Source: Hymenobacter sp. CRA2 (GTDB lineage: Bacteria > Bacteroidota > Bacteroidia > Cytophagales > Hymenobacteraceae). From it: a stretch of 64,000 bases of DNA. Shown one piece after another: positions 1-64,000 of the stretch (position 1 is its first letter; each line of letters starts with the position of its first letter). The notes under the pieces were generated by a model. That model was given only the letters and a program-made list of their open reading frames with translations. It ran no database searches and was not told the origin of the DNA. The DNA lies in contig NZ_MVBC01000009.1 in NCBI RefSeq assembly GCF_002007105.1, positions 1 through 64,000 on the forward strand, read 5' to 3'. A program made the position numbers and the translations under genes.

Positions 1-110
1 GGCTCAACTTCTTTCGGCGCGTGGTGATGGACTACGAGTACACCCCGGAAAGCCACGCCGCCTGGATTCTCTGGGCAAACGTCACGCTCTGCCTCAATAG
101 ACTGCCTTGA
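1..110 (+). CDS. IS5-type DDE transposase, C-terminal fragment
   Basis: Only the last 35 codons are in the window. Read in frame from base 3 they give LNFFRRVVMDYEYTPESHAA and a short tail ending NRLP-stop. The pattern RRVVMDYEYTPES followed by a hydrophobic helix is typical of the extreme C-terminus of IS5-like DDE transposases, after the last catalytic Glu, so no catalytic residue is visible. The stop codon lies inside the 3' end of the convergent DUF4238 gene (17-base overlap), and no terminal inverted repeat is recognisable downstream. Whether the upstream part is intact cannot be seen. Confidence 0.65.
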   Translation, partial: LNFFRRVVMDYEYTPESHAAWILWANVTLCLNRLP

Positions 111-972
111 ATTCCCAAACACGCTCTATAAACGATTTCAAATAAGCTTCACTCTCGCAAGCAACCATCTTCTTAGAACTTGCAAGCGTCATCATATTAA
201 TATCATTTATCATACTCTTATGGTTATCACCTAAGTAGTATATCCCTCCCTCTTTTCTACCTAGCTTACTAGACATAGTTTGAACTAACAGCTTACTAGT
301 GAGTGGTGTTCCCACATTGGCAATTTCTTGAATATCAGGATTAAAGTATTTATTTATCTTAGCCCTACTTACTATAGAAGAGCAATCAGACAATACAAAG
401 TAATCATCCTCAGTAGTGATATAAAATATCACGCTAACAAGCGGGAACATCTTTTCAATTACATCTTCTGCAATTTTTGAGTATTGCAACTTATTTGAAT
501 ACTTTGTTTTCTTTCTGTCTTCTAAGGCTTGGTCAATTTGCTCTTTTAAGTTTGGAGCCGCATACTGCCTTAATTCTTCAAACGGCTTATAAATAGCATC
601 ATCTAACTGTCTTTTACTGACAGGATTACGCATATCGCCAATAATTCCAAGCTTAGTAATATCAATCAATGCATTTATAAGCTCATCTTTTACTGCAATT
701 TGAGTCTCTGCATAGTCAAGAATTATTTTGGTATTCTTGACGAATGAATCCTCAAAGTAATCTTTCAAATCCTTTTCAATAATATCGTGATTCAATTGAC
801 CGTTTTCATAAACGGTATTTAACTCACGCTCACTAAACACTGATTTAGTTGTAGTCTTATTAAAGAAGTTGTTGCGGATTTTGTCATATAAGTAAATTTT
901 CTTCTCTGATTGATTAAAGAAGTTTCTTATCTGACATTGGGAAACATAGTGATGATTAAGCGGAGTGCTCAT
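94..972 (-). CDS. DUF4238 domain protein (292 aa)
   Basis: The N-terminus MSTPLNHHYVSQCQIRNFF carries the HYVxQxxxRNF signature of DUF4238 proteins; it is followed by a Lys/Asn/Ile-rich mostly helical body. The biochemical function of the family is unknown to me and I assign none. There is no signal peptide or membrane segment, so it is probably cytoplasmic. Base composition is clearly AT-rich (many AAT, ATA and TTA codons) against the GC-rich genes from 2.7 kb onward, a sign of transfer. It follows the integrase on the same strand, with a hairpin between them. Its last codons overlap the transposase tail, so the native C-terminus may have been altered by the IS. Confidence 0.8.
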   Translation of the reverse strand: MSTPLNHHYVSQCQIRNFFNQSEKKIYLYDKIRNNFFNKTTTKSVFSERELNTVYENGQLNHDIIEKDLKDYFEDSFVKNTKIILDYAETQIAVKDELINALIDITKLGIIGDMRNPVSKRQLDDAIYKPFEELRQYAAPNLKEQIDQALEDRKKTKYSNKLQYSKIAEDVIEKMFPLVSVIFYITTEDDYFVLSDCSSIVSRAKINKYFNPDIQEIANVGTPLTSKLLVQTMSSKLGRKEGGIYYLGDNHKSMINDINMMTLASSKKMVACESEAYLKSFIERVWEFKAVY

Positions 973-1014
973 AGATGCTCTGTGATGTTGTCAGTAGCAA
1001 GATAGAGACAAAGA

Positions 1015-1046
1015 GAAACCCTAGCCACATCAGCAGCTAGGGTTTC
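1015..1046 (-). terminator. Hairpin between integrase and DUF4238 gene
   Basis: Perfect 10-bp stem GAAACCCTAG/CTAGGGTTTC around a 12-base loop, lying downstream of the integrase stop and 43 bases before the DUF4238 start. The U-run is weak, so it could be a terminator or attenuator. Confidence 0.5.
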
Positions 1047-1127
1047 GTGCGTTTTAAGCCTCTTTCTTGCCTGTTGCGGCTCTGTGTGGGTTAGGTACTG
1101 ATAGTGTCTCTAAGGGGCTGTAATAGC

Positions 1128-2552
1128 TTAGGCTACTACTTTCAACGCTGGCTCTTCATTGAGAAAATCAAAGACGCTATCCATCTCAGCAGCCTTAGTA
1201 GCTCTGTCTGCGTACCTTTGGAAGGTATCGAAATCTTTATGTCCAGTTATGCGGGTAATTTTATCATAGCGTAGGTTTCTGATAAGGCATTGGTTAATCA
1301 TAGTACGGCGCAAGGTATGTGCCCCGCAATGCTCGTATTTAGGTCGGGTGTCCGGTACTTGTTCGTGTCCGATATAGTTCCATACAGTTATTTCCTCATT
1401 CAGTGAGGGCATATCCAACGACTTCAGCAAGCGTCTAAACGTGCCCTTAAATGCATTGATAGCACCGGGCTTTAGGTTGTAGTCGTATTTCTCTAGAATG
1501 CTCTTCAAACGGTCTGTAAATGGGATATAGACCTTACCACCTGTTTTCTTTTGTGTTTTGATAATGTACCCTCCTTGAATATCGGCGCGGGCAATCTGAG
1601 AATCTACAAAACGCAATGCAGTTTCCGACATCAATAGTGCAAGGTCTTTCACCCGTTCCTGTGCTCTTCTAGTTAGCCCGTTCAGATGATGTGTATTTAC
1701 ATTGCGAAATGCTTTAAGCTCTTCCGTAGTCAGATATATTACTGATTCATCTTTAAGAGGCAGGTTAAACGAATACTTTTTATAATCATTAGACAACCCA
1801 TATTCCTCTTTGAAGTGATTCAGTACAGCACCTAGCTTATCCATCAATACTTTGATGGTGCTGTTATAGAAACGTTCCTTAACTAGAAACGCCTCAAATT
1901 CTTCCATTGTATTCTTGTCAAACGCTCTGATAGAAATATCTACTTGGAACTTAGCAAGTGTATTTTTTAAGTGTAGATAGGTGTTTTCTGTGCCAGCAGC
2001 AAAACTATTCTTTGCTTTAGCGTCAGTATTCTTAGGTTTAGCCTTGTGCTTTGCTTCAATAAACCTATCAATTAGCAGGGTTATGTTTTCCGGCTGAAAC
2101 GTGCCTATTTCTTTCTGAATCTTTACTATCTCATTTCGTTTCTCTTCAACCTGTTTTAACAGTAACTCTATTTCGTGCTCTAGTATCTCAATCTGGCTTT
2201 TACCTTCCTCTTCCCACTCATCAAACATCTCCTTTACCGTCTCATTGAAGCCCGGTATAGTGGTGTAGTAGTGCTTAACTCGTTCAGCGTAGGGCTGAGC
2301 ACCACCAGCGGACGCCAATCGAATAGCGTAGTCTAAACGGCGTTGGGCGGCTCCTATCTTATCGTTTGCTTCAGGTGCAAACAACTCCCCTACTACACGT
2401 CCTTTCTTCAGGCTAGCCGGATTGATAGAGAAGCCGCAAGGGACGTAGTAATCTTTGTTCTTGCCGCTGGCGTCAGGGTGACTGTAGCGAATGTATACAG
2501 GCTGTTCTAGCCCCTTATTGACCTTACGAACTACTACTTTAGCATTTGCCAT
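1128..2552 (-). CDS. Tyrosine recombinase / integrase (474 aa)
   Basis: Site-specific recombinase of the Bacteroidota integrative-element type. Residues 1-60 look like an arm-binding domain, 110-150 are a charged coiled coil, 155-265 are a SAM-like core-binding domain, and 275-470 are the catalytic domain. Visible catalytic residues are R314 (ETALRFVDSQ), a Lys near 336, H412-x-x-R415 (HTLRR), H438 (ITGHKD) and Y447 (FQRYAD), so the enzyme should be active. The gene is more AT-rich than the chromosome to its right and sits at the edge of the island, the usual place for an integrase. It probably catalyses excision and integration of the element that carries DUF4238. Confidence 0.93.
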   Translation of the reverse strand: MANAKVVVRKVNKGLEQPVYIRYSHPDASGKNKDYYVPCGFSINPASLKKGRVVGELFAPEANDKIGAAQRRLDYAIRLASAGGAQPYAERVKHYYTTIPGFNETVKEMFDEWEEEGKSQIEILEHEIELLLKQVEEKRNEIVKIQKEIGTFQPENITLLIDRFIEAKHKAKPKNTDAKAKNSFAAGTENTYLHLKNTLAKFQVDISIRAFDKNTMEEFEAFLVKERFYNSTIKVLMDKLGAVLNHFKEEYGLSNDYKKYSFNLPLKDESVIYLTTEELKAFRNVNTHHLNGLTRRAQERVKDLALLMSETALRFVDSQIARADIQGGYIIKTQKKTGGKVYIPFTDRLKSILEKYDYNLKPGAINAFKGTFRRLLKSLDMPSLNEEITVWNYIGHEQVPDTRPKYEHCGAHTLRRTMINQCLIRNLRYDKITRITGHKDFDTFQRYADRATKAAEMDSVFDFLNEEPALKVVA

Positions 2553-2657
2553 CTTTTTGCACTATTAAGGGTTGGCGACTCCGTTGAATTTCACGAAGTT
2601 ACCAACCCCTAACATTGATGCAAACCTTGTAGCAAGGTATTTTTAAAAACCGCGTTT
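2553..2657. other. Island/chromosome junction with short inverted repeats; candidate att end
   Basis: This 105-base gap separates the integrase start from the dehydrogenase stop. It holds AGGGTTGG (2568) facing CCAACCCCT (2602), then ACCTTG-TAG-CAAGGT followed by ATTTTT (2624-2645, terminator-like on +). A further pair AAAACCG/CGGTTTT (about 2646-2667) has the dehydrogenase stop codon in its loop. Base composition changes here, so a recombination site is likely within or near it, but the other end of the element is outside the window. Confidence 0.4.
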
Positions 2658-3821
2658 CTACGGTTTTAAGACCACTTTTGTACAGTTGTCTTTCTTGTTG
2701 CGGAAGATGTCGTAGCCGTGGGCGGCTTCGCTCAGCGGCAGTTTGTGGCTGATGATGTCGTCGAGCTTCACCTTGCCTTCCACTACGTACTGCAGCAGCT
2801 TGTCGATGTGCTTGTGGGCCGGGGCCTGGCCGCCCACGAGCTTGATGCCCTTGTCGAAGAATTGCCCGACGGGGAAGTTGTCGAAGTAAGCTCCGTACAC
2901 GCCCAGAACCGATACGATGCCACCGCGGCGCACAGCACTCATGCAGGTTTCCAGCACTTTCACAGAGCCTTTTTCGAAGTTCACCACGGCCTTGACACGG
3001 TCGATTAGGTCGCGCATGGGCTCGAAGCCCACGGCCTCCACGCACACGTCGGCGCCGCGGCCCTGGCTCATGGCCCGGATTTCCTCAATCACCTGCTTGC
3101 GGTCCTCCCACTTGATGGTTTCGCAGTTGGCCGAAGCCCGCGCTTTCTCCAGGCGGTATTCCAGCGGATCGACGATGACCACGCGGGCGGCGCCGCGCAG
3201 CCAAGCCGATTTGGCGGCCATGATGCCCACCGGCCCGGCCCCGAAAATGGCCACAAACTCACCGCCCTTTACCTCGCCCCAGTCGATGCCGGAGTAACCG
3301 GTGGGGAAGATATCGGTGAGGAACAGGGCCTGCTCGTCGGTCAGCGAATCGGGAATGACGCGCGGGCCGTAGTCGGCGTAGGGCACGCGCACGTACTCGG
3401 CCTGCCCGCCGTTGTAGCCGCCGTAGAGGTCGGTGTAGCCGAAGAGGGCACCGCCTTTTTCCGTCAGCACGCCGCCCTCGGGGCCGTAGTGGTCGGGGTT
3501 GGAGTTTTCGCAGTGGCCGGGCAGCTCGTGGTTGCAGAAGAAACAGGTACCGCAAGCCACCGGAAAGGGCACCACCACCCGGTCGCCCACCTTCAGCTTA
3601 TTGCCCACGCCCTTGCCCACTTCTTCCACGATGCCCATGAACTCGTGGCCGAGCACCATGGGCCGCGGCTGCGGAATGCCGCCGTTGTAGATGTGCAGAT
3701 CGGAGCCGCAGATGGCGGTGCTCGTCACGCGGATAATGGCGTCGCGCGAATCGACGATTTCCGGGTCGTCGACCGTGTCGACGCGCACGTCCTTGATGCC
3801 GTGGAAGACTAAGGCTTTCAT
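2658..3821 (-). CDS. Zinc-dependent alcohol dehydrogenase, formaldehyde-dehydrogenase-like (387 aa)
   Basis: Medium-chain NAD(P)-dependent dehydrogenase. Catalytic zinc ligands are visible in STAICGSDLH and GHEFMG. Four structural-zinc Cys lie in CGTCFFCNHELPGHC, and the Rossmann motif is FGAGPVGIMAA. The long insertion after the structural zinc site and the C-terminus NCTKVVLKP match the glutathione-independent formaldehyde dehydrogenase branch, but the substrate cannot be settled from sequence. I chose the ATG at 3821 (MKALVFHGIKDV) because the 58 extra codons upstream are Arg-rich and unlike the family. The 3' end is intact although the island begins just beyond it. Confidence 0.9.
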   Translation of the reverse strand: MKALVFHGIKDVRVDTVDDPEIVDSRDAIIRVTSTAICGSDLHIYNGGIPQPRPMVLGHEFMGIVEEVGKGVGNKLKVGDRVVVPFPVACGTCFFCNHELPGHCENSNPDHYGPEGGVLTEKGGALFGYTDLYGGYNGGQAEYVRVPYADYGPRVIPDSLTDEQALFLTDIFPTGYSGIDWGEVKGGEFVAIFGAGPVGIMAAKSAWLRGAARVVIVDPLEYRLEKARASANCETIKWEDRKQVIEEIRAMSQGRGADVCVEAVGFEPMRDLIDRVKAVVNFEKGSVKVLETCMSAVRRGGIVSVLGVYGAYFDNFPVGQFFDKGIKLVGGQAPAHKHIDKLLQYVVEGKVKLDDIISHKLPLSEAAHGYDIFRNKKDNCTKVVLKP

Positions 3822-3957
3822 AGGGTGTGGGTTGGTTGTGGTAGATACGTAGCTAGGGCTAACGACCCGCGCAACGCCCGGGTTGTCTCCGTGAACTTTC
3901 CTACCCGAAACCACCCAATACGCAACGCCTGACGCGGCAACTGCCCGCGCTTCCGCC

Positions 3958-6252
3958 CTACTTCTTCTCGTCCTTGCTGAACGAATACGGCGCATCCTGC
4001 GGCTGGGTACCGCGGCTGGTATTCGGCTGGCTGGTCATGTCGAATTCCAGCGTGGCGCCCTGCAGCAGCTGTTGGTGACGGAGGTAATTGGCGCCGTAGG
4101 GCTGCCCGTTGAGGCGCAGTTGGCCGATGTAGCGGTTGGCGTCGGTGTTCTGAGGCGCGCTGAGCACCACGTCCTTGCCGTTTTCCAGGTGCAGCGTGGC
4201 CTTCGGGAAGAGTGGCGCGCCCAGCACGTACTCATCGGTGGCGGGGCAGACGGGGTAAAAGCCCAGGGCAGAGAAGACGTACCACGCCGAGGTTTGGCCG
4301 TTGTCCTCGTCGCCGCAGTAGCCGTCGGGCGTGGGGTGGTAGAGGCGGTTCATGGTTTCGCGGGCCCAGTACTGCGCCTTCCACGGCTGGCCGGCGTAGT
4401 TGTAGAGGTACACCATGTGCTGAATGGGCTGGTTGCCGTGGGCGTAGTTGCCCATGCCGGCAATCTGCATTTCGCGGATTTCGTGAATGACCGAGCCGTA
4501 GTAGGAGGCATCGAACACCGGCGCGAGGGTAAACACTGTGTCCAGCTTGGCCACGAAGGGCCGGGGCCCGCCCATGAGCGTCATCAGCCCGTGCACGTCG
4601 TGGAAGACCGACCAAGTGTAGTGCCAGCTGTTGCCCTCCGTGAAGGCGTCGCCCCACTTGAAGGGGTTGAAGGGCGTCTGGAACGAGCCGTTCTGGTTGC
4701 GGCCGCGCATCAGCCCGGTTTGCTTGTCGAAGACGTTGCGGTAGTTCTGGCTGCGCTTGGCGTAGAGGGCCAGCTCCTTTTTGGGCCGCCCCAGGGCCTT
4801 GCCGAGCTGGTAGATGGTGAAGTCGTCGTAGGCGTATTCGAGCGTACGGGCGGCGTTTTCGTTGATGCCCGCGTCGTAGGGCACGTAGCCGAGCTTGTTG
4901 TAGTACTGCACGCCAGCGCGGCCCACGGCTTCCAGCGGGCCCGCGTTGTTGGCCCCGTGCAGCAGGGCCTGGTAGAGCACGTTGATGTCGTAACCGCGCA
5001 CGCCTTTCAGGTAGGCATCGGCTACCACGGAGGCGGAGTTGTTACCGATCATCACGTCGCGGTAGCCGGGGCTGCCCCACTCCGGCAGCCAGCCGCCTTC
5101 TTTGTAGGCGTTGGCCAGTCCGGCCTGAATCTGGCTGTTCACGCTCGGGTAGAGCAAGTTCAGGAAGGGAAACAGGCTGCGGAAGGTGTCCCAGAAGCCG
5201 GTATCGGTATAGAGGTAGCCGGGCAGCACCTTGCCATTGTAGGGCGAATAGTGCACCGGCTGGCCCTGGGCGTCCAGCTCATAGAACTTGCGCGGAAACT
5301 GCAAGGCCCGGTACAGGCAGGAGTAGAAGGTACGTTGCTGCTCCTCGCTGCCGCCCGCTACCTCGATGCGCCCGAGCTGCTTGGCCCAGGCTGCCCGCGC
5401 CTTCTGCTTCACCGTCTCGAAATCGTCGGTACCGATTTCCGTCTGCAGGTTTAGCTCGGCCTGCTCGGGGCTGATAAACGACGAAGCCACCCGCGCCTGC
5501 AGCTGCTCACCCGGCCGCAGGCGGAAGCCCACCACGGCCCCGGCGTGGTCGGCGCGGGCTTCGAGCTGCTGGGCGTAGAGCACCTTGTCGCGGTAGACGG
5601 TGGTGCTGGCAAACGCGTGGTCAAACTCGATGACGAAGTAGTTCTTGAAGCCATCCGGCACGCCACGGCTGTTGCGCGTGGTGTAACCGATGATGCGGCG
5701 CTGCTGGGGCAGCAGCTTCACGTAGGAGCCGCGGTCCAGGGCGTCGAGCACCACGTAGGCGCTGTCGGCGTGGTGCACGGTGAAGCGGAAGCGCGCCGCC
5801 CGCTCGGTGGGCGCTATTTCGGTGGTGATGTCGTGGTCGGCCAGGTACACGCGGTAGTAGTACGGGCGGGCCTCTTCCGCCTTGTGCGAAAACCAGCTGG
5901 CCCGCTCGTCTTCCTCGAAGCGCAGCTTGCCGGTGAGCGGCATCAGCGCAAACTGGCCGTAGTCGTTCATCCACGGCGAGGGTTGGTGCGTCTGCTTGAA
6001 GCCGCGCAGCTTGTCGGCCGAGTACTGGTAGGCCCAGCCGCTGCCCATCTTGCCGGTCTGCGGCATCCAAGTATTCATGCCCCAGGGCATGGCAATGGCC
6101 GGGTAGGTATTGCCGTTTGATAGCTCCGGCTTGGAGTCAGTACCCATCAGCGGGTTGACCAGATCGACGGGCTCGGGCAGGGTCTGGGCAGTGACGGCAG
6201 CCGGGCCGACGGTCAGCAGCAAAAGCAGGAGGCGGAGTATAGTTCTGATCAT
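3958..6252 (-). CDS. Secreted GH92 alpha-mannosidase, catalytic-acid Glu replaced by Gln (764 aa)
   Basis: Signal peptide at residues 1-22 (leucine run ending VTAQ), then the GH92 N-terminal beta-sandwich (LVNPLMGTDS, MPWGMNTWMPQTG) and an (alpha/alpha)6 catalytic domain with TDTGFWDTFRSLFP near 350. The calcium/base region GDEDNGQTSAWYVFSALGFY at 647-666 is conserved. The usual GNEP motif carrying the general acid reads GNQP here, giving Gln608 (codon 4429-4431). GH92 enzymes are calcium-dependent exo-alpha-mannosidases, usually periplasmic. The Gln suggests a substrate with a good leaving group such as mannose-1-phosphate linkages (inference). It stands alone, with no SusCD pair nearby. Confidence 0.93.
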   Translation of the reverse strand: MIRTILRLLLLLLTVGPAAVTAQTLPEPVDLVNPLMGTDSKPELSNGNTYPAIAMPWGMNTWMPQTGKMGSGWAYQYSADKLRGFKQTHQPSPWMNDYGQFALMPLTGKLRFEEDERASWFSHKAEEARPYYYRVYLADHDITTEIAPTERAARFRFTVHHADSAYVVLDALDRGSYVKLLPQQRRIIGYTTRNSRGVPDGFKNYFVIEFDHAFASTTVYRDKVLYAQQLEARADHAGAVVGFRLRPGEQLQARVASSFISPEQAELNLQTEIGTDDFETVKQKARAAWAKQLGRIEVAGGSEEQQRTFYSCLYRALQFPRKFYELDAQGQPVHYSPYNGKVLPGYLYTDTGFWDTFRSLFPFLNLLYPSVNSQIQAGLANAYKEGGWLPEWGSPGYRDVMIGNNSASVVADAYLKGVRGYDINVLYQALLHGANNAGPLEAVGRAGVQYYNKLGYVPYDAGINENAARTLEYAYDDFTIYQLGKALGRPKKELALYAKRSQNYRNVFDKQTGLMRGRNQNGSFQTPFNPFKWGDAFTEGNSWHYTWSVFHDVHGLMTLMGGPRPFVAKLDTVFTLAPVFDASYYGSVIHEIREMQIAGMGNYAHGNQPIQHMVYLYNYAGQPWKAQYWARETMNRLYHPTPDGYCGDEDNGQTSAWYVFSALGFYPVCPATDEYVLGAPLFPKATLHLENGKDVVLSAPQNTDANRYIGQLRLNGQPYGANYLRHQQLLQGATLEFDMTSQPNTSRGTQPQDAPYSFSKDEKK

Positions 6253-6441
6253 GCAGGTGGAGCGCAGAAGACAACGCGGCGCCGAATGTAACCAGAACCT
6301 CAGGCAGAGGCGCAGCTAAATCGAAGGGCGCCGTAGGCAAGCATCTGGCCAGGCAGCAGTTGCTCCTTACACGCTTACCGCCCAGACGTCAGCCCGCAAC
6401 CTATCTCGGCTGTGCTCGACACGACGTTCTTATTTAGCCGC

Positions 6442-7341
6442 CTAAGCCTGCCCAGCCACCACATCAATACCTTCGGCGAAAGTGTGCGGCCGATAACCCA
6501 GTTCCCGTTCCGCTTTATCGATGACAAAGCCCGTGCGCGGGGGCCGTTTGCCGGGCTGGGTGAAGGTGCTGGCATCCACCGGCTCAATCAGCGAGGCATC
6601 GAGCCCGAAATGCGCCGCCACGCGCAAAGCCATTTCGTAGGGCGTGAAAAACTCGCGCCCCGAGAGGTGGTAGAGGCCGGTGGCGTTTTGCCGGGCAATG
6701 AGCCAGCAGCCTTCGGCTAAGTCCTCGGCCAGGGTGGGCGTGCGCCACTGGTCGGTAACCACCTTGATAGGCTTGCCGGCCCGCAGTGAGTCGCGCACCC
6801 AGAGCACGATATTGGTGCGCCCACCGCCGCGCAGCACGCCATACACCAGCACCGTGCGCGCAATGGCCCAGCGCAGCTCCGGCGTATTCATTACGGCCTG
6901 CTCGGCGGCCAACTTGCTGCGGCCGTAGTGGCTGATGGGGTTGGGCACGGCGTCTTCGGCCAGAGGACCGTGGCTGCCGTCGAACACAAAATCGGTGCTG
7001 AGGTGCGTGAGGTGCGCGCCGTGGCCGGCGCAGGCGCGGGCCAGGTTTTCGGTGCCCGTTACGTTGGCCAGCCAGCAAGCGTCGGGGTTCAACTCGCACT
7101 CGTCCACGTGGGTAATGGCCGCCGTGTGGATGACGTGCGTAGGCCGCTCCTGCCCGATGACGGCCTCGACCTGCGCGGCATCGGCTACATCGAGCGACAC
7201 GAAGCGCACGGCCGGATAATACTCCGCCAGGCGGTTGGCGCCGCGGGCGGTAGCTACCAGTTCCACGCCAGGCTGCTGGTGCATGCGGTCGATGAGCTTC
7301 TGACCCAGCAGGCCATTGGAGCCGGTGATGAGGAGACGCAT
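6442..7341 (-). CDS. RmlD-like NAD(P)-dependent sugar-nucleotide reductase / SDR (299 aa)
   Basis: Extended short-chain dehydrogenase. The start MRLLITGSNGLLGQKL holds the GxxGxxG cofactor motif, followed by LDVAD, HTAAITHVDECE and the active-site motif YGRSKLAAE (Tyr-x-x-x-Lys). Overall it resembles dTDP-4-dehydrorhamnose reductase (RmlD/RfbD), but no other rhamnose-pathway gene is in the window, so the substrate is open. I chose the ATG at 7341; the 33 codons upstream are translated from the GTGA/TCAC repeat leader. Membership of the family is secure. Confidence 0.85.
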   Translation of the reverse strand: MRLLITGSNGLLGQKLIDRMHQQPGVELVATARGANRLAEYYPAVRFVSLDVADAAQVEAVIGQERPTHVIHTAAITHVDECELNPDACWLANVTGTENLARACAGHGAHLTHLSTDFVFDGSHGPLAEDAVPNPISHYGRSKLAAEQAVMNTPELRWAIARTVLVYGVLRGGGRTNIVLWVRDSLRAGKPIKVVTDQWRTPTLAEDLAEGCWLIARQNATGLYHLSGREFFTPYEMALRVAAHFGLDASLIEPVDASTFTQPGKRPPRTGFVIDKAERELGYRPHTFAEGIDVVAGQA

Positions 7342-7461
7342 ACGGTGAGAGGGTGAGGTAGTGAACTGGTGAGTTTGATGTTCTGATGGCACGAACCGCG
7401 CCTGTAGCGCATTGCGCGCAGTCAGCACGGCACTCGCCATTTCACCACCTCACCAGTTCAC
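7342..7461 (-). repeat. GTGA/TCAC inverted-repeat leader, copy A
   Basis: Fills the whole gap between the cyclophilin stop and the reductase ATG. On the minus strand it reads GTGAACTGGTGAGGTGG at the far arm, then the core GAGTGCCGT (bases 7435-7427), about 55 unrelated bases, and a TCACCA-type arm ending two bases before the ATG. The same plan and orientation recur at 11094, 52692 and 53096. Confidence 0.8.
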
Positions 7462-8157
7462 CTAATACTGATACCCGTAGAGCTTGGTGATTTTCTTCTT
7501 GCTGAGCTTTTCCACCTTCACATCCATCTTCACGTCCTGCTCGGGGCGGTCCATTTGGTTGCGCGACACCTTGGCAATTTTATCTACCACGTCCTGGCCC
7601 TGAATCACCTGCCCGAACACGGTGTAGGCGCCGTCGAGGTGGGGCGTGCCGCTGGGGTTTTGCACGATGTAGAATTGCGAGTAGCTGCTCGGCGTACCGG
7701 CCGGGCCACCCGAGCGCGCCGCGGCCACGGCACCGCGCTTGTGGTGCAGCTCGGGGCGCAGCTCGGCCGGAATGGTGGGGTCGTTGGGCTGGCCCATGCC
7801 GTCGTTGGTGGGGTCGGCGTCCTTGGAGTTGGCGTCGCCGCCCTGAATCATGAAGCCGGGGATGATGCGGTGAAACGTGGTACCGCTGTAGAAGCCACTT
7901 TTGGCCTTTTGCAGAAAGTTTTCCCGGTGCAGGGGCGTCTGCTCAAAGGTCACCAGCCGGATGTCGCCCAGTGAGGTGCCGCCCTGCGTGATGTGCAGCG
8001 TCACCAGTTGGTCTTTTTTGCCGGGCTTCCTGGCTTTTGCTTTCACCTTTTGGGTGGGCGCTTTCTGCGCGTGCAGGCTCGGCGTGGCGGCCAGCGTCAA
8101 AGCCAGCAGCAGGGCGGCGGGGCGGAAGAATCGGCTCGGGGAAGAAAACGGGTTCAT
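7462..8157 (-). CDS. Secreted cyclophilin-type peptidyl-prolyl isomerase (231 aa)
   Basis: N-terminal signal peptide (MNPFSSPSRFFRPAALLLAL, cleavage near SLHA), a Lys-rich linker, then a cyclophilin domain. FHRIIPGFMIQGGD is the family hallmark, and YSQFYIVQ plus HLDGAYTVFGQVIQGQDVV complete the active-site region. It should catalyse cis-trans isomerisation of Xaa-Pro bonds in the periplasm. I used the ATG at 8157; ATG 8163 two codons upstream is equally possible. The 498-aa open frame extending to 8958 is rejected because it runs through the acetyltransferase gene out of frame. It starts 29 bases after that gene and is probably co-transcribed. Confidence 0.92.
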   Translation of the reverse strand: MNPFSSPSRFFRPAALLLALTLAATPSLHAQKAPTQKVKAKARKPGKKDQLVTLHITQGGTSLGDIRLVTFEQTPLHRENFLQKAKSGFYSGTTFHRIIPGFMIQGGDANSKDADPTNDGMGQPNDPTIPAELRPELHHKRGAVAAARSGGPAGTPSSYSQFYIVQNPSGTPHLDGAYTVFGQVIQGQDVVDKIAKVSRNQMDRPEQDVKMDVKVEKLSKKKITKLYGYQY

Positions 8158-8186
8158 CAACATCAGGGGTAATTCACTTAACGAAG

Positions 8187-8780
8187 CTAAGCCGATTCGG
8201 CGGAACGCGCCAGCCAGTCGGCCTGCGTCAGCCCGAAGCAGTAGCTGTCGTGCACTAGTCCGTCGCCGCCCCGAAAATTGTTGCGCAACAGCCCTTCCTG
8301 CCGAAAGCCGCAGCGGCGGGCCAGCCGGGCGCTGCGCTCGTTGTCGGGGTCGACGTGGCAGTACACGCGCAGCAGCTGCAGCTCGGTAAAAGCCCAGTGC
8401 AGCGCGGCCGTGGCCGCTTCGTGCATCACGCTGCGGCCTTCGGCCCGGGCGCTGAGCAGGTAGGCCAGCTCGGCCTTCGGTACTTCCCACTCGATGTTGC
8501 GCAGGCTCACGAAGCCCAGCGGCGTGGCCTCGGCCCGGGGCCAGATGCCGAGCAGAATACCTTTGCCCATGAGCCAGTCGGCGTGGCGGATTTCGAGGTA
8601 GGCGCGGGTGCTGGCCTCGTCCTGCACGGCGTTTAGGGTTTTGGGAAAGTCGCGGGTCAAACGCGGCCGGTCTTCGTCGATGAGGCGGAAAAAGCTCATC
8701 GATTCCTCGGCTGGCCGCCAGGGCCGCAGCACGAAGCGGGACGTGGTGAGTTCGGGGGCGGCGGCAAGCTGAGGGCGCAT
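8187..8780 (-). CDS. GNAT acetyltransferase, RimJ/RimL type (197 aa)
   Basis: The N-terminal pattern LTTSRFVLRPWRPAEE and the later LGFVSLRNIEW, AELAYLLSA and DPDNERSARLARRCGF are typical of RimJ/RimL-like acetyltransferases, which transfer acetyl from acetyl-CoA to ribosomal-protein N-termini or other amines. The acetyl-CoA loop is degenerate (AEGRSVMHEA in place of RxxGxG/A), but the Asn-x-x-S/A-x-x-x-x-x-x-x-GF end is clear. The substrate is unknown. The gene is first of a likely two-gene unit with the cyclophilin and diverges from the DUF2238 gene. Confidence 0.85.
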   Translation of the reverse strand: MRPQLAAAPELTTSRFVLRPWRPAEESMSFFRLIDEDRPRLTRDFPKTLNAVQDEASTRAYLEIRHADWLMGKGILLGIWPRAEATPLGFVSLRNIEWEVPKAELAYLLSARAEGRSVMHEAATAALHWAFTELQLLRVYCHVDPDNERSARLARRCGFRQEGLLRNNFRGGDGLVHDSYCFGLTQADWLARSAESA

Positions 8781-8850
8781 AAGGCAGGGCGTTGGCGACG
8801 AAGCCCAAGTTTACGTATGCGGCCCAATACTGACCACACCCCGCCTCCTT

Positions 8851-9507
8851 ATGTCTGTTGCCGCTACCGCCGCCCCTGTTACTACCGCGCGTTTTCGTTG
8901 GTTTCCGGCTTTGCTGCTGCTTCTCTACGTGGTACTGTTCACCGCCCTGGCCATTCATCCCTACAGCCGCAGCACCTGGGTCGCCGAAAACCTGCCCATC
9001 GTGCTCATCGTGGCGGCTATCGTCGTGCTATACCTGCGCGGGGTGCGGTTTTCCAACACGGCCTACTTGCTGATGAGCGTGCTGATATACATGCACACCA
9101 TCGGCGGCTACTACACCTTCGAGCGGGTGCCTTTCGACTGGTTCAACCACCTGTTCGGCTTCCAGCGCAACATGTACGACCGGGTGGCGCACTTCTCGGT
9201 GGGCTTCTACGCCTATGCGCTCATCGAGTACACCGATTCGCGCCAGCTTATCCGCAGCCGCTTCCTCTCCTACCTGCTGCCGCTGTGCGTCATCGGCACG
9301 GTGGCCATGAGCTACGAAATCATCGAGTGGCTGTACGCGGCCACGGCCGGCGGCGAATCCGGCGCAGCGTTTCTGGGCAGCCAGGGCGACATCTGGGACG
9401 CGCAAAAGGACATGCTGGCCGATACCAGTGGCGCCGTAGCGGCCCTGCTACTCTACACGGTGACGAACCACAAACGCCCCGCTTCTACGCCTCAGGCGAA
9501 GTACTGA
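8851..9507 (+). CDS. DUF2238 (YjdF-like) integral membrane protein (218 aa)
   Basis: About six hydrophobic segments with the conserved cytosolic/luminal motifs IYMHTIGGYYTFE, NMYDRVAHFSVGF and GDIWDAQKDM characteristic of DUF2238 proteins such as E. coli YjdF. The conserved Asp/His residues suggest a metal- or lipid-active site, but the function is not known. It diverges from the acetyltransferase gene (70 bases between starts) and its last 23 bases overlap the 3' end of the convergent gene at 9485. Confidence 0.85.
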   Translation: MSVAATAAPVTTARFRWFPALLLLLYVVLFTALAIHPYSRSTWVAENLPIVLIVAAIVVLYLRGVRFSNTAYLLMSVLIYMHTIGGYYTFERVPFDWFNHLFGFQRNMYDRVAHFSVGFYAYALIEYTDSRQLIRSRFLSYLLPLCVIGTVAMSYEIIEWLYAATAGGESGAAFLGSQGDIWDAQKDMLADTSGAVAALLLYTVTNHKRPASTPQAKY

Positions 9508-10048
9508 GGCGTAGCCGATAGAACCCGCTACCGATAAAGTCGAAGCCGGCATTCATACCAGGGCAGTAAATCAGCCCGGCCGTGTGCGGCGCAAATTTGG
9601 TTGTCAACTGCTGCCAATACTGTCCGCTGAAGGACTCGTGGTACGGCTGTTCGCTCGGCTGGCATTCGAGCAAGGCTTCGTAGGTGAACCCACGCTCGAT
9701 TAGTAGGGGCACGTACATCTCGGCTATTACCAGCAGCACGGCCGCATCGGTGCTGAAGTAGTGCAGTGGCTGTGCTGCGTACGCGGGGTCCATTTCGTCA
9801 CCAAAAACGATATCGGCCACCCGCAGCTCGTACAAGTCGTTAGCTGCAGGTAGCTCAAAGCGGGCGAAAGGCGTGGGATTCCACTCGAATAGTCGCCGGG
9901 CCGACTCCACCAGCTCATGCCTATCCAGTCGGGCAGCTTCCTCCACGATTTCCGCCAAGTACAGCGCATCGATAAGCCAATACACATGCCCGGGCGCCAG
10001 TTGCAAGCCTTCCCCATTCATGGAGACATTGGATGGCCTCGATGACAT
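9485..10048 (-). CDS. Hypothetical protein (187 aa)
   Basis: No family recognised. The protein is acidic and mixed alpha/beta, without signal peptide or membrane helix; the middle carries LVIAEMYVPLLIERGFTYEA and the C-terminus GFYRLRLSTSPEA. I chose the ATG at 10048 (MSSRPSN) over 10129 because the longer form would run through the hemC terminator hairpin. It is downstream of hemC but insulated by that hairpin, and converges with the DUF2238 gene. Confidence 0.6.
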   Translation of the reverse strand: MSSRPSNVSMNGEGLQLAPGHVYWLIDALYLAEIVEEAARLDRHELVESARRLFEWNPTPFARFELPAANDLYELRVADIVFGDEMDPAYAAQPLHYFSTDAAVLLVIAEMYVPLLIERGFTYEALLECQPSEQPYHESFSGQYWQQLTTKFAPHTAGLIYCPGMNAGFDFIGSGFYRLRLSTSPEA

Positions 10049-10092
10049 ATAAGCACTGCGTAAGTTGGTAGAAAATAAATGGTATAGCTCAA

Positions 10093-10134
10093 AAACAGTG
10101 GTGCCACAATCCTCAAGTCGTGGCACCACTGTTT
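10093..10134 (-). terminator. Strong rho-independent terminator after hemC
   Basis: Perfect 15-bp inverted repeat AAACAGTGGTGCCAC/GTGGCACCACTGTTT with a 12-base loop, followed on the minus strand by T residues. It begins two bases past the hemC stop codon. Confidence 0.88.
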
Positions 10135-10136
10135 AC

Positions 10137-11093
10137 TTAAAACGTTCCCGATTCCGAGTCCCGGTGCTCCCGGATGTCGCGCAGGATCTGCTCGCCGCCG
10201 CGGCTGAGCACGGCTTCAGCCACGCGTACGCCCAGGGCTTCGGCGTCCTTGGGGTCGTGGGTTTCCTGAATTTCCTCCACGTACTGCTGCCCGTCGAGGC
10301 TGATGAGGCCGCCGTGCAGCTGCAGAGCGCCGTCGTCGGTAAAGGTGGCCAGAGCAAAGCTGGGGATGCTGCAGCCGCCTTCCATGGTGCGCAGGTAGGC
10401 GCGCTCGGCCCGCAGGCAGGTGTGGGTGTCGGGGTCGTCGAGCAGGTTGCGCAGGGCCAGCTTGCGGGGCAAATCCAGGTTCTTGGCGCACTCGATGGCC
10501 ACGGAGCCCTGCCCAGCCGCGGGGATAAACTGCGTCTCGGGCAGCACGCGCACGATGAGGTTGTCGTACTCCATGCGGTGCACGCCGGCAAAGGCCAGCA
10601 CCAGGGCGTCGTACTGGCCCTCTTCCAGCTTGCGCAGGCGCGTCTGCAGGTTGCCGCGCGCTTCGGCCGTAATGGCGTGCGGGTAATGGCGCTTGAACAT
10701 GGCCCGGCGCCGGGTGCTACTGGTACCTAGCACGATGTCGGGGCGGTCGAGCGAAAAGCCGGGGTCGAAGCTGATGATGACGTCGTTGACTTTTTCGCGC
10801 GACATAAAGGCCAGCAGCTCCAAATCATCTGGAATGGAGCTTTGCACGTCCTTGGCGCTGTGCACGGCAATGTCAATGTGGCCGGTGCGCAGGCTTTCCT
10901 CCAGCTCCTCCGTAAACACGCCCTTCGCCCCGATCTTGTCCAGGGAGCGGTCGAGCACCACGTCGCCCTTGGTGGTGATGATGACAATTTCAGTTTCGAG
11001 GCCGGCGGCGTTCAGGGTATCGGCCACGTGGTGAGCCTGCCACAGGGCCAGCTTGCTGCCACGGGTACCGATGCGGATGGGACGTTGGGACAT
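10137..11093 (-). CDS. hemC: Hydroxymethylbilane synthase (318 aa)
   Basis: Polymerises four porphobilinogen molecules to hydroxymethylbilane in haem biosynthesis, in the cytoplasm. Diagnostic motifs are RIGTRGSKLALWQA at the start, HSAKDVQ, LGTSSTRR, AEARGNLQTRLRK and EGGCSIP, whose Cys (about residue 241) anchors the dipyrromethane cofactor. Length is normal for the family. I took the ATG at 11093; a TTG one codon upstream is the alternative. It is last in the run GlmU-like, small membrane protein, holB, hemC, separated from holB by a 103-base repeat leader, and ends at a strong terminator. Confidence 0.97.
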   Translation of the reverse strand: MSQRPIRIGTRGSKLALWQAHHVADTLNAAGLETEIVIITTKGDVVLDRSLDKIGAKGVFTEELEESLRTGHIDIAVHSAKDVQSSIPDDLELLAFMSREKVNDVIISFDPGFSLDRPDIVLGTSSTRRRAMFKRHYPHAITAEARGNLQTRLRKLEEGQYDALVLAFAGVHRMEYDNLIVRVLPETQFIPAAGQGSVAIECAKNLDLPRKLALRNLLDDPDTHTCLRAERAYLRTMEGGCSIPSFALATFTDDGALQLHGGLISLDGQQYVEEIQETHDPKDAEALGVRVAEAVLSRGGEQILRDIREHRDSESGTF

Positions 11094-11196
11094 CAAAGGT
11101 GAAGTTGAGAAGTTGTGAAATTGTGAAAGGGCCAGGAGGTTGTGTCCGGCTGAAACTGCGCTTCACAATTTCACCCCTCACAACTTCACCCCTGCC
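11094..11196 (-). repeat. GTGA/TCAC inverted-repeat leader, copy B
   Basis: Fills the gap from the holB stop to the hemC ATG. On the minus strand it starts with GTGAAGTTGTGAGGGGTGAA, has an unrelated centre, and ends with TTTCACAATTTCACAACTT and CAACTTCACC just before the ATG. It shares the arm logic of copies A, C and D but lacks their GAGTGCCGT core. Confidence 0.7.
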
Positions 11197-12339
11197 TTAG
11201 TTCACCGGTACGCGCAGCAGATCGGCCACTTGCAGGGAAGTGTCCACGAAGGTGATGCGCGGGTTGGCGTTGCGTTCCACGTGAAAGTGCGCCTCGTTGA
11301 GCACCTGCGCCAAGCCCTCGGCGTTTTGCCGGTGCACAAAGGGGCTGAACTTGCTGATAAACGTCTGTTCGGCGGCCGGCAGGTGCGGCACCAGCTGCGC
11401 GTCGAGGCCGTAGAGCAGCACCTTGCGCACCAGCCCGAGGGCATACTGCAGAAACTCCTTCTGGTTTTCGCGGCCCATCTTCTGAAACTGATCGGCGGCG
11501 GCCACCAGCTTGTCGAGGTTGCGCTCGGCGGCGAAGCAGCTACGCATCCAATCGGCAAAGAAGGCGAAGTAATCGTTGTCGGGCGCGTCGCGGGCGGCCA
11601 GAGCGGCGCCCAGGTTACCTTCGCTCACGAGGGCCAGCTGCCGCGCCTTGACCTCGGGCACCTGGTAGTGGTCCACGAGGTAGCGCGTGAGGTCCGGCTC
11701 CTGAAAGCGCGGCACCAGCACCACCTGCACCCGGCTCACGATGGTAGGCAACAGCTTGTCGGGCTGCTGGCTCACCAGCAAAAACACCGTGGCGGGCGGC
11801 GGTTCCTCCAGCAGCTTGAGCACGGCGTTGGCGGCGGCTGGGTGCATCAGTTCGGGTAGCCAGATAACCACCACCTTGAACGGGGCCTCGAAGGCTTTCA
11901 GCGACACCAGCTTGAGCAGCTGCACGGCCTCGTCTTTGCTGATGCTGCCCTGCTTGTTGTCGGCCCCGATGTGCTGCATCCAGTCGTTCAGCCCTTGGTA
12001 CAGACCACCATCGGCCAGCACGAAGCTGCGCCAGTCCGCCGTGAACTTGTGGCTGAGCGCGTCCTTGCTCACGGCCTTGGTGGTCGTGACGGGCAGGATG
12101 AAATTCAGGTCGGGGTGCACCAGCCGGTCGATTTTGCGGCAGTTGGGGCACTCCCCGCACGAATCTTCGGGCTGGCGGTTTTCGCAGTTCAGAAAGGCCG
12201 CGTAGGCCAGCGCCAGCGCCAGCGCCCCGGAACCCTCGGCCCCGCGAAACAGCTGCGCGTGCGCCACGTGCTGGCGCCGCACCGATTGGCGCAGCACCTG
12301 CTTGACTTCGTGCAGACCCGGAATTTCAGCGAAACGCAT
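11197..12339 (-). CDS. holB: DNA polymerase III subunit delta' (380 aa)
   Basis: Clamp-loader subunit of the replisome. The start MRFAEIPGLHEVKQVLRQSV and AHAQLFRG lead into a degenerate Walker A (GAEGSGALAL instead of GxxGxGKT), as expected for delta', which does not hydrolyse ATP. The zinc module Cys are visible in CENRQPEDSCGECPNC. ANAVLKLLEEPPPATVFLLV and SRVQV cover the sensor-1/SRC-like region. It starts 12 bases after the small membrane protein gene and precedes hemC on the same strand. Confidence 0.93.
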   Translation of the reverse strand: MRFAEIPGLHEVKQVLRQSVRRQHVAHAQLFRGAEGSGALALALAYAAFLNCENRQPEDSCGECPNCRKIDRLVHPDLNFILPVTTTKAVSKDALSHKFTADWRSFVLADGGLYQGLNDWMQHIGADNKQGSISKDEAVQLLKLVSLKAFEAPFKVVVIWLPELMHPAAANAVLKLLEEPPPATVFLLVSQQPDKLLPTIVSRVQVVLVPRFQEPDLTRYLVDHYQVPEVKARQLALVSEGNLGAALAARDAPDNDYFAFFADWMRSCFAAERNLDKLVAAADQFQKMGRENQKEFLQYALGLVRKVLLYGLDAQLVPHLPAAEQTFISKFSPFVHRQNAEGLAQVLNEAHFHVERNANPRITFVDTSLQVADLLRVPVN

Positions 12340-12351
12340 ACCTCTCCAACG

Positions 12352-12621
12352 CTAACGCAACAGAAATAGTAGCCCCGTGCGCACGGCCATGATCAGCGCG
12401 GCAATGCCCAAGGCGCCCAGAACCCTGATTGTCTGCGGCTGGCCTTGGGCGCCACGCACGAAGCGCAGTAGCCCCCACACGCCCACGGCCGTCACTGCTT
12501 CGGCCACCAGCCCCGCCGTGATGGACTGGAAAAAGGCGAAAAACGCGCCGCCAAACAGCACCGCGACCAGAAAGATGGTCAGCGCCCGGTCGGTTTCCTG
12601 CAGGGGTGCCTGTTCGCTCAT
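12352..12621 (-). CDS. Small three-helix membrane protein (89 aa)
   Basis: Short hydrophilic N-terminus (MSEQAPLQETDR), then three hydrophobic segments at about 13-35, 37-53 and 64-88, the second and third separated by a basic loop RFVRGAQGQPQT. No known family. It lies 4 bases after the GlmU-like gene and 12 bases before holB, so it is almost certainly co-transcribed with them; the tight spacing is the main evidence that it is real. Confidence 0.75.
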   Translation of the reverse strand: MSEQAPLQETDRALTIFLVAVLFGGAFFAFFQSITAGLVAEAVTAVGVWGLLRFVRGAQGQPQTIRVLGALGIAALIMAVRTGLLFLLR

Positions 12622-12625
12622 AATA

Positions 12626-13861
12626 TTATAGTTCGATGTTGGCGTTGTCGGCCGCCGGGGCGCTTCGCTCCCACACGCGGTCCTTGGCCGTCAGTTCATA
12701 TACCTTCTGCATAATGCCCTGCTCCACCTCGTCGTAGGCCAGGCTGCGGCGGGCCATTACCCGCTCATTCACCTCGGCCACTTTGTTGAGACGGAAGGTT
12801 TCGAAGCCCGCCGGGCCGCCCCAGCTGAAGGAAGGAATAAAGTTGCGTGGGAAGCCCGCCCCGAAGATGTTGGCCGCCACGCCCACCACCGTGCCGGTGT
12901 TGAACATGGTGTTGATGCCGCACTTGCTGTGGTCGCCCATCATCAGCCCGCAAAACTGCTGGCCGGTGTTCACGAAGCGGTTGTGCGTGTGGCTCCAGAT
13001 TTTCACCGGGGCGTAGTTGTTCTTCAGGTTGGAGGTGTTTGTGTCGGCGCCGAGGTTGCACCACTCCCCTATTACCGAGTTGCCGAGGTAGCCGTCGTGG
13101 CCCTTGTTGGAGTAGCCGAGCAGGATGCTGTTGCCCACTTCGCCCCCGACTTTGCAGTGCGGGCCCACGGTGTTGTCGCCGCGCATCTTGGCGCCGGCGT
13201 TGATGTGCGCGCCCTCGCAGAGGGCCAGCGGCCCCTTGATGATGGCACCCTCGTGCACCTGCGAGTTCCGGCCGAGGTAGATGGGGCCATCCTCGGCGTT
13301 GAGAATAGCCGCCCGGATCTTCACGCCTTCCTCGATAAATATGTTCTCCGGCGCGTACACGATGGTGTGCGCGTCGTTTACTGGCTGCGACTGGCGGCCT
13401 GCGGTCAGCAGGGCAAAGTCGCGGCGGATTTCGGCGCCGTTAAACAGAAACAGCTGCCACGGCTGGCGAATCACCGTCACCGGCTCGGCCACCTGCTTGG
13501 TTTGCTTGAAGCCGTCCTGAATCAGCTCGGCCACCTTGCCCGCGTCGGCCAGGTGCGCGGCCACCAGCAGCTCCCCGTCGAGCAGGGCCTCACCGGGCTG
13601 CAGGGCCTGCACCTGCCGGGCCAGCAAGTCGTCGGGGCACACGGCGCCGTTGATAACCAGAGCAGGGCCCTCCGTCGGGCCAGCCGGAAACTTGGCCTGC
13701 AGATACGGCTCGGTGAGGAAGTGCGCGGGCTGGCCCAGGCGGTGCGTCCACTTCTCGGCCAGCGTCAGAATGCCGCAACGCAGCGCGGCGACGGGCCGGG
13801 TGAAGGTAAACGGCAACAGGTTGGGCCGGATGGCCGGGTCGTCGAAGAGCAGAACGGTCAT
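12626..13861 (-). CDS. GlmU-like putative sugar-nucleotidyltransferase / acyltransferase (411 aa)
   Basis: The N-terminal half begins MTVLLFDDPAIRPNLLPFTF and RPVAALRCGILTLAEKW, the signature of the Bacteroidota GlmU-family proteins of the NTP-transferase type. The C-terminal half (about 195-340) is a left-handed beta-helix of hexapeptide repeats (PIYLGRNSQVHEGAIIKGPL, AHINAGAKM, GNSVIGEWCNLGADTNTSNL). It probably makes or modifies an activated amino sugar; it is not a textbook GlmU because the N-terminal pyrophosphorylase loop GxGxGTRM is absent. It heads the operon ending in hemC. Confidence 0.82.
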   Translation of the reverse strand: MTVLLFDDPAIRPNLLPFTFTRPVAALRCGILTLAEKWTHRLGQPAHFLTEPYLQAKFPAGPTEGPALVINGAVCPDDLLARQVQALQPGEALLDGELLVAAHLADAGKVAELIQDGFKQTKQVAEPVTVIRQPWQLFLFNGAEIRRDFALLTAGRQSQPVNDAHTIVYAPENIFIEEGVKIRAAILNAEDGPIYLGRNSQVHEGAIIKGPLALCEGAHINAGAKMRGDNTVGPHCKVGGEVGNSILLGYSNKGHDGYLGNSVIGEWCNLGADTNTSNLKNNYAPVKIWSHTHNRFVNTGQQFCGLMMGDHSKCGINTMFNTGTVVGVAANIFGAGFPRNFIPSFSWGGPAGFETFRLNKVAEVNERVMARRSLAYDEVEQGIMQKVYELTAKDRVWERSAPAADNANIEL

Positions 13862-13975
13862 AGGAGTTGTCGGATGTCAGGGGCTAGTTGCCGGTAGGCA
13901 GCAGGCGGCCGGGCCGCGTACCAGCTGCAAAGGTCGGGGCTCCGGCGTCAGCATAAAACCCCCGACAAAACAAAA

Positions 13976-14002
13976 CTCCCGCTGGCGCAGAGCCGGCGGG
14001 AG
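13976..14002 (-). terminator. Terminator after rpmE2
   Basis: Stem CTCCCGC/GCGGGAG, extended inward by GGC/GCC, followed on the minus strand by TTTTGTTTTG. It lies downstream of the L31 gene and upstream of the GlmU-like gene, so it closes the rpmE2 transcript. Confidence 0.75.
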
Positions 14003-14065
14003 CTTCGGAGCAGGCGGCCTTTGTCACTGACAAGGGCCCGCCCGCAATTATTAACTCAAGCAGAA

Positions 14066-14314
14066 CTATTTGCTCTTCTTGTAGCGGTTCATGAACTTCT
14101 CTACGCGGCCAGCGGTGTCGAGCAGCACGTTCTTGCCGGTGTAGAAGGGGTGCGACTGGCTGCTAACTTCCACCTTGATAACGGGGTAGGTTTTGCCGTC
14201 CTCCATCGTGATGGTCTCGTTCGACGTCATGGTCGAGCGGGTGATGAATTTGAAGTCGCTGGTGGTGTCCTGAAACACAACCTCGCGGTACTCGGGGTGG
14301 ATGTCCTTTTTCAT
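14066..14314 (-). CDS. rpmE2: 50S ribosomal protein L31 type B (82 aa)
   Basis: Begins [20 protein letters not shown] and contains [13 protein letters not shown] and [20 protein letters not shown] with a C-terminal [14 protein letters not shown], all typical of type B L31. The zinc-binding Cys of type A L31 are missing, as expected for the zinc-independent form. Length is normal. It is monocistronic, with its own upstream TACCTTTG element at 14375-14368 and a downstream terminator. Confidence 0.97.
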
Positions 14315-14367
14315 GGCGCTGATGCGTGAGTTCCTGGTAGGCCCCGCCGATTTTGCGGAAGGGACGG

Positions 14368-14375
14368 CAAAGGTA
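14368..14375 (-). promoter_or_regulatory. -7 element of rpmE2
   Basis: TACCTTTG on the minus strand matches the Bacteroidota -7 consensus TAnnTTTG. It lies 53 bases upstream of the L31 ATG, with T-rich sequence about 16 bases further upstream. Confidence 0.6.
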
Positions 14376-14437
14376 AGAGCTTGACGCTAAAAAGAAAAGC
14401 AAGCGGCCGTTTTTCGGGCTTCATACAAACTTTACCT

Positions 14438-14466
14438 TTTGCAGTTGTGCGAAAAGGTTATTTTTG
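14438..14466 (+). promoter_or_regulatory. Promoter of the secreted FN3-like gene
   Basis: TTTG (14438-14441), 17 bases, then TATTTTTG (14459-14466), which matches the Bacteroidota consensus. The ATG is 55 bases downstream. It is divergent from the rpmE2 promoter. Confidence 0.6.
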
Positions 14467-14521
14467 GTGCCGGTCCGGCCCACCCCGCCCCTGCCCGCCC
14501 GCTTCTTCCCCGTGCCGCCGC

Positions 14522-14941
14522 ATGACCCGCCGCTTCCTTCTGTCTGTGCTCCTTACACTGCTGCTAGCTGCCACCACAGCCTGGGCCGTGACGGTCACGC
14601 TGTTTCAGGCGACGCTGGAAGGCACCTCCTCGGTGAAGGTGGAGTGGGAAGTTCTGAACGAAAATGGCTTGACAGGTTTCGACCTTTACCGCAAGGGAGC
14701 CACGGACGCGTCGTTTAACCGCATCAGCGCCATTACGCCCACGGGCCAGCGCCGCTACCAGTACCTCGACGCCAACCTGTACCGTGGCCCGGCCAGCACC
14801 AGCAGCACCAACGGTGGCCCGTACACGTACCGCCTCATTGTCAAAGCTGCTACCGGCGAGCAGACGTATACGACCGTGCTCAGCCAGTCGCCCAGCGCCG
14901 TGCAGCGCTCCTGGGGCAGCATCAAGTCGATGTTTCGGTAG
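14522..14941 (+). CDS. Secreted FN3-like single-domain protein (139 aa)
   Basis: Signal peptide MTRRFLLSVLLTLLLAATTA cleaved near AWA, followed by one beta-rich domain. Features typical of fibronectin type III-like folds are SVKVEWEVLNENGLTGFDLY, an R-x-Y-x-Y-D strand and PYTYRLIVKAATGEQTYT. Proteins with one such domain are common in Bacteroidota exports, where the domain mediates binding; no enzymatic residues are apparent. I chose the ATG at 14522 because it gives a clean signal peptide, whereas the 47 codons upstream cross the promoter. Ligand and role are unknown. Confidence 0.8.
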   Translation: MTRRFLLSVLLTLLLAATTAWAVTVTLFQATLEGTSSVKVEWEVLNENGLTGFDLYRKGATDASFNRISAITPTGQRRYQYLDANLYRGPASTSSTNGGPYTYRLIVKAATGEQTYTTVLSQSPSAVQRSWGSIKSMFR

Positions 14942-15007
14942 GTAGTGAGCTGGCGTAGGTAAGTTGTCTTCGGCTACCTCTCATCACTCCAACCCCCAAC
15001 AGCAGAG

Positions 15008-15028
15008 CCGGTGCAGACCGGTTTTTTT
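15008..15028 (+). terminator. Terminator after the FN3-like gene
   Basis: Short stem CCGGT/ACCGG with a GCAG loop followed by seven T residues, 66 bases past the stop codon. Confidence 0.7.
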
Positions 15029-15035
15029 GTGCGCT

Positions 15036-15043
15036 TACCTTTG
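15036..15043 (+). promoter_or_regulatory. -7 element upstream of rdgB
   Basis: TACCTTTG matches TAnnTTTG. It comes just after the previous terminator and 75 bases before the rdgB ATG. No good -33 element was found. Confidence 0.45.
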
Positions 15044-15087
15044 CCCCACTTCCGCCTTAGCCGTTCAGCGTAGGCAGAACGGCCCTC

Positions 15088-15117
15088 CCCTTTCACTATT
15101 ACACCATCTCACCGCCC
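15088..15117 (+). repeat. TCAC-type half leader before rdgB (degenerate copy E)
   Basis: TTTCACTATTACACCATCTC followed by ACCGCCC runs directly into the ATG. It resembles the start-proximal arm of leaders A-D, but no convincing far arm or GAGTGCCGT core is present. Confidence 0.4.
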
Positions 15118-15714
15118 ATGCGCCTCTGCTTTGCCTCCAACAACGCCCACAAGCTGGATGAAATCCGGCCGCTGCTTCCTGCCCACGTCGAGCTGCTGAG
15201 CCTGGCTGATATTGGCTGCGAGGAGGAGCTGCCCGAAACCCAGGACACGCTGGAAGGCAACGCGCTGCAGAAAGCGCACTACGTATGGGGCAATTACGGC
15301 GTGCCCTGCTTTGCCGATGATACCGGCCTGGAAGTAAACGCCCTGGACGGCGCGCCCGGCGTGTACTCGGCCCGCTACGCCGGGCCGCAGCGCTCCTCGG
15401 CCGACAACGTGCAGAAGCTGCTGCGCGAACTGCCCGCCGACGCCGACCGCACGGCCCGTTTTCGCACCGTTATTGCGCTGGTCGTCGGCCCATCAGAGGA
15501 CGACGAATTTACCTTCAGCGGCGAGGTCATGGGTCGCATTACGGCCAAGGAACGCGGCGCGGCCGGTTTCGGCTACGACCCTATTTTCGAGCCCGAAGAC
15601 CTGGAACGAACCTTCGCCGAAATGAGCGGCGAGGAGAAAAACCAGCTCAGCCACCGCGCCCGCGCCGTGGCCCAACTAACCTCTTTTCTGAAGGAACGCT
15701 ACTCGGTAGAGTAA
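15118..15714 (+). CDS. rdgB: dITP/XTP pyrophosphatase, RdgB/HAM1 family (198 aa)
   Basis: Cleans the nucleotide pool by hydrolysing non-canonical purine NTPs (dITP, XTP) to the monophosphate. Family motifs are the N-terminal nucleotide loop ASNNAHKLDEI, the catalytic segment CFADDTGLEVNALDGAPGVY followed by SARYAG, and GFGYDPIFEP, and SHRARAV near the end. Length matches the family. The ATG is preceded by a TCAC-type leader rather than a Shine-Dalgarno. It is followed 97 bases later by udk, which has its own promoter. Confidence 0.96.
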   Translation: MRLCFASNNAHKLDEIRPLLPAHVELLSLADIGCEEELPETQDTLEGNALQKAHYVWGNYGVPCFADDTGLEVNALDGAPGVYSARYAGPQRSSADNVQKLLRELPADADRTARFRTVIALVVGPSEDDEFTFSGEVMGRITAKERGAAGFGYDPIFEPEDLERTFAEMSGEEKNQLSHRARAVAQLTSFLKERYSVE

Positions 15715-15741
15715 GCGCCCACTCCACATTTGGGCTTTGCG

Positions 15742-15773
15742 TTGGCCCGTAACGGGCGAAACCCTTACTTTTG
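15742..15773 (+). promoter_or_regulatory. Promoter of udk
   Basis: TTGG (15742-15745), 20 bases, TACTTTTG (15766-15773): a near-consensus Bacteroidota promoter with the ATG 39 bases downstream. Confidence 0.65.
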
Positions 15774-15811
15774 CAAGGTTGGCCCTGCTGGTCGGGCCGC
15801 AGTCAGCATCC

Positions 15812-16441
15812 ATGCAACAACCTTTCATCGTTGGCATTACCGGAGGCAGCGCCTCGGGCAAAACCACTTTTCTGCGGCGGCTTCTCGCCTCCTTCCCGGC
15901 CGAGGACGTCTGCCTGATTTCGCAGGACAACTACTACCACCCGCGCGAAGCGCAGCAGGTCGACTCGCAGGGCGTTACCAACTTCGACCTGCCGGCCAGT
16001 ATCGACTCGGCTGCGTACGCGGCCGATGTGCTGCGCATCAGCCAGGGCCAGGAAGTGCGCCGTCAGGAGTACACCTTCAACAACCCCAACGCCCCGGCAA
16101 CTGACCTGGTCTTCCGGCCCGCTCCCATCGTGGTGGTGGAAGGCATCTTCGTGTTTTACTTCGAGGAAGTGGCCAAGCTGCTGGACCTGAAGGTGTACAT
16201 CGATGCCCGGGAGCACGTGAAAGTGCTGCGCCGCATCGTGCGCGACCGGGATGAGCGCGGCTATGACCTGGAGGACGTGCTTTACCGCTACACCCACCAC
16301 GTGGCCCCCACGTACGAGAAGTACATCAAGCCCTTCAAGCACGACGCGGATATCATCATCCCCAACAACCGCCACTTCGAGAAAGGCCTGGAGGTATTGG
16401 TGGCCTTCCTGAAAAGCCGCATCGATCAAGGCAAGGCCTAG
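15812..16441 (+). CDS. udk: Uridine kinase (209 aa)
   Basis: Phosphorylates uridine and cytidine in pyrimidine salvage. Walker A is GITGGSASGKTTF at the N-terminus. LISQDNYYHP is the uridine-binding segment, and VVVEGIFVFYFEE is the Walker B region. YIDAREHVKVLRRIVRDRDE is the lid, and IIIPNN lies near the end. I took the ATG at 15812 (MQQPFIVGITGG); the 25 codons before it overlap the promoter. It ends at a strong hairpin and converges with batD. Confidence 0.95.
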   Translation: MQQPFIVGITGGSASGKTTFLRRLLASFPAEDVCLISQDNYYHPREAQQVDSQGVTNFDLPASIDSAAYAADVLRISQGQEVRRQEYTFNNPNAPATDLVFRPAPIVVVEGIFVFYFEEVAKLLDLKVYIDAREHVKVLRRIVRDRDERGYDLEDVLYRYTHHVAPTYEKYIKPFKHDADIIIPNNRHFEKGLEVLVAFLKSRIDQGKA

Positions 16442-16467
16442 CCTGCTAAGACTCTCTGCTTACCGAT

Positions 16468-16499
16468 AAAGCCGCCCGGACGCACGTCCGGGCGGCTTT
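16468..16499. terminator. Bidirectional terminator between udk and batD
   Basis: Perfect 15-bp stem AAAGCCGCCCGGACG/CGTCCGGGCGGCTTT with a two-base loop between convergent genes. Confidence 0.85.
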
Positions 16500-16522
16500 C
16501 CTTTTCAGTGGTTTTCGGCTGG

Positions 16523-18055
16523 CTACGAGCGGCGGGCCGTCCACCACCCGTAGGCGGCCAGGGCCAGCAGCAGCCCCAGCACCAGGTTGGCGTAGTGCCG
16601 GACGCGGCGGGCGGTGTCCATTTCCAGTAGGCTATTGTCGGCACTGGCCAGCTGCTGGGCGTAGAAGGGGTCGGTGCGCACGAAGGCCGTTACCTCCTGC
16701 GGGGGCGCCACGGCGGGCCCCGTCACAGTCAGCTGCAGTTCGGGGCGCAGCGTATCGTAGCGGCCGGTGCCGGGGTCGAAGACGGGCAGGGCCAGCACGT
16801 CACGCAGGCGCAGGACGCCCGGCTGGCGCGGCACAAGGCGGTAGCGCAGCACCTTGCGGCCGCTCACGCGCCCGTCGGCGCGGGTCAGCTCCTGGTGCAC
16901 TTCGGGCCCGTAGACCTCCAGCGCGGGCTGCTCGCGTGGTAGCGGCGGCGCTACCGCGGCCAGATTGCCTTCTCCTTCCACCGTGAGCGTGTAGGTGATG
17001 GTGTGCCCGGTCCGGAACCGGGTGCCGCTTACGCCTTCGCGCAGCTGGTAGCGCCCCACCGCTGGCGCTACGGTAGCGCTGTCAGGCGGCGCGGGCAACG
17101 GCCGCACCTGCACCGTGCGCGGCTGGCTGACGTAGGTTTTGAGGCCCTCCATGCGGTTGTCCAGGTCGGGCACGGGGCGCTTGGCTACCCGGTACTTTTT
17201 CATCTGCAGGGCCACCGCCGGAAACTGCAACGACCGGGCGCTCAGCGGGTAATACACCGCCTCGTACAGCTGGTAGCGCAGGTACACCTTACCGCCGAGC
17301 CGAACGGAGTCGGGCCGGATGTCCGTTTCATCGAAGGCTTCTTCCCAAGCCGAGGGCTGGCGCAACTGCCGCAATATGCCGGGTAGCTGCTCGGCAAAGC
17401 GGTAGAAATCGAGCAGGCCCTGATCGGAGGGCGTCAGGTAGAAATAGAGCCCGACGTGCACCGGCTCCCCGACCCAGGCCGCCGCCTTATTGGGCTCCAC
17501 GGTGAGAAAGGCGTTGTCGCGGGGTTCTACGTACTCCTGCGGCTTGGGCTTGCCCAGGAGCTGATCCAGGGACCCGATGCCTTGCAAGGGCGGCTTGGCG
17601 GCTGCAGCCGGCGGTGCGGTGCCGGGGACAGTTGGGGCCGGCGTGGTGGCCTGCTGGGGCGTGACGTGCAGCGTGGCACCCGCCGAGCGCAGCACCTGCC
17701 CGTTGACGGTGAGGGTAAACGGCTTGAGCACAAAGTCACCGGGGCCGAAGGCGGCGTAGCGCTGCGTGAGCAACAACTCGACGCTGCTGCGGCCCTCCAC
17801 GGTGCGCGTGGTGGTGGTCGAGGTTTTGCCGCTTTTCTTAAAGCCTTCGATGTCGGGGAAGGCTGAGTAGCGCTCCAGCGGCGCCCCGCTTAGGCGCAGC
17901 GCAATGGTGAAATACTCGTTGACGGGAAACGTGGTGCGGCCCAGCACCAGCTCGCTTTGCTGTACCGCTGACTGCTGAGCTTGTTGCGCCTTTAACAGCC
18001 ACGGCTGAAGCAGTCCTGCGCACAAGCAGATAAAAAAAAGAAGACGCCCCCGCAT
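16523..18055 (-). CDS. batD: BatD-type protein (510 aa)
   Basis: Signal peptide (MRGRLLFFICLCAGLLQPWL), a long beta-rich periplasmic region, and a C-terminal membrane helix near 488-505 (ANLVLGLLLALAAYGWW). Motifs typical of BatD are SELVLGRTTFPVNEYFTIAL near 34-53, FPDIEGFKKSG, and LQFPAVALQMKKYR. BatD belongs to the Bat (Bacteroides aerotolerance) membrane complex with von Willebrand proteins, whose exact biochemistry is unsettled. No batA, B, C or E is adjacent here, so this copy is stand-alone. A -7 element sits only 4 bases before the ATG, implying a leaderless mRNA. Confidence 0.82.
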   Translation of the reverse strand: MRGRLLFFICLCAGLLQPWLLKAQQAQQSAVQQSELVLGRTTFPVNEYFTIALRLSGAPLERYSAFPDIEGFKKSGKTSTTTTRTVEGRSSVELLLTQRYAAFGPGDFVLKPFTLTVNGQVLRSAGATLHVTPQQATTPAPTVPGTAPPAAAAKPPLQGIGSLDQLLGKPKPQEYVEPRDNAFLTVEPNKAAAWVGEPVHVGLYFYLTPSDQGLLDFYRFAEQLPGILRQLRQPSAWEEAFDETDIRPDSVRLGGKVYLRYQLYEAVYYPLSARSLQFPAVALQMKKYRVAKRPVPDLDNRMEGLKTYVSQPRTVQVRPLPAPPDSATVAPAVGRYQLREGVSGTRFRTGHTITYTLTVEGEGNLAAVAPPLPREQPALEVYGPEVHQELTRADGRVSGRKVLRYRLVPRQPGVLRLRDVLALPVFDPGTGRYDTLRPELQLTVTGPAVAPPQEVTAFVRTDPFYAQQLASADNSLLEMDTARRVRHYANLVLGLLLALAAYGWWTARRS

Positions 18056-18059
18056 TAAC

Positions 18060-18067
18060 CAAAACTA
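18060..18067 (-). promoter_or_regulatory. -7 element abutting the batD ATG
   Basis: TAGTTTTG (TAnnTTTG) on the minus strand ends four bases before the ATG. At the riboswitch promoter in this window the inferred transcript start is 4-5 bases past the box, so batD RNA probably begins at or next to the ATG. The -33 element is weak (TTGG with a 24-base spacer). Confidence 0.55.
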
Positions 18068-18297
18068 CGCAAAAAGCCCGTTTCCTCGCAGCCAAGCTTG
18101 GTTTACATATATAAAAACACAACAATATTTCCAAATTTTTATAACAAAAAGAATCCAAGCAAAGCATCAGGCCGTAGTTGCATCAGATTCATCCTCCCCA
18201 CTCGGTCCAAGTTTTTCCTATTGGTGCCCTATTCGGTGCCAAGCAGAAACCCTCATGCCTGTGGGATCTAAACAACCCAACACCTTTACTTATTCAC

Positions 18298-19080
18298 ATG
18301 GCCACCCCAAACCACACCCCTGCGCCCGACGAAGCAGGCATCGGCAACCGGCTGTTGCAACCCATTGACCGCCGTCTGTTCCTGCGCTACACCGGCGTGA
18401 CGGCCGCCGCCACCGGCCTGCTGCTCGCCGGCTGCGACGACGACGACAACAATTCCGACTCCAACGCAGTGAACGTGGGGACCGGCGACTTCGGCGTGCT
18501 CAACTACGCCTTTGCGCTGGAGCAGCTCGAAGCGGCCTTCTACACGCAACTGCGCACTGGCTCGTACTACACCGGTCTGGGCGCCAACAGCGCCGAGAAG
18601 CAGATCCTCGATGATCTGGCCCTGCACGAGAAAATCCACGCTGATTTTTTCCGCGCTGCCATTCCGGCCAACGGGGGCACGCTGATCAAGGACCTGGAGC
18701 CGGATTTCTCCAGCATCAACTTCAACAGCAAAGACAGCGTGCTGAAGGCGGCTCAGGATTTCGAAGACCTCGGGGTGGCGGCTTACAACGGTGCCGGGCG
18801 CTACCTGAGCAATCCGTTGTTCTTGAGCATAGCTGGTAAAATCGTATCGGTGGAAGCTCGCCACGCTGGCCTCATCCGCGACCTGCGTGCCTACAATACC
18901 TTCGTGGCCAACGATGTAGTGGATGTATTTACGCCCACGCCGGGCAGTAACGGCCCCACGCCCTTCAGCCAAGGCACCGGCACGGGCTTGGAGCGTTCCA
19001 AAACGCCGAGTGAAGTAGTGGCCATTGCCAACAACTTCCTGAAATCAGGTTCCAAACTCAACGTTTCAGGTATCAGCTAG
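18298..19080 (+). CDS. Ferritin-like lipoprotein, paralog 1 (260 aa)
   Basis: Ferritin_2-type four-helix protein, related to desiccation-related proteins. The N-terminus has twin Arg (DRRLFLRYTG) and a lipobox LLAGC followed by acidic residues (DDDD), so export as a lipoprotein is likely. Helix A motif LEQLEAAFY, helix B HEKIH (ExxH) and helix D VEARHA (ExxH) are consistent with a di-iron site. First of four ferritin-like genes in a row; it pairs with the non-lipoprotein 46 bases downstream. Function in the family is poorly known (oxidative or desiccation stress is inferred). I started at ATG 18298, which gives the Tat/lipoprotein signal. Confidence 0.82.
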   Translation: MATPNHTPAPDEAGIGNRLLQPIDRRLFLRYTGVTAAATGLLLAGCDDDDNNSDSNAVNVGTGDFGVLNYAFALEQLEAAFYTQLRTGSYYTGLGANSAEKQILDDLALHEKIHADFFRAAIPANGGTLIKDLEPDFSSINFNSKDSVLKAAQDFEDLGVAAYNGAGRYLSNPLFLSIAGKIVSVEARHAGLIRDLRAYNTFVANDVVDVFTPTPGSNGPTPFSQGTGTGLERSKTPSEVVAIANNFLKSGSKLNVSGIS

Positions 19081-19126
19081 TTGGCAGCCGCATTTCTCCA
19101 ACATCCACTTCACCAGCCTCAACACC

Positions 19127-20116
19127 ATGGATTTATTTAAAATCATTTCCGATATCGAGAAAGTAGACCCGGAAGTCTACGAACGGTTTGACACGCGTCG
19201 CCGGGCATTCAAGCACCTAACCGGCCTGGGCCAGAAGCTGACGGCAGCGGCGCTGCCGGGCCTCGTGGGGGCTCTGTTCAACAAAGCTTACGGCCAAGGC
19301 ACCGGCAGCCTGCCAGCCGACGTAGTAGCCGTGCTCAACCTAGCACTGCAACTGGAGTACCTTGAGTACAACTTCTACAACGCCGGCCTGAATACGCCCG
19401 GCCTGATTCCGGCTTCGGAAGTAGCAGCCATTACGACCATCCGCAACGACGAAGCCGGACACATTAAAGTGCTGCGCCAAGCCCTGGGCAACCAGGCTTT
19501 CAGCCAGTCTGACGTGCCGGTTACCGCCTTCGACTACACCGGTCAGGGTTCTTTCCCGGATTGGAACACCAACACCGCCAAGTACTTTGGCGTTGCTCAG
19601 TCCTTCGTTGACACCGGCGTACGTGCTTACAAAGGCGGTGCGCCGATTCTGATCAATAACAAGGACATTCTGCAGGCGGCCCTGAACATCCACTCGGTGG
19701 AGGCCCGTCACTCGTCGCACATCCGCACCGTGCGGCGCGCCTTAGCGTCGAATGCTGTCGGCACCATCGTAGCAGCCGATCCAAACGACCTGAATAACAA
19801 ACCGAAGAGCTGGATTTCGGGCCAGGATAACGGTGGCGCGGCTCCCAATGCAACTCCGGTAAACACCCGCCCGGTGTACGCCGCCGGCGGCGTCGTAACG
19901 GTGGGTTCTACCCCTCTGCCCTCGCCGGCCGAAGACAACCTCATGCACGCCCAGTTCAACGCCCAGACCGGCTCTACGGCCCCGACGGGCTTGACCATCA
20001 CGCCCGCTGCGGCTTCGGAGGCTTTCGACGAACCGCTCGATGCCGCCACGGTGAAAACCATTGCCCGCAATTTCCGCTCGGCTGCGGGTGCTGCGCTCGG
20101 TCTGTTCAATCCGTAG
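19127..20116 (+). CDS. Ferritin-like protein, paralog 2 (329 aa)
   Basis: Ferritin_2-type protein with a Tat-like start (FDTRRRAFKHLTGLGQKL) but no lipobox Cys. Helix A is LEYLEYNFY, helix B DEAGH (ExxH), helix D SVEARHSSHI (ExxH); all likely metal ligands are kept. A C-terminal extension ends EAFDEPLDAATVKTIARNF, matching the end of paralog 4. It lies 46 bases after paralog 1 and they share the terminator at 20139, so they form a two-gene operon. Predicted to act in the periplasm; precise role unknown. Confidence 0.82.
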   Translation: MDLFKIISDIEKVDPEVYERFDTRRRAFKHLTGLGQKLTAAALPGLVGALFNKAYGQGTGSLPADVVAVLNLALQLEYLEYNFYNAGLNTPGLIPASEVAAITTIRNDEAGHIKVLRQALGNQAFSQSDVPVTAFDYTGQGSFPDWNTNTAKYFGVAQSFVDTGVRAYKGGAPILINNKDILQAALNIHSVEARHSSHIRTVRRALASNAVGTIVAADPNDLNNKPKSWISGQDNGGAAPNATPVNTRPVYAAGGVVTVGSTPLPSPAEDNLMHAQFNAQTGSTAPTGLTITPAAASEAFDEPLDAATVKTIARNFRSAAGAALGLFNP

Positions 20117-20138
20117 GCGCACCGTTCGCCATTACCAG

Positions 20139-20168
20139 AAAAGGCTGCCCCACATGGGGCAGCCTTTT
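20139..20168 (+). terminator. Terminator after ferritin-like pair 1
   Basis: Perfect 13-bp stem AAAAGGCTGCCCC/GGGGCAGCCTTTT with an ACAT loop, 22 bases past the stop of paralog 2. It separates the two ferritin-like pairs into distinct transcripts. Confidence 0.88.
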
Positions 20169-20245
20169 CTATTTCCGGCAGTGCAACCTTTTCTCCGCGC
20201 CGAATGCTCTTATTCCAGCTGTTAGCGTGTTCGGCTGGTAGCGAG

Positions 20246-20253
20246 TACCTTTG
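20246..20253 (+). promoter_or_regulatory. -7 element of ferritin-like pair 2
   Basis: TACCTTTG, with TTAG 20 bases upstream as a weak -33. The ATG of paralog 3 is 53 bases downstream. Confidence 0.5.
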
Positions 20254-20306
20254 CGGTTCCGGCAGGGCAGCCACGCTTGGCCGGTAAGCTATTTTGTCTT
20301 TCCCGT

Positions 20307-21038
20307 ATGCCCGAGGCATCTTCTTTATCCACGGCGGCGCTCAGCCGGCGTACTTTTCTGGGCTCGGCAGGCGTGCTGACGGCCACTGCCATGCTGCTCA
20401 CCGCTTGCGGCGACGACCCGGTTAAACCAGCTACCGGCACCCCCGGTCTGGAATTGGGTTCGGGCGACGCCGGGCTGCTGTCGTACGTGTTCCTGCTGAA
20501 GCGTTTTGCGACCGGCTTTTACCAAGCGGCGCTGACCACTCCCGCGGCCGACCTGACTGCGGCTGATTTGGCTATACTGCGTGACGTGAACCGCCACGAG
20601 ATTATCCACCGCGAAATGCTCGTGCAGGTATTCCAAAAGAACTCGCTGGTGGATGCCCCTACCATAGGCCTGCTGCAGGGCGTGGCATTCACTTACCCCA
20701 CCGCCACCTTTACCATCACCACGCGCCAGGGCGTGCTGGCTGGAGCGCGCCTGATCGAAGACCTGAGCGTAGCCGCGCTGGCGGGCACGGCCAAACTTGT
20801 CACCAGCAGCGTCGTGTATTTCCCGCTGCTGATGAAAATGCTGGCCGTAGATAGCCGCCACGCGGCCACGATGCGCGACTTGGTACAGCCGGGCTCCTTT
20901 GCCGGCCCCGACGCGGTAGCTAGTACGGGCAGCCAGGCCGGTCTGAACCAGATCCTGACCCCGGCGGCCGCCCTGACGGAGCTTAATAAGTACACCAACG
21001 GTGTTATACTGACCGGCAATTCGTTGCCAACAACCTAA
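20307..21038 (+). CDS. Ferritin-like lipoprotein, paralog 3, partly degenerate metal site (243 aa)
   Basis: Near-perfect Tat motif SRRTFLGSAG followed by lipobox LLTAC and acidic residues, so it is predicted to be a Tat-exported lipoprotein like paralog 1, with which it aligns by layout. Helix A reads LLKRFATGFY, so both Glu seen in paralogs 1 and 2 are missing. Helix B keeps HEIIH. Helix D is VDSRHA, Asp replacing Glu. Di-iron chemistry may therefore be lost. I chose ATG 20307 (MPEASS) rather than 20277. It is 15 bases upstream of paralog 4. Confidence 0.8.
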   Translation: MPEASSLSTAALSRRTFLGSAGVLTATAMLLTACGDDPVKPATGTPGLELGSGDAGLLSYVFLLKRFATGFYQAALTTPAADLTAADLAILRDVNRHEIIHREMLVQVFQKNSLVDAPTIGLLQGVAFTYPTATFTITTRQGVLAGARLIEDLSVAALAGTAKLVTSSVVYFPLLMKMLAVDSRHAATMRDLVQPGSFAGPDAVASTGSQAGLNQILTPAAALTELNKYTNGVILTGNSLPTT

Positions 21039-21053
21039 GGGCGCGCTTTTCTC

Positions 21054-21923
21054 ATGAGTCTGCTTTCACTTCTTCAGCACCTGGCAGCGGCCGACACCAT
21101 GCCGCAGCCCACCGAGCGCCGCACCGCCCTTGCCCAACTGGCCCGTACCGCTGCGGTAGCGCTGCCCGCAGTACTTGCCGGCGCCGTGGTGACTCCGGCC
21201 ACCGCCCAGCGCAGCGGCACCTTACTCGATGCGCTGCTGCTTATTCTGCGCGTTGAGTGGCTGCAGGAGGCTTTTTACAGCCGCCTGCTGACTGCTCCTA
21301 CCGTCGTGCCCGCCGCCATTCAGCCCGATCTAGCGCTGATTCGGGCCCAGCAGCAGCAGCACGTTGCCTTGCTGGAAAACGTCATCAGCACGTCGGGAGG
21401 AGTACTTCCGACGCGGCCTACGTATGACTTCACCGGCAGCCACGGCCAAACCACGCCCTCCCTCTTCCCCGACGTATTCACCAGCGCCGACACCGCACTG
21501 GCCGTAGCGCAAGTCCTGGAGGACTTCAGCGTACGCGCTTACCAGGGCCAGCTGGCCTCGCTGATGAGCAACAATGACTTGATGGACCTGGTGGTGCGGA
21601 TGTACGCCGTAGAGGGCCGTCATGCCGCGCACCTGCGGCGGCTGCGGCAGCAGCGCGGTGCCAGCGTCAAGCCTTGGATCAGTGGCACCGATGGCGACGG
21701 CCCCATTCCGCCCGCTACGGCGCCCATTTACGCCGGCGAGGGTCAGCTGGAACAGTTGGCTACAGTGTCGGTTTACCCGCCTGTAAAAACTTCCCTGGTG
21801 GCGCTGCTGCCAACCCTGCCAGTGCTTACCGATGCCGAGCAGAAAGCCGCCGCTACCGAAGCCTACGACGAACCGCTGACCACCGCCGAAGCTCAGAGAA
21901 TCATGGCCCTGTTCGTGATTTAG
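21054..21923 (+). CDS. Ferritin-like protein, paralog 4, partly degenerate metal site (289 aa)
   Basis: Tat-like start (ERRTALAQLARTAAVALPAV) without a lipobox Cys, as in paralog 2. Helix A VEWLQEAFY keeps the first Glu but has Gln for the second. Helix B reads QQQQH where paralogs 1-3 have ExxH, and helix D YAVEGRHAAHL keeps ExxH. The C-terminus AYDEPLTTAEAQRIMALF matches the end of paralog 2. It is co-transcribed with paralog 3 (15-base gap). The missing ligands suggest a structural or regulatory rather than ferroxidase role (inference). Confidence 0.8.
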   Translation: MSLLSLLQHLAAADTMPQPTERRTALAQLARTAAVALPAVLAGAVVTPATAQRSGTLLDALLLILRVEWLQEAFYSRLLTAPTVVPAAIQPDLALIRAQQQQHVALLENVISTSGGVLPTRPTYDFTGSHGQTTPSLFPDVFTSADTALAVAQVLEDFSVRAYQGQLASLMSNNDLMDLVVRMYAVEGRHAAHLRRLRQQRGASVKPWISGTDGDGPIPPATAPIYAGEGQLEQLATVSVYPPVKTSLVALLPTLPVLTDAEQKAAATEAYDEPLTTAEAQRIMALFVI

Positions 21924-21951
21924 CTTTTTACTGGCTCCGTCACTATTTCCC

Positions 21952-21986
21952 ATCCCGGTCAGCCTTCGTGCTGGCCGGGATTTTTT
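21952..21986 (+). terminator. Terminator after ferritin-like pair 2
   Basis: Stem ATCCCGGTCAGC/GCTGGCCGGGAT (one G-T wobble), six-base loop, then TTTTTT. Confidence 0.88.
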
Positions 21987-21995
21987 ATATCAAGC

Positions 21996-22027
21996 TTGCA
22001 TTATATCCCCCAAACTTTGTATCTTTC
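21996..22027 (+). promoter_or_regulatory. Promoter of the 64-aa gene
   Basis: TTGC, 20 bases, TATCTTTC: one mismatch from TAnnTTTG. The ATG is 118 bases downstream, so the leader would be long. Confidence 0.4.
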
Positions 22028-22145
22028 TTCGTAGCAAATAAAAGGAGCGAATGTTTGTTAGCTTTTTTTATTCTTGCTCGTATAGTGAGCCCGCCACTTG
22101 CACTTCCCCCATTTCCCACCCTGTCACATTCTACGCACTACTCCA

Positions 22146-22340
22146 ATGCTGGAATACGTAAAAACCATTCTGCTCAAGGTCAGCTTCGATCGGACGCTGT
22201 TTGAGAAAGAACTTCGCAAGGCCCTGCGTACGCTGGTGCCCGCCGAAGCTGGCCTGCTCAAGGCCTGGTGCTACCAGCAATTCGCTAAGCTGTACCGCCG
22301 CGTACTGAACCGCGTGTTTAATCAGGTTCGGCTGGCCTAG
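22146..22340 (+). CDS. Small conserved-looking basic protein (64 aa)
   Basis: [20 protein letters not shown], then [20 protein letters not shown] and a basic end ([14 protein letters not shown]). It is an amphipathic, helical, strongly basic protein with no recognised domain; clean coding bias and the Leu/Lys/Arg pattern support reality. Its last 23 bases overlap the 3' end of convergent queG. I believe similar ~65-aa proteins occur in related bacteria, but that is recollection. Function unknown. Confidence 0.65.
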
Positions 22341-23313
22341 CGGCTGCCCCGGGCAGCGGCTCCCCGGGCCCCTTGCCCGTGACGAAGGCAATGTTTCGTT
22401 GCAGACCGGCGTACCCGGTGCGCTTTACCGCCGAATGCCGAAACAGCGTCTGAAAAACTTCCTGCGTGATTTCCTGCCAGTCGGCTTCCCGCATTTGCTG
22501 TAGGTGCGGGTGAGGCCGAAACTGCTCTTCGGTGGTAGGCCGGGCAAACCGGTTCCACGGGCATACGTCCTGGCAGATATCGCACCCAAAAATCCAATTG
22601 CCCAGCTGACCCTGTACGTCAGCGGGCAATTGGTCTTTTAGCTCGATGGTAAAGTAGCTGATGCACTTGCTGCCGTCGACTATGTAGGGCTCCGTAATGG
22701 CTTGGGTGGGGCACGCGTCGAGGCAGCGGGTGCAGCTGCCGCAGTAGTCGCGGATGGGACCGTCGTAGCTCAGTTCCACGTCCACGATCAGCTCGGCAAT
22801 GAAGTAGAACGAGCCGGCACCGGGCGTAATCAGGTTCGAGTTCTTGCCTACCCAGCCCAGGCCGCTCTTCTTGGCCCAGGCCTTGTCCAGCACCGGCGCC
22901 GAATCCACGAAGGCCCGGCCACCCACCTCCCCGATGTGCGCCTGCATATCCCACATCAGGTGCTTGAGCTTGTCCTTGATGACGTGGTGGTAGTCGCGGC
23001 CGTAGGCGTATTTGCTGACCTTGAGCGTGTCGTCGGGCTGTTGATCTTCCTGCGCTGGGTAGTAGTTCAGCAGCAGCGAAATCACCGACTTGGCCCCATC
23101 GACGAGCCGGCGCGGGTCCAGGCGCTTGTCGAAGTGGTTTTCCATCCAGCGCATTTCACCCTGCATGCCGCGGGCCAGCCACTGCTCCAGGCGCGGGGCT
23201 TCCTCCTCCAGAAAATCGGCCTTGGAAATGCCGCAGGCCATAAAGCCCAGCTCCGCCGCGCGGCGTTTGATGAAGCCGGTCCATTCGGCGCGGGTGAGGT
23301 CGGAAGCAAGCAT
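22318..23313 (-). CDS. queG: Epoxyqueuosine reductase (331 aa)
   Basis: Last step of queuosine synthesis: reduces epoxyqueuosine in tRNA using cobalamin and two 4Fe-4S clusters. The clusters are visible as [13 protein letters not shown] and [34 protein letters not shown] is the active-site/cobalamin region with the catalytic Asp expected nearby, and VISLLLNYY lies in the N-terminal part. I chose the ATG at 23313 ([11 protein letters not shown]). A GACCTTTG box ends 5 bases before that ATG, hinting at a leaderless message. No other queuosine gene is in the window. Confidence 0.94.
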
Positions 23314-23422
23314 AACGGCAAAGGTCGGCAGCACACCGCGGTTTAGGGCTATTTAGCCCCAGCGGTGGCGGGCCTCGGGCCGGACAACACCCGGCAGCAG
23401 CTAGCAGTTTCGCCTAACTGAA

Positions 23423-23623
23423 TCAGCGGCACTCCAGAATGTCGCCGGGCTGGCAATCCAGGGCCTTGCACAAGGCCTCGAGCGTGCTGAAGCGCACCGC
23501 CTTGGCCTTGCCCGTCTTCAGGATGGAGAGGTTAGCCAGCGTCAGATCCACCTTTTCTGAAAGCTCGCTCAGGCTCATCTTCCGCTGGGCCATTACCACG
23601 TCCAGGTTCACAACTATGGGCAT
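23423..23623 (-). CDS. XRE-family HTH regulator, YozG-like (66 aa)
   Basis: A single helix-turn-helix domain: MAQRKMSLSELSEKVDLTLA forms helices 1-3 and FSTLEALCKALDCQPGDIL the conserved end. Proteins of this size are usually encoded next to a DUF2975 membrane protein, as here (3-base gap). It probably represses its own operon; the palindrome at 24238 is a candidate operator. What the pair senses is unknown. Confidence 0.9.
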   Translation of the reverse strand: MPIVVNLDVVMAQRKMSLSELSEKVDLTLANLSILKTGKAKAVRFSTLEALCKALDCQPGDILECR

Positions 23624-23626
23624 GAT

Positions 23627-24154
23627 TTATACCGTCAGGGCGTTTTCAGCCTGGATATCGGCGCCTTTCTGAAACACCCTAGCAATAAGGAAGATGATGC
23701 CGGCCAGCAATAGAAACTCCCCGCCCGGCCAGGTCAGCGCTTCCACGGCTCCGCTTTTCATCAGCCATTTAGAGTATCTGGCAGCACCCAGGCCCACTAC
23801 CCCAGCCCCCAGGGCAACATGACTGATTTGAGTTATAAGGGCGGCTACTTCAGCACTAAAGGGCACGGCGAAGTCAAGTCTGCGAAATATCTGAATGACC
23901 AGATAAGCCATATACGCCTTAACTACCAGGAAATACACGATAAGCGATACTACGCCGGCGTAATGTGCTTCGCTATAGCTCTTGAGGGACAAGAGATTTA
24001 GCCCCATGGAGAGATTCTGCGCCCCCGCTGGGTTGCTGAACTTGCTCACCAGGAAAGAGATGAGCACGGACCCGATCTGGATGCAAAACCCAATAAAGAG
24101 CACCCAGAACACGACGTGCAGAATCTTCAGAACATGCGTCGAATCGGTTTTCAT
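23627..24154 (-). CDS. DUF2975 integral membrane protein (175 aa)
   Basis: Four hydrophobic segments at about 8-33, 60-90, 105-130 and 140-160. The N-terminal VLKILHVVFWVLFIGFCIQI and the later FRRLDFAVPFSAEVAALITQ match DUF2975 proteins. It precedes and is co-transcribed with the XRE regulator, the standard arrangement. It may act as a membrane sensor or anti-regulator for that protein (inference). Confidence 0.88.
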   Translation of the reverse strand: MKTDSTHVLKILHVVFWVLFIGFCIQIGSVLISFLVSKFSNPAGAQNLSMGLNLLSLKSYSEAHYAGVVSLIVYFLVVKAYMAYLVIQIFRRLDFAVPFSAEVAALITQISHVALGAGVVGLGAARYSKWLMKSGAVEALTWPGGEFLLLAGIIFLIARVFQKGADIQAENALTV

Positions 24155-24237
24155 AGAAGTGTTGCGTTATACTGTTTCCCATCTGCTGACTCCCGATGGC
24201 AGAGGTGAAGAACTTCCTTTTAGCAACTTTCGATAAA

Positions 24238-24260
24238 TTTTTATTGATTATCAATAAAAA
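24238..24260. promoter_or_regulatory. AT-rich palindrome, candidate operator of the DUF2975/XRE operon
   Basis: Perfect inverted repeat TTTTTATTGA-TTA-TCAATAAAAA, 84 bases upstream of the DUF2975 start, in an otherwise GC-rich region. Dyad size and position fit an XRE dimer site, or less likely a ruvB-side element. Confidence 0.45.
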
Positions 24261-24384
24261 ATGAGATTAAATTCTGCTGTATGTCCCGATTGATAGAAAT
24301 GCTCCTGCTTAGCAGCGGTGCCGACAAACGACAAGCGGCAGCTTACGAGTACCGTAAGCTGCCGCCTGAATGGTCGATTGATCT

Positions 24385-25434
24385 TTATTCCTGCGAAAAC
24401 AGGTCTCCGGCTACGTTGCCGCGCAGGTGCTGGGGCAGCGGACGGCCGAGGTGAGTATACGCTTGCTCGGTAGCTTCGCGGCCGCGCGAGGTGCGCTTGA
24501 TATAGCCTTCCTGGATCAGGAATGGCTCGTACACTTCCTCAATGGTTTCGGCTTCTTCTCCGCAGGCCGTGGCAATGGTGGTAATACCGACCGGCCCGCC
24601 TTTGAACTTGTCGATGATGGTCGACAGGATGCGCTTGTCCATGTCGTCGAGGCCTTGCGAGTCCACGTCGAGGGCGCTGAGGGCGAACTGGGCAATGTCG
24701 CGGGTGATGGTGCCGGTACCTTTGATCTGGGCGAAGTCGCGGGTGCGGCGCAGCAGGTTGTTGGCAATACGGGGCGTACCGCGCGAGCGGCGGGCAATTT
24801 CGAAGGCGGCGTCCTCGTGAATGGGCGTGCCCAGGATTTCGGCCGAGCGCTGCACGATGTCGGTCAGCAGCTTGGCGTCGTAGTACTCCAGGCGCGAGCT
24901 GATGCCGAAGCGGGCCCGCAGCGGCGCCGTGAGCATGCCCGAGCGCGTGGTGGCGCCGATGAGCGTGAAGGGCGACAACGAAATCTGCACGGAACGGGCG
25001 TTGGGGCCCGAGTCGAGCATGATGTCGATGCGGTAGTCCTCCATCGCCGAGTACAGGTACTCCTCCACCACCGGGTTCAGGCGGTGAATCTCATCGATGA
25101 AAAGCACGTCGTGCGGGTCGAGATTGGTGAGCAGACCGGCTAGGTCGGAGGGCTTATCGAGCACCGGCCCAGAGGTCATTTTGATGCCCGAGCCCAACTC
25201 GTTGGCAATGATGTGCGACAAAGTGGTTTTGCCCAGGCCGGGAGGCCCGTGCAACAGGACGTGGTCGAGGGCGTCGCCACGCTGTTTGGCCGCGGCCACG
25301 AACACGCGCAGGTTTTCCACGACTTTGGCCTGACCCGTAAAGTCGGCAAAGCTTAGCGGGCGCAGGGCCTTGTCAATGTCTTTGTCGGTGGCGCTCATGT
25401 GGTCGGAGTCACCGGTCAAATATGATTCGCGCAT
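24385..25434 (-). CDS. ruvB: Holliday junction branch migration helicase RuvB (349 aa)
   Basis: AAA+ motor that drives branch migration with RuvA. Walker A is [20 protein letters not shown], Walker [11 protein letters not shown], sensor 1 [10 protein letters not shown], and the C-terminal winged helix has [17 protein letters not shown]. Full length. I used the ATG at 25434 (MRESYLTGD); a second possible start is MSATDKD. ruvA and ruvC are not nearby, as is common in this phylum. Confidence 0.97.
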
Positions 25435-25639
25435 ACGTGCAGAGGGGCGTAAAGCGGTAGTTTCAGTAGGTAAAGTAACACCACCAGCTGGCAAATCATT
25501 TCGCTAACGCGATATTTTTAGCCAAAAAGGTTAGGCAACACCACATATACTAACAGTATTAGCAATACAACGTTACTGTCTCCATCCCCATAAATGGCTC
25601 GAGTTTCGTACATTATTCGGCTTATCCCCCTGGATTTCA

Positions 25640-26632
25640 ATGGCCGACTCACCTGACCACGACGCGGCGCTTCGCGCCATGCCGCCCGACTTATATGCTC
25701 AGCTAGCGCCTGTGCTCAATATTTGCGGCATGGCGTGCATGCAGCTTTTTGCCCGTCCGCACGACCCGCTGCCGCAGGAAATCACCGAGCTGACGGGCTT
25801 GGACATGGCCGAAACGCGGCTGATTACGGCCATACACAGTAATCAGGCTTTGGCGCGGCAGCTGCTGGAAGCTCCTGAGATGCTGTATGCCTTTCTGGTA
25901 GTGGGCCGCTTGGTGCTGACGAGCCCGTTGGCCAATACGGTGCTTGACTACCTGCAGCAGCAAACGTCGATGGGCGAGGCGGAAGTAGCCTCGCTGCGCC
26001 AGCATACCCTTAGCTTCGGAGCCGCCGTGGCGGAACTGATAGGCAGCTACCTTGCTGGCGGTGATGCAGAAGTAGGCGAAGAGCTCGACGGCCTTCGGCG
26101 GCAGGTGGAAAACGCGTTTCAGCAGCTGGCCGGCACGGCCACCGCGGTGGCCGTGCCGGCTGGCGCCGAGGTAGTAATGGAAACAGCCCTGACGGCCGTG
26201 CAGCTACGCATGATGCAGCTGGCCGTGACAATGCTGCTAAGGCTCCCCGGTTTGAGTGAGCATGCCTTCGCGCAGGCTTTGCCCAGCCTGCGCGCCTGCC
26301 CCCTGCCCGACGTAGCGGCCCTGCAACGGCGCCTGCGCGAAACGCAGCCCGACGAATACCTGACCTTCTCCCTGGCCGAGGTGGCGCTGCTGTATCAGGC
26401 ATCCCAGGTGCTGGGCATGGTCTTGACTTCGCACCTCTTCGACGAACTGCTTATGGCTTCTTCCGTGCCCGGGGTAGCTGAAACGTTTAATGACGAGTCC
26501 ACGCCCTACGTGCAGCTGATTTGCGGGCTGATTGAGGATTTCGTGGAGTTTGTGCAGGACAACTTCGACGACGAGCCGCTTATCGAAGCGGCCCGCACCG
26601 AAACGGCGGCCCTGGCTGATTTGCTGGTATGA
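25640..26632 (+). CDS. Hypothetical helical protein (330 aa)
   Basis: No domain recognised. The protein is acidic and almost entirely alpha-helical by pattern, with long Leu/Ala-rich helices such as APVLNICGMACMQLFA, YAFLVVGRLVLTSPLANTVL and YVQLICGLIEDFVEFVQDNF. There is no signal peptide. The two halves each contain a helical bundle separated by an Ala-rich linker near 165-180 (ATAVAVPAGAEV). It diverges from ruvB. Strong codon bias supports a real gene; function unknown. Confidence 0.75.
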   Translation: MADSPDHDAALRAMPPDLYAQLAPVLNICGMACMQLFARPHDPLPQEITELTGLDMAETRLITAIHSNQALARQLLEAPEMLYAFLVVGRLVLTSPLANTVLDYLQQQTSMGEAEVASLRQHTLSFGAAVAELIGSYLAGGDAEVGEELDGLRRQVENAFQQLAGTATAVAVPAGAEVVMETALTAVQLRMMQLAVTMLLRLPGLSEHAFAQALPSLRACPLPDVAALQRRLRETQPDEYLTFSLAEVALLYQASQVLGMVLTSHLFDELLMASSVPGVAETFNDESTPYVQLICGLIEDFVEFVQDNFDDEPLIEAARTETAALADLLV

Positions 26633-26708
26633 AAACTCCACCGCGCCGGGCAGCCCGTTTCAGCGGCTGCCCGGCGCGGCAGATCCTTTTGCAAAAAGGC
26701 TGGCTGCG

Positions 26709-27140
26709 CTACACCTGACGGCCGGAGCGCGAACCGGCCTGGCCGCTTTGGCCATGGTCGGCGTCGTTGCGCTTATCGCCTTGTCCCTGGTGAGGGCCTT
26801 GTGCCGAGGGCGTACGCAGCTGGTCCTGGTGCGAGGTACCGGCGCCTTTGGTGCCGCCCTGGTCGCGGTTGGGGCTGGCCGTTTTATCGCCGACGCGGCC
26901 GCCGGGGCCGCCGTTGTTGCCGCCCGAGCCGGCCGTGGTTTTGGCTATGCCGTCGGAGGTGCCATCGTCGCCGATGGTGTTGAAGTCCTGGGTAGCGTCG
27001 CCGTCGTCCTGCGGGTCACGGTCGTGGTGGCGCTGGGGGTTGTTGCGGTCGGGCTGGTAGCGCGATTCGGGCGTGTCGCGGTAGTTCTGCTTGTCCTCTT
27101 CGCGCTGGTCGCGGTTGGTATTCTGGTTGTCGGTAGCCAT
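26709..27140 (-). CDS. Extremely hydrophilic, disordered protein (143 aa)
   Basis: Composition dominated by Asp, Gly, Gln, Asn, Arg, Thr and Ser with almost no hydrophobic residues (start MATDNQNTNRDQREEDKQNY; middle GSGGNNGGPGGRVGDKTA; end QSGQAGSRSGRQV). It is hydrophilin-like and presumably unfolded, a type linked to desiccation or osmotic stress; that role is inference. The opposite strand carries a long hydrophobic frame, which I regard as its mirror image. It converges with the 330-aa gene. Confidence 0.7.
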   Translation of the reverse strand: MATDNQNTNRDQREEDKQNYRDTPESRYQPDRNNPQRHHDRDPQDDGDATQDFNTIGDDGTSDGIAKTTAGSGGNNGGPGGRVGDKTASPNRDQGGTKGAGTSHQDQLRTPSAQGPHQGQGDKRNDADHGQSGQAGSRSGRQV

Positions 27141-27346
27141 GGCGGAAAAAAATGGATTGGTGATACCCGCCTATACGATAGACCTGCACGACCGGTGGCC
27201 TTAGCCACCAACGTAATCATCTATAGCTCAACCATTAGCATCCAAAAACCGTCTATACCAGCTGCCACCATAACCGAGCTTTTCGGCGGGAGTAGGCTCG
27301 TCCGCGCCCAAGCCTAGCTGGAGCTTGCCATAGGAGGTAATAGGTG

Positions 27347-27676
27347 CTATTCGTGCAGCAACACCTCGATGTTGAGGTACAGCCAGTCGTCTTCCCAGGA
27401 CTTGTGGGTGAGGCGAGCCGTGAGGCGCTTGCCCGCGTCGAGCAGCCGGGCCACGGTTTCGTTGCGGCCTTCAGGCAGGTAGCCCAGCCACACGGCGCCG
27501 GCTTCGGGCAGGGTGTGCACCTGCACGGCCCAGTCGTCAAAAGTGCTATCGGCCTCGCGGCGCAGCTCCAAAGGTTGGTTAATCTTCAGGTTGGGCTCGT
27601 GCTCGGCGAGGTTGTCACGGTGCGAGGTACCGGCAACGAGGCATTCGAGGACAACGAGCGGAGCGGCTTGGGGCAT
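27347..27676 (-). CDS. HIRAN domain protein (109 aa)
   Basis: A single HIRAN fold: LVVLECLVAGTSHRDNL, ELRREADSTFDDWAVQVHTL, VWLGYLPEGRNETVARLLDA and GKRLTARLTHKSWEDDWLYL follow the consensus almost throughout. In eukaryotes the domain binds DNA 3' ends in SWI2/SNF2 helicases; free-standing bacterial copies are of unknown function. I took the ATG at 27676, eight codons into the longer frame, because it begins the domain. It lies 45 bases after the ACP-like gene on the same strand. Confidence 0.85.
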   Translation of the reverse strand: MPQAAPLVVLECLVAGTSHRDNLAEHEPNLKINQPLELRREADSTFDDWAVQVHTLPEAGAVWLGYLPEGRNETVARLLDAGKRLTARLTHKSWEDDWLYLNIEVLLHE

Positions 27677-27721
27677 GGCGAAAGGTCTTAGCGGCTGCAA
27701 AATAGCAATCCGGGCGGCTTC

Positions 27722-28321
27722 TCAGTCCATGCCCAGGTCATGGGTGATGCTGTCCGGCGGGCGGATTTCCCAGATGTCGTGGCCGGAACGCTCGGCCACG
27801 ATGCCCGTGACGATGCGTAACACGTCGTAGGCCAGCGCCACGTCGGGCCCGTGGTAGAAGCGCGGGTAGTTCAGCGACACCGTCCAGTCGACTAAGTCGC
27901 CTACGGTAGCTTGGCGCCAGTCAACCCACCGCTCGGGCTGCGCCCTAAACAGCCGGCCCAGCCAAGAGGCAGCCGGCAGCTGGGGGTCGGTGAATTCGGG
28001 AACCCGCCAGCCGGTGCGCCCGGCCACCCCGGCTAACAGCGGCCGCCAGTTGGCCGCCGTGGTGGGCAGCAGCTTGGTCAGGGGTATATGAGAATCGGGC
28101 CGGCGAGCCAGGCGCAGGGCGGCCTGCAATTCCCGGCGGATGGTGGCGTGACAGCCCTGCTGAATACGCGAGGGGGTAGTGGCGTCGCAGCCGCCGCGCA
28201 GCCGGCACACGCCGTCGGCAATCTGCTGCACGGTGCCCATTTGCTCGGCTTCGGTATCAGGAATCGAGAAGCCAAAAAAGTCTTCGACAGCAACAATCAA
28301 CTCAACGGTATCGAGGCCCAT
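27722..28321 (-). CDS. Acyl-carrier-like protein with permuted ends (199 aa)
   Basis: The first 38 residues ([20 protein letters not shown], then [18 protein letters not shown]) match an acyl carrier protein from the DSL motif onward. The last 25 residues ([18 protein letters not shown], then [11 protein letters not shown]-stop) match the part of an ACP that normally comes before it, stopping exactly at the Asp of DSL. The phosphopantetheine Ser position is Thr5. The middle is a unique helical region rich in Trp and Arg. Hence either a circularly permuted ACP fold or a two-part scaffold. I believe related bacterial proteins exist, some with Ser. Start is ATG 28321. Confidence 0.72.
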
Positions 28322-28401
28322 AGACGCGGAATAACAATCGGGACCCAACTTACGGCGTATAGCCTAGTACCTACCTTCGCGCCCCGCTTCTCCCCTTTCC
28401 C

Positions 28402-28863
28402 ATGTACAGCAAAACCGAAGCCGCGCAGCTGCGGCAGGCCTTTTGGACGGCTTTTGGCCAATATATGCAGCCGGTACCCAATGCCGAAGGCCTGCCCACC
28501 AACTGGGTCAACTACAAAACCGGCCTCAAGCACGTGTACTTCCGCCTGCACGCCGATACGCGCCGCGCCACCGTCAGCATCGACATCACGCATGCCGACG
28601 CGGGCCTACGGGAGCTGTTTTTCGAGCAGTTTCGGGAGCTGTGCACCATGCTGGAAGAAACCACCGGCGAAACCTGGATCTGGGAAGCCGACTCGGCCGA
28701 CGAATACGGCAAGCCCATCAGCCGTATTTATCAGGAGCTGACGCCGGTGAATATGTTCAGCCGTGAGGACTGGCCCCGGCTGATTTCGTTCTTTAAGCCG
28801 CGCATTGTGGCCCTGGACGAGTTCTGGAGCACGGCGCAGTACGCGTTTGACGAGCTGCGCTGA
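28402..28863 (+). CDS. DUF4268 domain protein (153 aa)
   Basis: Complete DUF4268 unit: MYSKTEAAQLRQAFWTAFGQ, WVNYKTGLKHVYFRLHADTR, ELFFEQFRELCTMLEETTGE, and PRLISFFKPRIVALDEFW. The family is fused to or near nucleases in some genomes, but stand-alone copies such as this have no assigned role. Cytoplasmic, no catalytic residues obvious. It diverges from the ACP-like gene with 80 bases between starts. Confidence 0.85.
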   Translation: MYSKTEAAQLRQAFWTAFGQYMQPVPNAEGLPTNWVNYKTGLKHVYFRLHADTRRATVSIDITHADAGLRELFFEQFRELCTMLEETTGETWIWEADSADEYGKPISRIYQELTPVNMFSREDWPRLISFFKPRIVALDEFWSTAQYAFDELR

Positions 28864-29026
28864 GTCGGGCCGGTTGGCCCGGAGCGTGGCTAAGAGAATC
28901 AGCTGCACCGCCAAGGTTGGCAAGTGGGCCGATAATCACTCATTTCACTAGCAGCACCTATATACACTCCGAGCCGTGTACCTGCTGAAAAAGCGCTGAG
29001 TAGTGGCTCCAGGCTGAATAACAGCG

Positions 29027-29689
29027 CTAATACTCCACCATCATCAGTTCCCGTTCCCAGCGCCAGACTGCCCCGTTTTTGCGGTATACCGCCACCGTGT
29101 AGCCGTTGTAGTTGCTGCCGACGGCAACCAAGGCGCGGCGCCGGTCCCGGGTAAAGACGATGCGGCTGATATGGTATATGCTCTGATTGCCGTAGCGCTG
29201 CAGCAGCGTGTCGCCGAGCCAGGGGCGGGCCTGCCAGCCCAGCCGCTTGCGCAGCGCGTTGAGGGTATCTAGGGGCACCACATGCACCCAGGGCAACTTG
29301 ATCCGGACTTGCCGGAAGACGAAGCTTGCCGCCGTTGGCAGTTGCTGGCGCATGTAGGCCAGGTCGGCGGGGCTGAAGTAGCGGGGGGTTAGCTCCTGCT
29401 CGTCGCGGGCGGAGTCGGCGGCGCTGGATGAGCACAGCAGGCCTTTGCACCAGGCCACGCCCGACCGGTCTTGCAGCAGCAGACGCACGGCGGGGGTGTC
29501 ATTGGGCGTGGGCCGCTGCCATTGGTACTTGCCGTTAGCGCCGCGCTTGTACCACGTCTGGGCCTGAGGCCGCAGCTCATTCAGAATGCTGTGCGTCAGC
29601 TCGTACACCAGCCGCTCGGGTACAGGCGACTTTTGCCCCAGGGCTGCGCTGCTCAATAGCAGACAACAGCCTGTCAGCCGCTTTTGCAT
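29027..29689 (-). CDS. Secreted hypothetical protein (220 aa)
   Basis: Signal peptide MQKRLTGCCLLLSSAALGQ, then a soluble domain with no recognised family. Visible segments are ERLVYELTHSILNELRPQAQ, RYFSPADLAYMRQQLP and a C-terminal beta-rich stretch RRALVAVGSNYNGYTVAVYR that resembles generic periplasmic proteins of this phylum. I chose ATG 29689 for the signal peptide. It lies downstream of the acyl-CoA dehydrogenase but beyond a terminator. Confidence 0.7.
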   Translation of the reverse strand: MQKRLTGCCLLLSSAALGQKSPVPERLVYELTHSILNELRPQAQTWYKRGANGKYQWQRPTPNDTPAVRLLLQDRSGVAWCKGLLCSSSAADSARDEQELTPRYFSPADLAYMRQQLPTAASFVFRQVRIKLPWVHVVPLDTLNALRKRLGWQARPWLGDTLLQRYGNQSIYHISRIVFTRDRRRALVAVGSNYNGYTVAVYRKNGAVWRWERELMMVEY

Positions 29690-29721
29690 AAGCTGAATCA
29701 ACGCCATAACTTCTGAAACGG

Positions 29722-29753
29722 AAAACGGCCGCCCTATGCGGGACGGCCGTTTT
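29722..29753 (-). terminator. Terminator after acyl-CoA dehydrogenase
   Basis: Stem AAAACGGCCG/CGGCCGTTTT with an inner CCC/GGG pairing, 19 bases past the stop. Confidence 0.85.
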
Positions 29754-29772
29754 GATTGAACTGTATCAGCGC

Positions 29773-31005
29773 TTACTTAAACGCCTGAATCCCGGTAATA
29801 TCCGCCCCGGTAATAAGCAGGTGAATGTCGTGGGTGCCTTCGTAGGTGATGACCGACTCCAGGTTCATCATGTGGCGCATGATGGGGTACTCGCCCGTAA
29901 TGCCCATGCCGCCGTGAATCTGCCGGGCTTCGCGGGCTACGTGCAGAGCCATATCTACCGAGTTGCGCTTAGCCATGCTGATCTGGGCCGAGGTGGCTTT
30001 GCCGGCGTTTTTGAGCATGCCGAGGCGCCACACCATCAGCTGAGCTTTGGTAATCTCGGTAATCATTTCGGCCAGCTTCTTCTGCTGCAGCTGGAAGGAG
30101 GCAATGGGCTTGCCGAACTGCTCGCGCTCCAGCGAGTATTTCAGGGCCGATTCGTAGCAGTCAATGGCCACGCCGATGGCGCCCCAGGCAATGCCGTAGC
30201 GGGCCGAGTCGAGGCAGCCGAGCGGCCCCTTGAGGCCTTCCACGTTGGGCAGCAGGTTTTCCTTGGGCACCTTCACGTTGTCGAACACCAGCTCGCCGGT
30301 GATGCTGGCGCGCAGGCTCCACTTGTTGTGAATTTCGGGGGCGGTGAAGCCTTCCATGCCTTTCTCCACGATAACGCCGCGGATGCGGCCGTTGTCGTCC
30401 TTGGCCCACACCACGGCCACTTGGCTCTGGGGCGAGTTACTGATCCACAGCTTGGCGCCGTTGAGCAGGTAGTAGTCGCCCATGTCCTTGATGGTGGTGA
30501 CCATGCCGCCGGGGTTCGAGCCGTGGTCGGGCTCGGTGAGGCCGAAGCAGCCCAGCCACTCGCCGGAGGCCAGCTTGGGCAGGTACTTGCGGCGCTGCTC
30601 CTCGGAGCCGTACTGGTAGATGGGGTACATCACCAGCGAGCCTTGCACCGAGGCGGTAGAGCGCATGCCAGAGTCGCCGCGCTCAATTTCCTGCATGATC
30701 AGGCCGTAGCTGATGTAGTCCAGCCCGCCGCCGCCGTACTCGGTGGGAATGGTGGGGCCGAAGGCGCCTACCTCACCAAACTTGCGCACGATTTCCGACG
30801 GGAAGTGCGCCTGCTGGGCCCACTTCTCGATGTTGGGGCTGATTTCCTTCTTGACGAAGTCGCGGATGCTCTGACGGATGAGCTTGTGCTCCTCGGTCAA
30901 CAGGTCGTCGATGTCGTAGTAATCGGTGAAACCAGCGGCGTTGAGGGAGCCTTTGTTGCGTTGGACCTGCGCTTTGGGCGAGAGGACGTCGGCCTGGGAG
31001 GACAT
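29773..31005 (-). CDS. Acyl-CoA dehydrogenase, glutaryl-CoA dehydrogenase-like (410 aa)
   Basis: FAD-dependent dehydrogenase of lysine/tryptophan or fatty-acid degradation. Motifs are YGGGGLDYISYGLIMQEIER, CFGLTEPDHGSNPGGM (FAD/substrate loop), WISNSPQSQVAVVWAK, and QIHGGMGITGEYPIMRHMMN. The catalytic base lies in VITYEGTHDIHLL (Glu of YEGT). The C-terminal YEGT placement and EPDHGSNP fit the glutaryl-CoA dehydrogenase group. ATG 31005 (MSSQADVL) is preferred over a start 30 codons upstream, which would lie across the -7 element at 31032. Confidence 0.9.
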   Translation of the reverse strand: MSSQADVLSPKAQVQRNKGSLNAAGFTDYYDIDDLLTEEHKLIRQSIRDFVKKEISPNIEKWAQQAHFPSEIVRKFGEVGAFGPTIPTEYGGGGLDYISYGLIMQEIERGDSGMRSTASVQGSLVMYPIYQYGSEEQRRKYLPKLASGEWLGCFGLTEPDHGSNPGGMVTTIKDMGDYYLLNGAKLWISNSPQSQVAVVWAKDDNGRIRGVIVEKGMEGFTAPEIHNKWSLRASITGELVFDNVKVPKENLLPNVEGLKGPLGCLDSARYGIAWGAIGVAIDCYESALKYSLEREQFGKPIASFQLQQKKLAEMITEITKAQLMVWRLGMLKNAGKATSAQISMAKRNSVDMALHVAREARQIHGGMGITGEYPIMRHMMNLESVITYEGTHDIHLLITGADITGIQAFK

Positions 31006-31031
31006 AAGCAAGTGAGTTGGGATGGGAAGCT

Positions 31032-31039
31032 CAAAGATA
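31032..31039 (-). promoter_or_regulatory. -7 element of the acyl-CoA dehydrogenase gene
   Basis: TATCTTTG (TAnnTTTG) on the minus strand, 26 bases before the chosen ATG. No clear -33. Confidence 0.5.
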
Positions 31040-31174
31040 AACGTTTCGGAATGCTTACGGGTGCCCTGCTCAGCACGCTTGGGGCGGCGCCTCAATGGTT
31101 TTGTAGCCTAAATTCATCTTCGCGGGCGCCGTCTGCGTAGCCTAGCCACTTGCTTTCCTTTACCGCGTCTGCTC

Positions 31175-32911
31175 ATGAGCACCCACACCAAGCTGAACGA
31201 ACTGGAAGCCACGGCTATCTGCGGCAACGATATATCCTCCTCGTGCCTGTACGTGTCGGCGCTGGCCATTACTTACGCCGGGCAATACGCCTGGCTGGCC
31301 CTGCTGCTGGTGGCGGCGGTGCTGTTTCTGTTTCGCAAAATCTACGGTGAAGTGGTGGGTGCGCTGCCCCTCAACGGCGGGGCCTACAACGTACTGCTCA
31401 ACACCACCAGCAAGAGCAACGCCTCCCTGGCCGCGGCCCTGACCATCCTTTCGTACATGGCCACGGCGGTGATTTCGGCCAGCGAAGCCATGCACTACCT
31501 GCACGCGCTGTGGGCGCCGCTGCCCGTGCTGCCGGCCACCATGGCCCTGCTGGGGCTGTTTCTGGTACTAACGCTGCTGGGCATGTCGGAATCGGCCAAG
31601 GTGGCGCTGGTGATTTTTCTGGTGCACCTGGCTACGCTGCTGCTGCTGGTGGGCGCGGCCACGTGGTACCTGGCCACGCACGGGCTGGGCACGCTTAAGC
31701 TAAACTTCCACGCTCCGGTGCGCGGCAGCATCGCCACGGCGCTATTCTATGGCTTCAGCGCGGCGCTGCTGGGTATTTCGGGCTTCGAAAGCTCGGCCAA
31801 CTTTGTGGAAGAACAGGCTCCCGGCGTGTTTCGCAAGACGCTGCGCAACATGTGGGTAGTGGTGAGCTTCTTCAACCCCGTGCTGGCGCTGCTGGCCGTG
31901 GGCGTGCTGCCGCTCGTGACGGTGGGCCAGCACACCGAAACGCTCCTCTCCTACCTCGGGCAGGTGGCCGGAGGCCGGTGGCTGGCCGCACTCATTTCCA
32001 TCGATGCCGTAGCCGTGCTCAGCGGGGCCGTGCTTACCTCCTTCGTGGGCGTGAGCGGGCTGATGAAGCGCATGGCCCTGGACCGCATCTGGCCGCAGGC
32101 CTTCCTGAAGGAAAACCGCCGCGGCAGCAACTACATCATCCTGCTGAGCTTCTTCCTGCTTTGCGTGAGCATCCTGCTCATCACGCGCGGGCAGCTCGGG
32201 CCCTTGGCGGGCGTGTATACTATTTCGTTTCTCTCCGTCATGGCGTTTTTTGCCATCGGCAACTTCCTGCTGAAGGGCAAGCGCCGCCGCCTGCCGCGCC
32301 CCGAATACGCCACCATACTGACGGTGTTTCTGGCGCTGCTGGGCGTGGTGGTGGGTTTGTTCGGCAACATCAAGCTGCACCCCGACTACCTGGTGGTGTT
32401 TCTGGAATACTTCGTGCCCACCATGCTGCTGGTGGTGGTAATGCTGGAGCGCGTGGCCATCCTGCGGCTGGTGCTGCACGGTATTCAGTCGCTATCAGAG
32501 CGCTACGGTAGCTGGTCGCGCTTCGGGCGGCTGACGGTGCGCCGGCTGCTGCGCGAGCTGAACCAACAGGAATTCGTGTTTTTCACCAAGGGCGACAACG
32601 TGTCGAACCTCAACAAGGTCATGGCTTACGTGGTGGAAAACGAATTCACCAACCGACTGAAAATCGTGACCCTGCTCAACCCCGGCGAGCAGGTAGCGCC
32701 CGAGCTCATCAACGACGTGCGCGTGCTCGACCGCGCCTATGAGCAGATTGAGGTGGACTTTGTTATTCGGGAGGGCCGGTTTGGCCCCGAGCTGATCGAA
32801 GAGCTTTCCGCGGAGTGGGGCATTCCGAAGAACTTTATGTTTATCGGCTCGCCCGGCAACCAGTTTCCCTATCAGCTCTCGGAGCTGGGCGGCGTGCGGC
32901 TGATTTTGTGA
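31175..32911 (+). CDS. APC-superfamily permease (578 aa)
   Basis: About 12 transmembrane helices over residues 15-430 (for example YAWLALLLVAAVLFLF and MALLGLFLVLTLLGM) with the APC substrate-binding helix signature GFSAALLGISGFESSANFVE near 190. A C-terminal cytosolic domain of ~140 residues (LTVRRLLRELNQQEFVFFTK, then FVIREGRFGPELIEEL) may be regulatory. Amino-acid transport is the usual role; the substrate is unknown. It is monocistronic and divergent from the dehydrogenase. Confidence 0.9.
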   Translation: MSTHTKLNELEATAICGNDISSSCLYVSALAITYAGQYAWLALLLVAAVLFLFRKIYGEVVGALPLNGGAYNVLLNTTSKSNASLAAALTILSYMATAVISASEAMHYLHALWAPLPVLPATMALLGLFLVLTLLGMSESAKVALVIFLVHLATLLLLVGAATWYLATHGLGTLKLNFHAPVRGSIATALFYGFSAALLGISGFESSANFVEEQAPGVFRKTLRNMWVVVSFFNPVLALLAVGVLPLVTVGQHTETLLSYLGQVAGGRWLAALISIDAVAVLSGAVLTSFVGVSGLMKRMALDRIWPQAFLKENRRGSNYIILLSFFLLCVSILLITRGQLGPLAGVYTISFLSVMAFFAIGNFLLKGKRRRLPRPEYATILTVFLALLGVVVGLFGNIKLHPDYLVVFLEYFVPTMLLVVVMLERVAILRLVLHGIQSLSERYGSWSRFGRLTVRRLLRELNQQEFVFFTKGDNVSNLNKVMAYVVENEFTNRLKIVTLLNPGEQVAPELINDVRVLDRAYEQIEVDFVIREGRFGPELIEELSAEWGIPKNFMFIGSPGNQFPYQLSELGGVRLIL

Positions 32912-32924
32912 GGAGGTGAGGTCC

Positions 32925-33046
32925 GTCAGGTCGAGCTTGTCGAGACACCTCGCCGGATAGTAAATACCTCATTAAGGCTTCTCTCAGAAGTCAGCCCGCG
33001 AGAATGTCTTGATTCCTCGCTTGATGCGCGACAAGCTCGACCTGAC
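32925..33046. repeat. 122-bp element bounded by 18-bp perfect inverted repeats
   Basis: GTCAGGTCGAGCTTGTCG (32925-32942) and its exact reverse complement (33029-33046) flank 86 unrelated bases with no ORF. The element fills the gap between the convergent permease and DUF2490 genes. It resembles a MITE-like or REP-like intergenic repeat; I recall similar GTCGAGCTTGTCGA-type repeats in related genomes. Confidence 0.75.
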
Positions 33047-33048
33047 AG

Positions 33049-33801
33049 TCAATGGTCTTGCGTCCGGCGCAGATCCAGGTTGTAGGTCAGGGCCAGGTAC
33101 AGGGTGTGGTGTAGCTCATATACCTGCCCGTCGTCGTGGGCTTTGACGTGGTACATGTACCCCAGCTCAGCGGCCGCGGCTTGGGTAAACTGCCGGCCTA
33201 GCGCGCTGTACAGGCGGTTTTGGTCGAAGGCATGTTGCACGTGGTGGCCGAAACCCAGGAACACCTCGTCGTAAGCCGTCAGGTACCACTCGTGCGCATC
33301 GACGCGCCGGCCCCGCAAGGGCAGCTGCACGCTGAACTGGTAGCGGGCGCGGTTTTCGTACGTGGGGCCAGCTTCACCTTCGCCCCGAATCCAGCGCTGC
33401 TCCAGGCGGTAGCGGTGCCCGAGGGCCAGCCGGCCCAGCGTATCGGTCAGCTGCACTTCCTCGTAGCTGCGGTGCTCCCAGCTATTGCCTTCCGGAAACT
33501 CCCCATAAGGGTAGGTGCGCAGAAAGGTGTAGCCAGCGGCCGTCTGCCACTTGTCAGACCAGTGCTGATTCAGGCCCAGCCGCAGGAGCAGCTGCTGACG
33601 CCGGGGCCCGAGGTCGGCGCGGCGCAACTGACCCTCCGTGTGCACGCCCCAGAAATCGGTCAGGCGGTGGTCGCCGGTGTAGTTGTACCAAGCCTGGAAG
33701 GCGCGGTCGAAGCGGCGCGGCGGGGCGGTTTGGGCCCGCACCATCGGGCCAAGGCCTAACAGCACAAGCAATAACAGGCAACAACGGCAAAGGCAGAGCA
33801 T
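33049..33801 (-). CDS. DUF2490 outer-membrane-like beta protein, paralog 1 (250 aa)
   Basis: Signal peptide ([20 protein letters not shown], cleavage near VRAQ), then alternating amphipathic strands: [51 protein letters not shown] and a terminal [11 protein letters not shown]. This is the DUF2490 pattern, a predicted small outer-membrane barrel of unknown function. A paralog at 57783 shares the segments QLRRxDxGPR, TYPYGxF, [13 protein letters not shown] and NRxRYQ. Confidence 0.85.
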
Positions 33802-33847
33802 ACCGGCTCCTATACGGAGCGAGGTGCGTCGGCGCCCATCTAGCGTC

Positions 33848-33855
33848 TACCTTTG
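33848..33855 (+). promoter_or_regulatory. -7 element abutting the aroC ATG
   Basis: TACCTTTG (TAnnTTTG) ends five bases before the aroC ATG, so transcription would begin at about the ATG. No clear -33 element was found. Confidence 0.5.
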
Positions 33856-33860
33856 CGCGC

Positions 33861-34940
33861 ATGAGCAATTCCTACGGCACCCTGTTTCGCATCAGCACCT
33901 TCGGCGAGTCGCACGGCCCCGGCATCGGCGTAATTATCGATGGCTGCCCGGCCGGCTTGGCCGTGGACGTAGCCGACATTCAGCGGGACCTGGACCGCCG
34001 CCGCCCCGGGCAGTCGGACCTGACCACGCCGCGCGCCGAGGCCGACCAGGTGGAGGTGCTGTCGGGCCTGTTTGAGGGCCGGAGCACGGGCACGCCCATT
34101 GCTCTGCTGATTCGCAACCAGGACCAGCGCAGCCACGATTACTCGCACATTCAGCACGCTTACCGGCCGTCCCACGCCGATTATACCTACGACCAGAAAT
34201 ACGGCCACCGCGACTACCGCGGCGGAGGCCGCAGCTCGGCCCGTGAAACGGCCGCGCGCGTGGCGGCCGGCGCCGTGGCCATGCAGTTTTTGCAGCAGCA
34301 AGGCATCACGGTGCAGAGCTACGTGTCGCAGGTGGGCGCAGTGGCCGTGCCCGTAGGCTACGAGCAGCTAGATCTGTCCCTCATCGATACCAACCCGGTG
34401 CGCTGCCCCCACCCCGACACCGCCGAGCGCATGGCCGAGCTGATTCGCCAGACCCGGGACCGACACGACACCGTGGGTGGCCTGGTAACGGGCGTGGTGC
34501 GGGGCGTACCGGCGGGCCTGGGCGAACCGGTGTTCGACAAGCTGCACGCCGAGCTGGGCAAGGCCATGCTGAGCATCAACGCCGTGAAGGGCTTCGAATA
34601 CGGCTCGGGCTTCGCCGGCACGCTGCTGTTTGGCTCGGAGCACAACGACCAGTTTTACACGGATGAAGCCGGGCAGGTGCGTACGCGTACCAACCACAGC
34701 GGCGGCATTCAGGGCGGCATCAGCAACGGGCAGGATATCTACTTCCGCGTGGCCTTCAAGCCGGTGGCCACTATCCTGCAGCCCCAACAGACCATCGACG
34801 ACCAGGGCCAGAGCGTCGAGCTGGCCGGCCGCGGCCGCCACGACCCGTGCGTACTGCCCCGCGCCGTGCCCATCGTGGATGCCATGACCGCGCTGGTGCT
34901 GGCTGATATGCTGTTGCGGGCGCGCACGAGCCGGGTGTAG
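33861..34940 (+). CDS. aroC: Chorismate synthase (359 aa)
   Basis: Converts EPSP to chorismate with reduced FMN, last common step of aromatic amino-acid synthesis. Signature motifs are [60 protein letters not shown] followed by [13 protein letters not shown], and [11 protein letters not shown], with [18 protein letters not shown] near the end. Full length. It diverges from the DUF2490 gene and is followed by a repeat-filled intergenic region. Confidence 0.97.
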
Positions 34941-34990
34941 CGCCGACCTATCAGGCTGGAGGCAAGCTAAGTACTCGTGCAATAGTGTCT

Positions 34991-35087
34991 GAACGTCATG
35001 CTGAGCGAAGCCGAAGCATCTCTACCGCTTCGTTGCGCCTCACGTTGCGCCTCACCCCCCGGCCCCCTCTCCGAAGAGGAGAGGGGG
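34991..35087. repeat. Composite intergenic repeat downstream of aroC
   Basis: Contains CATGCTGAGCGAAGCCGAAG (34998-35017), a 12-base direct repeat GTTGCGCCTCAC (35032 and 35044), and a hairpin CCCCCTCTCC/GGAGAGGGGG (35063-35087) that may terminate aroC. There is no ORF. Such sequences recur between genes in GC-rich Bacteroidota (recollection). Confidence 0.6.
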
Positions 35088-35139
35088 AACCGGACGAAGC
35101 ACGATGCCTAATGGGCTACGCTTAATGCTAACGGCCCTG

Positions 35140-35391
35140 TAAACTAGGCCGCAAAGCAAGTAAACCGGACCGATCAGGAACCTTATCGGACCGATATAAG
35201 ACCATTTCGGACCGGATATGTGGTAAGCTGGACCGCTCGGGTGGTAAGAGGGGTCGGCTACGTACCAAGCCAGGTCGAATAGTTAGCAAACTGGACCGTA
35301 ATCGGACTAAGCTGAACCGGCCGGATGCTAAGCTGGGTCGGCCAAGCGCTAAGCCGGACCGGCAGACGGCTAACCGAAGTCGGTTTGGGAG
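35140..35391. repeat. 12 x 21-bp degenerate tandem array with an open heptad frame on the minus strand
   Basis: Twelve consecutive units of exactly 21 bases, no indels. On the plus strand the first 12 bases of each unit follow TAAGCTGGACCG and the last nine vary. Read on the minus strand the array is open (frame 35427 to 35128, 99 aa) and gives heptads xxxR(P/S)(S/G)L, for example ALGRPSL, ASGRFSL, VRLRSSL, LTIRPGL. Arg uses CGG and CGA, and Leu uses TTA and TTG, so some variation is synonymous. No start signal or family is recognised; coding status is uncertain. It occupies most of the 528-base aroC/wHTH gap. Confidence 0.85.
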
Positions 35392-35468
35392 TACACCGGG
35401 GAGGCGGCCCATTGTGCAAGCAGGCAAAAGCGCTTAAGTTGACGCTTAATCCTATTCTTATCCTGCTG

Positions 35469-35882
35469 ATGCTTCCTGAATCTGCTCCCGCTTCTCTGGT
35501 CGAGCGTTTTGCCGAGCGCGTAATCCGGCGCGACCAGCCCCCACAACCCGACCCGCAACGCTTCGAGCCACCTCAGGTAGCCGCCCGTGTGGGCCGCCAC
35601 CTACGCGCCCGCCTGGCCTTGCCCACTGACCACCAGCTCCCGGTGCTGGTAGCCGTGTGCCTGGCTCTGATGGAGCAGCCGGCCTGTGCCACCTCGGCCC
35701 TTGCGCAGGCGGCAGGCGTGCGGCGCCCCGCCGCCAACCGCGCCGCCATGCGCCTGCAGCGCGCCGGTCTCACCGATGATTACTGGGAGGGCCACTACCA
35801 TTATTACCAGCTCACCCGCACCGGCGAGGACTGGCTGCTGGCCGTGGTGCAGGACACGCTGCCGGAGCCAGCGCCGCGCTAG
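35469..35882 (+). CDS. Winged-helix-like DNA-binding protein (137 aa)
   Basis: The second half reads as a winged helix: LVAVCLALMEQPACATSALA, QAAGVRRPAANRAAMRLQRA as recognition helix, and GHYHYYQLTRTGEDWL as wing, a MarR/PadR-like layout. The N-terminal 45 residues are Pro/Arg-rich and probably a linker. No ligand domain. It follows the 21-bp repeat array and converges with the HTTM gene (3-base gap). Target unknown. Confidence 0.65.
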   Translation: MLPESAPASLVERFAERVIRRDQPPQPDPQRFEPPQVAARVGRHLRARLALPTDHQLPVLVAVCLALMEQPACATSALAQAAGVRRPAANRAAMRLQRAGLTDDYWEGHYHYYQLTRTGEDWLLAVVQDTLPEPAPR

Positions 35883-35885
35883 CCC

Positions 35886-37253
35886 CTACCGCACCGGCCC
35901 GGGCAGTACCCAGGCGTAGTGGCCCCAGCCGCGCCGCTGCGCGAGCAGGTTCAGCTCGGGGCTAACCAAGGGCTGCGGTGGGTGGCCGTTCAGGCTGACC
36001 TGGGAGTCGCAGTAAACGGCTACGGGCTGCAGGCCGCGCCGCCGGTAGTCCTGGGCCAGTAGTTGGGCAAACTGCAGGAGCATGTCCGGGTTGTCGGTGA
36101 GCTTGCGCAGCTGGTTGTGGGTGAGGTAGTCCTCGGGCAGCACTACTTCCTCGCGGCCATTGGGCAGGCGCACGCGGAAACGGGCCGTGCCGTCCTTGGT
36201 GCGCAGCATCAAGTGCCAGCTGAAGCGGTGGCCTTCCTCGGTCCAGTGCGCGTCGGCCGGGTACAGGAAGTGGCGCAACGGAATCAGTACCTGCAGCAAC
36301 ACAAATACGCCCAGGCCGATAAGCACCCAGCGCTGGGCCGGTGTATCGGCCGGTTCCGGTGCGGGAGCCTCGGCTGGTGCCTGGGTGGCGGGAGCTGGCA
36401 CACGCGTGCGAAACCAACGACCAACGAAGCCGGGCAGGCGGCGCGGGAAATCGGGGGCGAAGAACAGGCTGGTGAGCAGCAAGGCCGCCCATGGGAAGGT
36501 GCCCAAGCCGAATATCACCACGTTGGTGAGGTGAAACAGGGCAGCCCAGGCAAAGCCCCAGACCCTGGTGCGGCGCCACAGCAGCAGCGGCACCACCAGC
36601 GCGTCGAACAGGATGCCGCCGTAGCTCATGAGCCAGGCGGTGCTGGGTTGCGTCAGCAGCGGCCCCAGCACGGGGTAGTGCGCCTTGGCCGACAGCCACA
36701 CCGTCAGGGGCCGGGCGGCCAGCCAGTCGGGGTTGAGCTTGGCCAGGGCGGCAAAGACGTACACCAGCCCGATCTGGAACAGCAGCACGGCGCGCGTCCA
36801 GGCCGGCACCGTGGCGGCGGGCGCCACCCGGCCAGCGCGCACATCGGCAGAGGCGGCGCGGTGGGCCGGCAGCACCGCCAGCACCGCCGCTACCAAGGCG
36901 TAGAGGTAGAAGTGGTTGATGTACTCGGTTTCTTCCAGCAGCAGCAGGGCCACGTAGCCGAGGCTGAGTACGGCGGCGGCCCAGCGGTAGCGCCAGCCCG
37001 CCGCTACCGCAATGCCCGCCGCGACAATGGCGGCGTAGATGATGTAGATAACCGTAGGCGGCGGGTGCGGCAGCCACTCCCAGCCCACGTAGCGCAGGTG
37101 AAAGCGCGGCTCGGTGTAGTTGCGCACACGCCCCCACACGAAAGCGCCGCCGTGCTCCAGCGCCAGCAAAAACCCGGCACCCAGCCGCAAATACACCAGC
37201 CAGGCAATATCAACCGGCCGAAACAACGCACGAACAAGGCGAACAGGCAGCAT
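35886..37253 (-). CDS. HTTM / vitamin-K-dependent gamma-carboxylase-like membrane protein (455 aa)
   Basis: Multi-pass membrane protein. The N-terminus VDIAWLVYLRLGAGFLLALE and the following EPRFHLRYVGWEWLPHPPP are the HTTM signature. LLFQIGLVYVFAALAKLNPD and a later HLTNVVIFGLGTFPWA complete the membrane domain. Residues 320-455 form a soluble C-terminal region (RFSWHLMLRTKDGTARFRVR). Bacterial HTTM proteins are related to gamma-glutamyl carboxylase, but their reaction is mostly unknown. Convergent with the wHTH gene, divergent from nfu. Confidence 0.88.
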   Translation of the reverse strand: MLPVRLVRALFRPVDIAWLVYLRLGAGFLLALEHGGAFVWGRVRNYTEPRFHLRYVGWEWLPHPPPTVIYIIYAAIVAAGIAVAAGWRYRWAAAVLSLGYVALLLLEETEYINHFYLYALVAAVLAVLPAHRAASADVRAGRVAPAATVPAWTRAVLLFQIGLVYVFAALAKLNPDWLAARPLTVWLSAKAHYPVLGPLLTQPSTAWLMSYGGILFDALVVPLLLWRRTRVWGFAWAALFHLTNVVIFGLGTFPWAALLLTSLFFAPDFPRRLPGFVGRWFRTRVPAPATQAPAEAPAPEPADTPAQRWVLIGLGVFVLLQVLIPLRHFLYPADAHWTEEGHRFSWHLMLRTKDGTARFRVRLPNGREEVVLPEDYLTHNQLRKLTDNPDMLLQFAQLLAQDYRRRGLQPVAVYCDSQVSLNGHPPQPLVSPELNLLAQRRGWGHYAWVLPGPVR

Positions 37254-37374
37254 GCCGGTACCTACGGGCTTCGCCTACCCAGGGGTTAGGTCCGGGCCCG
37301 ACCAGCGCCTCCGGTTTCCGGTTGGTCACCGGCGCTGCGGCCTGCTTTGCGGCGCGGCGGTGGGGGCTTTCTGC

Positions 37375-37382
37375 TACCTTTG
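37375..37382 (+). promoter_or_regulatory. -7 element of nfu
   Basis: TACCTTTG, 86 bases before the nfu ATG; the nearest TTTG lies 25 bases upstream, a longer spacer than usual. Confidence 0.45.
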
Positions 37383-37468
37383 CAACCAGCAGGCCCTCGT
37401 TGCGGTTATACACCATATCCGCTTTCCGGCGGCCTTCCCTTGCGTCTCTAAGCAGCACAGTCTCAATC

Positions 37469-38092
37469 ATGAATACTTCCGCCCCCACCGGCTCGGTGTC
37501 GATTTACGCCGAAGCCTCCCCGAACCCCGAGTCGATGAAGTTCGTGCTCAACACCCAGCTCGTGAGCGACGGGGTGAGCGTGGATTACCCCGACGCCGAA
37601 GCCGCCGCCAACTCGCCGCTGGCCCAGGAGCTGTTTAAGTTCGACTACGTGAGCCGCGTGTTCATCGCCCAGAACTTCGTAACGGTGACCAAGTCTTCGG
37701 ACCTGACGTGGACGCACCTGATTCCGGAGCTTCGCACCTTCCTGAAGTCCTACGTGGAGTCGGGCGGGCCCATCTTCCTCGTTGATCCGGCCCAGGAGCA
37801 GCGCGCCGCCCAGCAGGCTGCCAGCGCCAACCACTCGGAAGAGGACCAGGCCACGGCCCAGAAAATCATCGACCTGCTCGACAACTACGTGCGCCCCGCC
37901 GTGGAGCAGGACGGTGGCAACATCACCTTCAAGAGCTACAACGAAGGCGTGGTGACGGTAAACCTGCAGGGCTCCTGCTCGGGCTGCCCCTCGGCCACGG
38001 TTACCCTGAAGTCGGGCATCGAAAACCTGCTCAAGCGTATGGTGCCCGAAGTACGCGAAGTAGTAGCCGAAGGCGTAACGGCCGGCTTCTAA
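37469..38092 (+). CDS. NifU-like Fe-S cluster carrier protein, Nfu type (207 aa)
   Basis: Delivers Fe-S clusters to target proteins. Residues 10-100 are the Nfu N-terminal domain (SIYAEASPNPESMKFVLNTQ, and SRVFIAQNFVTVTKSSDLTW). Residues 125-207 are the NifU C-terminal domain with the cluster-binding CxxC in GSCSGCPSATVTLKSGIEN. Length fits Nfu proteins of the phylum. I chose the ATG at 37469 (MNTSAPTG). Its stop codon overlaps the left arm of the repeat element at 38092. Confidence 0.94.
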   Translation: MNTSAPTGSVSIYAEASPNPESMKFVLNTQLVSDGVSVDYPDAEAAANSPLAQELFKFDYVSRVFIAQNFVTVTKSSDLTWTHLIPELRTFLKSYVESGGPIFLVDPAQEQRAAQQAASANHSEEDQATAQKIIDLLDNYVRPAVEQDGGNITFKSYNEGVVTVNLQGSCSGCPSATVTLKSGIENLLKRMVPEVREVVAEGVTAGF

Positions 38093-38126
38093 ATCACGGA
38101 TTTAGACGGATTTTGTGGACGATCAT

Positions 38127-38154
38127 AGAGCCGAAGCTGAAAAGCTTCGGCTCT
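38127..38154 (+). terminator. Terminator of nfu
   Basis: Perfect 12-bp stem AGAGCCGAAGCT/AGCTTCGGCTCT with a GAAA loop, followed by TTTTGTTT. Confidence 0.88.
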
Positions 38155-38189
38155 TTTGTTTCCTGCTGGGCCTGGCGGGTATAAATGCG

Positions 38190-38215
38190 ACAGCCCGACC
38201 GCAAGGTCGGGCTGT
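38190..38215. terminator. Second hairpin in the nfu/DUF5777 gap
   Basis: Perfect 11-bp stem ACAGCCCGACC/GGTCGGGCTGT with a GCAA loop between convergent genes. It may stop the DUF5777 operon, though the U-run is weak on that side. Confidence 0.6.
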
Positions 38216-38278
38216 TTGGTACGGTAGGTAATCGTCCACAAAATCCGTGTAATCCGAAAAATCCGTCTAAATCCGTGA

Positions 38279-39205
38279 TTAGTGGTTCAGGCCGAAGGAG
38301 CGGCTGATGTTGAAGCCGAAGAAGATGTCACCGTTGAAGAAGTCGCCCGTGGTGCGCGGAATGAACAGCGGGTCGACCATGCCCTGGGCGTTGGTGAAGT
38401 GCAGTTGAAACACGTGCCCGCCGGTTTCGATGTCGAAGCCGATGGCCAGTGGGTTGCGGGCCTGCCGGGCGGTTTCCTCCGACAGCACGTAGTAATACTC
38501 GGCCGTGACGGCAATGCGGCGGGTGAGCTTCTGACGAATGGCGCCGCCCACGGCATACACGTCGTTGTCGTCGGTGGGCAGCGGCACCAGGTTGCGGTGC
38601 ACCAGCGTGGGCATGAGCTGCACCGAGAGGCTGGGGCTGAACTTGCGCGCAATCAGGGCCTGGTAGCTGTAGGCCATGCGGGAGGCCGTGCTGCGCTCGG
38701 CCCCGACGGGGTACTTGAGCGTGCTGATGGTGCTGTTGCCCAGCAGCGTAAGCGACACCGGCATGGCGCGCACGCCCGTGTGCTGCCGCAGCGCCCGGTA
38801 CTTCACGAAGCCGTCGAAGGTCTTATCCAGGGAGCTGCGCCCGATGCCCACGGCCAGCCGGTCGTTGATGCCGTACTCCAGCCCCAGCCGGATGGTGGCC
38901 TGGTCGAGGCCGAAGAAATTGTAGGTGCCGCTGTTGAGCTGCCCGAAGCGGTGCCCGATCAGGAATATCATCGAGCCCTTGGCGGGCGTTTCGATGGATT
39001 GCCCGTTGACGATGCGCGTGCCCTTGAAGGTGGCGGTGGTAAAGTCGGGCTGGGCGTCGGTCTTGGTTTGCTGCTCCAGCTGCTGCAGCAAATCATCCTG
39101 CGCGGCGGCGGGCAGGCTCAGCCCGAGCAGCAACGCGCCGCCCAGGAGCAGCAGGCGGAAAAGTGCGGAGTAAAAAGTGGCCATGGAGAGAAGGGAAAGC
39201 CGCAT
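38279..39205 (-). CDS. DUF5777 outer-membrane beta-barrel protein (308 aa)
   Basis: Signal peptide (hydrophobic run ending LSLPAAAQ), short linker, then a barrel of amphipathic strands with the DUF5777 landmarks GSMIFLIGHRFGQLNSGTYN, FGLDQATIRLGLEYGINDRL and a C-terminal GDIFFGFNISRSFGL. Last of a three-gene operon after the cytochrome c lipoprotein and YceI protein. Start ATG 39205 is 3 bases past the YceI stop; ATG 39184 is the alternative. Function unknown, presumably transport or binding at the outer membrane. Confidence 0.87.
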   Translation of the reverse strand: MRLSLLSMATFYSALFRLLLLGGALLLGLSLPAAAQDDLLQQLEQQTKTDAQPDFTTATFKGTRIVNGQSIETPAKGSMIFLIGHRFGQLNSGTYNFFGLDQATIRLGLEYGINDRLAVGIGRSSLDKTFDGFVKYRALRQHTGVRAMPVSLTLLGNSTISTLKYPVGAERSTASRMAYSYQALIARKFSPSLSVQLMPTLVHRNLVPLPTDDNDVYAVGGAIRQKLTRRIAVTAEYYYVLSEETARQARNPLAIGFDIETGGHVFQLHFTNAQGMVDPLFIPRTTGDFFNGDIFFGFNISRSFGLNH

Positions 39206-39208
39206 GGG

Positions 39209-39790
39209 TTAGCGCGGCGTCTGGGAAGAAACCGGCGGGGCAATCTGCGGAGCGCACACGGCGTACACCGTAATGGCCACCGACTTGGCAATGTGCTCCT
39301 TCACCAGCGAAGGAATTTCAATCTTGTAATCGGCTGGCGCCACGCTGAACTTGGCCTTGGCCACCAGTTGCTTGTCGAGCATTTCCAGCGTGCCCGGCGC
39401 CTTGATGTGGCGCTTCACGCCGTGGATGGTCAGGTCGCCCTCCACCTCCACGGGCACCACGCCCTGGGCGGGCAAGCCGTTTTCGGGCAGGTTCAGGATG
39501 CGCCCGCTGAAGGTGGCGCGCGGAAATTTCTCCGACTCCACGAAGTTCTCGTTGAAGTGCGCCTGCATCAGCCCGTCGGGGAAAACAAACTCCTTCATGT
39601 TGGCCACGAAGGCTACCTGTTGGCTCAGCAGGTCGACGGCCGCCGTCACCTGGGTATTCTTGGCGCTGATGTCCTCCAGCGGGGCGTCGGAGAAGAAGTC
39701 GATGGAGGCGGAGCGCGTGGTATAGCGCTGCTGCGCGAGCAGCGGTAGGCTGAGCAGCAGGGCGCCCAGCAACGGAAACAGGCGTTTCAT
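39209..39790 (-). CDS. YceI-family periplasmic protein (193 aa)
   Basis: Signal peptide MKRLFPLLGALLLSLPLLAQ followed by a lipocalin-like YceI fold: TRSASIDFFSDAPLEDISAK, FPRATFSGRILN, VEVEGDLTIHGVKRHIKAPG, and FSVAPADYKIEIPSLVKEHI. YceI proteins bind isoprenoid-type lipids. Here it lies between a haem lipoprotein and a DUF5777 barrel, 15 and 3 bases from its neighbours, so the three probably work together in envelope electron transfer or lipid handling (inference). Confidence 0.92.
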   Translation of the reverse strand: MKRLFPLLGALLLSLPLLAQQRYTTRSASIDFFSDAPLEDISAKNTQVTAAVDLLSQQVAFVANMKEFVFPDGLMQAHFNENFVESEKFPRATFSGRILNLPENGLPAQGVVPVEVEGDLTIHGVKRHIKAPGTLEMLDKQLVAKAKFSVAPADYKIEIPSLVKEHIAKSVAITVYAVCAPQIAPPVSSQTPR

Positions 39791-39805
39791 GGTTGGTCGG
39801 TGGGG

Positions 39806-40207
39806 TTAGTTATCGGGCATGCCGGCGCGCACCCAGGTTCGGACTTTATTGATGTCGCACTCCGAGAGCTTGGGCTCGTCGTAGGGCATGGCGGGGTAAC
39901 CAGGCTTGTGCTGAATCACGCCGAGCAGTTGGCCGGTGCGGCCCAGGGTCTGCACATCGTGGTGGCTGCCGACGAGCACGCCGGCCTCGCGGCGGGTGGC
40001 GCCGTGGCAGCGCTGGCAGTGCTGGGCCAGCAGCGGCGCGATGGTGCCCGCGTAGGTCACGGCGGTGGTGTCGCAGCTGACCAGCTGCGGGCCGAACAGC
40101 TCTTCTTCGTTTTGGTAGGAGCAGCCGCCCGTACCCAGCCAGGCACTAGCAGCCAGTGCCGCCCACGCCGCCCAGGCGGCGGCGCGCGGCAGATGCCGTA
40201 AATCCAT
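39806..40207 (-). CDS. Mono-haem cytochrome c-like lipoprotein (133 aa)
   Basis: Lipoprotein signal (ALAASAWLGTGGC) followed by a small domain with one haem site, CQRCH in TIAPLLAQHCQRCHGATRRE. The C-terminal VIQHKPGYPAMPYDEPKLSE carries a Met suitable as sixth ligand, and INKVRTWVRAGMPDN closes the fold. A pair of extra Cys (LVSCDTT and LSECDIN) may form a disulphide. First gene of the operon with YceI and DUF5777 proteins. Confidence 0.85.
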   Translation of the reverse strand: MDLRHLPRAAAWAAWAALAASAWLGTGGCSYQNEEELFGPQLVSCDTTAVTYAGTIAPLLAQHCQRCHGATRREAGVLVGSHHDVQTLGRTGQLLGVIQHKPGYPAMPYDEPKLSECDINKVRTWVRAGMPDN

Positions 40208-40255
40208 AGTTGTAAGCTGTGGCCGGGCGTCAGCCCGGCGCGGTGGAAAAGAAGG

Positions 40256-41947
40256 CTAGAGGCCGTATTTCAAGCCCAGGAACACGCCGCCGCTGCTCAG
40301 CCGCACGCTGCCTGCGCCCACGCCGCCCAGCGGCAGCTTCAGGAAGGGCTCGGCCTGCGCGCTCCAGCGGGGTGAGAGTTGGTATTCGTAGCCAGCGGAA
40401 ATATTCACCACGCTGAAAGGGTGGTTTTTCCCATTTTTCACGCCCCAGCTACGGCTATAGATGTAGCCGTTGGTGCGGTACGTGTACTTGTACAGCTCAT
40501 CGCGCATCAGCAGCGACGACGCCCCCGCGCTGCCAAACACGCGCCCGCGCACCCCTTGCCACACGTCGAAGCGCAGGTTGACGGGAATATCGGTGATGCG
40601 GCAGGCGGCATCGATGCGCTCCACGGGGTAGGACGGCGGCCACGCAAAGGTGTAGTCGGAGCCGTGGGCGTAGTAATACTTCATGGAGCTCAGCAGGCCC
40701 ACGCTCACGCGCAGCCGCGGAGTCAGCAGGTACTCTACCTGAATGCCCGCGCTGCGGCCCGGCCGCGTGAAGCCGGCGTGGTGCACGGTGCTCAACTCCG
40801 GCGCGTACAGGCCCGTGATGAACACCCGCGAAGGCGTCGAGGGGCGCCGCGGGCGTACCGGCGCGGTGCCCATCAGAGCTTCCGGCAGTGCTTCGGCCTC
40901 GGTGAGCAAGGCTGTGGGTAGCGTTGCCAGGGTTTCGGCTGCTCCAGCCGCAGTTGCTTCGTTCGCAGCTGCTGAGGCCGGGCTCGTTTCCTGCACCGCG
41001 GCTTCCGGACCTGCGGATGTAGCAGCTTGAGCAGAAGCCGATGTGGATTCCTGGCCGGGCATTGGTTTTGCGGCTGGCTGGTCCGGTGCGCTGTTGGCAG
41101 CTACACTTGTTGGGCCTTCAAGGGCTACCCGTGCTGCCGGCTTCCGGCCATCCATTGCGGCCCGGGTTACGGCGGGTTGCTGCGAGGTGGCTGCTACGGC
41201 CGCCGTGCCCGAAACTGCCCCTTGCTCACGCTTCGTGCGGTTACCTGGTTTGCGCCGGGCGCCTCTCTCCTGCCCTACTGCCTCGGCCACGGCCGCGCTG
41301 ATGAACTGTTCGCGGGCGGCGGCCCAGGCTGCTTGCGTCCGACGTGTATGCCGCGGCGCCGCGGCATCACTTGCCTCAGCAGCCTGCCCAGGCTCGGGCA
41401 GACGAATCGTCACGGCCGCCGGGGCCAGCCCCAGGCCAGGCCGCACCCGGATGCCTTGCGCCGACTTTTTCGCGCCAACGCCCGCTGATACGCCTGTTTC
41501 TGTTTCCGCAGCTTCAGCGGTAGCGTTGCGGTCGGGCATACTTACCGCGGCGGCTGCTTGGCCCGGTACAGCAGCGGCCGGGCTTATGCGAGTTGGATCG
41601 GCGGCAGCTACGCGGCTATTCGGCGCCTGCCCGCTGGCCTGGCCTACTCGGTGCGCCGTACTGGCGCCTGATGGCTGATTGATGGCCGTTCGGGCGGCAG
41701 CTTCAGGCTCACCAGAGCCGGTGTACTGGCGGTAGCCAGCCCAGATGAGCAGTACCAGGGCCACGACGGCCATTTCGGCCGCGAACAGGCGGGCCACCTT
41801 ACGGTTGACCAGCTGCTGCACGTGGGCCGCGTCCAGCTTCTGCTCCATGCGCGACCACGCCCCCAGGTTCAGCTCATCGGGGTAGTGCTCAGCGCCCTGC
41901 CGGAACAGCGCGTCGAGTTCCTCATCCGATAGTTCCGGCGTATGCAT
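40256..41947 (-). CDS. Membrane-anchored sigma partner with C-terminal porin-like domain (563 aa)
   Basis: Residues 1-50 are a cytoplasmic acidic segment (MHTPELSDEELDALFRQGAE, then WSRMEQKL). One transmembrane helix follows at about 54-73 (FAAEMAVVALVLLIWAGYRQ), then ~290 residues of Ala/Pro/Gly/Thr-rich low-complexity linker. The last ~200 residues have outer-membrane beta-strand character (RLRVSVGLLSSMKYYYAHGS, and SVVNISAGYEYQLSPRWSAQ, ending LGLKYGL). It overlaps the 3' end of the sigma-factor gene by 26 bases, so it is probably its anti-sigma factor or sensor (inference). Confidence 0.7.
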   Translation of the reverse strand: MHTPELSDEELDALFRQGAEHYPDELNLGAWSRMEQKLDAAHVQQLVNRKVARLFAAEMAVVALVLLIWAGYRQYTGSGEPEAAARTAINQPSGASTAHRVGQASGQAPNSRVAAADPTRISPAAAVPGQAAAAVSMPDRNATAEAAETETGVSAGVGAKKSAQGIRVRPGLGLAPAAVTIRLPEPGQAAEASDAAAPRHTRRTQAAWAAAREQFISAAVAEAVGQERGARRKPGNRTKREQGAVSGTAAVAATSQQPAVTRAAMDGRKPAARVALEGPTSVAANSAPDQPAAKPMPGQESTSASAQAATSAGPEAAVQETSPASAAANEATAAGAAETLATLPTALLTEAEALPEALMGTAPVRPRRPSTPSRVFITGLYAPELSTVHHAGFTRPGRSAGIQVEYLLTPRLRVSVGLLSSMKYYYAHGSDYTFAWPPSYPVERIDAACRITDIPVNLRFDVWQGVRGRVFGSAGASSLLMRDELYKYTYRTNGYIYSRSWGVKNGKNHPFSVVNISAGYEYQLSPRWSAQAEPFLKLPLGGVGAGSVRLSSGGVFLGLKYGL

Positions 41948-42530
41948 GGTGGCGGTTCTTAAAAAGCAAGGTCTTGAGGTGAGCCCGTGCCTTGGAAAGG
42001 TTGGACTTGGAGGCACCAACGGAAATACCCAGCTGCGCGGCTATTTCCTCGTGCGTGTACCCGTCGATGACGTACAGGTTGAACACGGCCCGGTAACCGG
42101 GCGTGAGCTGGCTGACCAGCGTGATGATTTCGTCGTAGCTCAGCGCGTCCAGCGCCGTGTAGTGGTCGTCGGCATACTGCAGGGCGGGCGTCTCGTCGAT
42201 GGACTGCTGGTGGCGATGTTTTTCGGTGGCGCGGTACTGGTCGATAGCGGTGTGAATCATGATGCGCTTCAGCCACCCCCGGAAGGTATTGCTCAACTGC
42301 TCGTACTTGCCCGTGTCGAAGCGGGCGACGTCCTTGAATACCTTCATAAAACCGTCGTTGACGGCTTCCATGGCTTCGTCGCGGGTGCGGGCGTAGCGCA
42401 GGCAAATGCTCATGGCGTAGCTGTAGTACAGCAGGTACAGCCGGCGCTGGCTGCCGCGGTCGGCACGCTGGCACCCGGCCAACAGGCCAAGAAGCAAAGC
42501 GGGGTCGTGGTCGGGCTGAGCGGTGGGCAC
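41922..42530 (-). CDS. ECF-type RNA polymerase sigma factor (202 aa)
   Basis: Region 2 is LLYYSYAMSICLRYARTRDE followed by AMEAVNDGFMKVFKDVARF and FRGWLKRIMIHTAIDQYR. Region 4 is LTPGYRAVFNLYVIDGYTHE followed by EIAAQLGISVGASKSNLSKA. Typical of Bacteroidota ECF sigma factors paired with a membrane protein. The start is GTG at 42530; no better ATG precedes region 2. It is cotranscribed with the overlapping membrane partner. Target promoters are unknown. Confidence 0.92.
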   Translation of the reverse strand: MPTAQPDHDPALLLGLLAGCQRADRGSQRRLYLLYYSYAMSICLRYARTRDEAMEAVNDGFMKVFKDVARFDTGKYEQLSNTFRGWLKRIMIHTAIDQYRATEKHRHQQSIDETPALQYADDHYTALDALSYDEIITLVSQLTPGYRAVFNLYVIDGYTHEEIAAQLGISVGASKSNLSKARAHLKTLLFKNRHHAYAGTIG

Positions 42531-42772
42531 GGCGGCGGTAGTGGTGTTACATCTGGCAACTCGCCGGCTGCCGGATAAATGGTTGCTTGATAATTCATAA
42601 AAAGATAGAAAAAGATGTAGCTACATGAAAATCAGCGCCAAAATAAAGTCCAAGGCCGCTAACCCACTAAAAAACTTAAGCCCAGTCTGATAAGCGGCGT
42701 AGCCTCCGCCGCATCCCGGTACCAAGCCCCATCTACCACCGAATGCCCGGCAAAGACTCCCTGGAAAAAAGG

Positions 42773-42867
42773 GGTGCCACGGCTGCAAGGAAACAAAGGT
42801 CTTCGGCACGAACTGAAGGTCCGCGGTAAAGAAAAAGAGGTGCCACGGCTGCAAGCCGTGGCACCTC
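42773..42867. repeat. 66-base-spaced direct repeat ending in a perfect hairpin
   Basis: GGTGCCACGGCTGCAAG occurs at 42773 and 42839, each preceded by a run of A. The second copy is completed into a 14-bp hairpin GAGGTGCCACGGCT-GCA-AGCCGTGGCACCTC (42837-42867), a likely terminator for secDF on the minus strand. Confidence 0.7.
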
Positions 42868-42870
42868 TAC

Positions 42871-42918
42871 AATCGTCCACAAAATCCGTGGAATTCGAAA
42901 AATCCGTCTAAATCCGTG
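42871..42918. repeat. Second copy of the nfu-gap repeat arm
   Basis: AATCGTCCACAAAATCCGTG, then AATTCGAAAAATCCGTCTAA and ATCCGTG, nearly identical to 38230-38277 and in the same orientation. It again sits next to the 3' end of a minus-strand gene (secDF). Confidence 0.85.
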
Positions 42919-42922
42919 CTTC

Positions 42923-45900
42923 TTATTGCAGGGCCGTCGACAGCTTCGGAGCGGCGGCATCGGTCGGCGCACCGGGCTCCGAGCCTTTGGCCTTGCCGGC
43001 CGAGGTATCGAGGATAAGCGGAGCCGCGATGAACAGCGAGGAGTACGTGCCGATGATCATACCCACAATCATGGCGAAGGAGAACGAGCGCAGCGTCTCG
43101 CCGCCGAAGAAGAAGAGCACCGTCACTACCATCAGGATGGTGGTAGCGGTAATCATCGTGCGGGAGAAGGTGCTGTTCAGGGCCGGGTTCACCACCTGCG
43201 CGAAGGTCAGGTTGGGGTTTTCCTTCAGGTACTCGCGGATACGGTCGTAGATAACCACGGTGTCGTTCATCGAGTAGCCGATTACCGTCAGCACGGCGGC
43301 CACGAATACCTGGTCAATTTCCAGGTTCATGCCCAGGGCGCGGGCAATCGGGTAGCAGGCAATTACGAACAGCGCGTCGTGGAACAGGGCGACTACGGCG
43401 GCCATCGAGTACTGCCACTTCTCGAAGCGGAACAGTACGTACACGAAGATGGCCAGCAGCGTCAGACCCAGGCTCAACACCGAGGTCTTCTTGATGTCGT
43501 CGGCAATGGTAGCGCCTACTTTCGAGGTGCTCTGCACCACCGGTTTAGCCGAGGCGTACTGGTCCAGACCTTTGTCGAGAGCCGCGCGCACTTTCTGGTC
43601 CGCAGCGACGCTTTCGTCATCGGCCAGGTAGCCGGTGGTGATGCGCAGGCGGTCGGGTGAGCCGTAGGTTTTCACCTCGGTGCCGGCGTTCTGGAATACC
43701 CCGTGCAGGTGCTCCCGCACGTCGGAAGCCACCATAGGCTGGCTGAAGTCAACCACGTAGGCGCGGCCCCCGCGGAAGTCCACACCCAGGTTCGGACCAC
43801 CCTGAATAAACATCAGGATAAAGCCGATGACGATGATGCTCGACGACAGGGCGTAGGCGATGTAGCGCTTGCCCACGATGTCGAAGTTCACGTTCTGGAA
43901 CAGGTTGCGCGAGAGGAAGGTCGAGAAGGTGATGCGGGTCGTTTCCTTGCCCTTGATCAGCCACTCGATGATAAGGCGCGACACGAAGAAGGCCGAGAGG
44001 AACGAGGTAAACACGCCGATACCCAGCGTCACGGCGAAGTTCTGCACCGGACCCGTGCCGAAGAAGCCCAGGATGATGGCAATGATCAGCGTGGTGACGT
44101 TGGTATCGAAGATGGCCGTGAAAGCGCGCGAGTAGCCTTTGTTGATGGCGTCCTTGTGCGAGAGGCCGTGGTTGAGTTCTTCGCGGATACGCTCGAAGAT
44201 CAGCACGTTGGCGTCAACCGAGGTAGCAATTACCAGGATCATACCGGCAATGCCGGGCAGCGTGAGGGCAGTGCTGAACTGGGCCAGTACACCCAGGATC
44301 AGGAACATGTTGAAGAGCAGGGCGGCATCGGCTACCAGACCGGCACGGCCGTAGTAGAAGGCCATGAAAATCATGATGATGCCCAGACCGGCCAGCGAGG
44401 AGTACAGGCCCTGGTTGATGGCTTCCTGACCGAGCGAGGGACCCACTACGGCTTCTTCCACGATGCGCGTGGGAGCGGGCAGCTTACCCGACTTCAGCTT
44501 GGTAGCCAGGTCCTGCGCCTCGTCGATGTCGAACGAGCCCGAGATGCTGGAGTTGCCGCCGGCAATTTCGCCGTTGACGCGCGGAGCCGACTGCACTAGG
44601 TCGTCGAGCACGATGGCTACCTGACGGTTCACGTTGGCGCCGGTCAGCTTCTGCCACTTCTTGGCCCCCGAGGGGTTCATCTGCATCGATACTTCCGGTT
44701 GCCCCTGCTGGTCGTAGTCCTGGCGGGCATCGGATACCACTTCCCCGCTGATGGGCGCCTGCTGGTCGCGGGCCTTGCGGATGGGGTAAATGGTCAGGAA
44801 TTCCTTCTTGTCACGCGTGTCGGGCTTGGAGCCCCACATGAAGGTCAGGTTCGGCGGTAGCGAGGCTTTTACTTCCGGGCGAGCAAGCAGGGCGTTGACG
44901 CGGGCGGTGTCGCGCAGCTGGGCCACCAGCGTGTAGGGGTCTACCGGAATCAGGTACTGAAACAGGCCTTGGTTTTGCTGCGAAGCGGCGCTGCTGTCTT
45001 TGGCAGCGGCTTTGGTGGTCTTGTTCTTGTTGGCCAGCTGAGCAGCCAGCGAGGTGGTGTCGCCAGCGGCCTGGGCGGCGGTGTCGCCGGCAGCGGCGGG
45101 CGTAGCGGCGGCTACGGCCGGAGCGGTTTTGGAGACTTTGTCCTGGGCAATGATCAGCTCATTAGCCTGCTGCAGGGCAGGAATGATTTCCTGCAGGTTC
45201 CACACTTCCCAGAACTCCAGCTTAGCCTGGCTCTGAAGCAGCTTGCGGATACGGTCGGGGTTGTCCACGCCGGGCAGCTCCACTTGGATACGGCCGGTGC
45301 CCTTCACGCGCTGAATGTTGGGCTGGTTCACACCGAACTTGTCGACACGGGTGCGCAGGATGGTGAAGGCGCGGGTAATGGCCTCTTCCACTTCCTGGTC
45401 GATTTCGCGCAGCACTTTCTCATCCGACGAGCCGGCGTCGATGCCGCGGCTACGGTTGGTGGTGTTGGCGAAGATGCGGGCCAGCTTGTCGCCGGGAGCC
45501 GCCTCACGCCAAGCCTGGCCGAACAGGGCCGTAAACGCGGTGCTCGGGTTCTGCTTCTGCAGCTCCTGGGCGCGGCGCAGGGCCTGGTTGAACTTGGCGT
45601 CCTTGGAGTTGCCGGCCATGGCGCGCACAATCTCCACCGGGGATACTTCCAGCGTCACGTGCATGCCGCCCTTCAGGTCGAGGCCGAGGCCCAGTTCCGA
45701 GGCGCGCACATCGCGGTAGGTGTAATCAGCCCCGAGCACGCTCGTTACCGGAGCGCGCCACACCGAGTCGAGGTAGTGCTGGCGCTTGTTCTGGTCCACC
45801 GTCCCGTTGTGGGTGGCATAGGTCACGGCATCGGCCTGCACGCGGCGCGACACGAACGTGAAGTAGAGGAAGTAGACGCACAACGCCGACACGATAAGCG

Positions 45901-45931
45901 TCAGCGCAATGACTATACCTTTATTACGCAT
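42923..45931 (-). CDS. secDF: Fused protein-export subunit SecDF (1002 aa)
   Basis: Uses the proton gradient to pull proteins through SecYEG. The SecD half has LGLDLKGGMHVTLEVSP near 80, the large periplasmic P1 domain with an insertion rich in Ala/Thr near 265-320, and VDANVLIFERIREELNHGLS in the membrane part. The SecF half starts near 680 with ITFSTFLSRNLFQNVNFDIV, then GGPNLGVDFRGGRAYVVDFS and YSMNDTVVIYDRIREYLKEN. Twelve transmembrane helices are expected. The SecD-SecF fusion is typical for the phylum. The 121-aa gene lies upstream on the same strand. Confidence 0.97.
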   Translation of the reverse strand: MRNKGIVIALTLIVSALCVYFLYFTFVSRRVQADAVTYATHNGTVDQNKRQHYLDSVWRAPVTSVLGADYTYRDVRASELGLGLDLKGGMHVTLEVSPVEIVRAMAGNSKDAKFNQALRRAQELQKQNPSTAFTALFGQAWREAAPGDKLARIFANTTNRSRGIDAGSSDEKVLREIDQEVEEAITRAFTILRTRVDKFGVNQPNIQRVKGTGRIQVELPGVDNPDRIRKLLQSQAKLEFWEVWNLQEIIPALQQANELIIAQDKVSKTAPAVAAATPAAAGDTAAQAAGDTTSLAAQLANKNKTTKAAAKDSSAASQQNQGLFQYLIPVDPYTLVAQLRDTARVNALLARPEVKASLPPNLTFMWGSKPDTRDKKEFLTIYPIRKARDQQAPISGEVVSDARQDYDQQGQPEVSMQMNPSGAKKWQKLTGANVNRQVAIVLDDLVQSAPRVNGEIAGGNSSISGSFDIDEAQDLATKLKSGKLPAPTRIVEEAVVGPSLGQEAINQGLYSSLAGLGIIMIFMAFYYGRAGLVADAALLFNMFLILGVLAQFSTALTLPGIAGMILVIATSVDANVLIFERIREELNHGLSHKDAINKGYSRAFTAIFDTNVTTLIIAIILGFFGTGPVQNFAVTLGIGVFTSFLSAFFVSRLIIEWLIKGKETTRITFSTFLSRNLFQNVNFDIVGKRYIAYALSSSIIVIGFILMFIQGGPNLGVDFRGGRAYVVDFSQPMVASDVREHLHGVFQNAGTEVKTYGSPDRLRITTGYLADDESVAADQKVRAALDKGLDQYASAKPVVQSTSKVGATIADDIKKTSVLSLGLTLLAIFVYVLFRFEKWQYSMAAVVALFHDALFVIACYPIARALGMNLEIDQVFVAAVLTVIGYSMNDTVVIYDRIREYLKENPNLTFAQVVNPALNSTFSRTMITATTILMVVTVLFFFGGETLRSFSFAMIVGMIIGTYSSLFIAAPLILDTSAGKAKGSEPGAPTDAAAPKLSTALQ

Positions 45932-46098
45932 GAAAAAGGGGTAAATGAATTGCGGTGAGAGTTACCGCCGCGGCCACTTCGGCCATTGGCGGCAAGGCAG
46001 CTGGGCGCTGCCATTCGGCTGACGCAGGTCCGAAGGCCTGCTTCCGTTCGTGGGCCCGCGGGGCGGCTGCGCCCCGGCTAGTGGCCCGTACGCCGGCG

Positions 46099-46464
46099 CT
46101 AGGGCGCGTGCGGCGACAGCGCTGCTTCGAGCAGGCGCGTGCGGAACCAGTCGGGCACGGCCGAGGGCCGTACGGCGGGCGCTTCGGCCCGGAACCAGGC
46201 AATTCGCTCGACGGCCGCGGGGGCGGCCGGCTCCCAGGCTTCGGCGGCGGGCTGCAGCCAGGGGCCGAGTTGGCTCGTGGCTTCCAGCGTCACCTTTTGC
46301 TTCACCACCGTGCTCTTGGGCACGCCCACTACCCGCGTGGTACCAGCCTTCGCCGCTACGCGGAAGGTGGCCACGGCCTGGTTGTTCAGCCCCACTACCA
46401 GCAACAGCGTTGCGGCCAGCAGGCTAAAGCGAAGGCGAGGGAATATGTGGGTGAAAAACAGCAC
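46099..46464 (-). CDS. Small exported or membrane-anchored hypothetical protein (121 aa)
   Basis: Hydrophobic N-terminus (RLRFSLLAATLLLVVGLNNQ) serving as signal or anchor, then a soluble segment TFRVAAKAGTTRVVGVPKST and a Pro/Ala/Trp-rich tail (VPDWFRTRLLEAALSPHAP). No family recognised. Start is GTG at 46464. A consensus TATATTTG box at 46490-46483 lies 18 bases upstream, which supports a real transcript that could continue into secDF, whose ATG is 167 bases downstream. Confidence 0.6.
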   Translation of the reverse strand: MLFFTHIFPRLRFSLLAATLLLVVGLNNQAVATFRVAAKAGTTRVVGVPKSTVVKQKVTLEATSQLGPWLQPAAEAWEPAAPAAVERIAWFRAEAPAVRPSAVPDWFRTRLLEAALSPHAP

Positions 46465-46482
46465 GATGCAAGGCGAGGGCTA

Positions 46483-46490
46483 CAAATATA
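46483..46490 (-). promoter_or_regulatory. -7 element upstream of the 121-aa gene / secDF
   Basis: TATATTTG (TAnnTTTG) on the minus strand with TTTC 18 bases further upstream. Confidence 0.55.
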
Positions 46491-46627
46491 GTCATTCCGG
46501 CTGCTTGAGAAAAGCCGTTTTGCCCGCGGTACAGTTCCAAACCCGACCATTCCCGCTCCGCAGCGGGGGCTGGCCCCTGTGTTTTCGGCGGGCTTTCTAG
46601 CCGCCCTTACGGCCCTGCTGAACTCAC

Positions 46628-46754
46628 CAAAGCTCTTTCTGCACGCCAAAACAGGCTTGTGGAGTACTACAAGCCTGTTTTGGCGTGCAGAAAGAGCTTT
46701 GTGGTACTCCGCAAGCCTGTTTCTGCACGCCAAAACAGGCTTGCGGAGTACCAC
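46628..46754. repeat. Nested double palindrome of 42-bp-period repeats
   Basis: A 33-bp perfect inverted repeat (46628-46660 / 46669-46701, 8-base loop GGAGTACT) is followed at once by a 22-bp perfect one (46701-46722 / 46733-46754). The shared half-unit CTGCACGCCAAAACAGGCTT appears as forward, reverse, reverse, forward. Both strands are open across it and give 7/14-residue periodic peptides (minus strand KPVLACRNRLAEYHKALSAR). No gene is assigned. It lies in the 397-base gap between the TonB receptor 3' end and the 121-aa gene; the rest of that gap holds the terminator at 46797 and nothing else recognisable. Confidence 0.85.
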
Positions 46755-46796
46755 GAGGGTGTGTAGAGCTATAAAATGCCCTTATCGACGGCCATG

Positions 46797-46846
46797 CTGA
46801 TTTGAAAACGCCCTTGCGGCATCCCGCAAGGGCGTTTTCAAATCAG
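46797..46846 (-). terminator. Terminator after the TonB-dependent receptor
   Basis: Perfect 23-bp stem beginning CTGATTTGAAAACGCCCTTG on the left side, four-base loop CATC, 15 bases past the receptor stop codon. Confidence 0.85.
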
Positions 46847-46861
46847 GCTACAGAGCCGCCG

Positions 46862-49357
46862 CTAGAACTTCACCCCCACCGAGGCCAGCACGTTGCGTGT
46901 GGCCTGCGGGAAGTACCAGTTGAAGGTCTGCTGACGGCCGGCGGCATCAGGGTAGCCGTAGGTGTAGCCGTTGTTCACGTACTTCTGGTTCAGCACGTTG
47001 TTCACCAGCAGGCCCAGCTCGATTTCCTTCACGAACTGCGGGCGGATGCTGTAGCGCACCCGCAGGTCCAGCACCTGGTAGGGCTTGAGGCTCCGCTCCC
47101 GGCTGGCCGTGTTGTCGAGGTACTGGCGGCTCACGGTTTTGTAGAGCAGGGCCAGGCGCAGGCCCTTCAGCGGCTGCCCTTCCAGCGTGTGCGCCGACAC
47201 GGCCGCGGGCGAGTAGGAAATAGTGGTGGTGCGGGCTACATCGTCCACCAGCATGTTGTAATCCGCGTCGTAGATGACGTTGCGGTAGTTCTGGATGCGG
47301 TTGCGGCTGAGCGTGAGCGTGCTGCTCAGCCCGATTTTGTCGTTGGCTGATACCGCGCCCGTCAGCTCCAGGCCGGTGCGGTAGCTGCGGCCCACGTTGG
47401 TGCGCAGGGCCGTGCCCACGTCGTTGAGCTGGCCGGTAGCCACCAGCTGGTTGCGGTACTTCATGTAGAAGTAGTTGGCCTCGAAGCGCACGGCGGTGCG
47501 GGGGCCCAGCCAATCGGCGTCGGGCAAGCTCAGGCGGTAGCCGCCCTCGAAATCCTCCAGCCGTTCGGCCTTGGCACTGACGTCGCCGGCCGGGCGGTCG
47601 GTGAAGTCGGAGCGCACCGGCTCGCGCTGGCCCACGGCGTAGCTGGCGTAGAGCTGCTGCCCCCGGGCCAGGATGAAGGTGGCGCCGGCTTTGGGGTTGA
47701 AGAACGTGTACTTGACGTGGGTGGTCACGTCGTTCTGCTCGTCCTCCACCCCGCTGATGTTGTACTCAATGTGGCGCAGCTGCACGTCGCCGTACACGCC
47801 CAGGCGCGGCAGCACCTGCCAGGTGGCGCGGGCGTAGCCGTTGTAGTCGGTTTTGTCGGCGTCGTTGGCGTAGTAGCGCTGGCGCGTATTGCCCGTGGAA
47901 GCGTACTGCGCCCAGATGACCTCACCGTAGTGGTCGTTGGTGAAGCGGTTCCAGGCCCCGCCCACGGTGGCCTGCAGCTTGTCGTTGTCGCGCGGCTGGT
48001 AGTTCAGGGCGAAGGTGCCGCCGTAGAAGTAGTTGTCCAGCCACTTGCGGTCCACCAGGTTGGTGCGGGTGATGGTGGTGTCGCCCAGCACGAAGTTCGG
48101 CAGGCCGTAGTCCGCGAATTTGCGCCGGGTGCGGTAGCTTTCGTAGTAACCAAAACCGCGCGTCAAGTGCAGGGCCGCGCCCACGTTCCAGTCCTCCCCG
48201 ATGCCCTGCGACAGATGCAGCTGGTAGTGGTTCTGCTGGTAGTTGTCGGTCTGGTTGTCGTAGGTGTAGTGGCTGAAGCGGCGGCCCTCCTGCAGGGCAC
48301 GCGCCGCCTCGGCCGCCGACAGCTCGCCGTTGTCGATGAACTGCTGCATCAGCGCCCGGTTGCCGGTTAGGGCAAACTCGGGCACGCCGTTCCAGGACTG
48401 GTAGGTTTTTTCGCGGCCCGAGAAGGTGATGAACTTCAGCAGCGTGTTTTTCTGCTGGTAGCCGGCCGCGAAGTAGTACGACTTCAGGTCCGAGGCGCCG
48501 CGGTTCACGTAGCCGTCGGAGGCAATGCGCGAGAGGCGGCCGTCGAAGGTGAAGTACTTGCCTACCAGCCCGGTGCCAAACTGCACGTTGTTTTTCCAGG
48601 TGTTGAAGGAGCCGTAGGTGTTTTGCGTCTCGGCGTAGGCCTCGCGGCGGTTGTCCAGCGTGCTGATGTTGATGCTGGCCCCGAAGGCCGCGCCGCCGTT
48701 CTGGCTGGTGCCCACCCCGCGCTGAATCTGCAGGGAGTTAACGGACGAAGCCAGGTCGGGCAGGTTGACCAGAAACGAGCCGTGCGACTCCGCATCGTTG
48801 AGCGGCACGCCGTTGATGGTCATGTTGATGCCCGTGTTGCTGGTGCCGCGGATGCGGATGTCGGTGTAGCCCACCCCGGCGCCCGCGTCGGAATTGACCA
48901 CCACCGAGGGCGTCTGGTCGAGCAGGAAAGGCAGGTCCTGGCCGAAGTTGCGCCGGGCCAGCTCTTCCTTGCTCACGTTGGTGTAGGCCGTGGCGGTGCG
49001 CTCGTTGGCGCGGGTGGCCGTCACCACGGCTTCGCCCGTCAGCACGGCGGTGGGCTGCAGGCTCAGGCTGAGCTGCTGGGCATCGGGCTGCCCCTGCACG
49101 CGCCGCTTCAGGGTTTCGTAGCCCAGGAAGGAGACGCGCAGCTCGTGCGCGCCAGCCGGCACGGCCGGCAGGGCGTACGCCCCGCTTACATCGGTGGTGC
49201 CCACGGGCGTGCCGTCGAGCAGAATGGTGGCACTGGGCAAGGCCGTGCCGGTGCGGGCATCGGTCACGACGCCGCTGACGGGGCCCTGGGCCCACGCCGC
49301 GCCCACGGGCAGGCACGCTAGCAGCGCTGCCCCGGACAGGTTTCCAAGCTTTAACAA
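46862..49357 (-). CDS. TonB-dependent receptor under TPP-riboswitch control; probable thiamine uptake (831 aa)
   Basis: Outer-membrane receptor: signal peptide (ALLACLPVGAAWAQ), a carboxypeptidase-regulatory-like domain (VSGVVTDARTGTALPSATIL, and LRVSFLGYETLKRRV), a plug (DLPFLLDQTPSVVVNSDAGA, and IRIRGTSNTGINMTINGVPL), then a 22-strand barrel ending VLASVGVKF. The open frame extends to 49522, but those 55 codons are the riboswitch and its linker. No in-frame ATG follows, so I infer a TTG start at 49357 (MLKLGNLSG). Riboswitch control implies thiamine or its phosphates as ligand. A terminator follows. Confidence 0.9.
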   Translation of the reverse strand: MLKLGNLSGAALLACLPVGAAWAQGPVSGVVTDARTGTALPSATILLDGTPVGTTDVSGAYALPAVPAGAHELRVSFLGYETLKRRVQGQPDAQQLSLSLQPTAVLTGEAVVTATRANERTATAYTNVSKEELARRNFGQDLPFLLDQTPSVVVNSDAGAGVGYTDIRIRGTSNTGINMTINGVPLNDAESHGSFLVNLPDLASSVNSLQIQRGVGTSQNGGAAFGASINISTLDNRREAYAETQNTYGSFNTWKNNVQFGTGLVGKYFTFDGRLSRIASDGYVNRGASDLKSYYFAAGYQQKNTLLKFITFSGREKTYQSWNGVPEFALTGNRALMQQFIDNGELSAAEAARALQEGRRFSHYTYDNQTDNYQQNHYQLHLSQGIGEDWNVGAALHLTRGFGYYESYRTRRKFADYGLPNFVLGDTTITRTNLVDRKWLDNYFYGGTFALNYQPRDNDKLQATVGGAWNRFTNDHYGEVIWAQYASTGNTRQRYYANDADKTDYNGYARATWQVLPRLGVYGDVQLRHIEYNISGVEDEQNDVTTHVKYTFFNPKAGATFILARGQQLYASYAVGQREPVRSDFTDRPAGDVSAKAERLEDFEGGYRLSLPDADWLGPRTAVRFEANYFYMKYRNQLVATGQLNDVGTALRTNVGRSYRTGLELTGAVSANDKIGLSSTLTLSRNRIQNYRNVIYDADYNMLVDDVARTTTISYSPAAVSAHTLEGQPLKGLRLALLYKTVSRQYLDNTASRERSLKPYQVLDLRVRYSIRPQFVKEIELGLLVNNVLNQKYVNNGYTYGYPDAAGRQQTFNWYFPQATRNVLASVGVKF

Positions 49358-49427
49358 AGCGTGAAGAAAATGGATGGAACGAAGCCACGCCCCAGGGGTC
49401 GGAGCTGTGGATTGCTCGTTCGCGGAC

Positions 49428-49515
49428 CGTTTGTTCCCTTCGTCGGTATTAGCCGCATCAGGTTCAATGGGTATGATCTCAGCCTCGTCGCATACGGACG
49501 AAGCACCCCTAAACG
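49428..49515 (-). promoter_or_regulatory. TPP riboswitch (THI element)
   Basis: On the minus strand all core elements appear in order: P1 strand CGTTT, AGGGGTGC, GGCTGAGATCATACCC, TTGAACCTGATGCGG, CTAATACCG, GAAGGGA, closing P1 strand AAACG. Thiamine pyrophosphate binding should lower expression of the downstream TonB-dependent receptor. The bases after it (ACCCCTGGGGC) could form or block a hairpin and are the likely expression platform. Confidence 0.95.
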
Positions 49516-49519
49516 TGGG

Positions 49520-49551
49520 CAAAGGTAGGCCGTGGCACAGGCCCAGGCAAA
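49520..49551 (-). promoter_or_regulatory. Consensus promoter of the riboswitch-controlled receptor
   Basis: TTTG (49551-49548), 20 bases, TACCTTTG (49527-49520) on the minus strand, exact matches to the Bacteroidota consensus. The riboswitch P1 stem begins 5 bases after the box, which fixes the transcript start to about 49516-49515. Confidence 0.85.
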
Positions 49552-49844
49552 TGGTGGCGCGGTTATCGGCGCTAAATAGGTAGCGACCAGGCCCGCGCCG
49601 GAGCCGTTTTAGTCGGTGGCCGTTGGCTTTCGACCGGCGTCCAGCACCTACGGTCGAGCCTGCCGCCGCACCGGAAATCGAAGGCGCAGGGCATTGGATA
49701 ACGCGTTACCGATTAGTATATTAACCCTGATGCTCCACCCGCTCAAAAAAGCCCGGCCGACCAAAACCACGGCGGGCCTTGTCCCGTTACCTGCTAGATA
49801 ACCGGCGTTCCGGCGCTGGTTGCCACCCCAGCCCGAACACCGCC

Positions 49845-50078
49845 ATGATTAGCCTCGTTTACTTTCTCGTGGTCCTCACCATTCTGGCCTATTTCATGGT
49901 GATGCCGCGCCCCACCTCCACCCGGCCTTCGGCTACCGACAGCGACGACGACGGAGGCGAACCACTCGACGACGGCCTGCCGGACCTGGACCTGCCGCCC
50001 GGTATTTCGCGGCCCATCAACGACTGGGAGCCAGATTACGGCCGGCCGGTGCGCCCCAAGGAGCCGCTGCTGCTCTAG
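49845..50078 (+). CDS. Small single-span membrane protein with acidic tail (77 aa)
   Basis: One N-terminal transmembrane helix (MISLVYFLVVLTILAYFMVM) followed by a cytosolic or periplasmic tail rich in Asp and Pro (DSDDDGGEPLDDGLPDLDLP, and PINDWEPDYGRP). No family recognised. Its last 4 bases overlap the convergent acetyltransferase gene. The 293 bases between it and the receptor promoter show nothing recognisable. Confidence 0.65.
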   Translation: MISLVYFLVVLTILAYFMVMPRPTSTRPSATDSDDDGGEPLDDGLPDLDLPPGISRPINDWEPDYGRPVRPKEPLLL

Positions 50079-50494
50079 GCAGCGGGCAGGACACAGCTCA
50101 TGCGCACGTAGGGAATCGGGCCCTTGTAAAACGGCTCGCCCTCCACGGCAAAACCAAATTTCTGGTAAAACCCGGCCTTTTCCTGCCGGGCATCGCACCA
50201 CAGCCGCCGGGTACCCAACCGGGCGGCTTCTTGCATGATATGGCGCAGCAAGGCCGAACCAACGCCCTGCCCCTGCACGTCGGGCCGGGTAGCAAACTTG
50301 CGGAAGCGGGCCACCTCGCCGTCCACAAACAAGGACACCACGCTCAGCAGTTCCTGGCCACGAAAGGCCCCGAAGTGCAGCCCCGCGGCGTCCTCGGGCA
50401 GCTCCACGTAGGCGGCGGGCTTATCGGGCCAGAGCACCTGGTGGCGCAGCGCGTAGGTGGCCGCGGGCTCGATGCGGCGGATATCGAGGCTCAT
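50075..50494 (-). CDS. GNAT-family N-acetyltransferase (139 aa)
   Basis: Compact GNAT fold. LSVVSLFVDGEVARFRKFAT is the central strand pair, RPDVQGQGVGSALLRHIMQE contains the acetyl-CoA loop Q-x-x-G-x-G/A, and RRLWCDARQEKAGFYQKFGF is the C-terminal signature. Substrate unknown. Fourth gene of the PnuT/NadR-like/epimerase operon, 2 bases after the epimerase stop. Start ATG 50494 (MSLDIRRIE). Confidence 0.9.
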   Translation of the reverse strand: MSLDIRRIEPAATYALRHQVLWPDKPAAYVELPEDAAGLHFGAFRGQELLSVVSLFVDGEVARFRKFATRPDVQGQGVGSALLRHIMQEAARLGTRRLWCDARQEKAGFYQKFGFAVEGEPFYKGPIPYVRMSCVLPAA

Positions 50495-50496
50495 CC

Positions 50497-51378
50497 TCAG
50501 CCTACGCTGATGGAATAACTGGCCGCAAACGTCCGCCCCGGCGCCAAGGTCATAATGCCTTCTTTGTCGCGCAGCTCGCCTGAGTCGCCCACGGAGCTGG
50601 CAATACCGTGCCAGGGCTCGATGCACACAAACGGGGCACCGGGGCCCTTGGTCCACAGGCCGAGGTACGGGAAGCCGTTGAACTGTATCTGCACGTGGCG
50701 CGCGGAGCGGCGGCTGGCCAAGGTCAGCTGCGTAAAGTCGTAGTGCTTCAGCACCAGGGCATCCTGGCTGAACAGCTCGTACGTCAGCGGCAGCTCACTG
50801 GCATCGGCTAGGATGGTTTCCGTTTCGCCGTTGAGCAGGCCGCCGCTGAGCAGGTGGCGCTCTAGCGTCACGGGATGCTCGAAGCGGAAGGCGTAGTCCT
50901 CGAACGTTTCGTCGGGCAGCAGCGGGCAGCGGAAAGCCGGGTGCGCCCCGATGCTGAACAGCAGCTCCTGCTCGGCGCTGGGGTTGCGCACCTGCCAGCT
51001 TACGTGCAGGGTAGTTTCCTGCAAGCGGTAGCCGATGATCAGCTCAAAGGCAAAGGGGTACTGCTCGCGGGTCTGCGCGTCGTCGCGCAGGCGCAGCTGC
51101 ACGCGGCCGGGGGCCTGCTCTACCAGCTCGAAGGCTTGGTCGCGGGCAAAGCCGTGCTGCGGCAGGCGGTAGTGCTGGCCTTGGTGCTGGTAGGTATCAT
51201 CGGACAGGCGGCCGACGATGGGAAACAGCACCGGCGCATGGCGGGCCCACACGGCCGGGTCGGCCGGCCAGATGTATTCCAGCCCGTCGAAGTCGGTGCG
51301 GACGAAGCTGCTCAGCTCGGCCCCGTGGGCGTTGACGGCGACACGGCACCGGTCGTTTTCGAGGTGGTAGACGCTCAT
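50497..51378 (-). CDS. Aldose 1-epimerase family protein, LacX-like (293 aa)
   Basis: Galactose-mutarotase fold of the LacX/YeaD-like branch: VAVNAHGAELSSFVRTDFDG, LEYIWPADPAVWARHAPVLF, YRLPQHGFARDQAF and IGAHPAFRCPL with the conserved His, and a C-terminal Glu in FVCIEPWHG. It interconverts anomers of a free or phosphorylated sugar. Its ATG overlaps the stop of the NadR-like gene (ATGA), showing translational coupling. Confidence 0.92.
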   Translation of the reverse strand: MSVYHLENDRCRVAVNAHGAELSSFVRTDFDGLEYIWPADPAVWARHAPVLFPIVGRLSDDTYQHQGQHYRLPQHGFARDQAFELVEQAPGRVQLRLRDDAQTREQYPFAFELIIGYRLQETTLHVSWQVRNPSAEQELLFSIGAHPAFRCPLLPDETFEDYAFRFEHPVTLERHLLSGGLLNGETETILADASELPLTYELFSQDALVLKHYDFTQLTLASRRSARHVQIQFNGFPYLGLWTKGPGAPFVCIEPWHGIASSVGDSGELRDKEGIMTLAPGRTFAASYSISVG

Positions 51379-51962
51379 AACTGCGGGTGTTGGTAGTCGG
51401 GGTTCGAAGAAGCCAGGATGGGCCCTGTGTCGCGCCCCAGCAGGGTATCGACCACGAAAATGGCCTGCTCCAGCCGCCGCTCGGCGCTGCCGTCGATTTC
51501 GGCGAAGTTGGACAGTTGCTCGGTCAGCTCGCGGCGGTAGAGGTCGTAAAAATATTGGCGCAGGTGCGGATGCTCCCGCAGCGGGTCTGGCTCCCAGGGC
51601 AGATCCACGCCCAGCAGCAGAATCAGGTCGTAGCGCCGCCGCTCGATTTCCTCCCGAATCCAGTTGGGGCACTCCCCGAAGGCGTGCTCAGTCCAGACCT
51701 TGATAACCAGCAGCTCCGTGTCGCAGAAGATGACGGGCAGGCCGCGGGCTTCGGCGGCGGCTATGGCGGCGTCTTCAGCGGCCAGCTGCCCACGGGCAAT
51801 GGCTTCCACGTCGGCCAGGGTGTAGGCCAGCCCGATGTCGTGCGTTTCGAGGTACTGACGGGCGTATTCGGGCACCCAGCTGGTGCCGTAGTGCCCGGCC
51901 AGCTGCTGGCTGAGCGTGGTTTTACCGGTGGATTCGGGACCAGTGAGGGCAACGCGCAGCAT
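51375..51962 (-). CDS. NadR-like P-loop kinase (195 aa)
   Basis: Walker A GPESTGKTTLSQQLA at the N-terminus, then VPEYARQYLETHDIGLAYTL, VIFCDTELLVIKVWTEHAFG (Walker B-like), and LLLGVDLPWEPDPLREHPHL, as in the ribosylnicotinamide kinase domain of NadR. There is no adenylyltransferase domain and no HTH. It lies directly after the PnuC-type transporter gene (one-base overlap). It probably phosphorylates the imported molecule to trap it; given the nearby thiamine receptor the substrate may be thiamine rather than nicotinamide riboside (inference). Confidence 0.9.
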   Translation of the reverse strand: MLRVALTGPESTGKTTLSQQLAGHYGTSWVPEYARQYLETHDIGLAYTLADVEAIARGQLAAEDAAIAAAEARGLPVIFCDTELLVIKVWTEHAFGECPNWIREEIERRRYDLILLLGVDLPWEPDPLREHPHLRQYFYDLYRRELTEQLSNFAEIDGSAERRLEQAIFVVDTLLGRDTGPILASSNPDYQHPQL

Positions 51963-52600
51963 CAGCGGGTGGGCGGGTTAACGGTGTCGAGGACGGGCGC
52001 GGCCTGGGCTTGGCGCATCAGCCGGCGCCACTCCCAATACCCGAAGGCAGCAATGCCGAGGTACAGCAAATACAGCCCGCTGGTGGCGTGCAGGCTCTTG
52101 TACCAGTACATGGGCACGTAAATCAAATCGACCACAATCCAGAGCAGCCAGTTTTCCACGCGCTTGCGGGTGAGCAAGTACTGGGCCATCAGGCTGATGG
52201 CGGTGGTCAGGCTGTCGAGGTAGGGCAGCGCGGCATCGGTGTGGTTGGCCAGGTAGTAGCCGAAGCCGCCGGTGTACGCGGCGGCGGCCAGCGCCAGCCA
52301 CAGCCACTCCGGCGCGGTGGCGCGCGTCACCACCAGCGCCTGGTGCTGCTGCCCGCCGCGCAGCCACTCGTACCAGCCGTAAATGCTCATGGCAATGAAT
52401 ACGAACTGCAGGTTGCGGTCGGAGTACAGCAGGGCACGGTGAAATACCAGCACGTAGAGCGCGCAGCTCACGATGGCCACCGGAAAATTCCAGATGGTGC
52501 CCACGGCGGCCAGCACCACGCACACCAGCCCGGTGGCAAAGGCGGCCCACTCCAGCGGGCCGGTGCCGGCTACTGCGGTCCAGAGGTCATACCAAGACAA
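51962..52600 (-). CDS. PnuC/PnuT-family vitamin transporter (212 aa)
   Basis: Seven predicted membrane helices with family motifs WNFPVAIVSCALYVLVFHRA, QFVFIAMSIYGWYEWLRGG, DSLTTAISLMAQYLLTRKRV and ENWLLWIVVDLIYVPMYWYK. The family carries nicotinamide riboside (PnuC) or thiamine (PnuT); homologs beside TPP-riboswitch receptors are generally predicted to be PnuT, so I favour thiamine, tentatively. I infer a TTG start at 52600 (MSWYDLWTAVAG): the longer frame to 52663 would start inside the -7 box. First gene of a coupled four-gene operon. Confidence 0.88.
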   Translation of the reverse strand: MSWYDLWTAVAGTGPLEWAAFATGLVCVVLAAVGTIWNFPVAIVSCALYVLVFHRALLYSDRNLQFVFIAMSIYGWYEWLRGGQQHQALVVTRATAPEWLWLALAAAAYTGGFGYYLANHTDAALPYLDSLTTAISLMAQYLLTRKRVENWLLWIVVDLIYVPMYWYKSLHATSGLYLLYLGIAAFGYWEWRRLMRQAQAAPVLDTVNPPTR

Positions 52601-52660
52601 AGCAGAGAAATGGAAGCGGGTGGAAAAACCAACAGCACAGCCCGGCCAGGGTGGCGCCGC

Positions 52661-52668
52661 CAAAGCTA
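52661..52668 (-). promoter_or_regulatory. -7 element of the PnuT operon
   Basis: TAGCTTTG on the minus strand. The inferred transcript start (about 52656) leaves a 56-base leader before the TTG at 52600. No clear -33. Confidence 0.55.
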
Positions 52669-52681
52669 ACGACTGTCAGGC

Positions 52682-52689
52682 TACTTTTG
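52682..52689 (+). promoter_or_regulatory. -7 element of the rhodanese gene
   Basis: TACTTTTG (TAnnTTTG), divergent from and 13 bases away from the PnuT operon box. The inferred transcript would start at the first base of repeat leader C. Confidence 0.5.
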
Positions 52690-52691
52690 TA

Positions 52692-52771
52692 AGTGAACTG
52701 GTGAAATGATGAGTGCCGTTTCTGTAGCCCGCACATCAACTCACCAATTCGCCATTTCACCACTTCGCCGC
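52692..52771 (+). repeat. GTGA/TCAC inverted-repeat leader, copy C
   Basis: Far arm GTGAACTGGTGAAATGAT, core GAGTGCCGT (52711-52719), then ATCAACTCACCAATTCGCCA and TTTCACCACTTCGCCGC directly before the rhodanese ATG. Same orientation and order as copies A and D. Confidence 0.82.
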
Positions 52772-53098
52772 ATGTCCTTGCCCGAACTCACGCCCGAACA
52801 ACTCCGCGACCGGCTGGCCGCCGGCGAAACCCTGCAGCTTATCGACGTGCGGGAGCCCGAGGAGTACGCCTACTGCCGCATCGAGGGCAGCCAGCTGATT
52901 CCGCTGGGCGAGCTGGCCCGCCGCGCCGACGAAATCGGCGAGGAGCAGCCGGTGGTACTTATCTGCCACCACGGCGTGCGTTCCATGCAGGCGCTGGCCT
53001 ACCTGCAGCACCGCCACGGGCTGACCAATCTGCTGAACCTGCGCGGCGGCATCCACGCGTGGTCGGTGCGGGTAGACCCGGCGGTGCCGGTGTATTAA
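52772..53098 (+). CDS. Rhodanese-like sulfurtransferase domain protein (108 aa)
   Basis: Single rhodanese domain: TLQLIDVREPEEYAYCRIEG, QLIPLGELARRADEIG, and the active-site loop VVLICHHGVRS with catalytic Cys (about residue 68), ending LRGGIHAWS. It should transfer sulfane sulfur or act as a thiol carrier in the cytoplasm. Start ATG 52772 directly follows repeat leader C; the 22 codons upstream in frame are repeat sequence. Confidence 0.92.
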   Translation: MSLPELTPEQLRDRLAAGETLQLIDVREPEEYAYCRIEGSQLIPLGELARRADEIGEEQPVVLICHHGVRSMQALAYLQHRHGLTNLLNLRGGIHAWSVRVDPAVPVY

Positions 53099-53189
53099 GT
53101 GGTGAAATAGTGAGATGGAGAACTGGTGAGTGCCGTCCACGCAGCCAAAACGTCAAACTCACCAGTTCACCACATCACCACATCACCAC
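53096..53189 (+). repeat. GTGA/TCAC inverted-repeat leader, copy D
   Basis: Fills the gap from the rhodanese stop to the inferred hrpB start. GTGGTGAAATAGTGAGATGG, GAGAACTGGT, core GAGTGCCGT (53128-53136), then GTCAAACTCACCAGTTCACC and three further CACATCACCA-type units. It runs into TTG at 53190. Confidence 0.82.
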
Positions 53190-55724
53190 TTGACCTTCCC
53201 CGATTTGCCCATTCGCGCCGCGCTGCCGGAGCTGCTGCGCGCCCTCGAAGCCGGCAACCGAGCCGTGCTGCAGGCCCCGCCCGGTGCGGGCAAAACCACG
53301 CTGGTGCCGCTGGCGTTGCTCGAGGCGCCCTGGCGTGAGAATGGCAAGATTATCATGCTGGAGCCGCGCCGCCTGGCTGCCCGCGCCGCTGCCACGCGCA
53401 TGGCCCAGCTGTTGGGGGAGCCGGTGGGCCAGACCGTCGGTTACCGCGTCCGGCTCGAAAACAAAGTCTCGGCCCGCACGCGCATCGAAGTCGTGACGGA
53501 GGGCATTCTGACGCGCCTTGTGCAGGACGACCCGGCCCTGGAAGGCATCAGCGCCGTGCTCTTCGACGAATTTCACGAACGCAGCCTGCCGGCCGACCTC
53601 GGCCTGGCCTTGGCGCTGGACGCCCAGCAGGTGCTGCGGCCCGATTTGCGCCTGCTCGTCATGTCGGCTACGCTGGACGCGGCCCGGCTGGGGCCGTGGC
53701 TGCAGGCGCCGGTCGTCAGCAGCGAAGGCCGCATGCACCCGGTCGAGACGGTATACCTGAGCCCACGCCGCGCCGCGGGCCTGCCCAATCGTCCCGGCGA
53801 ACGACTCAGCGAGCTGACGCCGGCCACTGTGCGCGAGGCCCTGACTCAGCACACTGGCGACGTGCTCGTGTTTTTGCCCGGCTTGGCCGATCAGCGCCGC
53901 GTAAGCGAGCGTCTGTCGCCGAGCCTGGGCGCCGAAGTTGACCTGCACGTGCTGCACGGCGAGCTGCCGCTGGATCAGCAGGACGCTGCCCTCCGCCCTG
54001 CCCTGGCTGGCCGCCGCAAAGTGGTGCTGGCCACCAGCATTGCTGAAACCAGCCTGACCATCGAAGGCGTGCGGGTAGTTGTCGACGGTGGCTTTGCCCG
54101 CGTGCCGCGCTTTGTGCCCCGCACCGGCCTGACCACGCTCGAAACCGTCCCCGTCAGCCAGGCGGCGGCCGACCAGCGCCGGGGCCGCGCCGGCCGTCTG
54201 GGCCCCGGCGTGTGCTACCGTCTCTGGACCGAAGGCGACCATACCGGCCTGCCCGCGCACCTCGCGCCCGAAATCCTCACCGCCGACCTGAGCAGCCTGG
54301 CGCTGGAGCTGGCCCTGTGGGGCGCTACCGATGCCACCGCCCTGCACTGGCTCGACGTGCCACCCGCCCCCGCCTTGGCGCAGGCCCGCGAGCTGCTGGT
54401 GCGCTTAGGTGCCGTCACGCCCGGCGGTCAGCCCACGGCCCACGGCCGCGAACTGGCCCGCCTGGGCCTGCCGCCGCGCCTCGGACACTTGGTAGTGCGC
54501 GGCCGCGAGCTAGGCCACGGTGCCACCGCCTGTGCCCTGGCCGCCCTGCTGGCCGAGCGCGACATCCTGCGCAGCACCGACGGCCAGCCCGCCCCGCCCG
54601 ACCTGCGCCTGCGCCTGGAAGCCCTGCAAAGCGGCCGCGCGCCCCTGCCCGGTCTGTTGGCCGATAACACCGGTTTGCGCCGCGTGCGCGACGCCGCCAC
54701 CGCCCTGCGGGGCCGCGCTGGCGTCAAGGCTACCAACCTGGAACCCGATGTGGCCGGCCTGCTCGCCGCTCTTGCCTACCCCGACCGTCTTGGGCAGCGC
54801 GAGGGTACCGACCGTCTGCGCCTCGTCACGGGCCAACGCGTAAGCTTGCCGGCCGAGTTTTTCGCCGCCACCGACGTGTTTTTTGCCGCCGCCCACCTCG
54901 ACGGCCCCGCCAACGCCCCCCGAGCGGCCTTGGCGGCCCCGATGTCGCGCGCTGAAGTGGAGGAGCTGTTTGCCGAGCAGATCAGCGAGCAGGCGGAAGT
55001 GCAGTTCGATGCGGCTACCGGCCGCGTGCTGGCCCGCCGGCTCCGGCGCCTGGGCGCGCTGGTCTTGTCCGACGCCGCGCTGCCCAACCCCGATGCCGAG
55101 GCCGTATCGGCCGCGCTGCTGGAGGGGGTGCGCACCACCGGCCTGCGGGCGCTCAGCTGGACCGAGCACGCCCAGCAGATGCGCGAGCGGTTGGGTTTCC
55201 TGCACCAGCTCTTCCCCGAGGAATGGCCGGCTATGTCTGATGAGGCCCTGTTGGCAGAGCTGGATGAGTGGCTGGCCCCGCACCTGGCCGGCCTGCGCAG
55301 CCTCGCCGACGTCGGCCGCCTCGATGCCGCGGAGCTGCTCCTGCAGCGGCTGCCCGGCGGCTGGGCACAGCGCCAGGACCTAGACCGCCTCGCGCCCTCG
55401 CATCTGGAAGTTCCCAGTGGCTCGCACGTGCGCATCGACTACAGCGAAGCAGCCGCGCCCGTGCTGGCCGTGAAGCTGCAGGAGCTGTTCGGCCTCGTCG
55501 AGACGCCGACTATTGCTGGCGGGCGGGTGCCGCTGCTGCTGCACCTGTTGTCGCCGGGCGGGCGGCCGGCCCAGGTGACCCGCGACCTGCGCAGTTTCTG
55601 GCAAACGGGCTACTTCGAGGTACGCAAAGACCTGCGCGGCCGCTACCCCAAGCACCCCTGGCCCGATGACCCGATGACCCATGTTCCGACCAAGCTGACC
55701 AAGAAGCGCCTGGAAGGCCAGTAG
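53190..55724 (+). CDS. hrpB: ATP-dependent RNA helicase HrpB (844 aa)
   Basis: DEAH/RHA helicase. Motif I is QAPPGAGKTTLVPLALL, Ia MLEPRRLAARAAATRMAQ, II is VLFDEFHERS (DEFH), III LLVMSATLD, V VVLATSIAETSLTIEGVRVV and VI QAAADQRRGRAGR. The C-terminal HrpB-specific domain ends RGRYPKHPWPDDPMTHVPTK. RNA substrate unknown. Start: no ATG is near, the frame opens at GTG 53130 inside the repeat, and TTG 53190 falls exactly where the other repeat leaders place the start codon, so I chose it. Confidence 0.94.
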   Translation: MTFPDLPIRAALPELLRALEAGNRAVLQAPPGAGKTTLVPLALLEAPWRENGKIIMLEPRRLAARAAATRMAQLLGEPVGQTVGYRVRLENKVSARTRIEVVTEGILTRLVQDDPALEGISAVLFDEFHERSLPADLGLALALDAQQVLRPDLRLLVMSATLDAARLGPWLQAPVVSSEGRMHPVETVYLSPRRAAGLPNRPGERLSELTPATVREALTQHTGDVLVFLPGLADQRRVSERLSPSLGAEVDLHVLHGELPLDQQDAALRPALAGRRKVVLATSIAETSLTIEGVRVVVDGGFARVPRFVPRTGLTTLETVPVSQAAADQRRGRAGRLGPGVCYRLWTEGDHTGLPAHLAPEILTADLSSLALELALWGATDATALHWLDVPPAPALAQARELLVRLGAVTPGGQPTAHGRELARLGLPPRLGHLVVRGRELGHGATACALAALLAERDILRSTDGQPAPPDLRLRLEALQSGRAPLPGLLADNTGLRRVRDAATALRGRAGVKATNLEPDVAGLLAALAYPDRLGQREGTDRLRLVTGQRVSLPAEFFAATDVFFAAAHLDGPANAPRAALAAPMSRAEVEELFAEQISEQAEVQFDAATGRVLARRLRRLGALVLSDAALPNPDAEAVSAALLEGVRTTGLRALSWTEHAQQMRERLGFLHQLFPEEWPAMSDEALLAELDEWLAPHLAGLRSLADVGRLDAAELLLQRLPGGWAQRQDLDRLAPSHLEVPSGSHVRIDYSEAAAPVLAVKLQELFGLVETPTIAGGRVPLLLHLLSPGGRPAQVTRDLRSFWQTGYFEVRKDLRGRYPKHPWPDDPMTHVPTKLTKKRLEGQ

Positions 55725-55802
55725 ACGCCGTTTAGCAGGACACCCTGGAACAGCAACATGCTTTTCAGGCCCTGTCTGTTCATCGATTTAAGACCGGCCC
55801 GT

Positions 55803-56624
55803 TTAGCGCGTCACGGGCCGGGGCGGCATCAGCCATTGCTGCCCGTCGTAGACTTCGCCTACCGGGCGCGCACTGCTCGCAATGGGGCTGGTATGAGTGA
55901 GGACGCCCGCCACCGGGTGCCAGGTATGCAGCAGGCAAGCCGGCGCGTCGGACACCACGTGCAGGCGCTCCGTTTCGCGGTAATCGGCCAGCAGCTGGTG
56001 CATGGTGGACGGGCACGTAATGGCTAACGCTCCGTGGAATGCCCGCTGCATAGCGGCGTGCACGTGCCCGGCCGTAATCAGCGCTACCTGCGGATGCCGG
56101 GCTATTATAGCGGCAAAAGCCTCAGCGCCGGCCAAGCCCATGTCGTCGTAGGCCTTCAGGCCCGTCAGGAACGGCGGGTGGTGCATAAACAGCAGCGTGG
56201 GCCGCTCAGGCGCTTCCTGAAGGCGGGCCTCCAGCCACTGCAGCCGCGCTTCATCGAGCAGGCCACCGTCCTGCCCCGGCACGTGAGTATCCAGCCCAAT
56301 CAGCCGCAGCGGCCCTGCATCGACTACGAACTGCACGTAATCGGCCATGGCCTGCGTGCCTTGAGCACCGAAAACGCCCTGCAGTTCGGCGCGCTGGTCG
56401 TGGTTGCCGGGCAGCACGTACACGGGCATGGTCAGCGGCCGCAGCAACTCCCGAAAACGCGCGTACTCCGTGGCCGTGCCGTGTTCGGTACAGTCGCCGG
56501 TGACGAACACCACGTCGGGCAGCGCGGGCAGGCTCAGCACGTGCTCCACGGCCTGCTGCAGCCGAATGCCGGCCTCGTCGTGGCCGTCACGGATATGCGT
56601 ATCGCTGAGTTGGGCGATGATCAT
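55803..56624 (-). CDS. Icc/CpdA-type metallophosphoesterase (273 aa)
   Basis: Calcineurin-like fold with all metal motifs: IIAQLSDTHIRDG (DxH), VVFVTGDCTEHG (GD), YVLPGNHDQR (GNHD), LLFMHHPPFLTG and LITAGHVHAAM (GHxH). The closest type is the 3',5'-cyclic-nucleotide phosphodiesterase CpdA (Icc). It may lower cAMP or act on another phosphodiester. Gene stands alone, 86 bases after the FRG gene on the same strand. Confidence 0.9.
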   Translation of the reverse strand: MIIAQLSDTHIRDGHDEAGIRLQQAVEHVLSLPALPDVVFVTGDCTEHGTATEYARFRELLRPLTMPVYVLPGNHDQRAELQGVFGAQGTQAMADYVQFVVDAGPLRLIGLDTHVPGQDGGLLDEARLQWLEARLQEAPERPTLLFMHHPPFLTGLKAYDDMGLAGAEAFAAIIARHPQVALITAGHVHAAMQRAFHGALAITCPSTMHQLLADYRETERLHVVSDAPACLLHTWHPVAGVLTHTSPIASSARPVGEVYDGQQWLMPPRPVTR

Positions 56625-56710
56625 AGCGTCTTGCAGTTAGTAGCTCGGGCTGCAATAAGCAGTAAAAGCGACGTTATCGACCTCGGCTACTCGGGCAGTT
56701 GATTTGCGGA

Positions 56711-57565
56711 TTACTCCAGCATCTCCGGCCGGCCATTGCCCTCGGGTGGCGCTCCGCCGGGACGATAAGCCGTGCTGTAGTGGCGGTGCAACCAGCGGCT
56801 GAGCCCGCCCAGGCCCGGAAACAGTACCCGCTCGGTAATATTGGCCTGATCGAGCTTGTCGCGGGTTTCCCACTTCAGCCGGGCCGGCAGGATGATGCGA
56901 AAGTACAGTTCTGGATGCTCAGCCAGCCAGGCGTCCAGGTCGGCCTGCGCCGTCGACATTAGGGCAAACAGGGCGTACTGGTGCACGATGCGCGCGTCGA
57001 GCGAGGGCGGCTCCAGAAACAGCAGAAAGGGCTGCTCGGGCTGCATGTCGGCCAGTTCGCGCAGGTTGCGGCACACGGGCTCCAGCAGATCGGGCGTAAA
57101 CACGTTGGAGCCCTCTGTGCGCAGCGCGTCGCGCAGCTTGGGCGGCATGTATTCGGCGGCCTTTACATAGTTCAGCGCCCAGATGACGCCGTCCTGGTGG
57201 TAGGCCTCGAGGTCGTCGGTGGCGAAGTGCAGGGCCACGTAGGGCGAGTACGTCCAGTCGAGCAGGCGCGTGGGCAGGCCGTGGTGCTGGGCCACGGCCA
57301 GCCAATCCCACACCGAGGCCTTGTCGGGGATGCTCGTGTCGTGGGCGTACTTGCGGAAGTTGCGCAGCAGGTGGTGCTCCAGCTCGTGAAAAGCGCCGCC
57401 GAGGCGCTGCAGGCTGGTACTCAGGGTATAATCGTAGCTGCGTACGCCGCGGTATACAAACGGCGAGCGGAACCGGCCGATACGGCCGTCCCAGGTGTCG
57501 CGAAACAGGATGTGCTGCAGCTCTTCCCAGGAGCTGACCACGAATTCGTTCAGGGGAGTGGGCAC
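56711..57565 (-). CDS. FRG domain protein (284 aa)
   Basis: The FRG signature is clear: FVYRGVRSYDYTLSTSLQRL, then WDWLAVAQHHGLPTRLLDWT followed by SPYVALHFATDD. The conserved Arg, His and Asp suggest a catalytic or ligand pocket; the fold is said to resemble ADP-ribosyltransferases and the family often sits in phage or defence contexts, but no such genes are adjacent. I infer a GTG start at 57565 (MPTPLNEFVV); a TTG at 57598 is possible. Cytoplasmic. Function open. Confidence 0.85.
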   Translation of the reverse strand: MPTPLNEFVVSSWEELQHILFRDTWDGRIGRFRSPFVYRGVRSYDYTLSTSLQRLGGAFHELEHHLLRNFRKYAHDTSIPDKASVWDWLAVAQHHGLPTRLLDWTYSPYVALHFATDDLEAYHQDGVIWALNYVKAAEYMPPKLRDALRTEGSNVFTPDLLEPVCRNLRELADMQPEQPFLLFLEPPSLDARIVHQYALFALMSTAQADLDAWLAEHPELYFRIILPARLKWETRDKLDQANITERVLFPGLGGLSRWLHRHYSTAYRPGGAPPEGNGRPEMLE

Positions 57566-57782
57566 GGGCGGAAGATGTAGGTCCGAGCGGCACTGCAAGT
57601 ACGCAAAGTTGGCGCGGACCGGCCATGCGAAATGCGGGGTTCACGCCTCGAAAGAGCACCGCCAAAAAACTTAACACACGCCGGCCGAAAACTTAACATA
57701 CTAAAGCATAACACTACCGTAACATTAGTCGATATTCGATAACAGTTTCTTAATAAGCCGTCAACCGTTTTTCCCGCCCGGT

Positions 57783-58559
57783 ATGACCCCACTTCTCCGC
57801 TTCTTCACTTGCGCTTTGCTTTTGACGGCTCCTGCAGTTGCCCTTGCTCAGCAACTGCCCGACGGCTCCGTAGCTGAGCGCAACGACAACCTCTGGCTGG
57901 TAGGTGCCGCCCAGGCCCGCCTCACCGACAAGTGGAACGGCTACGCGGAAGTGCAGCTGCGCCGCACCGACCAAGGCCGCAAGCCTCAGCAAACGGTGCT
58001 GCGCGTGGCCGCCAACTACCACGTCGGCAGTTGCCTGCAGCTCGGTGCCGGTGCGCTTTACCAGAAGGTCTACCCCTACGGCCGCTTCGCGCTGCCCGAA
58101 TCGGCTCCGGAGCACGGCTTCTACCAACAGGTGCAGTTTCAGGACCTCACCGGCCGGGTGCAACTGCTGCACCGCTACCGCCTGGAGCAGCGCTGGATAC
58201 GCTGGCCCGAAGCCCAGCGGTTTACCTACCAGAACCGCACCCGCTATCAGCTCGCCCTGCTGCTGCCCTTGCTCGGCGCGAAGCTGACCACCGGCATGCC
58301 TTACCTTATTGCCAGCGACGAAATCTTGGTGAACTTCGGCCGTAACGCGCCCAACAAGTTCGACCAAAACCGCCTTTACGCCGGGTTGGGCTACACCGCC
58401 TCCAAGCTGGTACGCCTCGAAGCCGGCTACCTGAACCAGCTGTTGCAGCAGCGTGACCAGCGGGTGTTCGAGCACAACCACACCTTGCAGCTGAGCGTGC
58501 TTTTCAACGTAGACTTGCGCCGCGACGCGCTGCCCGATGCGGCCTCTGTTGTCGATTAG
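57783..58559 (+). CDS. DUF2490 outer-membrane-like beta protein, paralog 2 (258 aa)
   Basis: Signal peptide (MTPLLRFFTCALLLTAPAVA, cleavage near LAQ), then DUF2490 strands: [69 protein letters not shown] and a terminal LSVLFNVDLRRD. Homologous over its whole length to the protein at 33049. Small outer-membrane barrel predicted; function unknown. Monocistronic, in the same orientation as guaB. Confidence 0.85.
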   Translation: MTPLLRFFTCALLLTAPAVALAQQLPDGSVAERNDNLWLVGAAQARLTDKWNGYAEVQLRRTDQGRKPQQTVLRVAANYHVGSCLQLGAGALYQKVYPYGRFALPESAPEHGFYQQVQFQDLTGRVQLLHRYRLEQRWIRWPEAQRFTYQNRTRYQLALLLPLLGAKLTTGMPYLIASDEILVNFGRNAPNKFDQNRLYAGLGYTASKLVRLEAGYLNQLLQQRDQRVFEHNHTLQLSVLFNVDLRRDALPDAASVVD

Positions 58560-58574
58560 CTTTCCTGTAAGTAA

Positions 58575-60146
<1,572 letters not shown>

Positions 60147-60177
60147 GCGGCTTAGCTCTTACGGCTGCTTTTCGAAG

Positions 60178-60208
60178 AGCCGCTGCCCAATGCGGGCAGC
60201 GGCTTTTT
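60178..60208 (+). terminator. Terminator after guaB
   Basis: Stem GCCGCTGCCC/GGGCAGCGGC with a five-base loop followed by TTTTT. Confidence 0.9.
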
Positions 60209-60334
60209 GTTGCCCGGCTGCCGGCCATGCCGGCGCAGCGGGGCTCATCCATTTTGCGCCCCGTTCGTATCTTGGCTGTCCGATTCGGCTGGCCGCCTGC
60301 GCCACCCGGCTGCTCTCCGCCTCTTTCCTCCTGC

Positions 60335-62416
60335 ATGACTTCATTCCTTCGCAAGCTTCTGCCAGTTATGCTGCCTTTGGCCGCGCTCAGCTGGTTGGCT
60401 TTGCTGGCGTGCATGCTCCTACGCGCCAGCCCGGCGTCGGCGGCCTGGATAGGCGTTCCTCCCGATTGGTTGATTCTGGTCACGCAGGCGGTATTCGCCG
60501 CGGCCACCTTCACGCACGAACGGTTTCGGCCTGACCGCCTGCGCGGCGCCGAGTTTGTGCCGCTGCTGCGCCAGCTGCTGTTCTGGCCCGGCGTGCTGGC
60601 CGGCGTGTGCGCGCTGCTGCACCTGGCCGAGCGGCTCCTGTCAGCTCACCTACCCGAGCGCGGCCCGGTACTGCTGAACGCGTTCTACGTCATCAACCTG
60701 GGCCTGTTCGTGTACTTTCTGGCCCGCACCTGCTACACCTGGCGGACCTTAGTGTTCTTCCGGGCCAATCACCGCACGCGGCGCCAGTGGCTCTGGTTCG
60801 AGATGTTGCTGGGTGCTACGCTGCTGTTTCGCCTGGCCGATAGCGGCGCGCCCAACTGGCTGATGCTGCCCGTGCTGGCCCTGCTGGCGGGCATGGGCGT
60901 GTACCTGAGCGCCCATCAGCAATGGGTGGCCTACCTGAACCGTCGCCAGAAGTGGGAAGTCGTATTCCTGCAGTTGGCCGTGCTGGGGCTGATGGCGGTG
61001 TTTCTGGTGTACTTCCTACACCTGCAGCAAGACCCCAACCTGGCCGGGCCGCTGGCTCAGCACGCCTTCCTGGTACTCACCAGCTTCTTCGCCGGTTTCT
61101 ACGCCGTCATGGGCTTGCTCGTGACGCTTTTCAACCTGCCCACAGCGGGCGTGTTTGAGCAGAAGCGGGAGGAAATCCTGAGCATGCAGCGCCTGTCGCA
61201 GCTTATTCAGAAGGGCCAGACCGAAAAGGAGGTGTACTCGCTGCTCTTCGATTCGGCCGTGCACACCATGGAGGCCGACGCTGCTTGGCTGGATCTGACG
61301 TCCGATGGCTCGGCGCCCAGTCTGGAATACCAGATTGACCCGCCAACGCGCCAGGGCATCAACCGCCTGCTGACCGACTACAACATCGGCCATATTGAGT
61401 ACCTCAATAACGACTTGCCCAACAGTGCCGGCTTCCGTGCTCTGGGCCTGACGTACGGCTCCCTTATCGTGATGCCGCTGCGCTCCTCGAACCACCACTA
61501 CGGCACGCTTTACCTGCTTAAGGAGCTGCGCCAGGGCTTCGAGCGCGAAAACCTGAGCCTGCTCCACATCTTCACCAGCCAAACCGTGGTGCGCATCGAC
61601 AACCTGCGGCTCATGGCCGAGGCCCTGCACAACGAGCTGGTGAAGGAGGAGCTGAAAATTGCCAGCATCGTCCAGCAAAGCCTCATTCCGAAAACCCTGC
61701 CCGTCGACAGCTGGTTTGAGATTCGCTGGCACAGCCTGCCCGCGCGCGAAGTGGGCGGCGACTTCTACGACTTCCTGCAGTTGAGCGCCTCGCGCATTGC
61801 CATCATCATTGGCGACGTGTCGGGCAAGGGCACCACGGCGGCTTTTCACGTGGCTCAGATGAAGGGCATCTTCCACTCGCTGATGCTGCTCGACAAGCCC
61901 GAAAAAGGCCAGCCCCTGCAGCCCAGCAAGTTCATGGCCATGGCCAACCAGGCCCTGAGCCACTGCCTGGAGCGCAGCTCGTTTATTACGGCCTCCTTCT
62001 ACATCGTCGACTACAAGGACCGCGGCTTTGCCTTCGCCCGCGCCGGCCACTGCCACACGCTCTACTACAACGCCATCACCGAGGAAACCTTCTACTTCCA
62101 GACGGAAGGCCTCGGGCTCGGGATTATTCGGGATGCCTCCTACGAGAAGCGCATCAAGAATATGTACTACGACTACAACCCCGGCGACGTAATGGTGATG
62201 TACACCGACGGCATCGTGGAAGCGCGCAACGCCCAGGACGAGGAATACGGCGAAGACCGCCTGCGCCAGCTGCTCGAACGCTCGCATTACCTGGAGGCCG
62301 AGGAAATCAAGCAGTCCATTATTCGCGACCTGGAGGAGTTCAGCCGCGGCCTGCCGCCCTTCGACGACCAGACCCTGCTCGTTATCAAGTTCAAGAACGC
62401 CCAACCCCTGGTGTAA
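60335..62416 (+). CDS. Membrane-bound GAF-SpoIIE serine phosphatase (693 aa)
   Basis: Residues 1-270 hold about seven to eight membrane helices (for example LLPVMLPLAALSWLALLACM). A GAF-like sensor follows at about 285-430 (LSQLIQKGQTEKEVYSLLFD, and YGSLIVMPLRSSNHHYGTLY), then a SpoIIE/PP2C-type phosphatase at 450-690 with metal motifs AREVGGDFYDF, IIGDVSGKGTTAA, VMVMYTDGIVEA and PFDDQTLLVI. It should dephosphorylate the STAS protein encoded 20 bases downstream, in response to an unknown signal. ATG 60335 gives the family-like start. Confidence 0.92.
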   Translation: MTSFLRKLLPVMLPLAALSWLALLACMLLRASPASAAWIGVPPDWLILVTQAVFAAATFTHERFRPDRLRGAEFVPLLRQLLFWPGVLAGVCALLHLAERLLSAHLPERGPVLLNAFYVINLGLFVYFLARTCYTWRTLVFFRANHRTRRQWLWFEMLLGATLLFRLADSGAPNWLMLPVLALLAGMGVYLSAHQQWVAYLNRRQKWEVVFLQLAVLGLMAVFLVYFLHLQQDPNLAGPLAQHAFLVLTSFFAGFYAVMGLLVTLFNLPTAGVFEQKREEILSMQRLSQLIQKGQTEKEVYSLLFDSAVHTMEADAAWLDLTSDGSAPSLEYQIDPPTRQGINRLLTDYNIGHIEYLNNDLPNSAGFRALGLTYGSLIVMPLRSSNHHYGTLYLLKELRQGFERENLSLLHIFTSQTVVRIDNLRLMAEALHNELVKEELKIASIVQQSLIPKTLPVDSWFEIRWHSLPAREVGGDFYDFLQLSASRIAIIIGDVSGKGTTAAFHVAQMKGIFHSLMLLDKPEKGQPLQPSKFMAMANQALSHCLERSSFITASFYIVDYKDRGFAFARAGHCHTLYYNAITEETFYFQTEGLGLGIIRDASYEKRIKNMYYDYNPGDVMVMYTDGIVEARNAQDEEYGEDRLRQLLERSHYLEAEEIKQSIIRDLEEFSRGLPPFDDQTLLVIKFKNAQPLV

Positions 62417-62436
62417 CCGCCGCGTAGAAGCCTGCT

Positions 62437-62766
62437 ATGAAAATTGCACAACACACCGATAACGATACCCTCACGCTGGCCCTGGACGGCGAGCTGGACG
62501 CCAGCTCTTCCGTGTCGCTCGATACCGAGCTGACCAAGCCCGATATCCTCAGCTACCGCAAGGTCATGATCGACTGCCAGCGGCTGAATTACATTTCTTC
62601 GGCCGGCCTGGGCGTGTTCATTTCGCACCTGCAGCGGTTTCAGGATGCCGGCGTGAAGCTGGTGTTCTTCAACATGCAGGACAAGGTGCACAACGTGTTC
62701 GAGATTCTGGGCCTGGATTCGCTCATGACCATCGTCCCGACCGCGCAGGAAGCGGCTTCGGTTTAA
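62437..62766 (+). CDS. STAS-domain anti-sigma-factor antagonist type protein (109 aa)
   Basis: Complete STAS fold with the phosphorylation loop DCQRLNYISSAGLGVFISHL; the first or second Ser of ISSAG is the expected target. Start MKIAQHTDNDTLTLALDGEL is typical. In partner switching the unphosphorylated form binds the RsbW-like kinase. Gene lies between the phosphatase (20-base gap) and the kinase (24-base gap), so all three parts of a switch are in one operon. Confidence 0.94.
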   Translation: MKIAQHTDNDTLTLALDGELDASSSVSLDTELTKPDILSYRKVMIDCQRLNYISSAGLGVFISHLQRFQDAGVKLVFFNMQDKVHNVFEILGLDSLMTIVPTAQEAASV

Positions 62767-62790
62767 CGCTTGTTTTTCTTGTCAGCCGCC

Positions 62791-63201
62791 ATGAAGCACG
62801 CCATCCGCATCAGTTGCAGCCGCAGCAATCTGAAAACGGTGCGCGATTTTGTTGCGGGCGTGCTGCAGGAGCATCAGCTTTCCGATATCCTGCAAAACCA
62901 GATTATTCTGGCCGTCGATGAAATCGTGGCCAACCTCATCATCCACTCCAACCAGGAGGACGAGAGCAAGCACCTGGATATCCGCGTGGCGGTGGAAGAC
63001 CAGGAGTTTCGCTTCGAAGCCGAGGACGATGGGGAGTCATTTTCGCCGTCCGAATACCGCGACCCGGACCTGCAGGAGCACATCCGCGCCGGCAAGAAGG
63101 GCGGCGTGGGCATTGCCCTGGTCAACCGCATCATGGACCAGGTGGAATTTACCACCATTGGCACGCGCAATTTCTGCCGCCTGAGCAAGCGCATCGGCTG
63201 A
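62791..63201 (+). CDS. RsbW-like anti-sigma-type ATP-binding protein / Ser kinase (136 aa)
   Basis: GHKL ATPase fold: N box NQIILAVDEIVANLIIHSNQ (Glu and Asn), G1-like FEAEDDGESFSP and G2-like GKKGGVGIALVNRIMDQVEF. It is predicted to phosphorylate the upstream STAS protein and to bind a target when not held by STAS. Bacteroidota lack sigma-B, and no sigma-factor gene is adjacent, so the target is unknown. ATG at 62791 chosen (MKHAIRISCSRS). Confidence 0.93.
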   Translation: MKHAIRISCSRSNLKTVRDFVAGVLQEHQLSDILQNQIILAVDEIVANLIIHSNQEDESKHLDIRVAVEDQEFRFEAEDDGESFSPSEYRDPDLQEHIRAGKKGGVGIALVNRIMDQVEFTTIGTRNFCRLSKRIG

Positions 63202-63251
63202 GCTTCAGGCATTCGGCAGCCGCCGAATTTTGCGTAACATTGCGACAAGCA

Positions 63252-63293
63252 GCCGTCCGCAACTGGCGTGACCAGGGTGTGGACGGCTTTTTT
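63252..63293 (+). terminator. Terminator after the partner-switching operon
   Basis: Stem GCCGTCC/GGACGGC with a 22-base loop, followed by TTTTTT. Confidence 0.75.
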
Positions 63294-63309
63294 GTGCTAA
63301 TTAGTTTGT

Positions 63310-64000
63310 ATGCGTAGCAACCGCATTCTGTTTTCGGGCGCCGCTGCCGCGGCGACATTCCTGGCCGCGTGCCAAGCTTCCAAGCCTACCGCTTCTGCTC
63401 CGCAACCGGTGCTCATGACCCTGGGCACGAACAACGTGCCCACGTCGGAGTTTGCGTACGTTTACCGCAAAAACAACAGCACCTCCCCCGACGCCGGCAC
63501 CCGGCAGAGCGTGCAGGAGTACCTGGACCTGTACACCAACTTCAAGCTGAAGGTGCTCGAAGCCGAAGGCAAAGGCCTCGATACGACGCAGGCCTTCCGG
63601 CGCGAGCTGGACGGCTACAAGCAGCAGCTGGCCCAGCCCTACCTGACGGAGAAGAGCGTGACCGATCAGCTGGTGCGCGAGGCCTACGAGCACTCCCAGA
63701 AGGAGGTCAACGCCTCGCACATCCTGATCCGCGTGACGCCCGAGGCCGACCCCAAGGACACGCTGGCCGCTTATAACAAAGTGGTGGCACTACGCCAGCG
63801 CGTGACCACCGGCGGCGAGAACTTCGAGCAGGTGGCCCGCGAAACCTCGGAAGATCCTTCGGCCCGCGAAAACGGCGGCCGCCTGGGCTACTTCACGGCC
63901 CTGCAGATGGTGTACCCCTTCGAGGCCGCCGCTTACAAAACGCCCGTGGGCCAGGTGTCGCAGCCGATTCGTACCCGCTTCGGCTACCACATCATCAAGG
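63310..64000 (+). CDS. PpiC/SurA-type peptidyl-prolyl isomerase lipoprotein, 5' part
   Basis: The frame is open from ATG 63310 to the window end (230 codons, no stop). Lipoprotein signal MRSNRILFSGAAAAATFLAA followed by Cys21. Then a SurA-like N-terminal region (SVQEYLDLYTNFKLKVLEAE) and a rotamase domain: NASHILIRVTPEAD, FEQVARETSEDPSARENGGR, LGYFTALQMVYPFEAAAY and RTRFGYHIIK. It is likely a periplasmic, outer-membrane-tethered chaperone for barrel proteins. The C-terminal part lies outside the window. Confidence 0.9.
   Translation, partial: MRSNRILFSGAAAAATFLAACQASKPTASAPQPVLMTLGTNNVPTSEFAYVYRKNNSTSPDAGTRQSVQEYLDLYTNFKLKVLEAEGKGLDTTQAFRRELDGYKQQLAQPYLTEKSVTDQLVREAYEHSQKEVNASHILIRVTPEADPKDTLAAYNKVVALRQRVTTGGENFEQVARETSEDPSARENGGRLGYFTALQMVYPFEAAAYKTPVGQVSQPIRTRFGYHIIK

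Follow-up and report, generated by a model that had tools for sequence, protein, structure and literature searches.

Introduction

What is one to make of a stretch of bacterial DNA that reads like the gene of a repeat protein, yet sits directly upstream of another small gene? I take up this question for a 64-kb stretch of a Hymenobacter genome (64,000 nucleotides, hereafter the window), in which positions 35140-35391 of the plus strand are filled by a twelve-unit array of 21-bp repeats, here proposed to be a row of phased, putative binding sites. An earlier note on this DNA had counted twelve units of exactly 21 bases, and the count holds, since all 12 units stand head to tail over 35140-35391 with no gap or indel, share a plus-strand consensus of about TAAGCTGGACCG followed by 9 variable bases, and carry CG at unit positions 11-12 in every case (12/12). 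Eleven of the 21 columns are conserved, and the unit is borderline palindromic (p 0.055). Shifted by 21 bases against itself, the array gives a self-match of 0.537 over 231 bp, which is the highest in the 64-kb window when all periods from 10 to 69 are compared, the runner-up place at period 21 reaching 0.468; TRF did not report the array because its units are too diverged. A DNA search did not find the array a second time in its genome, the array used as a query against seven genus mates returned short weak matches only (17-34 bases), and Rfam, run over 33800-36000, gave two weak matches that were far under their gathering scores and both outside the array. Just upstream, at about 34988-35112, lies a stretch of dispersed repeats with a hairpin (CCCCCTCTCC/GGAGAGGGGG) and an element of the form CATGCTGAGC...GAAGCATCTC, parts of which were matched 57 more times in the same genome; these repeats seem unrelated to the array.

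A gene-like repeat that is not a gene

The earlier note had suggested that the minus strand of the array might encode a heptad or solenoid-like peptide, with helical phasing of the DNA as its alternative. Several of the observations behind that reading stand: the minus strand does hold an ORF of 99 amino acids that covers the array (35128-35427, in the heptad frame), the units do follow the pattern R-(P/S)-(S/G)-L in that frame (R in 12/12 units, P/S in 10/12, S/G in 8/12 and L in 10/12), and TAA does start most plus-strand units (8/12). The statement that only the minus strand is open must be withdrawn, as one plus-strand frame is also stop-free across the array, with a pN/pS of 0.68. The heptad frame itself is without a coding signature, its GC content by codon position being 0.58/0.57/0.52, and the third-position value of 0.52 compares with 0.78-0.87 in six genes of the window. 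The comparison of synonymous with non-synonymous change that had been suggested as a check lends no support to coding, since pN/pS among the units is 0.76 and the value after shuffling bases within columns is 0.75 (sd 0.02; 31 of the 300 shuffles were stop-free and hence scorable). Stops and frame-breaking steps, which the note had named among the evidence that would speak against its coding reading, are both present in the arrays of relatives introduced below: 26 of 55 are closed in all six frames, and three have periods of 41 or 43 bp, strongly in L106 and near the score limit in L067 and L103. Neither an open frame kept across relatives nor a codon-position bias, by which protein-coding tandem repeats are recognised, is found here. 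The array is not a protein gene, and the 99-aa ORF is spurious.

The neighbouring winged-helix gene and its family

The aroC loci of the seven genus mates hold no 21-bp array, and attention therefore turned to the small ORF beside it, which the earlier note had not linked to the repeat. Other irregularities were met at aroC along the way: an 8-bp-step repeat (TGAAATGG/TGAGATGG) with an inverted copy beside the gene in genome G028 (L038, about 2590-2790), repeats in multiples of 7 bp (14, 21, 35 and 49) near it in G023 (L058, about 3600-3830), a genome in which the family gene was not found, and in G015 (C3, 3968134-3969206) an aroC matched as two pieces that overlap and contain a TGA; either the chorismate synthase gene is broken there or the sequencing is at fault.

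The ORF called mechanically at 35325-35882 begins within the array, and the start shared by the family lies at about 35469, giving a plus-strand gene at 35469-35882 for a protein of 137 amino acids. The array thus ends 77 bp upstream of its gene, and the gap between array and start codon (35392-35468) is presumably a leader and perhaps a promoter. AlphaFold2 predicts a winged helix that carries additional helices at its N-terminus (pLDDT 88.9); in this model residues 86-98 are the predicted recognition helix, and the N-terminal helices could serve oligomerisation. The best fold matches are MarR proteins (VIA-align Z 10.8, rmsd 2.9 over 79 residues to 3e6m), Foldseek points to the same MarR-type winged helix, a common fold (probability 1.00, E 4.6e-4 to 2rdp), and the matches to the DNA-binding proteins AspA (Z 10.0, rmsd 2.8 over 78 residues) and TubR (Z 9.3, rmsd 3.2 over 83 residues) are no better than those to many MarR proteins; nothing is concluded here from families absent from the fold searches. 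A sequence profile reaches ArsR-type chains (E 1.2e-7). The window protein scores under the cut-offs of Pfam MarR_2 (17.1 bits vs 27) and of the ArsR/SmtB family NF033788 of NCBIfam (17.9 bits vs 55), all ten relatives scanned fall under the cut-offs of Pfam MarR and MarR_2, and 15 of 44 family members match NF033788 at E values up to 0.01. PHROGs, NCBIfam and PADLOC give weak HTH-type matches only; Pfam finds no replication initiator domain in the window protein or the ten relatives scanned, and a weak PHROG match named replication initiation occurs in 1 of 44 members (E 0.0034). The gene is under purifying selection, dN/dS ranging from 0.04 to 0.71 in the pairs listed.

Searched through 58 genomes with the small ORF (35472-35882) as the query, the family appeared at five other places, each with a 21- or 42-bp periodic array alongside and each with that array upstream on the gene's strand (5/5). 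With up to 20 candidates scored per genome, the family gene is present in at least 30 of 204 genomes of the bacterial family, with at least 66 matches including that of the window and at least seven members in the single genome G063, and its members are confined, in these 204 genomes, to two of six genera, Hymenobacter and its close kin. An order-wide profile search of 390 genomes brought up no full-length member outside these two genera among the candidates scored, at most 10 per genome, the matches there being weak and limited to 51-61 residues of the HTH part. In a second genome collection 18 of 19 loci are Hymenobacter records, the 19th being an Evansella match over 24 residues only; Hymenobacter carriers include H. 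jeollabukensis, H. edaphi, H. ruricola, H. gummosus, H. terrenus, H. psychrotolerans, H. negativus, H. terricola and H. frigidus. Plasmids and phages, searched with the window protein alone, gave no match, three pattern matches in viral contigs were not confirmed, and the contig of the window, 264 kb long, holds aroC, a chromosomal kind of gene. The iterons of a replication origin would be expected beside an initiator gene and on a separate replicon. Three members are broken, L092 (G081), L121 (G099) and L125 (G168); the latter two retain the 21-bp periodicity and L092 is without an array.

Two helical turns, kept across the family

The spacing of the units is what this gene family holds nearly constant. 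In a column-information test, with periods 18 and 24 serving as the codon-linked comparison, period 21 is ahead of both in 62 of 63 upstream regions, and the sole failure is the broken gene L092, while L087 and L088 pass narrowly. (The upstream tests cover 63 of the 66 members, L111, L091 and L120 having too little upstream DNA.) The same type of test downstream, where codons provide the background, puts period 21 first in 28 of 66 regions, and a period-21 margin above 0.55, a limit picked after the values were known, separates 58 of 63 upstream regions from 0 of 66 downstream ones. By a gapless score of at least 18 at period 21 or 42, the pattern is found in 52 of 63 upstream regions, in 3 of 63 downstream regions and in none of 315 shuffled sequences. 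By eye, rows in 21-bp steps with short cores only can be made out in seven arrays drawn from the low scorers and their kin, and a late-found member from H. gummosus (L159) has a weak pattern that is best at 41 bp. Of 419 intervals between called sites, 294 measure 21 bp and 88 measure 42 bp, counts that lean towards the period because site calling was seeded on it.

For the counts of intervals, period class, frame, GC and length, the 11 of 66 arrays scoring below 18 were left out (n=55). The remaining arrays are between 4 and 15 steps of 21 bp long, with a median of 10.5, and end 7-193 bp before the ATG (median 61). They are poor in GC: their mean is 0.45, compared with 0.73 in the genes and 0.62 in the DNA upstream of them, and in 51 of 55 cases the array has a lower GC content than that upstream DNA. 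Palindromic units are rare (4 of 51 arrays at p<0.05), and the median number of conserved columns is 12 of 21 in the 25 arrays of the 21-bp class. On a protein tree of 63 of the 66 members (L092, L120 and L125 excepted), with 55 arrays classed, three changes suffice to explain period class, a number given without a shuffle control. Helical phasing at two turns per unit, the alternative of the earlier note, is supported by this 21/42-bp spacing, which persists across a gene family with otherwise unrelated unit sequences.

Motifs that turn over with the protein

If the spacing is held, what happens to the motif? Tests of motif against protein used 54 of the 66 members. Proteins more than 70% identical have motifs that resemble each other when read in the same orientation to the gene (likeness 0.56, against 0.31 for the reverse complement), and below 40% identity the likeness has gone (0.22 same strand vs 0.23 reverse complement). 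Motif similarity follows protein identity with a rho of 0.33 on the same strand and 0.13 in reverse, each reached in 0 of 1000 permutations, although part of this covariation is shared descent, and relabelling leaves some phylogeny in place. Among pairs 45-90% identical, limits that were fixed after the all-pairs test, residues 86-98 predict motif similarity beyond the remaining protein (partial r 0.24, 0/400 permutations), and a scan of the same pairs with 9-residue windows is best at 90-98 (0.31, 1/400). When all pairs are taken the recognition helix has no advantage over the N-terminus (0.325 vs 0.323) and the top windows lie at the C-terminus; nor does any single position of the recognition helix stand out, the highest value (0.20, residues 91 and 95) falling under the 95% permutation limit of 0.28.

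Individual loci show both retention and change. The orthologs L083, L095 and L104 keep their motif, TTAGCCAG, and L083 and L096, which occupy one chromosomal place and encode proteins 70% identical, have changed it (motif similarity 0.29). Four ortholog pairs of arrays were aligned: L119 and L122 align without a gap, with cores and spacing kept and spacers diverged, and L065 and L085 can be aligned only with gaps (9-18 bp) in the part of the array nearest the gene. L119 and L122 also share an inverted core copy, TTTGTATCGT, just downstream of their arrays and ahead of the start codon, and it may mark the end of an assembly.

A module probably gained and lost at fixed places

In the window the neighbours of array and gene are aroC and a convergent HTTM gene, and in genome G006 the corresponding site is empty, its aligned aroC and HTTM parts lying 22 bp apart; the missing stretch (34935-35891, no strand assigned) contains the array, the gene and the dispersed repeat. 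Across the family, members occupy seven recurrent chromosomal sites and a number of singletons, with no more than one member per site per genome. Ten flank proteins, taken from 1.5-kb flanks in six of the seven site groups (L084 left out), were compared with Pfam, and the seven that matched are PIG-L, S8 peptidase, S51 peptidase, FUSC-like, AIR synthase, NAPRTase and WG repeat proteins; no partition NTPase is among these matched flanks, the other three being without a match.

The PIG-L site lets presence and absence be compared directly. Of the best 30 loci from 201 genomes with PIG-L, a choice that leans to the kin of G127, 9 have both gene and array and 21 have neither. These 21 gene-less loci score 8-20 for 21-bp periodicity, and the top three (18.4-19.6) lie inside the S8 coding part, an S8 gene being found within 1.5 kb downstream in 19 of the 21.

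Two further observations concern the traffic at such sites. In G147, contig C117 carries about sixteen 21-bp units with TTAGCC-type cores (L179, about 1469-1804) where no family gene was found, perhaps through loss of the gene, or perhaps because the array is served in trans by the L070 protein. In L101 (G114) and in L070/L081 (G147/G102), members of one protein clade occupy the chromosomal place usually held by a different clade, a hint that modules may have moved from site to site or replaced one another.

What the array may do

The explanation that I consider probable is that the array is a private, helically phased, cis-acting element, putatively bound head-to-tail by the protein of the neighbouring gene, which would be autoregulatory and perhaps centromere-like. 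The array would consist of twelve directional sites of about 12 bases each, exactly two helical turns apart, and with this spacing all sites would lie on the same face of the DNA. The product of the gene 77 bp downstream would bind these sites through its recognition helix, and sites that are mostly directional and two turns apart suggest binding head-to-tail on one face, with the winged-helix protein assembling along the array. Such an assembly would control transcription of the gene itself, as the array lies where the promoter must be close; with ATG gaps of 7-193 bp, several members should have their promoter in or above the array. The Bacteroidetes promoter motif has its elements at -33 and -7, and upstream of 55 members it was no more frequent than in shuffled sequence, which gives autoregulation no direct support. 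With its sites filled, the array would form a compact complex of protein and DNA, perhaps with some additional function at the locus, and array and gene together would make up one compact module that comes and goes as a whole at certain intergenic chromosomal sites in Hymenobacter.

Would such a protein act elsewhere in its genome? An excess of motifs outside arrays would fit wider targets, and in the window genome there is none, TAAGCNGGACCG with at most one mismatch being matched 104 times and the reversed control 207 times. For TTAATTAGCCAG, in six genomes chosen as carriers of that motif type, the matches outside arrays and in the control are 10/6 in G127, 7/10 in G121, 9/10 in G097, 5/6 in G147, 17/11 in G099 and 29/4 in G102, which is a slight to clear excess in 3 of the 6 and sums to 77 vs 47, with G102 supplying most of the excess. 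The 29 matches in G102 (at most one mismatch; 4 for the reversed pattern) are scattered, none of them in an array, and are possible dispersed sites.

Of the other explanations, the one that survives best is that this is a partition or centromere-like system in which the protein forms a coat on the array and the resulting complex serves to anchor or segregate DNA; it overlaps with the preferred explanation in mechanism and differs in purpose. Its layout would be that of AspA (PMC5120986) and TubR (PMC9178275), as far as the available portions of those papers describe it, both proteins are among the fold matches, though not above MarR, and the lack of a site excess outside the array in the window genome is in its favour as well. 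I nevertheless hold it to be rather unlikely, given that aroC and a convergent HTTM gene flank the module in the window, that seven of the ten flank proteins have non-partition Pfam matches (three having none), and that the family is chromosomal and patchy, in at least 30 of 204 genomes, with no plasmid or phage match for the window protein and no confirmed match in viral contigs. Since no partner NTPase is among the identified flanks, the family is not filed here under partition systems.

It is also quite improbable that the array serves some other factor as its target (RNA polymerase, a nucleoid protein or a different regulator), with the protein merely co-inherited. The gene-less array at G147 C117 would suit this idea, and the covariation of motif and protein could be a matter of descent alone, with the helix signal appearing only within an identity range; against it, dozens of unrelated motifs, seven of them in G063, are unlikely to be readable by a common factor, the signal does fall in the recognition helix, and period class follows protein clade. 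That the array is a neutral satellite, born of tandem duplication and drifting without function, would account for the fast turnover of units with a period that duplication can keep, but is very hard to believe when the L119/L122 arrays remain gap-free through diverged spacers with their cores persisting, when period 21 leads in 62 of 63 members despite unrelated array sequences, and when the array is missing together with its gene at one site. The minus-strand heptad-repeat or solenoid peptide, for all its 99-aa ORF and its arginine in every unit, is scarcely credible beside a third-position GC far under that of the window genes, a pN/pS equal to that of shuffled columns, a second open frame on the plus strand, and family arrays that are closed in six frames or step by 41 or 43 bp.

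Returning to the proposed phased and privately bound array, one can go further and propose, tentatively and with more doubt than conviction, that these modules form an undescribed class of solitary chromosomal nucleoprotein loci, in which each protein coats only its own phased array, with up to seven orthogonal pairs per genome at fixed places, possibly as single-protein centromeres or nucleoid anchors. If specificity shifts fast and in concert on both sides and the spacing is held, a genome could carry up to seven such pairs at once. The family in any case offers dozens of naturally varied protein-site pairs of one architecture for studying how winged-helix specificity evolves, it could show why two helical turns persist when nearly all else changes, and whether one bacterium keeps several nucleoprotein arrays that are orthogonal to each other. 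A gene-like repeat that could be annotated as a gene finds its explanation here as well.

Comparison with known systems

A literature search for such arrays, or for Hymenobacter repeats, brought up no description in the portions of the literature available to it, and the nearest relatives have to be sought among systems that share parts of the design. Ordinary MarR and ArsR operators are one or a few palindromes; the likeness to these regulators is one of fold (MarR Z up to 10.8) and of ArsR-type profile reach, with the Pfam and NF033788 cut-offs not reached. In type III plasmid partition, repeats in a row upstream of tubR make up the tubC centromere, and the modules described here differ from it in that no TubZ-like gene is seen nearby, in being chromosomal and in their 21/42-bp spacing. 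The sopC centromere is bound by a ParB-type protein and, unlike the arrays of this family, sits downstream of sopAB, with an ATPase partner. Within what the available text of one source covers, TubR is a winged-helix protein that binds tubC and forms a superhelix, and sopC of the F plasmid consists of twelve 43-bp tandem repeats, a length close to the 42/43-bp class of the family arrays (PMC9178275).

AspA of the Sulfolobus plasmid pNOB8 comes near in another way, being likewise a small winged-helix protein with its site upstream of its own gene, where it coats more than 200 bp; in the part of the paper available it starts from one 23-bp palindrome and then spreads, whereas the arrays here have 4-15 mostly directional steps of 21 bp, and aspA overlaps parB, which overlaps parA, whereas no such partner is seen here (PMC5120986). 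RdfS, BldC, lambda Xis and Cox show that winged-helix proteins can assemble along DNA as head-to-tail filaments; RdfS does so without a consensus motif, and for none of the four does the available portion of the paper describe a private row of about a dozen evenly spaced sites (PMC11963761). A winged-helix protein with an array of sites by its own gene is of a known kind, and what looks new, measured against these partial sources, is that private, fast-changing and exactly phased arrays recur throughout a multi-site chromosomal family.
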